Source: a virus. Taken from it: DNA of 32,951 nt. The notes beneath the pieces were generated by a model. The model did not search any database. It saw nothing but the letters and a program-made list of their open reading frames with translations, and was not told where the DNA came from. A program made the position numbers and the translations under genes. Location of the stretch: positions 1 through 32,951 of the IMG/VR virus record IMGVR_UViG_3300047169_000105; one strand, given 5' to 3'. This document shows positions 1-32,951 of the stretch, piece after piece. Position 1 is the stretch's first letter, and each line of letters opens with the position of its first letter.

Positions 1-1053
1 TTATTTCGCCGGCACGATCCGCTCGACCTTGCGCCGGTACACCCGCTTGGTGGTGGCCGCATCGGCGTGCGTGAGTAGCTGCTGGGCGCGGTCCAGCGTC
101 GGCGCGTCCGAGCCAACCTTGGCGCGCAAGTCGTGTTCGGTGAAACGCTCAACGCCGGGCGCGGCCTCGGCGATCCGGTCCTGAAACCGCTGCCAGATCG
201 ATTTCCAACCAGGCGCACGGCCAGTCGCCTCGTTCATGTAGCCAGCTCCGCGCCGGGTGCAGAACAGGAACGGGGACAGCGCCGGCCGCGCGTCCTTTGC
301 CTGGGCGACGGCGGCGCGAAGTTCCTCGGTCCAGGTGAAAACCACGGCCTTCGCCGTCGTCCCGGCCGTCTTTCCCGGCGTGACGTGGACGCCGTCGTCC
401 TTCAGGTCGCTAACCGTCAGGCGCAGAATGTCGCCCTGGCGCAGCCCGGTTGCCATCTTCAGGCGCAGATATGCCTGGACGACCGGCACCGCGTCGCCCT
501 TGCGCCGGCGCTTGATCGCCTGCGCCATCGCCAATTCCTCATCGGTCACGTAGCGCGTGCGCGGCGCCTCGCCGGCCAGCCGGACCTCACCCTTGAACGG
601 GTGGCGGTCAATTTCCCCCCATGACACCGCCGCCGTAAAGGCGGCCGACAGAACCTCGACTTCCCGGTGCGCGGCGACCTTTTTCGTCCGCTTTTCGACG
701 TACCGATAGACGTGCGATGGCTTGACCTCGCGGATCGGCATCGAACCGAATACTGGGCGCAGCTTGGCGATGGCTATCCGGTAGCCGGCCTGCGTCGTCA
801 CGGCCAGTTTTGACAGCGATTGGAGTTCGTACCGGTCCAGTAGGTCGCCAACCGTGCGCAAACCCCCCTTCGGGCTGTCCACGCGGGAAGCGTAGACGCG
901 AAACGCCTCGGGTAGGGACTTGCCCAGCCGGAACCATTGGCGGCCGTCCCATGCGGCCTTCTGGGCCGCCGGCACCCGGAAATAGTAGGCGCCGTGCTTC
1001 CTGGCCCAGTTGGCGGGGAGACCCTTGTTCTCGGCTTTGCGGGGCGGGCTCAT
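1..1053 (-). CDS. int: Phage integrase (tyrosine recombinase)
   Basis: This 350-residue tyrosine recombinase would catalyse site-specific integration and excision of the prophage. An N-terminal basic DNA-binding part is followed by a SAM-like core-binding domain (about 65-150) and the catalytic domain (about 165-345). The catalytic set is visible: Arg205 in ATGLRQGD, His307 and Arg310 in TEHDLR, His329 in LLTHADAATT and the nucleophile Tyr339. The start overlaps the DUF4224 gene stop by four bases, so the two are probably translationally coupled. The stop codon occupies the first three bases of the window, so the gene is complete. An attachment site would be expected just outside the left edge; none can be seen here. 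Confidence 0.95.
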   Translation of the reverse strand: MSPPRKAENKGLPANWARKHGAYYFRVPAAQKAAWDGRQWFRLGKSLPEAFRVYASRVDSPKGGLRTVGDLLDRYELQSLSKLAVTTQAGYRIAIAKLRPVFGSMPIREVKPSHVYRYVEKRTKKVAAHREVEVLSAAFTAAVSWGEIDRHPFKGEVRLAGEAPRTRYVTDEELAMAQAIKRRRKGDAVPVVQAYLRLKMATGLRQGDILRLTVSDLKDDGVHVTPGKTAGTTAKAVVFTWTEELRAAVAQAKDARPALSPFLFCTRRGAGYMNEATGRAPGWKSIWQRFQDRIAEAAPGVERFTEHDLRAKVGSDAPTLDRAQQLLTHADAATTKRVYRRKVERIVPAK

Positions 1054-1274
1054 GCCACGGCGGACCAGTTTGGCTCGGCAGGGCCGGAAATCCTACCATC
1101 TTGGGCCACGCCCATGACCTGCTCGACGTGCGCGCGCAGAACGGCAACCGAGCCGTCCGGGCGCACCTTGTGTTCGATCCCCATGGCGCGCAGAGCCCGG
1201 ACCTGGGCGCTCGGCATCTGGCGCCCGGTCAGCTCGCGCAGTTCATCCTTGGACAGGAACAATTTTCGCCTCAA
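1050..1274 (-). CDS. DUF4224 small protein next to integrase
   Basis: This 74-residue protein has the N-terminal pattern LSKDELRELTGRQMPSAQVRALRAMGI, which matches the DUF4224 family commonly encoded directly upstream of phage integrases. The segment looks like a small helix-turn-helix, so a role in excision or in controlling int (an excisionase-like job) is plausible, but this is inferred from position. It overlaps int by four bases. Family assignment is good; function is not established. Confidence 0.75.
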   Translation of the reverse strand: MRRKLFLSKDELRELTGRQMPSAQVRALRAMGIEHKVRPDGSVAVLRAHVEQVMGVAQDGRISGPAEPNWSAVA

Positions 1275-1428
1275 ATCCGTTACCCATGCACCAGAACCGC
1301 CAGACGTGGCCGGCCGGGAAATCCACGCCGGCCTTCGGATCGACGGTGATCTGTCGCACAGTGCCGGCGTCGTTCCATGCCTTCGTGCATTGCCGACCGA
1401 CGCACCAGAGGCAGGTTTCGCATTTCAT
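1243..1428 (-). CDS. Small Cys-rich phage protein
   Basis: This 61-residue protein begins MKCETCLWCVGRQC, with Cys3, Cys6, Cys9 and Cys14 and a further Cys near residue 49, suggesting a metal-binding knuckle. I chose the ATG at 1426-1428 because it forms an ATGA overlap with the stop of the upstream gene. An upstream GTG at 1494 with a GAGGG ribosome site would give an 83-residue form overlapping that gene by about 70 bases and cannot be excluded. The 3' end overlaps the DUF4224 gene. No function is recognised. Confidence 0.65.
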   Translation of the reverse strand: MKCETCLWCVGRQCTKAWNDAGTVRQITVDPKAGVDFPAGHVWRFWCMGNGFEAKIVPVQG

Positions 1429-1823
1429 GGCAATAGGTGCCGCTCTGCCCATTGGCGCATGCGCTTCCATCGATGCTCGGGCGTTTCTTTCCACGGTCCG
1501 CCCTCATCGTTTTCGTACATGATTTCCTTCGCCATGGCCTCGGCCAAGCTGAACGCGTCTGCGACGGTTTCCGGTTCGTCTGGGTCCAGCATGGAAAGGT
1601 TCATGCCGCGCGCAACACCCACGGCACCGAGCGCGCAGACATCGCCTTCGGCGTCGCGCAGGTCGTCCGGCACAAGGCGCTTTTCCGGCATCGCATCGAG
1701 CGCCACGATTAGCTCACGCAAAAACGCCTGCCCGCGCTTGCCGCGCAGTGCGCTTTTCACTGCGCCGCGCCAGCGGATAAAGTCCCACTGGTCAAGGTCG
1801 TCGCTGTAAGCGGCCCGGCTCAT
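1425..1823 (-). CDS. Conserved phage protein of unknown function
   Basis: This 132-residue acidic protein carries a pattern I recognise from many proteobacterial prophages: an N-terminal SDD-QWDFIRWRGAV segment, then RGKRGQAFLREL, a CALGAVG core and a C-terminal EIMYENDEGGPWKETPE-RW stretch. It is predicted to be soluble and largely helical. The function of the family is unknown to me. It is coupled on both sides: its ATG overlaps the TGA of the amber-interrupted ORF upstream, and its TGA overlaps the next ATG. Confidence 0.8.
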   Translation of the reverse strand: MSRAAYSDDLDQWDFIRWRGAVKSALRGKRGQAFLRELIVALDAMPEKRLVPDDLRDAEGDVCALGAVGVARGMNLSMLDPDEPETVADAFSLAEAMAKEIMYENDEGGPWKETPEHRWKRMRQWAERHLLP

Positions 1824-2032
1824 GCTGTAGTCCCTTCGTCGTCAACCCAATAACTCAATTCTTCGTCCACCTGTTCCTCCGGCGTCCAGAAATCCAATTC
1901 GCCGGCGCCACAGACCGCGTCCTACGTCGCTTCGACGGCTGCCTGGATGTCAGCTTCCTGCAGGTCGGGGAGGCGCTTGCGAAACTGCGCGGCGGCGCGC
2001 GCTTTCCATTCCGCATCTGTCGTCCGATGCAT
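1820..2032 (-). pseudogene. Small coupled phage gene split by in-frame amber codon
   Basis: From an ATG at 2030-2032, sharing a base with the TGA of the cupin-like gene, the frame runs for 36 residues (starting MHRTTDAEWKARAAAQFRKR) to a TAG at 1922-1924. The same frame then continues without another stop for 33 codons (ending DEELSYWVDDEGTTA) to a TGA that overlaps the next gene's ATG. The whole 71-codon unit has perfect stop/start coupling at both ends and one protein-like composition throughout. It therefore looks like a roughly 70-residue gene interrupted by one nonsense mutation. Alternatives are a genuine 36-residue product or amber suppression. Confidence 0.65.
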
Positions 2033-2475
2033 CAATCGCACCCTTTCATCTTGTCCGCCTCACCGCTCTTGATGTATTCAAACCAGGGGATGAACTGGCC
2101 CTCGTGCCAAAAGCCCCATTCGCGCACCTGGCGCAGCACCAGCACCAAGGTCCAGCACGTACCCCAAGGCGTCGTCAGCCTGTGGATGTGCGACGGCGGG
2201 AACGTGCGCAGCCACGGCGCCCGGTATACGGTGAAGCCGGCCGGTGTTTCCTCGAGATACGCGCCCCAAAGCCCAATGCTGATGAACCGTTTCGGGTGGT
2301 CGTGCAGGTCTCGCGTCCAATCGTCGCCGACGAACTTATGGATGTAGAGATTTCCCCATCGCGTGCGAAGCACGGTCCAACGGTAGAGGTAAGTCGGGCA
2401 CCTGTGCCGGCCGTTGATTTCTTCAGGGGCTCCAAATAGGCGCGTCAGGATTGCGCTCACGCCTTCCACTTCCAT
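2032..2475 (-). CDS. Cupin-like phage protein
   Basis: This 147-residue protein contains LHDHPKRFISIGLWGAYLEE followed about 30 residues later by PPSHIHRL. This two-part His pattern is typical of the metal-binding motifs of small cupin folds. Its substrate and reaction are unknown. The ATG at 2473-2475 is preferred because an AGGA ribosome site lies eight bases upstream; a TTG at 2508 would add eleven residues. The gene is followed by the amber-interrupted ORF with TGATG coupling. The cupin call rests on motif spacing only. Confidence 0.7.
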   Translation of the reverse strand: MEVEGVSAILTRLFGAPEEINGRHRCPTYLYRWTVLRTRWGNLYIHKFVGDDWTRDLHDHPKRFISIGLWGAYLEETPAGFTVYRAPWLRTFPPSHIHRLTTPWGTCWTLVLVLRQVREWGFWHEGQFIPWFEYIKSGEADKMKGCD

Positions 2476-2517
2476 GCGAACAATCCTGCAGCGATTTGTT
2501 GAAACCAATTCCGCCGA

Positions 2518-2706
2518 CTACTCATGACATATCTTTTGTTTTGGGTTATCGGCCACCGGTTCACAAACCATGTACGTTGGCCTTGGTTTATTCGACTCCA
2601 CACGCATCCGATTCGTATCAACTACGAAGAAAATTGTCATGGAAGAAAATACTATGGTCGTCAAGCCGAGGAGTACCTGTACCACCCAATGCGATTTCAA
2701 GGTCAT
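2518..2706 (-). CDS. Small single-pass membrane protein
   Basis: This 62-residue protein has one hydrophobic helix (about residues 6-28, from HWVVQVLLGLTTIVF to FFVV), followed by a short polar tail with two Cys residues near the C-terminus. The ATG at 2704-2706 forms an ATGA overlap with the stop of the coiled-coil gene upstream, which fixes the start. No family is recognised. Its place far from a lysis cassette and inside the early operon argues against a holin role. Confidence 0.65.
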   Translation of the reverse strand: MTLKSHWVVQVLLGLTTIVFSSMTIFFVVDTNRMRVESNKPRPTYMVCEPVADNPKQKICHE

Positions 2707-3224
2707 TTCGTATTCCCCTTCCATGCGGCCAGTTGGGCGTCGATGCGAGCGCGCCATGAACCAGGGGCGGATGGTTGAAAGTAAATTGGCGGCTCTCCCA
2801 TCCACTCCCGCGCCTCTTCCAGCAGCCCCGCCATTGCTGCGGCTTGGGATTCCGCCTTGTTGCAATTTTCAAGTTCATGCTCATACAGCCCGGCCCACTT
2901 TGCCCATTGCGCCTTGGCTTCAGTTAGTTCGGCCTGTAGTGCTGCGGCTTGGGATTGGGCGACTTCGGCACGTTCTTGTTGCACTGAATGCGCAACGGCC
3001 ATTTCTTGATACGACATCTTGTGCTGCTCAATTCGGTCCTTGAGGGTGGCGTTCTCCGCTTTCAGCGTGGCGATGCACTGGTCCATTTCCATGACGCCAA
3101 GGCAAAGAATTCGCAAGCCGGTTTGAGTGACAGATTGCGCAAAGTCCTCTAGCAAATTGAGGGAAAGGTTCACTGCATCTGCTCGGAGGTTTGGCAGCAG
3201 TTCTTCCTGCGTGGTGTCGTTCAT
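2703..3224 (-). CDS. Coiled-coil phage early protein
   Basis: This 173-residue protein has a long heptad-rich region (about 45-135, with ATLKAENATLKDRIEQ and QERAEVAQSQAAALQAEL) and a short C-terminal globular part ending in WRARIDAQLAAWKGNTK. It resembles the Ead/Ea22-type accessory proteins of lambdoid left operons in layout only. The start at 3222-3224 has a GGGGGA ribosome site five to six bases upstream, and the preceding 51-residue gene stops just before it. The function is unknown. Confidence 0.7.
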   Translation of the reverse strand: MNDTTQEELLPNLRADAVNLSLNLLEDFAQSVTQTGLRILCLGVMEMDQCIATLKAENATLKDRIEQHKMSYQEMAVAHSVQQERAEVAQSQAAALQAELTEAKAQWAKWAGLYEHELENCNKAESQAAAMAGLLEEAREWMGEPPIYFQPSAPGSWRARIDAQLAAWKGNTK

Positions 3225-3225
3225 A

Positions 3226-3381
3226 TCAGTCCCCCAAAATTCCAACATCGTGCAAGACTTCCCGCACAATCTCCCGCACGCGCCGCTCGGTAAGAGGTGC
3301 TGACATTGCAGATTGCAGCCTCTCGTTTTCCTCTTTCAGCGTGGCGATGCAGTCAATCGGGTCAATGTACCCGCCAGTCAT
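3226..3381 (-). CDS. 51-residue phage protein
   Basis: A short ORF encodes MTGGYIDPIDCIATLKEENE, then a basic helical tail ending VLHDVGILGD. Its ATG at 3379-3381 overlaps the XF1762 gene stop in ATGA fashion, and its stop falls one base before the next gene's start, so it fits the coupled operon exactly. The segment CIATLKEENERLQ mirrors CIATLKAENATLK in the next gene, suggesting that the two share a duplicated coiled-coil module. The function is unknown. Confidence 0.65.
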   Translation of the reverse strand: MTGGYIDPIDCIATLKEENERLQSAMSAPLTERRVREIVREVLHDVGILGD

Positions 3382-3824
3382 GTGGCCTCCCAAAGTAGTT
3401 TCTGTCCTTGCAGCAATTCGGCGGTATCAACGCGCGGTCTGCTCGGCACGTTCCAATTCCCCCCACCGCGCTCCCCGATCAATTTCCAGCCAGCTGCGCG
3501 AACGCTTGCGCCCCCCTCTTGCGGCAGTGTGTATGTAATCAGCCGCGTGTACCCCAATGCCTTTGCCGCACGCCACGCAGCCCCGTAGAGCATTGAGCAA
3601 GCGTTCTTTGCCCCGTCTGTGCATACGCGGTTTACTTCCAGCGTGTAGCCCGTATCGCTCATCCTGGCGACTGGCCTGCCAACCATAGCCACCCCGCGCA
3701 CCTTGTCAGTCTCATCAGAAACTGCAATGCAGAACTTGCAGCCGGGTATTGCTTTGTGGTGACGGTGATAGGTCGCCACGAAAGCATTGGCTTCGGCAAA
3801 GTCAATCGGCGTTACGCGTAGCAT
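3378..3824 (-). CDS. XF1762-family protein (GNAT-like)
   Basis: This 148-residue protein matches the phage XF1762 family in the features I recognise: an N-terminal ATYHRHHKAIPGCKFCIAV, then VRGVAMVGRPVARM, LEVNRVCTDGAKNACSMLYGAAWRAAKALGY and a C-terminal GG-rich loop with NWNVPSRPR. The central region resembles an acetyltransferase (GNAT) fold, but neither substrate nor activity is known. The ATG at 3822-3824 overlaps the upstream gene by 23 bases. The next gene overlaps it by four bases. Confidence 0.8.
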   Translation of the reverse strand: MLRVTPIDFAEANAFVATYHRHHKAIPGCKFCIAVSDETDKVRGVAMVGRPVARMSDTGYTLEVNRVCTDGAKNACSMLYGAAWRAAKALGYTRLITYTLPQEGGASVRAAGWKLIGERGGGNWNVPSRPRVDTAELLQGQKLLWEAT

Positions 3825-4227
3825 CGGCTTTGTCCCGCTGTATAGCGGCGTCAGCAAGGGCGGCTTCGGCTTTCTCGGCGCGTTCGTAATGGAATTGACG
3901 CCCCATGATGGCTTGCGTGAGATGTTCTTCCAATTCCGCAATCCTCCTATCCCGCACGTCATCCGAAGTGGCGCCGGGAGCTTGTGGTTGGGGAGCGGCG
4001 TAAAGCGCAATAGTTTGTGGAGCCGGTGCCTTCCACTCAGCACGCCCAAAATCAGGCTTTTCAAAGCTAACTGAATTGCCCCACGGAGCAACGACCATCC
4101 ACGCCACCGGCTCTTGCGGTGCTGCGCATTGATAGCAGTGATCCGCTGCCCATACGCCGTGCTTGCAACGCTCTTGCGGGGATGCTTGGGGGATACGCAG
4201 GGCTTCGTCGCGTTGATCTGTGGTCAT
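3802..4227 (-). CDS. Ea22-like phage early protein
   Basis: This 141-residue protein carries the pattern CKHGVWAADHCYQC, then PVAWMVV, a charged loop and IALYAAPQPQAP, followed by a predicted coiled coil (DRRIAELEEHLTQ onward). The PVAW...LYAAPQ block is a recurring module of accessory proteins in the left operons of proteobacterial prophages (Ead/Ea22-like). The two CxxC-like pairs near the N-terminus may bind zinc. It starts at 4225-4227, two bases after the upstream stop. The function is unknown. Confidence 0.7.
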   Translation of the reverse strand: MTTDQRDEALRIPQASPQERCKHGVWAADHCYQCAAPQEPVAWMVVAPWGNSVSFEKPDFGRAEWKAPAPQTIALYAAPQPQAPGATSDDVRDRRIAELEEHLTQAIMGRQFHYERAEKAEAALADAAIQRDKADATRNAD

Positions 4228-4229
4228 GA

Positions 4230-4583
4230 CTAGTCCTGCGCCCGACGCCAACCTTCCGGGGTGTATTCGCGCTGGCGGCGCACTTCGAAAATACCGGCAG
4301 GAATCTTGATCGTTTCGTGCGTATCCCATCCGCGCAGGTGTTCCAGCAACGCTTCCGTTGCATCGGTGGCCTCGATAACCTCGAGGTAGGAAACGAACGG
4401 ATCTTCGCTGTCGTATAGCCGCACGTTGGGGCGCTCTGCGATGACATGATTGTGTCCGGTTTCAGAATGGGCAACCACGAACACGCCGTTTTCGGCGGTT
4501 GCCGGCTTCACGCCAGCGGGCAGCCTGTCAATCCGGCGAAGCATCACGTCACCTTGAGCGGCACAGTTTTGAAACGTTTTCAT
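4230..4583 (-). CDS. Conserved phage protein (HSETGHNH motif)
   Basis: This 117-residue protein begins MKTFQNCAAQGDVMLRRIDRLPAGV and contains AHSETGHNHVI and a C-terminal VRRQREYTPEGWRRAQD. I have a general memory of this family in Pseudomonas and Burkholderia phages, with no known function. The clustered His/Glu residues could bind a metal. The start is supported by a strong AGGAG ribosome site seven bases upstream of the ATG at 4581-4583. It lies 13 bases downstream of the DUF6745-like gene. Confidence 0.7.
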   Translation of the reverse strand: MKTFQNCAAQGDVMLRRIDRLPAGVKPATAENGVFVVAHSETGHNHVIAERPNVRLYDSEDPFVSYLEVIEATDATEALLEHLRGWDTHETIKIPAGIFEVRRQREYTPEGWRRAQD

Positions 4584-4596
4584 TTGAATCTCCTGG

Positions 4597-5922
4597 TTAA
4601 GTACGCACTTCGGGGTGGAACTGGGTTGCATCTAGGCCAAACGTCCAGGCGTTTGCCTGCAATGCAGTTTTCATTTCCTTCGGTACTGGTATTGCAAACT
4701 CGCGCTGGGTGGCGCACATCACGCGCAAAAACTTTTCCTTGCCTGAGCCGGGAAGGTTGACCTCCACCAAAGTACCGATCTGCGGAGCATCAACGTCGAT
4801 GACCTTGGCCTTGAGTTCCTTGAGGATTCTTGCCCACCCAACGATTTCGCAAGCGGCGCGACGCTGCTCGATGTTCTCCCAAGTAAGCGCCGTCTTGGCG
4901 GACAATTCCGACTTGCGCTCGATCCACTCGGCGGGGATTCGCACCCCATGCCAGTGATAAAGCGCCCATCCGTCGCGCCATAGATGCGACGGGCCGTCCT
5001 CACAGTGCGGCCTGTTTTGCTCGTCCTTCTTCAACACCACCGGAAAGTCCGAAACCAAACAAAATTCCTCGTGCATGACGCGAAACCCTCCCTCTCGCGC
5101 GGCGGCCTCGTAAAATGCGAAAGCCTCATGCTCTTTTAACCGCAGCCCAAGAACATCTCTAAAAGCCGTCAAGTACGAGCACCAGGCCGCCCACATATTC
5201 CCGCCTTGATAGGCGCCATACCATCGGCGCGCACACTTAATTCCGCCAATCCCTGCCAAGGCCATGCAGGCGTCCGCTGCGTTTTTCTCGGGGTCACCGT
5301 CAGGCGCGTACGTGGCTGCGTACGTGGCTGCTATCGTGGCTGCGTCCGTGGCTGCTCTCGTGGCTGCTCTGGTGGCTGCGTCCGTGGCTGCTATCGTGGC
5401 TGCTCTCGTGGCTGCTATCGTGGCTGCTCTGGTGGCTGCGTTCGTGGCTGCGTCCGTGGCTGCGTCCGTGGCTGCGTACGTGGCTGCGTACGTGGCTGCG
5501 TACGTGGCTGCGTCCGTGGCTAAGTCCGTGGCTGCGTACGTGGCTGCGCTCGTGGCTAATTCCGTGGCTGCGTACGTGGCTGCGTCCGTGGCTGCGTACG
5601 TGGCTGCGCTTTCACCATTTTTCCTGCAATGCCAAATCCACGCCGAAGCGCCGTAAGCAAAAGCCATGACAAGCGGGGAGGGAACTATTACGACCAGTGG
5701 CTCTTTCAACCCCGCAGCAGTGTAAATTCCCTTGATTGCCGGAACGATCTTGGAAGGATCAATCGGATCGGTTCGCATCGCAACGCCAATCCACTCTTTT
5801 GCAACGGCGTCCATGCGCAACTTTTCTTCTGCGGTTATGCCGCCAGTTGCCTTGCTTGGGGTGCGAATGATTTTCATGCTAATTTTTTCCTTGTCGCTTG
5901 GGGTATTGATGAAATCAATCAT
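4597..5922 (-). CDS. DUF6745-like protein with 25 tandem AATx repeats
   Basis: The 441-residue product has three parts. Residues 1-105 form an N-terminal domain (SKATGGITAEEKLRMDAVAKEW, then VVIVPSPLVMAFAYG). Residues 106-205 are 25 consecutive tetrapeptides, mostly AATx, where x is Tyr, Asp, Ile, Arg or Asn. The rest is a C-terminal domain with CEDGPSHLWRDGWALYHWHGVRIP (about 307-330) and ENIEQRRAACEIVGW, resembling DUF6745. Function is unknown. The ATG at 5922 has an AAGGGA site. An internal ATG at 5877, beginning MKIIRTPSK with AAGGA upstream, is an alternative start. The repeat region is far more regular than the rest and likely changes length. Confidence 0.75.
   Translation of the reverse strand: MIDFINTPSDKEKISMKIIRTPSKATGGITAEEKLRMDAVAKEWIGVAMRTDPIDPSKIVPAIKGIYTAAGLKEPLVVIVPSPLVMAFAYGASAWIWHCRKNGESAATYAATDAATYAATELATSAATYAATDLATDAATYAATYAATYAATDAATDAATNAATRAATIAATRAATIAATDAATRAATRAATDAATIAATYAATYAPDGDPEKNAADACMALAGIGGIKCARRWYGAYQGGNMWAAWCSYLTAFRDVLGLRLKEHEAFAFYEAAAREGGFRVMHEEFCLVSDFPVVLKKDEQNRPHCEDGPSHLWRDGWALYHWHGVRIPAEWIERKSELSAKTALTWENIEQRRAACEIVGWARILKELKAKVIDVDAPQIGTLVEVNLPGSGKEKFLRVMCATQREFAIPVPKEMKTALQANAWTFGLDATQFHPEVRT
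5306..5605 (-). repeat. 25 x 12-bp in-frame minisatellite
   Basis: Reading the + strand, 25 units of 12 bp follow one another without a break. Each unit ends in the constant GTGGCT and has a variable core, for example GCGTACGTGGCT, GCTATCGTGGCT, GCGTCCGTGGCT or GCTCTCGTGGCT. The period is a multiple of three, so copy-number change keeps the DUF6745-like gene in frame. Variation is concentrated in the codon for the fourth residue of each AATx unit, while the Ala-Ala-Thr codons are nearly constant. Confidence 0.95.
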
Positions 5923-5969
5923 TTACCATCCCTTAGCGGGTGGCAACCAAAATCAGTGTTGGTCTGTGG

Positions 5970-6344
5970 TCATGCAAGCTCCTTTCTCGCCTCGCACACC
6001 GCGACAACAGCGCGGCAGTCGTCAACGTCAAACATTCCAATGTGAGTATTCGCCGGCGAGATGCCCAACTGTTCTGAAAGCCATGCGTAGGCTTCCTTGC
6101 GGGCCATCTCCTTCGATTTCCAAATCGGATCGAAGGCGGCGTGTGCTTTGATCTTTTCCCGGCGCAGCTCGGAGTTCGCAAGCCGACCGAGCGGTTTTTC
6201 GGTCCCGGTATGACATCCGACGTAGGCTTCGCACGGCGCGCAATGCCAGAATCTTTTGTGAAACAGATCGGGGCGATGCGGGTAAACCACGGACCCGGTG
6301 ACGAGCCGCGCGTCGCGGTGGCAGTAGGGGCAAGTAACTTTCAC
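5970..6344 (-). CDS. DUF3268-type zinc-finger phage protein
   Basis: This 124-residue protein opens with KVTCPYCHRDARLVTGSVVYPHRPDLFHKRFWHCAPCEAYVGCH, giving a CPYC knuckle and a CAPC...C second half. This is the zinc-ribbon pattern of the DUF3268 family. A helical region follows (RREKIKAHAAFDPIWKSKEMARKEAYAWLSEQLGI), then a short C-terminal domain. The start is a GTG at 6342-6344 that forms a GTGA overlap with the J-domain gene and has an AAGGAG site six bases upstream. A nucleic-acid-binding role is likely but unproven. Confidence 0.8.
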   Translation of the reverse strand: MKVTCPYCHRDARLVTGSVVYPHRPDLFHKRFWHCAPCEAYVGCHTGTEKPLGRLANSELRREKIKAHAAFDPIWKSKEMARKEAYAWLSEQLGISPANTHIGMFDVDDCRAVVAVCEARKELA

Positions 6345-6964
6345 GCCAGCTCCTTCTGCGCCTGCTCCCAGGCTGCATTGATCTCGGCCATGCGCTCGGC
6401 GCTGCCACCTCTGTCGGGATGGTGCTCGGCGGCCGCGCGGCGATACCTGTTGCGCACGAAGTCCAGGTCTTTCCAATTGGCCGGGACATCCAGGATTTCA
6501 CGCCACGTTTTTTTGGCGGCGGGCGCCGGCAATGCGGTGAATCCTGTGAAAGCCCGATCAAGGATCGCAGCGCCTCCATGGCGTTCGATGGCGCGCATAG
6601 CTTCAAGCGTGGCCGCGATTGCGGCTAGGTTGCCGGCCACCGTGTCGTAGCTGTCTATCGCCATGCAGCGCCGGCCGTCGCTGTTTTTGATCTGCCAGTA
6701 CACCGCGGCTCCTGGGTCGCTGGGCTCGGCCAGATTCGAACGCGGCAGGCCGTCCAATCGTGTTGGCACGTTCGTCGAAATGACGACCTCCCAGTCGCCG
6801 ATGCCCATGCGCTCAAGTTCGTTCATCACGCGCTGAACGCCTTCAAATACCGAAACCGGATTGCGGTTGCGGCTGAACTTGGAGCGCAGCCGTGCGTTCG
6901 CAGGCGTGCGTTTCCAGCCTGTAGGCCAGAGCAGCGGATATCGGGGTATGGATTCCTGGGTCAT
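6341..6964 (-). CDS. J-domain (DnaJ-like) phage protein
   Basis: The last 60 residues of this 207-residue protein form a J-domain: TWREILDVPANWKDLDFVRNRYRRAAAEHHPDRGGSAERMAEINAAWEQA, with the HPD tripeptide at 182-184 that stimulates Hsp70 ATPase. The N-terminal 140 residues begin RYPLLWPTGWKRTP and resemble a conserved part found in other phage J-proteins. The protein could recruit host DnaK to phage replication or assembly complexes. It overlaps the DUF3268 gene by four bases. Confidence 0.85.
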   Translation of the reverse strand: MTQESIPRYPLLWPTGWKRTPANARLRSKFSRNRNPVSVFEGVQRVMNELERMGIGDWEVVISTNVPTRLDGLPRSNLAEPSDPGAAVYWQIKNSDGRRCMAIDSYDTVAGNLAAIAATLEAMRAIERHGGAAILDRAFTGFTALPAPAAKKTWREILDVPANWKDLDFVRNRYRRAAAEHHPDRGGSAERMAEINAAWEQAQKELA

Positions 6965-6985
6965 GCCGTTGTCCCGTGAATTCGA

Positions 6986-7231
6986 TTAGGCCGCTGCCCG
7001 CTCTTCGATCTTCTGATACTGGTACTTCCACTTGATGTTCGCGGCGTGATACGCGCCGACCGAATCTGCCGTGCGAAGCGCTTCAAAAACGCCCGGAGGG
7101 ACATTCGTGTAGTGATAGAGCGCGCCCGGTCCCACTTTCGCGGTGAAGCGCACCGCGAGCGTTTGGGTGAGGGCGTCGTACCCGATGCCGTCAATCTGAC
7201 TGCTGGATACTTTTTGCATTGGGATTTCCAT
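6986..7231 (-). CDS. KTSC-domain protein
   Basis: This 81-residue protein matches the KTSC domain along its length: VSSSQIDGIGYDALTQTLAVRFT, then ALYHYTNVPPGVFEALRTADSVGAYHAANIK. KTSC proteins are small and common in phages and bacteria and have been linked to RNA binding, but the role here is unknown. An AAAGGA ribosome site lies six bases upstream of the ATG at 7229-7231. The gene sits just downstream of the period-5 GC-rich array. Confidence 0.85.
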   Translation of the reverse strand: MEIPMQKVSSSQIDGIGYDALTQTLAVRFTAKVGPGALYHYTNVPPGVFEALRTADSVGAYHAANIKWKYQYQKIEERAAA

Positions 7232-7260
7232 TTGAGGTTCCTTTGTTGTTTGAAAAAGAC

Positions 7261-7335
7261 CTTGCGTTGCCCTGCCCTGCCATGCCTCGCCCCGCCGTGC
7301 TTTACCCCGCCTCGCCTGGCCGTGCCGCGCTCTGC
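7261..7335 (-). repeat. Period-5 GC-rich array (GCRNG-type)
   Basis: On the minus strand, 15 consecutive 5-base units fill this stretch. Fourteen begin with GC and most end in G (for example GCACG, GCGAG, GCGGG, GCATG, GCAGG). Only one unit (GTAAA) breaks the phase. The array fills most of the 132-bp gap between the Cys-rich gene at 7364-7612 and the KTSC gene. It is not translated as a convincing protein: the ORFs through it are low-complexity Arg/Gly strings. Confidence 0.85.
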
Positions 7336-7363
7336 CGCAGTCAACCCGCTGCGGCTTCGGTAC

Positions 7364-7612
7364 CTACGCTTGGTTCTTTCCATACCGCGTCGGGTCCAAT
7401 CCCGGCGCGTCTATTGCTCCGTCAAAACCGTCCCCCCACGCGCTGCAATGCTGGTGTTCTGCGGTGTATTGCTGCGCCATCGGAGCCCCGGCCGGCGCGA
7501 GGCAAACCGCCTGCAACTCAATGCCGAACATGCGTGACACCAGTTCTGACCAGTAGCGGCAGTTCTCGCACCGCTGAGTGGTATTCGGGTCGCGCAGGGC
7601 TTCGGTTTCCAT
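7364..7612 (-). CDS. Small Cys-rich phage protein
   Basis: This 82-residue protein has CENCRYWSE (Cys16 and Cys19), a later Cys in AVCLAPAG and another in HCSAWGDGF. This spacing suggests a structural zinc site like those of many short phage early proteins. It ends at a TAG just before the GC-rich period-5 array and starts eight bases after the exonuclease stop. The ribosome site is weak, so expression may depend on coupling to the exonuclease gene. The function is unknown. Confidence 0.65.
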   Translation of the reverse strand: METEALRDPNTTQRCENCRYWSELVSRMFGIELQAVCLAPAGAPMAQQYTAEHQHCSAWGDGFDGAIDAPGLDPTRYGKNQA

Positions 7613-7620
7613 CGCCGTAT

Positions 7621-9243
7621 TCAGGCCGCAGCCAATTCTTCGACCAGTTCCAGGACTTCGCGCAGGCCGGCCTCGTTGAGAGTCCCAAGGGTCGCCACGA
7701 TGCGCAGGCGCAGCGTTTCAATGGTTGCCGGGTGGTCAACTTCAAACCCTGGGCGATGCGCGGTTCCTTGCGGAATCGGCAATTTGTCAACCGCCGGACC
7801 TTGCATTTGCGCCGATTTGTCAACCGACGGTGCTTCGGCTGCCGCTCGCTGGATCGCCTGGTTCGCGCGCTCGGCGGCGGCTTTGCGCTCGGCTTCCTCG
7901 CGTTGCTCACGCTCGATTGCCGCGCGGGCGTCCGCCTCGGCCTTGATCCGGATGGCCTCGGCCTTGCGGGCTTCATCGGCGGCGTGTTCGGCGATCCGGT
8001 TCTTGACCAGCGCCGTCAGGTCGTCGTTTGCCTTCAATACGATTTGCGCGGTATCGGCAAAAAGGAATGAATGGTCTGCGGCCAGATCGCGCAGGGTTGA
8101 AAGGTTGACCTGGATGCGGTCGGCGATTTCGTTCGCCGACAGCTTGGCGCGGGCCAGCTCATCGGAAACGGCATCCCGCAGGCTTTGAACCGTGCGCTTG
8201 CCCTTCACGACGCCGGAAAAGTCGGCGACGATGGCGGGCATGTACGCCTTACCCAGGCGCGCATTGAGCCCCGCCAAGTGCGCGGCAAAGGCATCCTTTC
8301 CTTCCTGGACGATTTCGCCGCGGATCGCTTCCTTGCGCGCCTTGACGAGCTTTTCGACCATCAACCGGTTCGTGCGCGCGAATTCCCGGTACTGCGCAAC
8401 GGTGCGGCGCATTTCCTCGACGCTGGCGGTCTGCGCAAGCGCCGCATCCTCGGCGGTTTTCAACGCCTGCTCGGCCTTTTCAAGCGTCTTGACCGCCGAC
8501 TCGCATGCCGCGAAATCCTCGTCTGTCTCGGGCTTTGTGGGCATGCGCTCGACAAAATCGCGCAACTGCGCACCGAACGCTCCCAGGTTTGACGTAAGCG
8601 CCAATGCCCCATCGACACGGATCGACAGTGCCGGCAGAGTCGCTTCTATCACCACAGCCTTGGGTGCTACCTCAACGTGCTGGTAGGCAGCAACGTCGCC
8701 GGCAAATTGCTCCCAGGCGGCGCGCAACTGTTCGGCCCTGCCCGGTACGGGTCGGTACTCGCATTGCGCAAACCGGTCCTGCGTGCCGTCCGAGCAAACG
8801 AACACGACGCGATCCAAGCCGCCCACAAGGATCTGGTGTTCCAGTTGCCAGTAGTAGTGCGGCTCCAATTGCCCGGAGCGCACTTGGGCGGCAAGGTCTT
8901 CGTTCCAGAGCTTGTGTTCGTACCCGGTGCGGCCGTCCATCGTCAGCCCATCGAACGAAGCCAGGAAGCGGCCCGATACGCCAACGACCGGGTACAGGTC
9001 TTCGCCGATGGATTCCTCGACAAAGGCGCGCGCGGCGTCTTCTGCGGCGTGTCCGCGGTCAAAAAGCGCCTGCTTGTGCGCGTCGATTTCCTCCGTTATT
9101 CCCAGTGCCACCGAGCGGACAAACTCTGCCCGTGACTTGTACTTGCTCGCACCCATGACGGCTGGCGCGTCGCTGGCACAAAAATGCGCGGCTCGCGCCT
9201 GATGCCATGCTTCGCTGCCTTGCTGAATATCAAGGATTTCCAT
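7621..9243 (-). CDS. YqaJ-type exonuclease with long coiled-coil C-terminus
   Basis: The first roughly 190 residues of this 540-residue protein form a YqaJ/lambda-exonuclease-type nuclease: QGSEAWHQARAAHFCASDAPAVMG, an acidic LTMDG, the EHKLW metal motif and HYYWQLEHQIL. Such enzymes resect double-stranded DNA ends so that the partner annealase can load. The remaining 350 residues are unusual. They form an alpha-helical block (KTLEKAEQALKTAEDAA...), a conserved-looking core (LNARLGKAYMPAIVADFSGVVKGKRT) and a charged coiled coil. The ATG at 9241-9243 has AGGAG five bases upstream. The recT gene stops two bases before it. Confidence 0.9.
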   Translation of the reverse strand: MEILDIQQGSEAWHQARAAHFCASDAPAVMGASKYKSRAEFVRSVALGITEEIDAHKQALFDRGHAAEDAARAFVEESIGEDLYPVVGVSGRFLASFDGLTMDGRTGYEHKLWNEDLAAQVRSGQLEPHYYWQLEHQILVGGLDRVVFVCSDGTQDRFAQCEYRPVPGRAEQLRAAWEQFAGDVAAYQHVEVAPKAVVIEATLPALSIRVDGALALTSNLGAFGAQLRDFVERMPTKPETDEDFAACESAVKTLEKAEQALKTAEDAALAQTASVEEMRRTVAQYREFARTNRLMVEKLVKARKEAIRGEIVQEGKDAFAAHLAGLNARLGKAYMPAIVADFSGVVKGKRTVQSLRDAVSDELARAKLSANEIADRIQVNLSTLRDLAADHSFLFADTAQIVLKANDDLTALVKNRIAEHAADEARKAEAIRIKAEADARAAIEREQREEAERKAAAERANQAIQRAAAEAPSVDKSAQMQGPAVDKLPIPQGTAHRPGFEVDHPATIETLRLRIVATLGTLNEAGLREVLELVEELAAA

Positions 9244-9245
9244 GG

Positions 9246-10052
9246 TCACTCCTGCGCTGCCAAAGCCGCATCGGCGGCGAGCATCGCGGCTCTGTCATCG
9301 TTGGACGGAACCTCGACCGCGCGCAGTTTCTGCTTCTGCTCTTCGGTCATCGGCTGGCGAGATTCCACGGTCTTGATGATCTGGTCGGCCGTTTTTTTCT
9401 GGCTGACGATGAGTTCGGTCCAGACCGGCAAATTCGTTGCGAACTTTTCGTCGCTGTACTGCCCCGGGGCGCTCGGCACAACTTCAACGCTGCCCATGTC
9501 GCGCACGGAGTAGTCCGCCAATTCCTCCACGCCACCGAGACCTTTGAGCAAGTCGGCTGCGGCATCGCGTGCGGCGAACCAAAACGCGCGCCAGGCCATT
9601 TGCCGGTATGGGTAGTTGCGCCACGGGCCTTCCTTGTTCCAGAGTCCGGCGGTTTTGGCGTTTTCCAGGGAGAAGGTGCGCTCGACCGGGGGGCGTCCCT
9701 TGCGGGTGATCTTGCAGCGGGCTCGGGCGTTTTTCTCGACGATGGCGCCATCGTCTTCCTCAATAATGCAGCCATTGGCAAGCAAAATCGCCTTGCCGGC
9801 GTCGCCGTAGATCCCAGGCTTGCCGTTGATGACAGCGATGTTCTGGATCGCAGCAATGGGCGCAATGCCGACCTCGGCGCCCATCTGAACGGCGATTAGT
9901 ACATCCGCCGGCTTGCCGCGAAAGTTCTTCGGCACGAGCTCGGAATCGGCCATCATCTTGGCAAAATCCATGGCCTCGGACAGGTTGCGTGGTGCAAGCG
10001 AGAAAGCCGCGCGCGGCTGCGCGACAAGCTGCGCCTCATTGATGTCGTTCAT
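9246..10052 (-). CDS. recT: RecT-family single-strand annealing protein
   Basis: This 268-residue protein shows the RecT family core: LSEAMDFAKMMADSELVPKNFRGKPADVLIAVQMGAEVGIAPIAAIQNIAVINGKPGIYGDAGKAILL, followed by the NKEGPWRNYPYRQMAWRAFWFAARDAAADLLKGLGG helix region. These proteins coat single-stranded ends and anneal complementary strands. Together with the YqaJ exonuclease immediately downstream, it forms a two-gene recombination system of the RecE/RecT type. An AAAGGA ribosome site lies six bases from the ATG. It is transcribed leftward from the operator-controlled promoter. Confidence 0.93.
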   Translation of the reverse strand: MNDINEAQLVAQPRAAFSLAPRNLSEAMDFAKMMADSELVPKNFRGKPADVLIAVQMGAEVGIAPIAAIQNIAVINGKPGIYGDAGKAILLANGCIIEEDDGAIVEKNARARCKITRKGRPPVERTFSLENAKTAGLWNKEGPWRNYPYRQMAWRAFWFAARDAAADLLKGLGGVEELADYSVRDMGSVEVVPSAPGQYSDEKFATNLPVWTELIVSQKKTADQIIKTVESRQPMTEEQKQKLRAVEVPSNDDRAAMLAADAALAAQE

Positions 10053-10065
10053 GGCGTCCTTTCGG

Positions 10066-10182
10066 TTATTTCAGGTAAGCGATCCATGCCGTGTAGGCGA
10101 TGGCGTAAATTGCGAGGCCGACGACGACCGCCACCACAGTCGCTACAGCCGCCGGGAAAAGCCGGTCGTCGTCTTCGTTCAT
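10066..10182 (-). CDS. 38-residue membrane protein
   Basis: The ORF encodes MNEDDDRLFPAAVATVVAVV, continuing as a hydrophobic helix to IAYTAWIAYLK: an acidic N-terminus followed by one transmembrane segment. A near-perfect ribosome site (GGGAGG) lies seven to eight bases upstream of the ATG at 10180-10182, which also overlaps the previous gene's TGA. The strong site and coupling argue that it is translated. The function is unknown. Confidence 0.65.
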   Translation of the reverse strand: MNEDDDRLFPAAVATVVAVVVGLAIYAIAYTAWIAYLK

Positions 10183-10307
10183 TTGCGCGCCTCCCGCATG
10201 TAGCGGATGCGCTGGGCAATCGACCGACGCAACGATTCCAGGTCGGCGCGCGTCTTCTGCATCACCTCGGCTGCAAGGCGTTCAATGGCGGCGTCTATTG
10301 CGTCCAT
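10179..10307 (-). CDS. 42-residue helical protein
   Basis: This small ORF encodes an amphipathic, charged helix (MDAIDAAIERLAAEVMQKTR, ending IRYMREARK). It starts two bases before the stop of the upstream gene is cleared and ends in an ATGA overlap with the 38-residue membrane protein. No clear ribosome site is visible, consistent with translation by coupling. The function is unknown. Confidence 0.55.
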   Translation of the reverse strand: MDAIDAAIERLAAEVMQKTRADLESLRRSIAQRIRYMREARK

Positions 10308-10309
10308 GG

Positions 10310-10498
10310 CTATCGCTGCGCGTAGAAGCGTTCGCGCTGGTCTTCGGATTCCCACCGCGACTCGCGGCGCGTGACCTCGGCGTCCTGCTCGATCTGGCTG
10401 GCAACATCGTTCAACTCGGCGCCGGCCGCAAGGGCGAAGCGCAGGCGCAACTCGGCCGCAGCCGCTTCGGTGTATGCCTTGTCAATTTCCCGGTTCAT
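10310..10498 (-). CDS. 62-residue helical phage protein
   Basis: This ORF encodes MNREIDKAYTEAAAAELRLR followed by a charged helical tail ending RWESEDQRERFYAQR. The ATG at 10496-10498 forms an ATGA overlap with the gene upstream and has an AAGGG site seven bases before it. It appears soluble and all-helical. It belongs to the chain of very short coupled genes at the promoter-proximal end of the leftward operon. No family is recognised. Confidence 0.6.
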   Translation of the reverse strand: MNREIDKAYTEAAAAELRLRFALAAGAELNDVASQIEQDAEVTRRESRWESEDQRERFYAQR

Positions 10499-10833
10499 GC
10501 TGAACCCTTGTCGGTTGGCAGTTGCCAGTTTTCGGTGAAGGAAACTGTGGCATTTTCGGACTCGGTGTTGCAGCCCTTGGCCCGCTCCACGAGCCGCACG
10601 GCGCGTTCGTAGTAGTCACCACGGTTCATCGGGTCAATGCCGGAAAGCGCCCACTCAAGGGTTGAAAGCAGCTCCGGCGCTGCGGCTATCAATTCCGCGT
10701 CGTGCTTGTGACGCGGGTTTTCCCAGAAGCAGTCGGCCACCTGGAATCCGCCAGTGCCGTCCTCATTGCGACAAGAGCGGACTACGCCACTGCCGACGTG
10801 TTCCCAGGGGCCAGGGGTGTGGGCCGCACTCAT
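10495..10833 (-). CDS. Phage protein with HTPGPW N-terminus
   Basis: This 112-residue protein starts MSAAHTPGPWEHVGSG and contains HKHDAELIAAAPELLSTLEWAL. This arrangement is seen in numerous small prophage early proteins: a short beta segment, then DAxLIAAAPELL and a helix. Its function has not been assigned to my knowledge. It is coupled by ATGA overlaps on both sides, and the ATG at 10831-10833 is fixed by the upstream overlap. Confidence 0.75.
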   Translation of the reverse strand: MSAAHTPGPWEHVGSGVVRSCRNEDGTGGFQVADCFWENPRHKHDAELIAAAPELLSTLEWALSGIDPMNRGDYYERAVRLVERAKGCNTESENATVSFTENWQLPTDKGSA

Positions 10834-11123
10834 CTCGCCACCCGCTGCGCTGCCGCCAACGCACGGGCCTGCGCGTTCTTGCGGACGATGGAATCGAGCG
10901 CCGCACCGGCGCCCAGCAAGTTGCCGACCTGCAGGGCCTCGGCCAAGTCCTTGAGTTCGGTCAAGGGCATATCGCACAATCCACCGAGCGTGTCGTAGAT
11001 CATGTGCGGGCTGGTCGGGTTGCACTCCGCTGCCATCAATCGGCCGTACTCGGCGTCAATGGCGTCGGCCAATTCCTCGGCGTAGGTGTCGGGCTCAAAA
11101 TACGATGCGTTCGGGCCGATCAT
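10830..11123 (-). CDS. 97-residue phage protein
   Basis: This protein begins MIGPNASYFEPDTYAEELAD and is helical and acidic, with a basic C-terminus (RKNAQARALAAAQRVAR). The start at 11121-11123 overlaps the stop of the upstream membrane protein by four bases, and its own stop overlaps the next start. Longer reading through upstream codons is possible but would run over two other coupled genes. The function is unknown. Confidence 0.65.
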   Translation of the reverse strand: MIGPNASYFEPDTYAEELADAIDAEYGRLMAAECNPTSPHMIYDTLGGLCDMPLTELKDLAEALQVGNLLGAGAALDSIVRKNAQARALAAAQRVAR

Positions 11124-11248
11124 GACTGGCCTCCGGCGTCGGACTCGCCCTTGTCCTGGGACATAACCCACGCCAGCAAAACCGCGCAGGAAATGAAGCC
11201 AATCGCCAGCGCACCAATGGCGACGATCACGATTTTTGCTTCGGTCAT
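11120..11248 (-). CDS. 42-residue membrane protein
   Basis: The ORF encodes MTEAKIVIVAIGALAIGFIS and continues hydrophobic to AVLLAWVM, then a polar tail SQDKGESDAGGQS. It is therefore a single transmembrane helix with a short hydrophilic C-terminus. It is coupled by ATGA overlaps both to the 57-residue gene before it and to the 97-residue gene after it. The function is unknown. Confidence 0.6.
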   Translation of the reverse strand: MTEAKIVIVAIGALAIGFISCAVLLAWVMSQDKGESDAGGQS

Positions 11249-11418
11249 TTCGCCACCTTCGGAGTCCGAGCGCTGCGCAGGAATCGCATAAGCGCTGACA
11301 GGAAAGAATCGTGGTTCGCACCGGAAGGCCGCGCCAACTTGGACTTCTTGACGCGACCGGCCACCAGCGCCTGCTCACGGCGCTCTTCGAACGTACCTCT
11401 GCGTTTTGCTTCGCCCAT
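11245..11418 (-). CDS. 57-residue basic protein
   Basis: This small ORF encodes a strongly basic product beginning MGEAKRRGTFEERREQALVA and ending SARTPKVAK. Such MGEAKRR-type small basic proteins recur in prophage early regions. Nucleic-acid binding is a reasonable guess from charge alone. An AAGAGG site lies five bases upstream of the ATG at 11416-11418. It overlaps the following membrane-protein gene by four bases. Confidence 0.65.
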   Translation of the reverse strand: MGEAKRRGTFEERREQALVAGRVKKSKLARPSGANHDSFLSALMRFLRSARTPKVAK

Positions 11419-11427
11419 GTCAGCCTC

Positions 11428-11742
11428 TTAGACGAACAGGAGGTCGTTGATGTCGGCGACGGCGCGCGCTGCGGCTTGCTGCTGGGCGATGAGGCGGTCG
11501 GCTGCGACCTTGGCCTGATGCGCGGCGGTGGCGAGCATTTCGCGGGCTTCGACCAGCGAGACCTTTTCGACTCCGAAATGGGGAACGAACCGGTAGCACT
11601 GCGTGCCAGCGAGGTTCTTGAGCAGGTAGGCGTCCGGGCGTCCATCGCCGGGCGTGGGGATCATTGCAATGACCGTGAAGGTCAGGAAGCCAACGCGGAC
11701 CTGCGCGCCTGGTTGCCAGTCTTGCTTCGTGTTCTTGCGCAT
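11428..11742 (-). CDS. First gene of leftward operon, unknown function
   Basis: This 104-residue protein has an N-terminal beta-rich part (DWQPGAQVRVGFLTFTVIAMIP, then DAYLLKNLAGTQCYRFVPHFGVEKV) and a C-terminal helix rich in Ala and Gln ending ADINDLLFV. It is the first gene after the leftward promoter, about 30 bases from the predicted transcript start, with a clear AAGGGG ribosome site seven bases before the ATG at 11740-11742. This is the position of N-type or anti-host early genes, but no arginine-rich N motif is present. No family is recognised. Confidence 0.7.
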   Translation of the reverse strand: MRKNTKQDWQPGAQVRVGFLTFTVIAMIPTPGDGRPDAYLLKNLAGTQCYRFVPHFGVEKVSLVEAREMLATAAHQAKVAADRLIAQQQAAARAVADINDLLFV

Positions 11743-11780
11743 TTGCTGCCCCTTCGTCAATCGTTGATCGATGAAGGGAA

Positions 11781-11808
11781 TGTATACCCAGCGGTATACC
11801 TTTGTCAA
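11781..11808 (-). promoter_or_regulatory. Leftward early promoter (pL-like)
   Basis: On the minus strand, TTGACA (11803-11808) is separated by 16 bases from TATACA (11781-11786). The predicted transcript start is near 11774, about 30 bases before the first gene of the leftward operon. The operator at 11783-11798 covers the -10 element and spacer, so repressor binding should block polymerase. Confidence 0.8.
11783..11798. promoter_or_regulatory. Operator OL1-like
   Basis: The 16-bp site TATACCCAGCGGTATA has half-sites TATACC and GGTATA in inverted orientation, matching the perfect palindrome at the rightward promoter. It overlaps the -10 region and spacer of the leftward promoter. Confidence 0.8.
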
Positions 11809-11822
11809 TACCATGCGGTAAA
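11807..11822. promoter_or_regulatory. Operator OL2-like
   Basis: The site AATACCATGCGGTAAA keeps the TACC-N4-GGTA core. Its centre is exactly 24 bp from the centre of the neighbouring operator, about two helical turns, as for cooperative lambda-type repressors. It overlaps the -35 element of the leftward promoter. Confidence 0.7.
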
Positions 11823-11879
11823 TATTTTAGGCGAGAAAACACCCCCTCCTTAAGGTTTAGCGTAAAAATTCAGGGTGGA

Positions 11880-12089
11880 TTAGCCGAAAATGGCCGCGAG
11901 AATTATGACAAGAATGAGACCCGAAAACAGCAGCATCGGGACAGCGACGATCAGAGCCAAGCCGCGAACGAAGAGCGAAGCGTTGGCCTGCGCCGCGGCT
12001 TTCCTAACCGATGGGACGCCGCAGCTTGGGCAAAGGGGAGCGGCGTCACTTATCTTGTGGCCGCACTCATTGCAAGCAATCAGCGCCAT
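11880..12089 (-). CDS. Zinc-ribbon membrane protein downstream of cI
   Basis: This 69-residue protein has an N-terminal zinc ribbon, CNECGHKISDAAPLCPSCG (Cys6, 9, 20 and 23), a basic linker and a C-terminal transmembrane helix (about 41-67, RGLALIVAVPMLLFSGLILVI onward). It begins two bases after the cI stop on the same strand, so it is probably made in the lysogen from the repressor transcript. Genes in this place often change the lysogen's phenotype (superinfection exclusion or defence), but that is only suggested by context. Confidence 0.75.
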   Translation of the reverse strand: MALIACNECGHKISDAAPLCPSCGVPSVRKAAAQANASLFVRGLALIVAVPMLLFSGLILVIILAAIFG

Positions 12090-12091
12090 AG

Positions 12092-12802
12092 TCAGCGGAA
12101 TATCGTGTGCGCAGAAATGACGACACCGATAATCTTGGCGTCCCCGACCGGCCGTATCGGGTAGCGCGGGTTCAGCGGCTTGAGAAGCAATTCATCGCCG
12201 TCTTGAATGAGTTGCTTGAAACTGGCGACGGTGTTTTGAACGGCGATAACGTAATCACCAGGCGTGGCCGTTGTCTCGGGTTCGACGATGAGAACCATGC
12301 CATCGGAGAATTTCGGTTCCATCGAATCACCTTCGACGCGAACCGCAAAGGTCGCTGGCCCAGCATTGGCGACTGTCTTTACATTTTTCCGGCTGTCGTC
12401 CATTTCTATTGATCGGATTCCAGAAGAAAAACTTCCAACCTCGGCCCACGAATAAAGAGGAACTGACGCAACAGTCGAGGGTTCGCGCACTACATTGGCG
12501 GCGGCATTGTTACTTATTTCGGCGCGCATGGTACCGCTAAATGCGGGGCGGTTGCTACGCTCATTGACGGAAATTGGGACCGGCGACGAAAGACGAAAGG
12601 GCGGCAATTGGAACGCCGTCTCTATATCTTCGGCCAGTTCTTCGCCGATTGCCTTGTGCCATTTGTGACCTGGTTGCTTGAGGCTCCTGTTTATGAGCGA
12701 AGACGGTTTGCCGGAGCGCCGACTCAGCTCGGCTTCGTTGCCATCGCACCAAAGCGCCAAGATTTCCATTAACCGCTGGCGCCTAATTTCGTATTTGTCC
12801 AT
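12092..12802 (-). CDS. cI: CI-like prophage repressor (LexA/S24 type)
   Basis: This 236-residue protein has an N-terminal helix-turn-helix region (about 10-60, EAELSRRSGKPSSLINRSL) and a C-terminal S24/LexA dimerisation and self-cleavage domain. The serine is Ser160 in VEGDSM, the lysine Lys196 in ASFKQL, and the cleavage region is SWAEVGSF. It would bind the operators in this region, repress both early promoters and be inactivated by RecA filaments. The normal Ala-Gly scissile pair reads Val122-Gly123. The ATG at 12800-12802 lacks a good ribosome site and lies about ten bases from a predicted transcript start, as for lambda cI. Confidence 0.92.
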   Translation of the reverse strand: MDKYEIRRQRLMEILALWCDGNEAELSRRSGKPSSLINRSLKQPGHKWHKAIGEELAEDIETAFQLPPFRLSSPVPISVNERSNRPAFSGTMRAEISNNAAANVVREPSTVASVPLYSWAEVGSFSSGIRSIEMDDSRKNVKTVANAGPATFAVRVEGDSMEPKFSDGMVLIVEPETTATPGDYVIAVQNTVASFKQLIQDGDELLLKPLNPRYPIRPVGDAKIIGVVISAHTIFR

Positions 12803-12819
12803 GCGGGAATTTTCTTCAA

Positions 12820-12847
12820 TCTTTACCAGGGAGTAAATATTTCCGCA
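12820..12847 (-). promoter_or_regulatory. Repressor-maintenance promoter (pRM-like)
   Basis: On the minus strand, TGGTAAAGAT forms an extended -10 (TAAAGA at 12820-12825), with only a poor -35 17 bases upstream. This is the usual layout of an activator-dependent pRM. It points into cI, with a predicted leader of about ten bases. The call is tentative. Confidence 0.5.
12822..12837. promoter_or_regulatory. Operator OR3-like
   Basis: TTTACCAGGGAGTAAA is a degenerate copy of the TATACC-N4-GGTATA operator. It covers the putative pRM -10, so binding here should shut off cI. Its centre is 16 bp from that of the next operator. Confidence 0.55.
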
Positions 12848-12853
12848 GGTATT
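12838..12853. promoter_or_regulatory. Operator OR2-like
   Basis: TATTTCCGCAGGTATT retains TAT..C and GGTAT of the operator consensus. Its centre is exactly 24 bp from that of the perfect palindrome, the same spacing as the two leftward operators. It lies beside the pRM -35 region and touches the rightward -35. Confidence 0.65.
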
Positions 12854-12879
12854 GACCAATGTATACCGTACGGTATATA
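12852..12879 (+). promoter_or_regulatory. Rightward early promoter (pR-like)
   Basis: TTGACC (12852-12857) and TATATA (12874-12879) are separated by 16 bases. The expected transcript start is near 12886, only a base or two before the cro ATG at 12888, so the cro message would have almost no leader. Confidence 0.8.
12862..12877. promoter_or_regulatory. Operator OR1-like, perfect palindrome
   Basis: TATACCGTACGGTATA is a perfect 16-bp palindrome filling the spacer and -10 of the rightward promoter. It defines the operator consensus used to find the other four sites. Confidence 0.85.
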
Positions 12880-12887
12880 TTGGCGGC

Positions 12888-13157
12888 ATGCGTGCACTTC
12901 GTGACTACCTAAATTCGCTGCCCGTCGAGGCGCAGCGCGACTTTGCCGGGCAGGTTGGGACGACCCTGGGATACCTGCGCAAGGCGTGCAGCATCGGCCA
13001 AAAGTTGGGTCCAGCGATCTGCCTTTCCATTGAAGGCGCTTCTGAAGGCGCCGTGACGCGCCGCGATCTGCGTTCGGATTTCGCTGAAATCTGGCCGGAC
13101 CTCGCCGCGATGCCACGACCGCGATCCGTACGGCGCCCGGCTCGAAAAGCCGCTTGA
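12888..13157 (+). CDS. Cro/YdaS-like repressor
   Basis: This 89-residue protein (MRALRDYLNSLPVEAQRDFA, then QVGTTLGYLRKACSIGQKLGPAICLSIEGASEGAVTRRDLR) has the YdaS/Cro helix-turn-helix pattern, including the characteristic IEGASEGAVTRRDLR wing. It is divergent to cI across the operators and would favour lytic growth by shutting off pRM. The ATG at 12888 directly follows the promoter. No ribosome site precedes it apart from a weak GGCGG, so the message may be leaderless. An in-frame codon at 12852 lies inside the promoter and is not used. Confidence 0.88.
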   Translation: MRALRDYLNSLPVEAQRDFAGQVGTTLGYLRKACSIGQKLGPAICLSIEGASEGAVTRRDLRSDFAEIWPDLAAMPRPRSVRRPARKAA

Positions 13158-13385
13158 AAGTAAACGCCGTGCCAACCCCAAAAAATCCGCGCGCGGACGG
13201 ACCGAGCGCAACCAGCTCGGGGAGCAGTTTCGGCGCACCTTTCCGCCGACCAGGCCGCGCCGGGCGGTCATCCGCGCGTCCCGGCAATTTTTTCATTTGT
13301 TCCATAGCGAGCAGTGTGCACGCGAATCATTACAAAGACCCCCAAAAAACCGCTTGACGATTTGGAAAGGTTGGGAAGCGTTGCA
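13158..13385 (+). other. Intergenic stretch between cro and cII-like gene
   Basis: About 228 bases hold no convincing gene. A 67-codon ORF (13154-13357) has a low-complexity Pro/Arg/Ser product and no ribosome site. No clear terminator hairpin or boxA/boxB pair is visible. In a lambda-like phage this is where nutR and tR1 would lie, so a non-canonical antitermination element could be hidden here. Confidence 0.5.
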
Positions 13386-13754
13386 ATGAGCGCAGAGTCT
13401 TTCAACGACGCCCTGATTGAGTGCGTGAAGCACTGCGGTGGCTCCAAGGTGGTTGGCGTGGAACTCTGGCCCGCCAAGGGCATTGAGGCTGCGCAGCGGC
13501 ATTTGCTCGCGTGTCTGAACGATGACCGAAACGAGAAGCTGTCGCCCGACGAAGCCCTGCACGTCATGCGTTTGGCCCGTGAGCGTGGTTGCCATGCGGC
13601 CATGAACTTCCTTGCGAAGGAACTTGGCTACGGTCAACCAATGCCGGTTGACCGGAGCGACGCCGCTGCCGAGTTGCACCGCCAGTACATCGAGGCCACG
13701 CGGATGCTTGCTCGGCTTGCCGAGCGGATCGAAAAAACGCAGAGGCTGGCATGA
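13386..13754 (+). CDS. CII-family phage regulatory protein
   Basis: This 122-residue protein fits the phage regulatory CII family: FNDALIECVKHCGGSKVVGVELWPAKGIEAAQRHLLACLNDDRNEKLSPDEALHVMRLARERGCHAAMNFLAKELGY, then a C-terminal helix LHRQYIEATRMLARLAERIEK. The N-terminal part is a helix-turn-helix that would bind DNA to influence the lysogeny decision. The ATG at 13386 has GGGAAG eight bases upstream. Its TGA overlaps the next ATG. Confidence 0.8.
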   Translation: MSAESFNDALIECVKHCGGSKVVGVELWPAKGIEAAQRHLLACLNDDRNEKLSPDEALHVMRLARERGCHAAMNFLAKELGYGQPMPVDRSDAAAELHRQYIEATRMLARLAERIEKTQRLA

Positions 13755-14416
13755 AGGCATCTTTTTTTTCATCCGACGAGAGTTGCGCAAGCACGGTTCC
13801 GTCAAGCGGAGCGTGCGCTTCCTCTGGTTCTTTTGTCTGTTCCGTATCGGACAGACAGGAGCGCCCGAAGCGTGTCGCGCGGACTGGAAAAATGGCGCTG
13901 CCGCGCATCACCGACTTTGACGAATTCGTGCGCGAGTACGAAATGCGCCGCGAGGACGATTGCCTGATCTGGCCGTGGAAAGTCTCGAAAAGCGGTCACG
14001 GCATGGTGAAGCGCGGCGGCGAAAAGTTCTACGTCCACCGGCGCCTATACGAGATGCGCGACGGCAAGCCGCTCGGCGACTTGCTGCTGGTGCGCCGCGT
14101 GGAAATTTGCGAGAACTCGCGTTGCTGCGAGCCAGCCCACTGGATGCCGGTACCGAAGTCGCGCCACGCGACCATCGTCGCCAAGCAAGGTCGCCTGTCA
14201 CACGGTCCTGCGCACGCCGCCAAATGCACGGTCGGCCGGCGAAAAGGCCGCCATTTGAAATTGAGTCTTGAAGCTGCCCGCGCGATCCGCGCCGACGCAA
14301 GGCCGTCAAAGGCGCTCGCCGCTGAATACGGGGTTACGACCTCATCCATCAATCGCATCCGTTCTGGACGCGATTGGCGTGAGGCTTCCCCATTTCAAAT
14401 GTTCGGGGCGCGATGA
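13751..14416 (+). CDS. HNH-endonuclease-like protein with C-terminal HTH
   Basis: This 221-residue protein has three parts. The N-terminal 47 residues are Ser/Cys-rich. Residues 71-147 form an HNH_3-like core: CLIWPWKVSKSGHG, then YVHRRLYEMRDGKPLGDLLLV and ICENSRCCEPAHWMPV. Residues 169-210 form a helix-turn-helix (LSLEAARAIRADARPSKALAAEYGVTTSSINRIRSGRDW) typical of homing HNH nucleases. Where active relatives have a His before the ICDN-type motif, this protein has Arg-Arg (115-116), so catalysis is doubtful. The ATG at 13751 overlaps the cII-like stop and has an AGAGG site. An internal start at 13892 would remove the Ser/Cys-rich part. Confidence 0.65.
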   Translation: MKASFFSSDESCASTVPSSGACASSGSFVCSVSDRQERPKRVARTGKMALPRITDFDEFVREYEMRREDDCLIWPWKVSKSGHGMVKRGGEKFYVHRRLYEMRDGKPLGDLLLVRRVEICENSRCCEPAHWMPVPKSRHATIVAKQGRLSHGPAHAAKCTVGRRKGRHLKLSLEAARAIRADARPSKALAAEYGVTTSSINRIRSGRDWREASPFQMFGAR

Positions 14417-14778
14417 TCGGCGCCCGCGAAGAAGGCGAACGACTCGCCCAGGCATGCACCGATAAGGCCGCGCGCGTCACAGCATTTGATGCCGAGGGCG
14501 CGCGCGAGACCGCATTGCGTCTGCTGATGCTGGACGGCCCGACGCCTGGTGAGGCTCTGGTTGAAAAGCTGAAAGCGCGGGGCTATATCCCTCACGACGA
14601 TCGAGCGATGGGCGTCGTTTTCTCCGTACTGGCGCGGCGCGGCCAGATCAAGTGCATCGGGCATTGCGCGCGCAGCAAGGGCCACGGAACCGCCGGTGGC
14701 CGCGTATGGCAAGCGACCGCATGGCGGCCTATGCCGGGTCTCAGGGCCGCTGATACGCGGCAGGAGGCACTGTTTTGA
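14413..14778 (+). CDS. Phage early protein with winged-helix-like fold
   Basis: This 121-residue protein has the pattern ALRLLMLDGPTPGEALVEKLKARGYIPHDDRAMGVVFSVLARRGQIKCIGHCARSKGHGTAGGRVWQATAW. It resembles a small winged-helix unit seen in many phage early regions (helix, basic helix, wing with R-G-Q-I and a C-terminal R-VW strand). DNA binding is likely but the target is unknown. It overlaps the gene upstream and the methyltransferase downstream by four bases each. Confidence 0.7.
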   Translation: MIGAREEGERLAQACTDKAARVTAFDAEGARETALRLLMLDGPTPGEALVEKLKARGYIPHDDRAMGVVFSVLARRGQIKCIGHCARSKGHGTAGGRVWQATAWRPMPGLRAADTRQEALF

Positions 14779-15974
14779 CTGCTCGCATCCTCTGCGGCGA
14801 CGTGATGGACAGACTGCGCGAACTGCCGGCCGGGAGCGTGCAGACGTGCGTCACTTCGCCGCCCTACTGGAATCTTCGGGACTACGTCGTTGCCGGGCAA
14901 ATCGGCCTCGAGGAAACGCCAGAGGAATGGGTCGCCAAGTTGGTCGCCATCTTCGCCGAGGTCCGGCGCGTGCTGCGCGACGACGGGACGATCTGGGTGA
15001 ACCTGGGCGACAGCTACGCCGGATCACGGCGCGGCCTCGATGTCGGCGGCAATTCCGACGAATACAACGCGCATGGCCAGGGGCAGGCGGCGCGCGCCAT
15101 GACGGCCAGCAGTCGGCGGGACGACGAACCGATACCGCGTAGCGACATGCGAATCTCTGGGCTCAAGCCGAAGGACCTCGTCGGCCAGCCGTGGCGCGCG
15201 GCATTCGCATTGCAGGCCGACGGCTGGTACCTGCGGCAGGACATCATCTGGCACAAGCTGAACCCGATGCCCGAGTCGGTGCGGGATCGCTGCACGAAGG
15301 CTCACGAGTACGTTTTCCTGATGTCGAAGTCGGAGCGCTACTTCTTCGACGCGGACGCGATTAGCGAGGTATCAAGCCCCGACACGCATCCCCGCTTGCC
15401 CGGGAACCGCTCGCACAAGGGCACTGATGCCTACGCCGCCGGCGCCAAGGAACACCGCACGAAGGCTGGCCTCGTGGCCTACGCCGAGCGCCAGCGCGGG
15501 AAACGCCCTTCCGGCTGGGCGACAGATGGCGAACACTCCGCTCTTGCGCTGCAACGGCCCGGAGCGCATCGCAAGGACCAAGTCGCGCACGCGGGCAAGA
15601 CGGTTCAATCGGGGCTCGCTTCGCAGGTAGGACACCGTCCGAACGGGAAGCGAAACGCGAGTTTCGATGACGCGATGGCCGTCATGCCAGAGCGGCGTAA
15701 CCGCCGGGATGTCTGGTCGATTGCCAGCGAGCCGTATCCGGAGGCGCATTTCGCGACCTTCCCGTCGATGCTGCCGCGCCTGTGCATCCTGGCCGGCTCG
15801 CGCGTCGGTGACGCGGTGCTGGACCCGTTCGCTGGTTCCGGCACCACCCTGCAAGTCGCGCTTGAGCTGGGGCGCGCCGCCATCGGCGTCGAACTCAATC
15901 CGGAATACGTCCGCCTGATTGAGCGCCGCCTTTCGCGCACCACGCTTGGCCTGCAGTTTGGGGTGGCCGCATGA
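14775..15974 (+). CDS. DNA amino-methyltransferase, beta class (SPPY)
   Basis: This 399-residue enzyme would transfer a methyl group from S-adenosylmethionine to an exocyclic amino group of DNA. The catalytic motif TSPPYWNLRDY (residues 27-37) comes before the cofactor motif DPFAGSGTT (350-358), the order of class beta. SPPY is more usual for N4-cytosine than N6-adenine enzymes, but specificity cannot be read. Residues 190-310 probably form the target recognition part. The start is a TTG at 14775 overlapping the previous stop, with a strong AGGAGG site seven bases upstream. No partner restriction gene is seen, so protection from host restriction or gene regulation is the likely role. Confidence 0.9.
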   Translation: MTARILCGDVMDRLRELPAGSVQTCVTSPPYWNLRDYVVAGQIGLEETPEEWVAKLVAIFAEVRRVLRDDGTIWVNLGDSYAGSRRGLDVGGNSDEYNAHGQGQAARAMTASSRRDDEPIPRSDMRISGLKPKDLVGQPWRAAFALQADGWYLRQDIIWHKLNPMPESVRDRCTKAHEYVFLMSKSERYFFDADAISEVSSPDTHPRLPGNRSHKGTDAYAAGAKEHRTKAGLVAYAERQRGKRPSGWATDGEHSALALQRPGAHRKDQVAHAGKTVQSGLASQVGHRPNGKRNASFDDAMAVMPERRNRRDVWSIASEPYPEAHFATFPSMLPRLCILAGSRVGDAVLDPFAGSGTTLQVALELGRAAIGVELNPEYVRLIERRLSRTTLGLQFGVAA

Positions 15975-16129
15975 CGCCGACCCCGTGCCCGATCTGCAAT
16001 CGCATCGCCGTTGGCGTCGGCATTCCCGCGTTCATGTGCGGTTGCTCTGCCGCGCTGATCTTCGTCCTGGGGCACGCCCCGGCCACGGAATCGGCCAACG
16101 ACGAACCAATCCCCGGAGAGGTCGCGTGA
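15971..16129 (+). CDS. 52-residue membrane-type protein
   Basis: The ORF starts at an ATG overlapping the methyltransferase stop and encodes MTPTPCPICNRIAVGVGIPA, then a hydrophobic stretch to ALIFVLGHA and an acidic tail. A CPIC knuckle precedes one likely transmembrane helix. Its stop overlaps the GTG of the nuclease-like gene. No family is recognised. Confidence 0.6.
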   Translation: MTPTPCPICNRIAVGVGIPAFMCGCSAALIFVLGHAPATESANDEPIPGEVA

Positions 16130-16458
16130 GCGCATACCCGAAGCCCCGGACGTTTCGCAGCGGCCGACTGCTCGAAATCGTCAACATGCTCGGCGCCCAG
16201 AACGACATCCCGTGCGCCTGCGGCTGCGGCATCGAGGACGGCACCGTGGTGGCCGCCCACGGGAACTACGGCAAGGGCGGCGCCATCAAGGCGTCCGACG
16301 CCACGGTCATCGCCCTGCGGTTCGCCTGCCATTCAAAGCTGGACCAGCCCGGCCAGGACGCGCGCTCGAAGCCCGAGCGCCGCGCATTCGAGGCCGAAGC
16401 AAACCTCCGAACCCTGCGCTGGTTGATCGAGCGCGGCTACCTGGTGCCCTCACGATGA
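16126..16458 (+). CDS. YbcO/HNH-like phage nuclease
   Basis: This 110-residue protein has IPCACGCGIEDGTVVAAHGNYGKGGAIKASDATVIALRFACHSKLDQ. This gives Cys residues 30-34, His45, a GKGG-IK-SD segment and Cys68-His69 followed by LDQ. The layout is that of the small YbcO/DUF1364-type or Ref-like HNH nucleases of lambdoid nin regions. They act on DNA during recombination or replication. It begins with GTG at 16126 in a GTGA overlap. The C-terminal helix RTLRWLIERGYL is conserved in relatives I recall. Activity is inferred. Confidence 0.7.
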   Translation: MSAYPKPRTFRSGRLLEIVNMLGAQNDIPCACGCGIEDGTVVAAHGNYGKGGAIKASDATVIALRFACHSKLDQPGQDARSKPERRAFEAEANLRTLRWLIERGYLVPSR

Positions 16459-16802
16459 CCACTCCCCAGCGCGGCCCGTGCGCGAAACGGCGCGTCACCT
16501 GTCTCATCATCAACGCGAACCGCGACCAGGTGTTCGGCGAAAACGACTGCGCCAATCCGCAGGCGACGTGCCCGCGCGCGCCCGGCGAGGGATACGAAAA
16601 GTGCAAGTCGGTCTGCGGGCAGGCCGGCCACGCCGAAACAGAGGCCATTGCACGGGCGCAGCGCCTTGGCATGGACCTCACCGGAGCGTCGGCGCATATC
16701 CACGGCCATTACCACGCCTGCGAGCCCTGCGCGCGCGCTTTGGCTCAGGCTGGCGTGTCGTGGATTGTCATTCATGTTGACCCAACGGCGGTGCCACGGT
16801 GA
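16455..16802 (+). CDS. Deaminase-fold protein (dCMP/cytidine deaminase-like)
   Basis: This 115-residue protein carries the two zinc motifs of the cytidine-deaminase superfamily: HAETEAI (His59, Glu61) and CEPCARAL (Cys89, Cys92). The first half adds three or four extra Cys residues (C32, C39, C50, C54) that may form a structural zinc site. Relatives deaminate dCMP or free nucleosides and so supply dUMP for thymidylate. The protein is shorter than typical dCMP deaminases, so the substrate is open, and a nucleic-acid target is possible. It is coupled by ATGA to the gene before and by GTGA to dcm after. Confidence 0.75.
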   Translation: MTTPQRGPCAKRRVTCLIINANRDQVFGENDCANPQATCPRAPGEGYEKCKSVCGQAGHAETEAIARAQRLGMDLTGASAHIHGHYHACEPCARALAQAGVSWIVIHVDPTAVPR

Positions 16803-18460
16803 GGTTTCTGAGTCTCTTCAGCGGCATCGAGGCCGCTTCCGCCGCGTGGCTTCCGCTGGGATGGGAGTGCGTCGGCTTTGCGGAAATCGACAAGTTCCCC
16901 GCCGCCGTTCTCGCGCATCACCACCCGAGCGTTCCGAACCTGGGCGACGTTTCGAAGGTCACGCGCGAACAGATCGAATCCCTGAGCCCCATCGACCTGG
17001 TCGTCGGGGGATTTCCGTGCCAGGACTTGAGCATCGCCGGCAAGCGTGCCGGCTTGGAGGATAAAGATGGGCGCAAGACCAGAAGCGGGCTCTTCTTCGA
17101 CGCAATGCGAATTGTGGAGTGGGCCGGACCTCGGTGGGTCGTCATTGAAAACGTCCCCGGACTTTTCTCAAGCAAGGGGGGGGGCGACTTTGCTGCCGTG
17201 GTTGGAGAACTGGCTGGGGCCGACTTTGACGTACCGGATGATGGATGGAGCAATGCCGGTGTCGCAGCCGGCGCGCGGGGGCTTGTCGAATGGGCAACTC
17301 TGGACGCGCAATTCTTCGGTCTGGCGCAACGGCGCGCGCGTGTGTTCCTTGTCCGAGATTCTGGAAACTGGGCGAGTCGACCGCCGGTACTTCTTGAGCC
17401 CGAAAGCCTGTCAGGGCATCCTGCGCCGCGCCGAGAAACGGGGCAAGAACCTGCCGGCGGCACTTTGCGCAGCACTGATGGCGGTAGCGACGTCTGCCAC
17501 GCAGAGGCCGGCCACCTAATACCCGAAACGGTCGGCGCGCTCACGTCGGCCTGCGGCCCGAACGCGCATGGCGGGAGCGGGCTTGCCACCGACAATGGAG
17601 CGGACGCCGGCCACATCATTGCCGACACCCTGCGCGGATTTGCCCGCGCCGAACATCAGGCGGTCGCGTACGGCGGAAACAACACCGCCGGCCCTATCGA
17701 CGTTGCCACGGCAGTGCGCGCCAAGGGCGGATCCGGGCATGGCGATTTCGAGTCCGAGACGTTCATCGCGCACGCGCTGCGCGCCGACGGCTTCGATGCT
17801 AGTGAAGACGGGACCGTACGCGGAACGCCGCTTTTACCGGTGGCCTTCAGTTGCAAGGACCACGGCGCTGACGCTGGGGAGATTTCTCCGAAGCTGCGCG
17901 CCATGGGTCACGGCGATTCGCATGCGAACGCTGGCGGTCAGGTAGCGGTCGCGTTCGATTGGCGCGCTGGCGGCGATACGGCATGCGGTACCAGTCTGGA
18001 AGGCTGTCCTCCGGTCAGAACATCGGACACGATCGCAGTGGCTATTCAGGCAGGTGCGCTTCGGGAGAACCCAAACAGCGGTCCAGACGGCGTCGGCGTT
18101 CAGGATGACATCGCATACACAATGGAGGCCTGCGCCGAGGTCCAGGCGGTTGCATTCGATACCGCACAGATCACATCGCGCGCCAATGGAACTAGGGCCG
18201 AGCCCGGATTGCCGACTTCCACCCTGGCAAAGCAAATCCGAATGCACGTCGCCACGACGATGCAGGTCCGCCGCCTGACGCCGCGCGAATGTGAGCGCCT
18301 GCAGGGCTTTCCTGACGACTACACCCTGATCCAGTACCGCGGCAAGCCTGCGGCCGACGGGCCACGATACAAGGCGCTCGGGAATAGTTTCGCTGTTCCG
18401 GTTGTCCGGTGGATAGGGCAAAGGATCGCCTCTGTCGAATCATTTAACGAGGCAAATTGA
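16799..18460 (+). CDS. dcm: DNA C5-cytosine methyltransferase
   Basis: This 553-residue C5 methyltransferase would methylate cytosine in a short target sequence. Visible motifs are I (FLSLFSGIEAASAAW), IV with catalytic Cys74 (GGFPCQDLS), VI (ENV, 117-119), VIII (QRRARVF, 177-183), IX (RRLTPRECERLQGFPDDYT, from 491) and X (ALGNSFAVPV). About 300 residues separate VIII and IX, a large insertion rich in Gly, Ala and short recurring phrases. It holds the target-recognition region and is a feature of phage enzymes of this type. The GTG at 16799 overlaps the deaminase stop. A run of nine G (17176-17184) lies in the coding frame. Confidence 0.92.
   Translation: MRFLSLFSGIEAASAAWLPLGWECVGFAEIDKFPAAVLAHHHPSVPNLGDVSKVTREQIESLSPIDLVVGGFPCQDLSIAGKRAGLEDKDGRKTRSGLFFDAMRIVEWAGPRWVVIENVPGLFSSKGGGDFAAVVGELAGADFDVPDDGWSNAGVAAGARGLVEWATLDAQFFGLAQRRARVFLVRDSGNWASRPPVLLEPESLSGHPAPRRETGQEPAGGTLRSTDGGSDVCHAEAGHLIPETVGALTSACGPNAHGGSGLATDNGADAGHIIADTLRGFARAEHQAVAYGGNNTAGPIDVATAVRAKGGSGHGDFESETFIAHALRADGFDASEDGTVRGTPLLPVAFSCKDHGADAGEISPKLRAMGHGDSHANAGGQVAVAFDWRAGGDTACGTSLEGCPPVRTSDTIAVAIQAGALRENPNSGPDGVGVQDDIAYTMEACAEVQAVAFDTAQITSRANGTRAEPGLPTSTLAKQIRMHVATTMQVRRLTPRECERLQGFPDDYTLIQYRGKPAADGPRYKALGNSFAVPVVRWIGQRIASVESFNEAN
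17046..17519 (+). CDS. Open frame overprinted on dcm
   Basis: In the +1 frame relative to dcm, a 157-codon ORF encodes a product that looks like a natural protein in its second half: SLSEILETGRVDRRYFLSPK, then ACQGILRRAEKRGKNLPAALCAAL. I recall phage proteins with very similar strings near cytosine methyltransferase genes. The first half includes LWSGPDLGGSSLKTSPDFS. The start codon at 17046 has no clear ribosome site. The frame could be reached by a shift at the nine-G tract. This may be a genuine overlapping gene or a remnant reading; confidence in translation is moderate at best. Confidence 0.4.
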   Translation: MPAWRIKMGARPEAGSSSTQCELWSGPDLGGSSLKTSPDFSQARGGATLLPWLENWLGPTLTYRMMDGAMPVSQPARGGLSNGQLWTRNSSVWRNGARVCSLSEILETGRVDRRYFLSPKACQGILRRAEKRGKNLPAALCAALMAVATSATQRPAT

Positions 18461-18461
18461 A

Positions 18462-19259
18462 TTGGCACGCATCCGCACGATAAAGCCAGAGTTCTTCCGC
18501 CATGAGGGCCTTCAGGATCTTGAGGCGGCGAACCCTGGGAAGCAGGTGATGCTGGTTTTCGCTGGGCTCTGGGGCCACTGCGATAAGGCCGGCCGGTTCG
18601 AATGGAAGCCGCGGCAACTGAAGCTGGACATCCTCCCGTTCCTTGAATTCGACATGGTGGAAACGCTCGGGGCGCTCGAGCGCGCCGGTTTTCTGCGCAG
18701 TTACGAAGTCGCCGGCCGTCGCTACGGCGTCATCCCGTCCTTTGCCGATCACCAGCGCATCAACGGCAAGGAAGCCCAGGAACCGGAGAAGCACCCGCCA
18801 CAACCCTTTTGCGAACCGGAACCTACTTGTGAAACAGATTTGAACCAGTCGGGAACAAATAGGGAAGCAACCTGGAAGCAACCGGGAAGCAACCTCCCGG
18901 ACAGGAAGGGAAGGGAAGAGGAAGGGAAGGGGAATGGAGAAGCGCGCGGTGCGCGCCCGCTTCAAGTCCCCGACCTGGTCGCCGATGGCTTGACCGAGCA
19001 AACCTCCGTCGAGTGGTTGGCGCACCGCAAGCGCAAGCGCGCGCCGCTGACGCCGATCGCCTGGAACGCTATCAAGGCCGAAGCAGAGAAGGCGGGTTGG
19101 CCCATCGAGGACGCGATCCTCAAGGCGCTGGCGCGTGGATGGCAGGGGCTTGAAGCCGAATGGTTACGCAAGGATGGGGACAGCCGTCGGGGCCGCGCGG
19201 CCGATGGCGGGCTGGGTGAAGGGCCGCGCGGATTCCTCGAAGAAATGGGGCAGCAATGA
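18462..19259 (+). CDS. Phage replication initiation-type protein
   Basis: The N-terminal part of this 265-residue protein, MARIRTIKPEFFRHEGLQDL to LERAGFLRSYEVAGRRYGVIPSFADHQRINGKE, is a winged-helix domain common to phage replication (O-like) proteins. A low-complexity linker (about 110-160) follows, then a C-terminal WLAHRKRKRAPLTPIAWNAIKAEAEKAGWPIEDAILKALARGWQGLEAEWL domain. It would recognise the phage origin and recruit a helicase loader. The start is a TTG with GAGG upstream. The linker-coding DNA holds direct repeats that may be the origin, as in lambda O. Confidence 0.8.
   Translation: MARIRTIKPEFFRHEGLQDLEAANPGKQVMLVFAGLWGHCDKAGRFEWKPRQLKLDILPFLEFDMVETLGALERAGFLRSYEVAGRRYGVIPSFADHQRINGKEAQEPEKHPPQPFCEPEPTCETDLNQSGTNREATWKQPGSNLPDRKGREEEGKGNGEARGARPLQVPDLVADGLTEQTSVEWLAHRKRKRAPLTPIAWNAIKAEAEKAGWPIEDAILKALARGWQGLEAEWLRKDGDSRRGRAADGGLGEGPRGFLEEMGQQ
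18863..18894 (+). repeat. Candidate replication origin repeats
   Basis: Three copies of GGAAGCAACC begin at 18863, 18874 and 18885, an 11-bp period. They are followed by a purine-rich run (18901-18940) of GGAAGGGAAG-type repeats on the same strand. They lie inside the linker of the replication gene, where lambda has its O-binding iterons. No AT-rich unwinding region is obvious. Confidence 0.5.
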
Positions 19260-19891
19260 CGGAAATCGATGCCAAGCGGTTCGCCTCGGCCATGCAGGCG
19301 CTCGGCGAGTACTACGGGCGCCAACTATCGAAGGCCGCGGTTCGGCTCTATTGGCAGGGGCTTATGGAATTCGACATCCTGGCAATCGAGCGGGCGATAG
19401 GCGAACACATGCGCAACCCGGACACCGGCCAATTCCTTCCGAAGATCGCCGACGTCGTTCGCGTGATCCATGGCCGGACCGAGGATCAGTCGCTTGCGGC
19501 CTGGGCGAAGGTGGACCGGGCGGTGCGCTCGGTGGGCGGCTACCAGTCGGTCGTTTTCGACGATCCCATCGTCCACCGGGTAATTTCCGACATGGGCGGC
19601 TGGGTGGCCCTCTGTGCGAAGCGCGACGACGAATGGCCGTTCGTTGCCAAGGAATTCGGCGTCCGGTACCGGGCTTTCCGATTGCGCGGCGAGACGCCGG
19701 AGTACCCGCGCCAGCTCATCGGAATTGCCGAAGCGCACAACTCGAGCAAGGGATTGCCCTCCGATCCACCGACGCTGGTGGGAAACCAGGCCGCCGCCGA
19801 GCGCGTGATGCTGGGCGGCACGGACCGGCCGCTGGTCGCTTTCACGCGCGCCGCTACCGCTGTGCCGCGCATCGAGCAAGCCGTTGCCTGA
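19256..19891 (+). CDS. DUF6475-like replication accessory protein
   Basis: This 211-residue protein begins MTEIDAKRFASAMQALGEYY and continues with SKAAVRLYWQGLMEFDILAIERAIGEHMRNPDTGQFLPKIADVVRVIHG. I associate this pattern with phage proteins placed directly after the O-like gene (DUF6475; the position of lambda P). A helicase-loading or primosome role is inferred from place. It overlaps the replication gene by four bases. Confidence 0.7.
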   Translation: MTEIDAKRFASAMQALGEYYGRQLSKAAVRLYWQGLMEFDILAIERAIGEHMRNPDTGQFLPKIADVVRVIHGRTEDQSLAAWAKVDRAVRSVGGYQSVVFDDPIVHRVISDMGGWVALCAKRDDEWPFVAKEFGVRYRAFRLRGETPEYPRQLIGIAEAHNSSKGLPSDPPTLVGNQAAAERVMLGGTDRPLVAFTRAATAVPRIEQAVA

Positions 19892-19893
19892 CC

Positions 19894-20190
19894 GTGGCCG
19901 AGTGCCTATGCCCGCAATGCACCGACACGCCGGCGCCCACCTACACGGAGGCTCACCGGATGGCTTGCGAGGCTCGGCACTGCCTGACGATGACTCTTGA
20001 AGGACTGCAGGCTTTCGTTGCGAACGTTGGCGATAAACGCGGCCGCGTTGCCGCTGAAAGGTTGAAGGATGAAATCCACCGGGAACACCGACGCCTGCGC
20101 GCCGCAAGGTCTGGCGGACCTATGGGAAATGATGGAAGTCGAAATGGTCCAGAAGGGCGGGACGAAGCAGGAGCTGGCGTGCATGCGTAA
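19894..20190 (+). CDS. Small Cys-containing phage protein
   Basis: From a GTG at 19894, two bases after the previous stop, the frame encodes about 98 residues beginning MAECLCPQCTDTPAPTYTEA. It includes a CLCPQC knuckle and a helical middle (RVAAERLKDEIHREHRRLRAARSG). The first two thirds resemble short prophage proteins with the same CLCxxC start. The last 40 codons overlap the next gene and read as low-complexity. Confidence 0.6.
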   Translation: MAECLCPQCTDTPAPTYTEAHRMACEARHCLTMTLEGLQAFVANVGDKRGRVAAERLKDEIHREHRRLRAARSGGPMGNDGSRNGPEGRDEAGAGVHA

Positions 20191-20314
20191 CGTATTTTTC
20201 TGCGGTGCGATGGCTGTACTGACAGCGGGATTGCGCGGTCAACCGACCCCCGGAGAGCTGTTGGCTCGGATGGTAACCATGCAGTTTGATGCGATGGAAG
20301 CGGTGGGCCTGTGA
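20069..20314 (+). CDS. 81-residue phage protein
   Basis: This ORF encodes a helical protein with LWEMMEVEMVQKGGTKQELACMRNVFFCGAMAVLTAG and a C-terminal ARMVTMQFDAMEAV. Similar small proteins with an 'FxxGAxAxL' helix occur next to ninB in other prophages. An AAAGG site lies seven bases upstream of the ATG. It overlaps the preceding gene by 121 bases in a different frame, which is unusual, and overlaps ninB by four bases. Confidence 0.65.
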   Translation: MKSTGNTDACAPQGLADLWEMMEVEMVQKGGTKQELACMRNVFFCGAMAVLTAGLRGQPTPGELLARMVTMQFDAMEAVGL

Positions 20315-20721
20315 CCAAGCGCGTTTTTGTTCTGGCGCACGACCAGGCGCGGCGGCGCGCGGCCGAGCTGTGCCACGCGGCGCCCGATGGGATCGTGGTC
20401 ACTTTCGCGGAGCCGCGCCGCACCCTTGACCAGAACGCCAAGTTGCACGCAACGCTTCAGGAATTGGGCGAATCCATGGGTTGGAAATGGTGCGGCCAGG
20501 ACGTAGACCTTGACGACCTCAAAAGCGTCTTTGTCTCGGCGTTTCGAAAGGCTACCGGGCAAGGCGCGCGCTTTGTCATCGGCATTGACGGCCAGCCGGT
20601 AATCCTCAACTGGCGCACCAGGAGCATGAGCCGACGCGAGTGCGCCGACCTAATCGAAATGATCCACGCTTTCGCTGCCGAGCGCCGTATCGAAATCGAC
20701 CGGCCGGCGTGTCAACTTTGA
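20311..20721 (+). CDS. ninB: NinB (lambda Orf-like) recombination mediator
   Basis: This 136-residue protein matches the NinB family: RTLDQNAKLHATLQELGESMGW, then VDLDDLKSVFVSAFRKATGQ, RFVIGIDGQPVILNWRTRSMSRRECADLIEMIHAFAAERRI. Lambda Orf/NinB binds single-stranded DNA and SSB and acts as a RecFOR-like mediator. It fits with the RecT/YqaJ pair of the left arm. The start is a GTG at 20311 in a GTGA overlap. Confidence 0.9.
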   Translation: MTKRVFVLAHDQARRRAAELCHAAPDGIVVTFAEPRRTLDQNAKLHATLQELGESMGWKWCGQDVDLDDLKSVFVSAFRKATGQGARFVIGIDGQPVILNWRTRSMSRRECADLIEMIHAFAAERRIEIDRPACQL

Positions 20722-20747
20722 GAACCACCACCGAGGAGTAGATCAGC

Positions 20748-21047
20748 ATGAACCATCCGATTCCGAGATTCCTTCCGCTTCCCGAGAAGAAGGCGACGCC
20801 TTTTGCCTACAACGGTTCGATACCGTGGCGCGACGACCAGATGATCGCCATCAACGGCGAACGCCGATTTGTCTACACGGTTGACTCGCGGATCGCCGAC
20901 GAAGAGGAGCGGATCGACGTGAAGATGCCAGGTGGCATGTCCATGACGGTGAAAAAACTGCGCGCGCTGGGTTACGTGGTGGGTTTGCCCAATACCCTGC
21001 GGATCGACCCGCCGGCCGTCCGCAAGCACCAACAGGCGGCGGCGTGA
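20748..21047 (+). CDS. 99-residue phage protein
   Basis: This protein begins MNHPIPRFLPLPEKKATPFA and has a beta-rich middle (NGSIPWRDDQMIAINGERRFVYTVDSRIADEEERIDVKMPGG) and a helix MTVKKLRALGYVVGLP. It has an AGGAG ribosome site about nine bases upstream. It sits between ninB and the Q-like gene, overlapping the latter by four bases. No family is recognised. Confidence 0.65.
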   Translation: MNHPIPRFLPLPEKKATPFAYNGSIPWRDDQMIAINGERRFVYTVDSRIADEEERIDVKMPGGMSMTVKKLRALGYVVGLPNTLRIDPPAVRKHQQAAA

Positions 21048-21607
21048 GTCTGTTTGCCGGAACGCACGACGCGCTGGTGTTCGCGTTCCGGGCGGCGGAG
21101 CAGAACCGCCAGCGCGGGGTAATCGACAAGCTGATGAACCCTGCGGTGGGCGGTTCTGGCCGCGGCTTGGGTGGATTGGCCGGGGTTGGGCAGGCTGGCC
21201 TCATACGGGCAGAAATCAAGTCCCTGGGCAGCGTTTCGGAGGCCATCCTTACCGCAGCCTATGCGCCGGAGTTTGAGGCTACCTGCTGCGCTTCCTGCGG
21301 CCAGGAGCGGCCTAATCGTGAGCGCGGACTTGCCGTGGAATGGCTGGCGCATCACGTCGATATGACCGCGCTGGTGAAGATGGGGGTTGATATGCGGCTT
21401 CGCCGAGCCCTGGTGCGCCGTTTCTTTTCCAAGCCAGCGGATCGTCCGAGCATGAGTGCGATTGCCGAGGGCGGCGGCGTAGACCGCGGGACGGCTACCA
21501 AATACTTTGGGCTGGTCACGGCGCAACTCAAACGCGATCACAGCGTGGCATTCCACAAGATCGACGCCAGGCTCAAGGAAATTGAGTTAGTGGGCACTTC
21601 GGAGTGA
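21044..21607 (+). CDS. Q-like late antiterminator
   Basis: This 187-residue protein has a helical N-terminus, a zinc knuckle CASCGQERPN (Cys82, Cys85), and a C-terminal helix-turn-helix (about 135-165, MSAIAEGGGVDRGTATKYFGLVTAQLKRD). This resembles phage Q-type late regulators. Its position is decisive: its stop is immediately followed by a consensus promoter and an intrinsic terminator, the site on which Q would load. It starts with GTG at 21044 overlapping the previous gene. Sequence similarity to lambda Q itself is not evident, so this rests on fold and context. Confidence 0.7.
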   Translation: MSLFAGTHDALVFAFRAAEQNRQRGVIDKLMNPAVGGSGRGLGGLAGVGQAGLIRAEIKSLGSVSEAILTAAYAPEFEATCCASCGQERPNRERGLAVEWLAHHVDMTALVKMGVDMRLRRALVRRFFSKPADRPSMSAIAEGGGVDRGTATKYFGLVTAQLKRDHSVAFHKIDARLKEIELVGTSE

Positions 21608-21608
21608 C

Positions 21609-21636
21609 TTGACAGTGAAAACTTTCCCCATAAACT
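21609..21636 (+). promoter_or_regulatory. Late promoter (pR'-like)
   Basis: A consensus -35 TTGACA (21609-21614) is 16 bases from a -10 TAAACT (21631-21636), with expected start near 21643. It begins one base after the Q-like gene's stop. The nearby terminator would cut the transcript at about 60 bases unless Q acts. Confidence 0.75.
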
Positions 21637-21678
21637 GCGGAATTGAGATGGGTGGGGTTATTCCGCCCAAAATTTGTG

Positions 21679-21704
21679 AAGCCGCCCAATGAGGCGGCTT
21701 TTTG
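21679..21704 (+). terminator. Intrinsic terminator (tR'-like)
   Basis: An 8-bp perfect stem, AAGCCGCC and GGCGGCTT, encloses a six-base loop (CAATGA) and runs into a tract of five T. It lies about 40 bases from the predicted late start, as for lambda tR'. Confidence 0.9.
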
Positions 21705-21710
21705 CATTTC

Positions 21711-21785
21711 TGCGGGTTGGAGAAGCGGCATCTCGTCGGCCTCATAAGCCGAAGGTCGCTCGTTCGAATCGGGCATCCGCTACCA
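21711..21785 (+). tRNA. tRNA with CAU anticodon (Met, or Ile2)
   Basis: A full cloverleaf can be drawn: acceptor TGCGGGT with ATCCGCT, D-stem GAGA/TCTC with an AGCGGCA loop, anticodon stem TCGGC/GCCGA with loop CTCATAA (anticodon CAT), variable AGGTC, T-stem GCTCG/CGGGC with loop TTCGAAT, discriminator A and encoded CCA. The first acceptor pair is a U-U mismatch. The anticodon stem lacks the three G-C pairs of initiator tRNA. Elongator Met is most likely, but a CAU tRNA modified to read AUA (Ile2) cannot be excluded. Confidence 0.88.
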
Positions 21786-21806
21786 CGTTTCACGGGGAAC
21801 AAAGCC

Positions 21807-22433
21807 ATGGACTTCAGTGACGCGCTGCGGCTTCTGAAGGACGGTAAGGCTGTCCGTCGCGAAACATCGGCGCACCCCTGGGGCATGTTCGAGTGGCGAT
21901 ACGTACAGCGCGGGTGCAATCGTGCCGGCTACTGGGTAATCGAAAATTTCAAGCCGATATACGCGTTCAGCCCCGACAAAAAGGACCTGGACGCGACGGA
22001 CTGGGTGGAAGTGCCCGATGTGCAGGCCCAGGCCGCACTCAAGCCGGCGGGCAAGATGCGATGCGACCGGCGCGGCCCGCACAACCCGGACAGCCCGTTC
22101 GTGTACGACCAGGACGATAGTCCGACACCTGATTATTGGCGCGAGCGCGACGGGCGCCAAGTTTGCTCCTACTGCGGCTCCATGCACCCCGACGCCTTCA
22201 TGGAAGGCGCGCGCACGGGCGTGGAAATTTGCCCGACCGACAAGAGCTACAAGGCGTATTTCGATCCGCGGCGCAGTCACGCCAAGTTCTATTTCCAGCA
22301 CTTGAGCGAAGAGCAGATGCAAGAATTCATCGACCTTCTGAACCAGAAGAAGATGAATATCGCCGAGCCCGGATACTTCTACTCGAGGCCGTTTTTCATT
22401 GCGCCGCCCGTACCGGAGCCTGCCAAGACATGA
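21807..22433 (+). CDS. Tad2/DUF2829-like domain fused to zinc-ribbon phage domain
   Basis: Residues 1-70 of this 208-residue protein (MDFSDALRLLKDGKAVRRE, then WVIENFKPIYAFSPDKKDLDATDWVEV) follow the DUF2829 pattern: an 'F-AL-LK-GK-V-R' start and a C-terminal 'P-DL-A-DW'. Members such as Tad2 bind the Thoeris signal molecule and block that defence. Residues 85-208 form a second domain with CSYCGSMHPDAF, EICPTDKSYKAYFDP and HAKFYFQHLSEEQMQEFIDLLNQKKM, known to me only as a phage domain of unknown role. The ATG at 21807 is preferred over upstream codons that lie inside the tRNA. It is the first gene after the tRNA. Confidence 0.7.
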   Translation: MDFSDALRLLKDGKAVRRETSAHPWGMFEWRYVQRGCNRAGYWVIENFKPIYAFSPDKKDLDATDWVEVPDVQAQAALKPAGKMRCDRRGPHNPDSPFVYDQDDSPTPDYWRERDGRQVCSYCGSMHPDAFMEGARTGVEICPTDKSYKAYFDPRRSHAKFYFQHLSEEQMQEFIDLLNQKKMNIAEPGYFYSRPFFIAPPVPEPAKT

Positions 22434-22825
22434 GCGCGGCGAAGCCGACCACGGTTCGGGAATGGCTTGAGGCCAACGTCTCGGGCGACGCCGAAACCAT
22501 TGCCACTGAAATCGGCGACGATTTCAAGAAGGTGCGCGATCGGCTGTACTGGATGCGCAGCCAGGGCCAAGCCGAGCGCAACGACTTCGGCGCATGGCAA
22601 CTCACCGGCGCCCCCCCCGTTGTCAAGGCAGATCGACCCATGAAGACAGCCCGCGCCGCTAAATCCCCGGCGAAGCGCGTCCCGAAGGTTGCCGCGCCCG
22701 TACAGGCTGAAACGGGTTACGAGGTTCTGCGCGCGGCCAATGGCGATGTCGTGGTGTTGGCTGGTGAATCCATTGCCGCCCGCGTGCCGGCTGCCATTGT
22801 TGCCGCAATCCGCGCGTTGCCGTGA
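22430..22825 (+). CDS. Phage protein with N-terminal helix-turn-helix
   Basis: This 131-residue protein starts TTVREWLEANVSGDAETIATEIGDDFKKVRDRLYWMRSQGQAERNDFGAWQLTG, a winged-helix-like unit with a C-terminal wing. A Lys/Ala-rich linker and a small C-terminal domain (YEVLRAANGDVVVLAGESIAARVPAAIVAAIRAL) follow. A run of eight C (22611-22618) sits just after the wing. It is coupled by ATGA to the Tad2-like gene. A regulatory role is possible but unproven. Confidence 0.65.
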   Translation: MSAAKPTTVREWLEANVSGDAETIATEIGDDFKKVRDRLYWMRSQGQAERNDFGAWQLTGAPPVVKADRPMKTARAAKSPAKRVPKVAAPVQAETGYEVLRAANGDVVVLAGESIAARVPAAIVAAIRALP

Positions 22826-22986
22826 CCGTGGAGCGCACCACCGACCACGCCGTGCTGTACCCGCGGTGCGGTTGCGCAGAGTGCCAATTCGGGCGCCGGG
22901 AGGCGGTAGCAGCCCAGGCAGCCCGCGACCTTATCCGGGCAATCAAGCGCGAAAGCGCGCTCCCAGCCAAGACGCCGACTCTGTAG
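22822..22986 (+). CDS. 54-residue Cys-containing protein
   Basis: From a GTG overlapping the previous TGA, the ORF encodes MTVERTTDHAVLYPRCGCAE, then a CGCAEC metal knuckle and a basic helix (RREAVAAQAARDLIRAIKRE). The coupling and composition support translation. No family is recognised. Confidence 0.55.
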   Translation: MTVERTTDHAVLYPRCGCAECQFGRREAVAAQAARDLIRAIKRESALPAKTPTL

Positions 22987-22995
22987 GGGAATGCC

Positions 22996-23127
22996 ATGCG
23001 CGTGAGCTACCGGGCAATTCGCCTGATCTGCCTTCCTCTGGTCATCGTGGTCGCTTTCCTGTGCCTGCCGTTCGTCTTCTGGAACCCTAAGGACAAGCCG
23101 CGCCCGGACCTGCGCCACAAGATTTGA
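22996..23127 (+). CDS. 43-residue membrane protein
   Basis: The ORF encodes MRVSYRAIRLICLPLVIVVA, continuing hydrophobic to FLCLPFVFW, then a polar tail NPKDKPRPDLRHKI. It is one transmembrane helix with a basic N-terminus. An AGGGGA site six bases upstream supports the ATG at 22996. It sits just before the terminase genes. The function is unknown. Confidence 0.6.
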   Translation: MRVSYRAIRLICLPLVIVVAFLCLPFVFWNPKDKPRPDLRHKI

Positions 23128-23149
23128 GCGCGCGAGGGCGCTATGAACC

Positions 23150-23722
23150 ATGGGACGACCATCCAAGCTAACCGAGGCGCAGTGGGCTGAGGTAGAGCGC
23201 CGTCATCTGGCTGGTGAAGGAATACGGGAACTTGCCCGGGAATTCAAAATCGCCCCGGGCAACATAAGCAGGCGTGTTTCAAAACCCGTTTCTGAAACAA
23301 AAGCCGTTGCAAAACAACTTGCTACAGCGGAAATGGCTTTTGCCGCTTTGCCTGTTTCGCAACAAATCGCAACACGCAACCTTGCCGACGAACTCAAAGC
23401 CATATCAGGGCACTTGGCGAGCGCGGCGCGGTACGGTGCGGCCACTGCGCATCGGTTGAGCGCGTTGGCGCATTCCGAAGTTCAGAAGGTGGACGACGGC
23501 AGCCTGCTGGAATCGATGGATACGCTGAAGGGCGTCGCCGGTCTGACGAAGATGGTGAATGATTCGGCTGCGATCGGCCTGAACCTGCTGGCGGCCAACA
23601 AGGAAGGCGTCAAGCGCCTGAGCGAGCGCGACGCCGAAGAGCCGGACGCGCCGCCCATGAGCCCCGACCAAGCGCGCGATGCGGTCGCGTCCGGGCTTGA
23701 GAAGTTGCTGCGCCGTGGATGA
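23150..23722 (+). CDS. terS: Terminase small subunit
   Basis: This 190-residue protein begins MGRPSKLTEAQWAEVERRHL and has a helix-turn-helix (about 20-45, GEGIRELAREFKIAPGNISRRVS). A central helical oligomerisation region follows, then a C-terminal tail (PMSPDQARDAVASGLEKLLRR). It would bind the packaging site and regulate the large subunit. It is directly followed, with an eight-base overlap, by the large terminase gene, which supports the call. Confidence 0.82.
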   Translation: MGRPSKLTEAQWAEVERRHLAGEGIRELAREFKIAPGNISRRVSKPVSETKAVAKQLATAEMAFAALPVSQQIATRNLADELKAISGHLASAARYGAATAHRLSALAHSEVQKVDDGSLLESMDTLKGVAGLTKMVNDSAAIGLNLLAANKEGVKRLSERDAEEPDAPPMSPDQARDAVASGLEKLLRRG

Positions 23723-25094
23723 GATTGAGCCGCGCGAACTGGTCGCTTTGGAAGAAGCGTCGCGCGAAAGTCTGATGGCGTTCGTCGCCTTGATGTTCTG
23801 GCGGCGCCGTGGGTACGCATGGAGCTTGGCGCGGCACCACCTGAAGATATGCGAGGCTTTGGAGCGGGTGTTTCGCGGTGAGGTCCGCCGGCTGGTCATC
23901 AATTGCCCACCGCGGTACAGCAAAACTGAGCTTGCGGTCGTCAATTTCATCGCTTGGGCGCTGGGCCGGGTGCCGGACGCGGAATTCATCCACGCGAGCT
24001 ATTCGGCGACGCTGGCGGCCTCCAACAGCGCGGCGGTGCGGGCCCTGGTGCAACACGAGGGATACCGCAGCATCTTCCCGTCAATTGCGCTGCAGGATGA
24101 AGCCCGGAGCCATTGGACGACGACCGCTGGCGGCGTCATGTACGCGGCCGGCGCTGGCGGCACGATTACCGGATTCGGCGCCGGCAAGGGGCGCGATGGG
24201 TTTGGCGGCGCCATCATCATTGATGACCCGCACAAGCCTGACGAGGCGCGCAGCGAGGTCATCCGCAAGGGCGTCATCGATTGGTTCCAGAACACGCTGG
24301 AAAGCCGCAAGAACGACCCGGCGCGCACGCCGATCATCCTCATCATGCAGCGCCTGCACGAGTCGGACTTGGCGGGCTGGCTGCTGGTTGGTGGCAATGG
24401 CGAACCGTGGGAACACGTCTGCCTGGAAGCAATTCAGCCGGACGGAACGGCGCTGTGGCCGGAAAAACACGACCTGAAGGAGTTGCGCCGGATGGAGCAA
24501 GCGTCGCCGTACGTCTTTGCCGGCCAGTACCAGCAGCGTCCGGCACCGGCTGAGGGTGGATTGTTCCGACCAGATCGAATTCAGGTCATCGAGGCGCTTC
24601 CCGCGCTGCCGATAAAGTGGGTTCGCGGGTGGGATCTTGCCTCGACGACGGACGGCGACTGGACCTGTGGAGGAAAAATCGGGCATCTGCCGGACGGCCG
24701 TTTCGTGATCGCGGACATGGTTCGGGTGCGCGAGGGCCCGGACGACCGGGACGCGGTGATCTACGCAACGGCCACGCGCGACGGCATGGGTACGACCATC
24801 GACATACCCCAAGACCCAGGGCAAGCCGGGAAAACCCAGGTCTCGTACCTCACTCGGATGCTTGCCGGCCTCAACGTCCAGTCCTCGCCGGAAACGGGCG
24901 ACAAGGTGACCCGGGCCGAGCCTTTCGCCGCCCAGGTAAATGTCGGCAACGTGCTGATGCTACGCGGCGCTTGGAACGATGCACTTCTGGACGAAATGCG
25001 GATGTTCCCGAACGGAACATTTGATGACCAGGTCGATTGCCTGAGCCGAGGATTTGCCGCTCTCGTGAATGCCCGGTCCTTCCTCTTTGCTTGA
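23715..25094 (+). CDS. terL: Terminase large subunit
   Basis: This 459-residue packaging motor has an ATPase domain with Walker A-like CPPRYSKTEL (65-73), an adenine-binding LARHHLKI region, and Walker B GGAIIIDDPHKP (165-174). A C-terminal RNase H-like nuclease follows, with WDLASTTDGDWT and the final acidic FDDQVDCLSRGFAAL. It translocates DNA into the procapsid and cuts the concatemer. I chose the GTG at 23715 just inside the small-subunit gene. An upstream in-frame start at 23679 is possible but overlaps more. Confidence 0.95.
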   Translation: MDEIEPRELVALEEASRESLMAFVALMFWRRRGYAWSLARHHLKICEALERVFRGEVRRLVINCPPRYSKTELAVVNFIAWALGRVPDAEFIHASYSATLAASNSAAVRALVQHEGYRSIFPSIALQDEARSHWTTTAGGVMYAAGAGGTITGFGAGKGRDGFGGAIIIDDPHKPDEARSEVIRKGVIDWFQNTLESRKNDPARTPIILIMQRLHESDLAGWLLVGGNGEPWEHVCLEAIQPDGTALWPEKHDLKELRRMEQASPYVFAGQYQQRPAPAEGGLFRPDRIQVIEALPALPIKWVRGWDLASTTDGDWTCGGKIGHLPDGRFVIADMVRVREGPDDRDAVIYATATRDGMGTTIDIPQDPGQAGKTQVSYLTRMLAGLNVQSSPETGDKVTRAEPFAAQVNVGNVLMLRGAWNDALLDEMRMFPNGTFDDQVDCLSRGFAALVNARSFLFA

Positions 25095-25104
25095 TCGGGG
25101 CGAT

Positions 25105-26412
25105 ATGGGACTTTTCACTCGCATCCAGTTCTGGGCCGCGCAGCGCCGGTACCAGCCGGACCGCGAGTCCATGGCCTACCCGAAGCTCATCAGCCTGATG
25201 GGCCAGAACCGGACGCTCGGAACACCGAAGCCGACGCCCACGAACCTGCGCTACTTCTCCCGCACGGTGTACGCGCGGCGCGCCATCAACGCAATCAAAG
25301 ACCCCATAGCCTCACTCCCCTGGGAAGTGGTGCCGATCGACAAGAAAGCGAAGGTCAACGAAAAGCAGACCGAGACGGTCATCGCCTGCCTGAACCGACC
25401 GAACCAGGCCGACAGCATGCGATCGCTGCTCGAGCAGTTGATTGAGGATGCGCTGGTGACTGGCGCAGGTGTTCTTGAACAGGCCATCACGGCGGACACC
25501 ATGCGACCGCTCTGGCTTTGGCCGGTGGACGCGACGACGATCCGCCCGCTGGCTCGATGGGACGGAAACCCGCAGTCGATCCGGTTTGTGCAAGGACTTG
25601 GCTATACCGGCGGCTCGATCCTTTCGGATGTCAACGCCAAGAAGTTGGAGGCGCAGGACATCGTCTACATGCGCCTGAACCCGAGCAGCGAAACGCCGTA
25701 CGGGTATGGACCGCTGGAAATCGCTTACGACTCGGTGTCGTACAAGCTCGGTGTGGGGCGCTACGCCGCCTCGCTTGCGAGCAACGCCCAGCCGCAGAAC
25801 TTCATATACGCCGGCCAAGTCACGACGCAGGAAGAAATCCTCGCATTCCGGAACTACTGGCGCAACGAGGTAGAGGGCCAGGGCCAGACGCCGATCGTCG
25901 CCGGCGCGATCAAGCCCGAGGCGATCAAGCTGCACCCGGCGACCGACGACGCGCTGTACCTCAAATGGCAGGAATTCCTGATACGGGAGATCGCCACCGC
26001 TTTCAGCCTGAGCCCGCAGAACCTTGGGCTCGAATCTGATGTAAATCGAAACACATCTGAGGTCGCCGAGGACCGCGACTGGGACGCCGCGATCAAGCCG
26101 ATGGCGCACCTTATCGAAGCGCACCTGACGCGCGACGTGATCCATGGCCGGCTCAACATGACCGGATTGCAGTTCCGCTTCACCGGCCTGGACCGCGAGG
26201 ATGAGATGGCGAACGCGGAGATTTACACCAAGCTGTACCAGGGCAACGCCATTACGCCCAACGAACAGCGCGAACGGATGGGATTGCCGCCTCTGGAATC
26301 GGAGTGGGCTGATCTGACCTATGCCGACGCGCAAATCGCCATGCAAGCGGCCCGCGGCGCCAAGCAGGTAGACGATCCAGCAATCACCAAAGGAGCGAAA
26401 AGTGGGAATTGA
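25105..26412 (+). CDS. Portal protein
   Basis: This 435-residue protein has the usual portal features: an N-terminal FSRTVYARRAINAIKDPIASLPWEVV, the wing/stem segments with LIEDALVTGAGVLEQAI, PLWLWPVDATTIRPL, DIVYMRLNPSSETPYGYGPLEIA, and a C-terminal FSLSPQNLGLESDVNRNTSEVAEDRDWDAAIKPM. It would form the dodecameric ring at the capsid vertex through which terminase packs DNA. The ATG at 25105 is chosen because MGLFTRIQFWAAQRRY resembles the start of related portals. The next gene overlaps its end by eleven bases. Confidence 0.92.
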   Translation: MGLFTRIQFWAAQRRYQPDRESMAYPKLISLMGQNRTLGTPKPTPTNLRYFSRTVYARRAINAIKDPIASLPWEVVPIDKKAKVNEKQTETVIACLNRPNQADSMRSLLEQLIEDALVTGAGVLEQAITADTMRPLWLWPVDATTIRPLARWDGNPQSIRFVQGLGYTGGSILSDVNAKKLEAQDIVYMRLNPSSETPYGYGPLEIAYDSVSYKLGVGRYAASLASNAQPQNFIYAGQVTTQEEILAFRNYWRNEVEGQGQTPIVAGAIKPEAIKLHPATDDALYLKWQEFLIREIATAFSLSPQNLGLESDVNRNTSEVAEDRDWDAAIKPMAHLIEAHLTRDVIHGRLNMTGLQFRFTGLDREDEMANAEIYTKLYQGNAITPNEQRERMGLPPLESEWADLTYADAQIAMQAARGAKQVDDPAITKGAKSGN

Positions 26413-26716
26413 TATTCATACCGTAGAAGCGGTTGACGGCTCGCAACAAAGCCGCACGGACCGCGTGCTTTTCTGGCTGCAGTTCGCCGTCGCAAATGCT
26501 GCCGGCGGAAGCGCCGGTGCTGCCGTATCGACGGCCGTCACTTTCCCGGCGACCGCGAATATCCCGGCGAACTACTTCGTGGATGTGGAGGTCTCGCAGG
26601 ACTGCACCTACTACATCACGTCCAAGACGCAAGCAGGTTTCACCGTCGTGATGACGCCGCGTCTGGCAGCGAACACGCTGGCCTCCGGCACCTTCAACGT
26701 CCGCGTCGAAGCCTGA
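26402..26716 (+). CDS. Small beta-rich structural protein
   Basis: This 104-residue protein (MGIDIHTVEAVDGSQQSRTD, then ANYFVDVEVSQDCTYYITSKTQAGFTVVMTPRLAANTLASGTFNVRVEA) is Ala/Thr-rich and beta-strand rich, as expected of a capsid decoration or head-fibre component. The start is a GTG at 26402 with a near-perfect AAGGAG site seven bases upstream, overlapping the portal gene. No family match is recognised; the role is from context. Confidence 0.65.
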   Translation: MGIDIHTVEAVDGSQQSRTDRVLFWLQFAVANAAGGSAGAAVSTAVTFPATANIPANYFVDVEVSQDCTYYITSKTQAGFTVVMTPRLAANTLASGTFNVRVEA

Positions 26717-27015
26717 TGGGTGCGCCGGAAAACAAGCCGGCGGCCAAAGCCGCAAGAGCCGATGCGGATTTGGTGAAGATCACGCCGGCGGAGGAATCGC
26801 GCCGTGATCTTCCAGTGATGCTCGACACAAAGGCGAACGTACCGCTGTCGGCAGAGCTATCCGGCGCCTTGGCCGTTGCCGGTTCGGTTCCCGAGCATGG
26901 CGCACTGGCCGCTGTCTCCCAGGCGCTGCAGGATCTCAAGGCCCGTGCGTCCAGCGTCGAGCAGTCCTTGGGCAAGAGCCACGCCGCGCTGCTGGCCCGC
27001 ATCAAGTCGCTTTAA
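26716..27015 (+). CDS. 99-residue head-region protein
   Basis: This Ala/Lys-rich protein begins MGAPENKPAAKAARADADLV and ends in a predicted coiled coil (ALQDLKARASSVEQSLGKSHAALLARIKSL). It starts with TGATG coupling to the gene before it and lies between portal and protease. The composition suggests an unfolded N-terminus and a helical C-terminus, such as a minor head protein. The function is unknown. Confidence 0.6.
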   Translation: MGAPENKPAAKAARADADLVKITPAEESRRDLPVMLDTKANVPLSAELSGALAVAGSVPEHGALAAVSQALQDLKARASSVEQSLGKSHAALLARIKSL

Positions 27016-27028
27016 CCGGAGAAACACC

Positions 27029-27247
27029 ATGAGTTTTGCAACCGACTTCCAGACGGCCATCGTCACGGCCCAGAAGAACTACCAAGCCTCGCAGACCGCG
27101 GCAAATGCGCAGGAGGTCGGTCGCCTGGTCGAGCTGAGCAACAAGATTGCCGACTTGAAGCAGGCCGCAGCTCGCATCACCAGCGCGGGCGGCGTCCTGA
27201 ACTCGACGGCGCTGTCCGAACTCAACTCGCTGGTATCGCAACTCTGA
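27029..27247 (+). CDS. 72-residue helical protein
   Basis: This ORF encodes MSFATDFQTAIVTAQKNYQA followed by two predicted amphipathic helices (TAANAQEVGRLVELSNKIADLKQAAARI and LNSTALSELNSLVSQL). A GGAG site lies eight bases upstream of the ATG. It may be a small head component, but nothing in the sequence fixes that. Confidence 0.6.
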   Translation: MSFATDFQTAIVTAQKNYQASQTAANAQEVGRLVELSNKIADLKQAAARITSAGGVLNSTALSELNSLVSQL

Positions 27248-27256
27248 GGCCAAGCA

Positions 27257-28624
27257 ATGCCTTTGACGCAAAAGCAGCGGGATGCGTTGCCGGGAAGCGA
27301 CTTTGCCGTCCCCGGGCAGCGCCGCCTTCCGATCCATGATCGGGATCACGCAAAAATGGCGTGGTCGATGCTCGAGCATACGAAGGGGCTCAGCGAACCG
27401 GAGAAGGCCGAGGCAAAGCGTCGCATTTTGCGCCGCGCGAAAGAACTGGGCATCGACACTGCCGACTGGGAGGCGCACCAATCGCCGGCCCTGGATATGC
27501 AGCCAGCCGGAGCCCAGGACGGCGGCGCAATGCACGCCATGCACTTTGAAGCGATGGCCCTGGAAGTACCCGAAACACCGGACCATCCGAACAAGATTCC
27601 ATTTTCGGGCGTGATGACGCGCATCGACCAACCTTCCGACAACCCAGTCGGCGGGGCCCAAGGTCGGCACGTCCTCATCCCCAAAGCGGTAGCCGAAGCG
27701 GCCCTCGGGACGCTCCTTGGCATGGGGGTGGATTACACCCCGAACCTGAGTGGGCACGATCCCACGAAGAAGATCGGCGTCATTACTGCGGCCAACATCG
27801 TAGACGACGCGATCCAGATCGAAGGCTTTTTGTACGGCGCGGACTTTCCGGCTGTGGTGGCTGACATTCAGAAACGCAAGTCGCAACTGGGCTTCTCCTA
27901 TGAAGCGCAAGCGACGGTGGCGAACTGGAACACCGACCCGGTCGAGGTGACTCGCTGTGTATTCACTGGCGCGGCCATCCTATTCAAGGACAAGGCGGCC
28001 TACACCTCAACCTCATTGGAGGCGTCAGCCTCGCAGGAGTTTTCAGACATGGATATGGAACAACTGATCGCGGCCGTGAAGGCCACCGTCACCGAACAAC
28101 TGGCGCCGATCGCCGCGGAAGTCACCGCGCTCAAGGCCAGCGCCGGCAAGCTCGAAGCATCGAACGTGCTGCACAAGGTCAAGCCCCACGCCGACAAGAT
28201 CCGCGCCTGCGCCGACGGCATGGAAGCCGATGGCATGGGCGGTCACGAGCGCGACGGCCATGTCGCCGTCATGCGCCGCATGGCCGACAAGATGGAAGCC
28301 GAGGCCGTACTGGGCAAGCTCCCGCACGTCTGGCGCGACCACGACTGGCTGAACGCCAGCGCCGAGGCCAAGGCCGCCGACAAGGTCAAGGACGACCAGA
28401 TCGCCGCCCTGACCGCAGAGGTCGCCGAGCTCAAGGCCAAGGGTTTCGCCGCTGCCGCCGCGCCGGCGCGCAAGACCGACGAGACCGTGGCTACGAAGCC
28501 CGGCCTGCAGGCCGCCGGCTCGGTGGACTTCAAGGCCAATGACGCGGCCCGCAAGAGTGCTGGCCTGTCCACGACTGCCCGCCTTGCGGCGCTCGCCCTG
28601 GAGCGTGCGCAAGCCTCGCACTGA
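27257..28624 (+). CDS. Capsid maturation protease with scaffold domain
   Basis: This 455-residue protein joins three parts. Residues 1-71 resemble DUF6582 (MPLTQKQRDALPGSDFAVPG, then AKRRILRRAKELGID). The middle (about 95-260) is a prohead protease-like domain with a likely catalytic His167 (LSGHDPTKK) and Ser214 (QLGFSYEAQ). The C-terminal 170 residues are a helical, Ala/Lys-rich scaffold with coiled coil, which would be removed during maturation. It precedes the major capsid gene, which is the expected place. Confidence 0.8.
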   Translation: MPLTQKQRDALPGSDFAVPGQRRLPIHDRDHAKMAWSMLEHTKGLSEPEKAEAKRRILRRAKELGIDTADWEAHQSPALDMQPAGAQDGGAMHAMHFEAMALEVPETPDHPNKIPFSGVMTRIDQPSDNPVGGAQGRHVLIPKAVAEAALGTLLGMGVDYTPNLSGHDPTKKIGVITAANIVDDAIQIEGFLYGADFPAVVADIQKRKSQLGFSYEAQATVANWNTDPVEVTRCVFTGAAILFKDKAAYTSTSLEASASQEFSDMDMEQLIAAVKATVTEQLAPIAAEVTALKASAGKLEASNVLHKVKPHADKIRACADGMEADGMGGHERDGHVAVMRRMADKMEAEAVLGKLPHVWRDHDWLNASAEAKAADKVKDDQIAALTAEVAELKAKGFAAAAAPARKTDETVATKPGLQAAGSVDFKANDAARKSAGLSTTARLAALALERAQASH

Positions 28625-28643
28625 CCCAAACCGATAGAGAACG

Positions 28644-28668
28644 AGCCGCCTTCGGGCGGCTTTTTTTT
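28644..28668 (+). terminator. Intrinsic terminator with TTCG loop
   Basis: The stem AGCCGCC/GGCGGCT closes a stable TTCG tetraloop and is followed by eight T. It lies between the protease and the major capsid genes and would reduce read-through unless Q-modified polymerase ignores it. Confidence 0.9.
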
Positions 28669-28691
28669 CGCCCAAATCAAGGATCAAAGCC

Positions 28692-29693
28692 ATGTCCGAA
28701 GCACAAATGATGAAGTTCCAGGCGGCAGCCGATTACCTCGGCACCGGCGCCATCGAGGTCAACGAGTACGAGCCGGTCATCACCGATCTCGTCCGTCGTC
28801 GTTCCGTTGCCCTGCAGCGTTTCAAGCAGATTCCCGCCACCGGCCAGCCGCATCGCTATTTCGAAGAAACCGCCATCGCCCAGGGCGCGTTCCAATCGAC
28901 CGGCGGCCAGGGTTCGACGGCGATTTCCCCGACTGCGGCAAGCCCGACCCGCGTCGAGCGCTCCGCGTTCATCAAGGCGTGCGTGAACCAGTCGAACATC
29001 GCCCTGTTCGACAAGATGGTGACCCAGCAGCAGAAGAAGTTCGCCGAGGTCATCGCGCGCGACATCGAGGACATCATCAACGGCATCAACGTCGTGCGCG
29101 CCGCGAACGTCTGGAACGGCACCGACACGTCGCTGTCCACCCCGACCACGGTGCAGTACGTGGGTCTGCTCACGCAGATCACCACCCAGTACCAAGTCGC
29201 GGTCGGCGCGTCGATCATCGACTCGATCAAGCTCGCGGTCGCCAACCTGGTCGGCCAGGCCGGCTACGTGGTGAAGCCGACGGCGGTGTACGTCAACCCG
29301 GTGCTTGGAAACTACATCGACCAGGAAGCGAAAGCCGGCCAGATTTTCATGAACGAGGTCGAAGTGGTCGCGGGCCTGAAGGTCAAGGCCATCTCCACCC
29401 AAGCCGGTGACCTGCCGTTGATCGGCGATGCGTTCCTGCCGGCGGCAACCGGTGCGGCCTACGGCTTTTCCGCGCCACCGGCCGGCAACAAAAACTACTT
29501 CGCCGTGATCCTCATGGAGGAAGTGGTCGAAATGCCGTACGTGGGCGGCGAGACGGACAACCCGAACCCGCTGCTGTTCCAACTCGGCCTGACCGGCAAC
29601 CTGTCCGGCCAGTACGTCGGGGTGATGTTCGACGCGATCATCGCGAAAGCTGCTTCCTATGCTCATGCAGTTGTGGGCGTTTACCGCCCGTAA
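28692..29693 (+). CDS. Major capsid protein
   Basis: The order of genes (portal, protease/scaffold, this gene) identifies this 333-residue protein as the major capsid subunit. Its sequence fits an HK97-type fold: an N-terminal helix followed by a long E-loop-like segment (FKQIPATGQPHRYFEETAI), a spine helix (FAEVIARDIEDIINGINVV), and a beta-rich P-domain with AYGFSAPPAGNKNYFAVILMEEVVEMPYVGG. An AAGGA site lies eight bases from the ATG. Terminators on both sides make it a separately punctuated unit. Confidence 0.88.
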   Translation: MSEAQMMKFQAAADYLGTGAIEVNEYEPVITDLVRRRSVALQRFKQIPATGQPHRYFEETAIAQGAFQSTGGQGSTAISPTAASPTRVERSAFIKACVNQSNIALFDKMVTQQQKKFAEVIARDIEDIINGINVVRAANVWNGTDTSLSTPTTVQYVGLLTQITTQYQVAVGASIIDSIKLAVANLVGQAGYVVKPTAVYVNPVLGNYIDQEAKAGQIFMNEVEVVAGLKVKAISTQAGDLPLIGDAFLPAATGAAYGFSAPPAGNKNYFAVILMEEVVEMPYVGGETDNPNPLLFQLGLTGNLSGQYVGVMFDAIIAKAASYAHAVVGVYRP

Positions 29694-29715
29694 GCCTGAG
29701 CAGTTGACGCTCTGC

Positions 29716-29747
29716 GGGGCCGCCATTGCGCGGCCCCGTTTCTTTTT
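29716..29747 (+). terminator. Intrinsic terminator after major capsid
   Basis: An 8-bp stem, GGGGCCGC and GCGGCCCC, encloses a six-base loop (CATTGC) and is followed by GTTTCTTTTT. It lies between the capsid gene and the next small structural gene. Confidence 0.85.
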
Positions 29748-29759
29748 GGAAGGACCGCC

Positions 29760-30077
29760 ATGCGCGTCTACCACGAATCCCATTTGCCGCTGCACACGCT
29801 GATCGTGTGCCCCGGCGCCGAATTCAAGAACGTATCCGACTGGAAGGACGCCGCCGGCAAGCCTGCCACGTTCACCGTCGAATTCAAGTACGGGGTGGCC
29901 GATGTCACGGACCAACTCGGCAAGTACCTGCTCGACAAGGGGCTCGCCAAGCGTTCGCAGATCATCCTGCCCGCATCCCAGACTGGCCTCGTCAATGGCG
30001 TGGCGCCGCGCAAGCCCCCGACGCTGATCACCGCCGAACAAATGCCGATCCGCAATCCGGAGCCTGCTCATGCTTGA
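29760..30077 (+). CDS. Small head or connector protein
   Basis: This 105-residue protein begins MRVYHESHLPLHTLIVCPGA and contains FTVEFKYGVADVTDQLGKYLLDKGLAKRSQIILP. It has an AAGGA site five bases upstream of the ATG. Its place right after the capsid gene suggests a small structural or connector role. It overlaps the next gene by eight bases. No family is recognised. Confidence 0.6.
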   Translation: MRVYHESHLPLHTLIVCPGAEFKNVSDWKDAAGKPATFTVEFKYGVADVTDQLGKYLLDKGLAKRSQIILPASQTGLVNGVAPRKPPTLITAEQMPIRNPEPAHA

Positions 30078-30432
30078 GCCGACGCAAGCGACGGCCCATA
30101 CGGTCGTTGACCAAGGGCCGCTGACGCAGGTCTACCTGACGGGCGCGCAGCTCGGGCTGACGGCTCCTGGCACGGTCGGTCCGTTCGCCTCTGGCGGTTA
30201 CTCGAAGCTGGCCGTCGGCGCCACCAATTCTGCGGCCGGTTCAATCGTCGTGCAGCGGTACCTGGACCAGGCGGGCACGATTCCTCAGGGCGCCGCGCTG
30301 ACGCAAGCTCTCACCGGTGGAACAGCCGGCGTACTGAACATCACCGACGGCGTGCCGTTCCAGTCTTTCACCATCCAGATCACCGGCGCCGGCACGCTGT
30401 CGAACGTGGCCTGCCTTCTGCAGAGTCAATAA
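30070..30432 (+). CDS. 120-residue beta-rich structural protein
   Basis: This protein (MLEPTQATAHTVVDQGPLTQ, then GGYSKLAVGATNSAAGSIVVQRYLDQ and FQSFTIQITGAGTLSNVACLLQSQ) is Thr/Gly/Ala-rich with alternating strands. Such a composition is typical of decoration proteins or fibre heads. The ATG overlaps the previous gene; the stop is directly followed by the GTG of the next gene. The role is inferred from location only. Confidence 0.6.
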   Translation: MLEPTQATAHTVVDQGPLTQVYLTGAQLGLTAPGTVGPFASGGYSKLAVGATNSAAGSIVVQRYLDQAGTIPQGAALTQALTGGTAGVLNITDGVPFQSFTIQITGAGTLSNVACLLQSQ

Positions 30433-31371
30433 GTGGGCGCGCTGTACCTGCAAGGGTCGGATCTGGCGGGATTCGGCGTTCCAAACGCCACGGCAGCCCA
30501 AATCCAGCAGGCCAGCGCGCAGATCGACGTGTGGCTGGCGCGGCGCGAAGGCCTCCTATTCGCGCCAGACGCCAACGGGAATCCCTGCTACATGACGGGT
30601 TTGGCCCCGGCGACATCGCTCACCCTGAACGCTGCCATCGCGCCCGGGACCATGGTCACCGCGACCGTGACGGGCCCGACCGGCATGATCCAGCCGGGCG
30701 CCGTTTTCGTCATTGACATTCCGACCGGCACAAATCCACCGGTCACGACCGAGGCGCTGGTCGTGAACTCGGTCACCGGCCAGAACGTCATTTTCAATTC
30801 GGTGCAGTTTGCGCACGCGCAGGGCGCGGTGCTGGCCGGCGGCCTGACCATTGTCGAGCAGCGCACAATGCCCGCCGATCGGCCGCTGACCCAGGTGAGC
30901 CGCACCCCGGTGGCCGGCGTCCTGTCGGGCGTTGGCCGGTACGGCTACATGCGGCGCGGCCAGGACGCGGTCGGATCGATCGACACGTACAACCTGCTCG
31001 CCGTGATGTCGAAATTCGGCGGGCCGCCGGCCTGGGAAGCGTGGACGCCGCAGGCCAACAGCATCGACCCGCAGACGGGCCAAATATGGGTGCCCGCGGG
31101 CGTGCTGCTCGCCTACTACACCGAGGTCCGCATGCACTACGTCGCGGGGTTCAGCTACGCGAGCCTGCCGACCGACGTGAAGCAAGCGTGCGCGAACATC
31201 ATAAATAACATCGTCAACACGGCCGGAATCCCGACGACGATGCAAGGCATCAAGGCGGGCGGCACCGAAATGAAGCGGTTCAACGCGCAGCCAAACATGC
31301 TGGCAAGTCTGCTGGTCGATGACGACACGAAGGCACTCCTGGCGCCGTTTCGCGCCCGGGTGTATGCCTGA
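30433..31371 (+). CDS. Head-tail connector/adaptor-like protein
   Basis: This 312-residue protein starts with a GTG directly after the previous stop. The N-terminus (GVPNATAAQIQQASAQIDVWLARREGLLF) resembles a helical adaptor. The middle is an Ig-like insertion rich in Thr, Val and Pro. The C-terminal helix (SLPTDVKQACANIINNIVNTAGIPTTMQGIKAGGTEMKRFN) is like head-completion adaptors of gp6/gp15 type. It would bind below the portal to form the neck. The family is not certain; place and size fit. Confidence 0.7.
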   Translation: MGALYLQGSDLAGFGVPNATAAQIQQASAQIDVWLARREGLLFAPDANGNPCYMTGLAPATSLTLNAAIAPGTMVTATVTGPTGMIQPGAVFVIDIPTGTNPPVTTEALVVNSVTGQNVIFNSVQFAHAQGAVLAGGLTIVEQRTMPADRPLTQVSRTPVAGVLSGVGRYGYMRRGQDAVGSIDTYNLLAVMSKFGGPPAWEAWTPQANSIDPQTGQIWVPAGVLLAYYTEVRMHYVAGFSYASLPTDVKQACANIINNIVNTAGIPTTMQGIKAGGTEMKRFNAQPNMLASLLVDDDTKALLAPFRARVYA

Positions 31372-31718
31372 TGTCGTTCCTGTATCCGCGAGTCGTCGGC
31401 ATTACTCGGCCGACGCAGGCGATGTCTCCCGGGATCAACGGCTACGGCGGCCAGGTGCCGTCAACGGAAACGGCGGTTGCCTCGGGGCTTCCGGCCAGCA
31501 TCCAGTACGTCAAGCAGCGCGGGCCTGAAGAAGCGCGTCTGCCCGGAGATTCCCACAAGACCGAATGGCGGGTTTTCATCCCGCTGGCGGCGATTGCGCG
31601 CGGCCTCATTGAAACCCGAGACATTGTGACCGACGACGCCGGTCAGCGGTATCAGGTGATAGCCCCGTACTGGGACAGCTTGGGATACCAGTTGACCTGC
31701 GAACTGCTCGAGGCATAG
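31371..31718 (+). CDS. Head-closure (stopper)-like protein
   Basis: This 115-residue protein begins in TGATG overlap with the previous gene. It has the pattern EWRVFIPLAAIARGLIETRDIVTDDAGQRYQVIAPYWDSLGYQLTCELLEA. The I-TRDIVTDDAGQRYQV strand resembles head-closure or stopper proteins of siphovirus necks, which often carry a 'D-(I/V)-x-D-x-x-G-x-x-Y-x-(V/I)' run. The role is supported by place between connector and tail terminator-like genes. Confidence 0.7.
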   Translation: MSFLYPRVVGITRPTQAMSPGINGYGGQVPSTETAVASGLPASIQYVKQRGPEEARLPGDSHKTEWRVFIPLAAIARGLIETRDIVTDDAGQRYQVIAPYWDSLGYQLTCELLEA

Positions 31719-31720
31719 GC

Positions 31721-32563
31721 ATGTCGGACATCTCGGACGTTCTTTCGGTCCTTGCGACCCAATGCTCGAGCGCCGTCTACCCGAACGGTACCGGCCAAGC
31801 GTCCGTGACGGGCAAGGATGTGCATGTTTTCCCGGGCTGGCCGCTGCCGGCGAACCTGGACGCCGCAGTGGCCGCCGGGAAAGCCGAAATCAGCGTCTAC
31901 CCGAGCGGCATGGAAATGAACCGGACGCGCTACCAGCCGGCGCAGCAGGTTCAGTCCGTTGCCACGGCGACTTTGACGCTGAAGCAGTCGGGTAACGTGG
32001 TCACGGTCGGCGGCGCGATGCCGAGCCCCTTCACGGCTCACAACATGGCCGTGCTGATCGGCTCGCAGGCTTTCGTCTACCCGGTCCAGGCGACCGACAC
32101 GCTGACGTCGATCGCTACGGGTCTGGCGACGCTTCTGGCTGTTTCCTACCCCGGAACGACCAGCTCGGGGCCCGTCGTGACTCTGCCGTCCGGCGTGGTG
32201 CCCAAAGTGGTGCGGGTAGGCACAACCGGCGTTATCGGTACCGAATGGGAGCGGCAAGCCCAGCGCATCCAGATCACGGTTTGGGCGCCGGACCCGACGA
32301 CCAGGGCGCAGATCGGCGCCGCAATCAAGGTCGCGCTGGCGCAGATCGCTTTCCTGACGATGCCCGACGGCTATGGCGCACGGGTTCTGTCAGCGGCCGG
32401 ATCGCTCACTGACAGCATCGAAAAGGCGGTCATCTACCGGCGCGACCTCTTCTACGAGGTCGAGTACGCCACGACGGTCATCAGCAACGCGGCGACCGTG
32501 GTCGCTGTGGAAATGCAACTTGAGCCGCAACCGGCAAACACCGTGATTGCCACGGTCAATTAG
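31721..32563 (+). CDS. Tail-completion/terminator-like protein
   Basis: The first 70 residues (MSDISDVLSVLATQCSSAVY, then KDVHVFPGWPLPANLDAAVAAGKAEISVYPSGMEMNRTRY) and the last 90 (EWERQAQRIQITVWAPDPTTRAQIGAAIKVALAQIAFLTM, then YRRDLFYEVEYATT) resemble tail-terminator proteins. A repeat-like beta domain (75-165, TATLTLKQSGNVVTVGG onward) is inserted between them. The length of 280 residues is large for a simple terminator because of that insertion. It would cap the tail and join it to the head. Confidence 0.65.
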   Translation: MSDISDVLSVLATQCSSAVYPNGTGQASVTGKDVHVFPGWPLPANLDAAVAAGKAEISVYPSGMEMNRTRYQPAQQVQSVATATLTLKQSGNVVTVGGAMPSPFTAHNMAVLIGSQAFVYPVQATDTLTSIATGLATLLAVSYPGTTSSGPVVTLPSGVVPKVVRVGTTGVIGTEWERQAQRIQITVWAPDPTTRAQIGAAIKVALAQIAFLTMPDGYGARVLSAAGSLTDSIEKAVIYRRDLFYEVEYATTVISNAATVVAVEMQLEPQPANTVIATVN

Positions 32564-32571
32564 GAGTTCCC

Positions 32572-32730
32572 ATGGAAGAAACAAACACCCCGGCGCCGCT
32601 GGGCTATTACCTGGTGGTCGCCAATGCGTTCGGTGAGTACGCCCGCGGCGCGACCATCAAGGAGCCGGCGCAGATCGAGGCCATCTTGCAGAGCGAGAAC
32701 GCGCACTACTGCCGCAAGGTATTCGGATAG
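32572..32730 (+). CDS. 52-residue phage protein
   Basis: The ORF encodes MEETNTPAPLGYYLVVANAF, ending EAILQSENAHYCRKVFG. It has an AGGAG site six bases upstream of the ATG at 32572. It is similar in style to small tail-region proteins found before the tail tube gene, with no assigned function. Confidence 0.55.
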   Translation: MEETNTPAPLGYYLVVANAFGEYARGATIKEPAQIEAILQSENAHYCRKVFG

Positions 32731-32738
32731 GAGCCCGC

Positions 32739-32951
32739 GTGAACATCACATTCTTGCAGTCGTATGTCCTCGATGGCGTTGCCATTGGGGCGGGGCAGAC
32801 GGCGACGGTACTGGACTCGGTCGGGTATGCGCTGATCAACCAGGGTATAGCCGTAGTTGCTTCAGGCAGTACGCCGCCATCAACCGCAGTCGTAGCGGTC
32901 CCGGTGACGGTGAATGCGGCTACAGGGGCGCTTCTTTCCCCGAATGTTTCA
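32739..32951 (+). CDS. Partial ORF at right edge, structural region
   Basis: From a GTG at 32739 with an AGGAG site six bases upstream, 71 codons run off the right edge. The product starts MNITFLQSYVLDGVAIGAGQ and continues LDSVGYALINQGIAVVA, then a Thr/Val-rich linker. It may be a tail or decoration protein; the full sequence is needed. Confidence 0.55.
   Translation, partial: MNITFLQSYVLDGVAIGAGQTATVLDSVGYALINQGIAVVASGSTPPSTAVVAVPVTVNAATGALLSPNVS

Follow-up and report, generated by a model that had tools for sequence, protein, structure and literature searches.

A phage coding minisatellite of four-residue units with one hypervariable position, joined to a DUF6745 domain

Layout of the locus

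The window, which here means the whole stretch of DNA analyzed, comprises an entire IMG/VR virus record of 32,951 bases. It contains genes for RecE/RecT and a CI-like repressor and, as identified from the translations of the open reading frames (ORFs), for an integrase, a terminase and a capsid protein. This gene content is that of a temperate tailed phage. The features of the locus are the following.

4597-5877, minus strand: gene for a protein composed of N-terminal domain, tetrad array and DUF6745 domain (ORF list; relatives begin at the equivalent Met)
5608-5877, minus strand: N-terminal domain of about 90 residues, conserved in the family (AlphaFold2 pLDDT about 90 over residues 1-80; alignment columns)
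5308-5607, minus strand: 12-bp coding minisatellite of 25 units, (AATx)25 (TRF; unit table; in-register AlphaFold2 helix, pLDDT 95.7)
5134-5307, minus strand: helical linker with a YQGGNMW motif (alignments; AlphaFold2 helices)
4600-5133, minus strand: DUF6745 domain, PF20530 (hmmscan E 6.9e-26, residues 264-441)
4230-4583, minus strand: small His-rich partner gene (AQGD..HSETGHNH..DTHE..RRQREYTPEGWRR), phrog_27831-like (PHROG E 1e-8)

Starting from MKIIRTP (5877) the protein has 426 amino acids, and 441 when the ATG at 5922 is used (ORF 4597-5922); the relatives support MKIIRTP as the probable start. The DUF6745 match scored 91.2 bits against a Pfam gathering score of 27 bits, so that the C-terminal domain is a member of this family, the Pfam domain as such being without an array. 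This bears out the first-pass annotation, which had placed the array between an N-terminal domain and a DUF6745-like domain. DUF6745 was the sole match in a Pfam search with E up to 10, and none of the Pfam repeat families (TAL effector, WD40, ANK, TPR, pentapeptide) matched the array protein. With PADLOC, 0 defense families matched the array protein or its small partner, and the partner had no match in Pfam or NCBIfam either. A literature search found no paper naming DUF6745 or DUF7666. Since a survey of Alphaproteobacterial genomes detected DUF6745 in 1 of 289, that one being the query's own, the domain is rare in Alphaproteobacteria. The gene had been called early, a label consistent with its place in a block of leftward genes that lies between integrase and RecE/RecT. 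Directly downstream of the partner gene, a Mom-like DNA modification protein is encoded at 3378-4091 on the minus strand (phrog_1384, E 4e-38). A short 11-bp tandem repeat of 3 copies lies at 18852-18895 of the window (TRF score 59).

TRF reported a single array at 5306-5608 with a period of 12, 25.2 copies and a score of 348. In codon register, 25 units occupy 5308-5607 on the minus strand, corresponding to residues 106-205 of the 441-residue ORF. The 25-copy in-frame 12-bp minisatellite (AATx)25 recognized earlier was thus confirmed by TRF and the unit table; the span proposed for it, 5306-5605, captured the array and lay 2 nt off the codon register. Across the 25 units, x is Y in 8, D in 7, R in 4, I in 3, and N, E and S in one each; Tyr, Asp, Arg, Ile and Asn had all been listed before, with Glu and Ser left out. 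Units 5 and 8 depart from the AAT start (LATS and LATD). Silent sites are nearly fixed in the first three codons (GCA 23/25, GCC 25/25, ACG 23/25). Chance falls far short of explaining 25 frame-keeping copies whose silent sites do not vary. Mis-assembly may have altered the number of units on the window's contig, and counts derived from short reads should be treated cautiously because assemblies break in the array, 30 of 84 related contigs beginning inside it. An array of the same kind, also of 25 units, is present in a related gene of an isolate genome, that of Pseudothauera rhizosphaerae CC-YHH848 (L098). On the plus strand, long spurious ORFs span the array (5206-5656) because the 12-bp unit has no stops.

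Relatives and array turnover

The first viral scan yielded 16 relatives and the second 100, of which the best 80 were kept; the genome scan yielded 7 bacterial contigs. Overall, relatives are encoded on about 100 viral contigs and in 7 bacterial genomes, and the number of units at the one fixed site runs from 0 to 94; every relative has an array, or something replacing it, at this common location. Nearly all arrays come from metagenome assemblies. Counting arrays with 8 or more units, the longest in the DUF6745 set reaches 76 and the shortest 8 units, and L132 has 94; since arrays were found by regular patterns, degenerate ones are undercounted. In five relatives (L024, L025, L027, L037, L039) 30-60 unrelated residues stand in place of the array. 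Because array-less relatives exist (among them L024, L039 and L313), the family can do without an array. The four-residue unit can be written x-y-z-f, in which y is mostly A, D, S, N, Q, G or T depending on the lineage and the z-f pair is A-T, A-V, Q-V, S-L or Q-L. The period of 4 is retained while the chemistry of the lineages shifts through xAAT, xDAT, xSAT, xNAT, xQAT, xNAV, xQV, xSSL and xDQL.

The partner gene sits 13 nt downstream of the array gene, and 59 of 81 loci have a relative of it no more than 1.5 kb away on the same strand. It also occurs near distant DUF6745 genes in cyanophages (L313, L314), Streptomyces (L305, L322), Deinococcus (L321), Nocardia (L320), Nonomuraea (L318, weak), a spring-water phage (L306) and a Mycobacterium prophage (L307); among the distant DUF6745 loci examined, Aulosira (L319) was the exception, with no partner found. 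As the partner accompanies DUF6745 with or without arrays in these distant pairs, the two make up a conserved core, to which a variable array may or may not be added. On the Deinococcus plasmid (L321:1374-2375), apparent leucine-rich repeats, recognized by reading the sequence, replace the N-terminal domain and the array of the DUF6745 protein, and the gene adjoins STM4011/STM4012 radical SAM genes. The Streptomyces DUF6745 genes (L305, L322) lie near STM4014/STM4015 genes.

Comparing close relatives, both flanks of L050 and L051 were found 100% identical, and their arrays differ by an indel of 2 units. L078 and L079 share an identical 3' flank, with 14 units missing in one of them, and the pairs L056/L058, L082/L087, L020/L022 and L002/L009 combine 3' flanks of 97-100% identity with reshuffled or different arrays. 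Because near-identical flanks (97-100%) bear different arrays, copy number and order turn over fast. The first-pass annotation had named a fixed copy number in homologues as evidence against its proposal; the number differs between phages with identical flanks. It had further expected that gain and loss of 12-bp units keep the frame, as nearly all observed array changes do. The exception is a frameshift within the array of L083/L134 (one contig), which splits the gene into two frames and may represent a pseudogene, an assembly error or an OFF state.

Diversity at position x

Diversity was determined for 57 arrays of at least 15 units each, some of which share a phage species or contig and do not count as 57 independent events. 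The mean per-base diversity was 0.63, 0.50 and 0.12 for codon x and 0.06, 0.31 and 0.03 for codon y. The remaining bases of the unit showed values of 0.00-0.04, with 0.04 and 0.03 at the fourfold sites of the Ala and Thr codons. Units were picked by their A-T positions, hence the invariance of the Ala/Thr residues is partly built in, while that of the silent sites is not. In 57 of 57 arrays the mean diversity of bases 1 and 2 of x exceeded the fourfold mean. Minimum-spanning networks, counted without eight duplicate arrays from the same species or contig, contained 253 nonsynonymous changes at x versus 45 silent ones, an 8.3-fold excess per mutational opportunity (p 9e-57); ratio and p-value assume independent changes, though multi-base changes and shuffling occur, and the p-value is indicative. 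Distant arrays behave alike: only 2 of 12 bases vary in the 45 units of L307 (xGQL/xDQL), and the 28 xSSL units of L306 have two variable bases only, with invariant silent sites. Homogenization that clears silent variants should clear x variants too, which argues for selection for heterogeneity at x. The hypervariable position in a fixed frame that had been noticed in the window thus recurs in the 57 arrays, with change at x exceeding silent change.

The residues at x come from a narrow alphabet. Codons ending in C/T (NNY) encode D (31%), R (22%) and Y (21%), those ending in A/G (NNR) encode R (31%), E (24%) and W (20%), and therefore three classes are shared: acid, arginine and aromatic. Other residues amount to 18% (NNY) and 24% (NNR), compared to about 67-69% for random codons, and Lys is found at 1% though reachable by codon. 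Among 59 arrays, R is present in 57, D in 51 and Y in 51. Acid, arginine and aromatic residues are common at hot spots of protein interaction. The pattern implies that x is held heterogeneous by strong diversifying selection, which probably draws on these three classes. Opposite charges are mildly enriched at neighboring x positions (z 2.4-3.8). A barcode-like antiparallel self-pairing of arrays was considered and dropped, as 6 of 50 reached p<0.05 with a median p of 0.42, an unconvincing signal.

Predicted structure

AlphaFold2 modeling of the full-length protein with 30 relatives gave pLDDT values of about 90 for the N- and C-terminal domains and of 37-56 for the helical array. Arrays modeled alone and in register formed one continuous helix of 98 residues with a pLDDT of 95.7 in the best of five models (89.7 to 56.8 in the others), although AlphaFold2 is prone to helices on Ala-rich sequence. 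A repetitive helix or a solenoid had been suggested before; these models favor the helix, with low confidence in the array of the full-length model, and make the solenoid the less favored of the two. A beta-solenoid, suggested by the Gly/Ser-rich arrays, was rejected on the in-register run, with the reservation that xSSL and xDQL arrays may differ; that such Gly- and Ser-rich arrays form helices is not obvious. The earlier term hypervariable surface holds in the sense of protein surface only. A PDB fold search with the full model gave no match at E <= 0.001, and in a viral library the matches passing E 0.001 were limited to DUF6745 proteins and phage fragments without a name. PDB sequence matches to the array (KHDC3, designed helical repeats) were set aside as apparent composition matches.

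Interpretation

We propose that the coding minisatellite evolves through gain, loss and shuffling of 12-bp units with the frame undisturbed. Its product would be a long rod, probably an alpha-helix, that measures about 150 A at 25 units and separates two conserved domains. Fixed Ala-Thr positions would build the rod, and one residue per turn (x and, less so, y) would be displayed. Diversifying selection would keep x mixed among acid, Arg and aromatic residues, and these may form an interaction surface tracking a fast-changing partner, which could be a host factor, a protein of defense or counter-defense, or a competing phage. The conserved activity would be borne by DUF6745 and the small His-rich partner. 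We give even chances to this helical rod whose one hypervariable residue per turn serves, together with DUF6745 and partner, as an interaction surface in an arms race. More tentative, and in our view rather doubtful, is a new phage recognition class in which the string of acid, Arg and aromatic residues on a rod of four-residue units constitutes a reshuffled specificity code, acting with DUF6745 and partner in phage-host or phage-phage conflict.

Several observations would also suit a structural rod or spacer, in which the array sets a distance or oligomerizes via fixed Ala/Thr stripes. Small residues at every fourth position would then form a tight right-handed coil of loosely constrained copy number, and at x any helix-compatible, soluble residue would suffice, mixed letters preventing aggregation or register slippage. 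The invariant positions are indeed Ala/Thr (or Gln-Val, Ser-Leu), the copy number spans 0 to 94, and opposite charges at neighboring x could act as i/i+4 salt bridges, with intrahelical bridges alone able to explain the enrichment. However, a merely tolerated x should not outpace silent sites 8.3-fold, the near absence of Lys and the restriction of Glu to purine-ending codons are unlike E/K-rich single helices, and Tyr and Trp are unexpected on a plain rod; we regard the structural role as unlikely, though to be taken seriously. A multivalent scaffold would account for the acid/Arg/aromatic alphabet in both codon classes and for the free reshuffling of order at similar composition, with stickers every four residues mediating low-specificity, condensate-like clustering of protein or nucleic acid. 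In such a scaffold composition would count and order would not, but lineages differ in composition (Leu in L066, Ala in L049, Gly/Arg/Trp in L307) and the nonsynonymous excess would not be needed, which makes it improbable.

Neutral growth of an in-frame minisatellite by replication slippage, tolerated in a linker and functionless, agrees with the array-less relatives and the frameshifted array of L083/L134. The Ala/Thr invariance in 57 arrays (partly due to the unit pattern used for detection), the heterogeneity of x next to frozen silent sites and the survival of period 4 through several chemistries speak against it, and we consider it very improbable. Lowest in our estimate stands targeted mutagenesis, by which a site-specific mechanism (e.g. 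a diversity-generating retroelement or position-specific error) instead of selection alters the first bases of the units. Variation limited to 2-3 of 12 bases and the frequent NNC form of x codons are in line with it; the chemically selected alphabet in both codon classes is not. An adenine-directed retroelement was rejected, since the adjacent Thr-codon adenine is essentially invariant and a YxDD-motif scan of the window, a motif scan only, gave no convincing reverse-transcriptase candidate.

For the helical interaction surface, known systems offer models. TAL effector repeats are helical-hairpin units of 34 residues reading DNA; the phage array resembles them in constant frame, variable reader residues and copy-number variation, but shows no sign of DNA reading. 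The array may work like PRDM9 zinc fingers, fungal HNWD or TAL repeats, in that the frame stays constant, a single reader position varies and units reshuffle fast. If the recognition code is true, no shorter repeat unit evolving in the PRDM9/HNWD mode would be known to us. Three hallmarks of this mode were found here: tandem in-frame units with near-identical DNA, a nonsynonymous excess at specific codons, and copy-number and order polymorphism among close relatives (in metagenome assemblies). The PRDM9 zinc-finger array of animals is a coding minisatellite of 84-bp units with a known DNA target, in which hypervariable codons increase unit diversity about 2.5-fold (PMC8925151). It shares with the phage array in-frame tandem units of near-identical DNA, hypervariable contact codons, copy-number polymorphism, and concerted evolution under positive selection. 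Hypervariable codons stand out far more strongly from silent sites in the phage array, and the sequences are unrelated. Fungal HNWD/HIC repeats (WD40, ANK, TPR of NLRs) have units of tens of residues, known folds and a role in non-self recognition (PMC4986451). In both systems internal repeats are highly conserved, positive selection acts on a few interface positions, and arrays reshuffle and are polymorphic in length, whereas the phage array has four-residue units, one reader position and phage genes. In mode of evolution the pattern matches PRDM9 and HNWD; in sequence and structure it does not. The PTD repeat gene of Gracilibacterium likewise has a short, hypervariable in-frame repeat, at which the genome assembly broke (PMC6851277), but it is the reverse case: its nucleotides change under a constant peptide, whereas the phage array keeps its silent sites and changes one residue.

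A constant frame with a hypervariable reader position marks fast-evolving recognition in PRDM9, fungal allorecognition receptors and TAL effectors. The sharper signature on a four-residue unit is spread over phages from several bacterial phyla and suggests an uncharacterized conflict or specificity system. The array offers a simple, testable string code, and arrays may explain why such loci break assemblies and remain unannotated.

Arrays in further settings

On a 67-kb viral contig, an xxAT array of 20 units follows a DUF7666-like N-terminus (L106:5870-6625), the DUF7666 match being weak (E 0.003, under the Pfam cut-off); a search for DUF7666 relatives of L106 returned L106 itself as the only match. 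Stand-alone mini-proteins also bear arrays of this kind. Four overlapping mini-genes, arranged end to start at L136:4283-5179, each encode a short head, an xxAT array and an RDMLREIVQEL-like tail, an amphipathic helix (RDMLREIVQEL) keeping the array's four-residue phase, a continuity that favors a helical array. A relative of the partner gene was found within a few kb of the arrays of L136 and L154. These mini-proteins, the acid/Arg/aromatic alphabet, the partner gene and the other repeat chemistries at the same site go beyond the first-pass annotation. Near the L136 mini-genes, several more small ORFs carry degenerate WxAT motifs.
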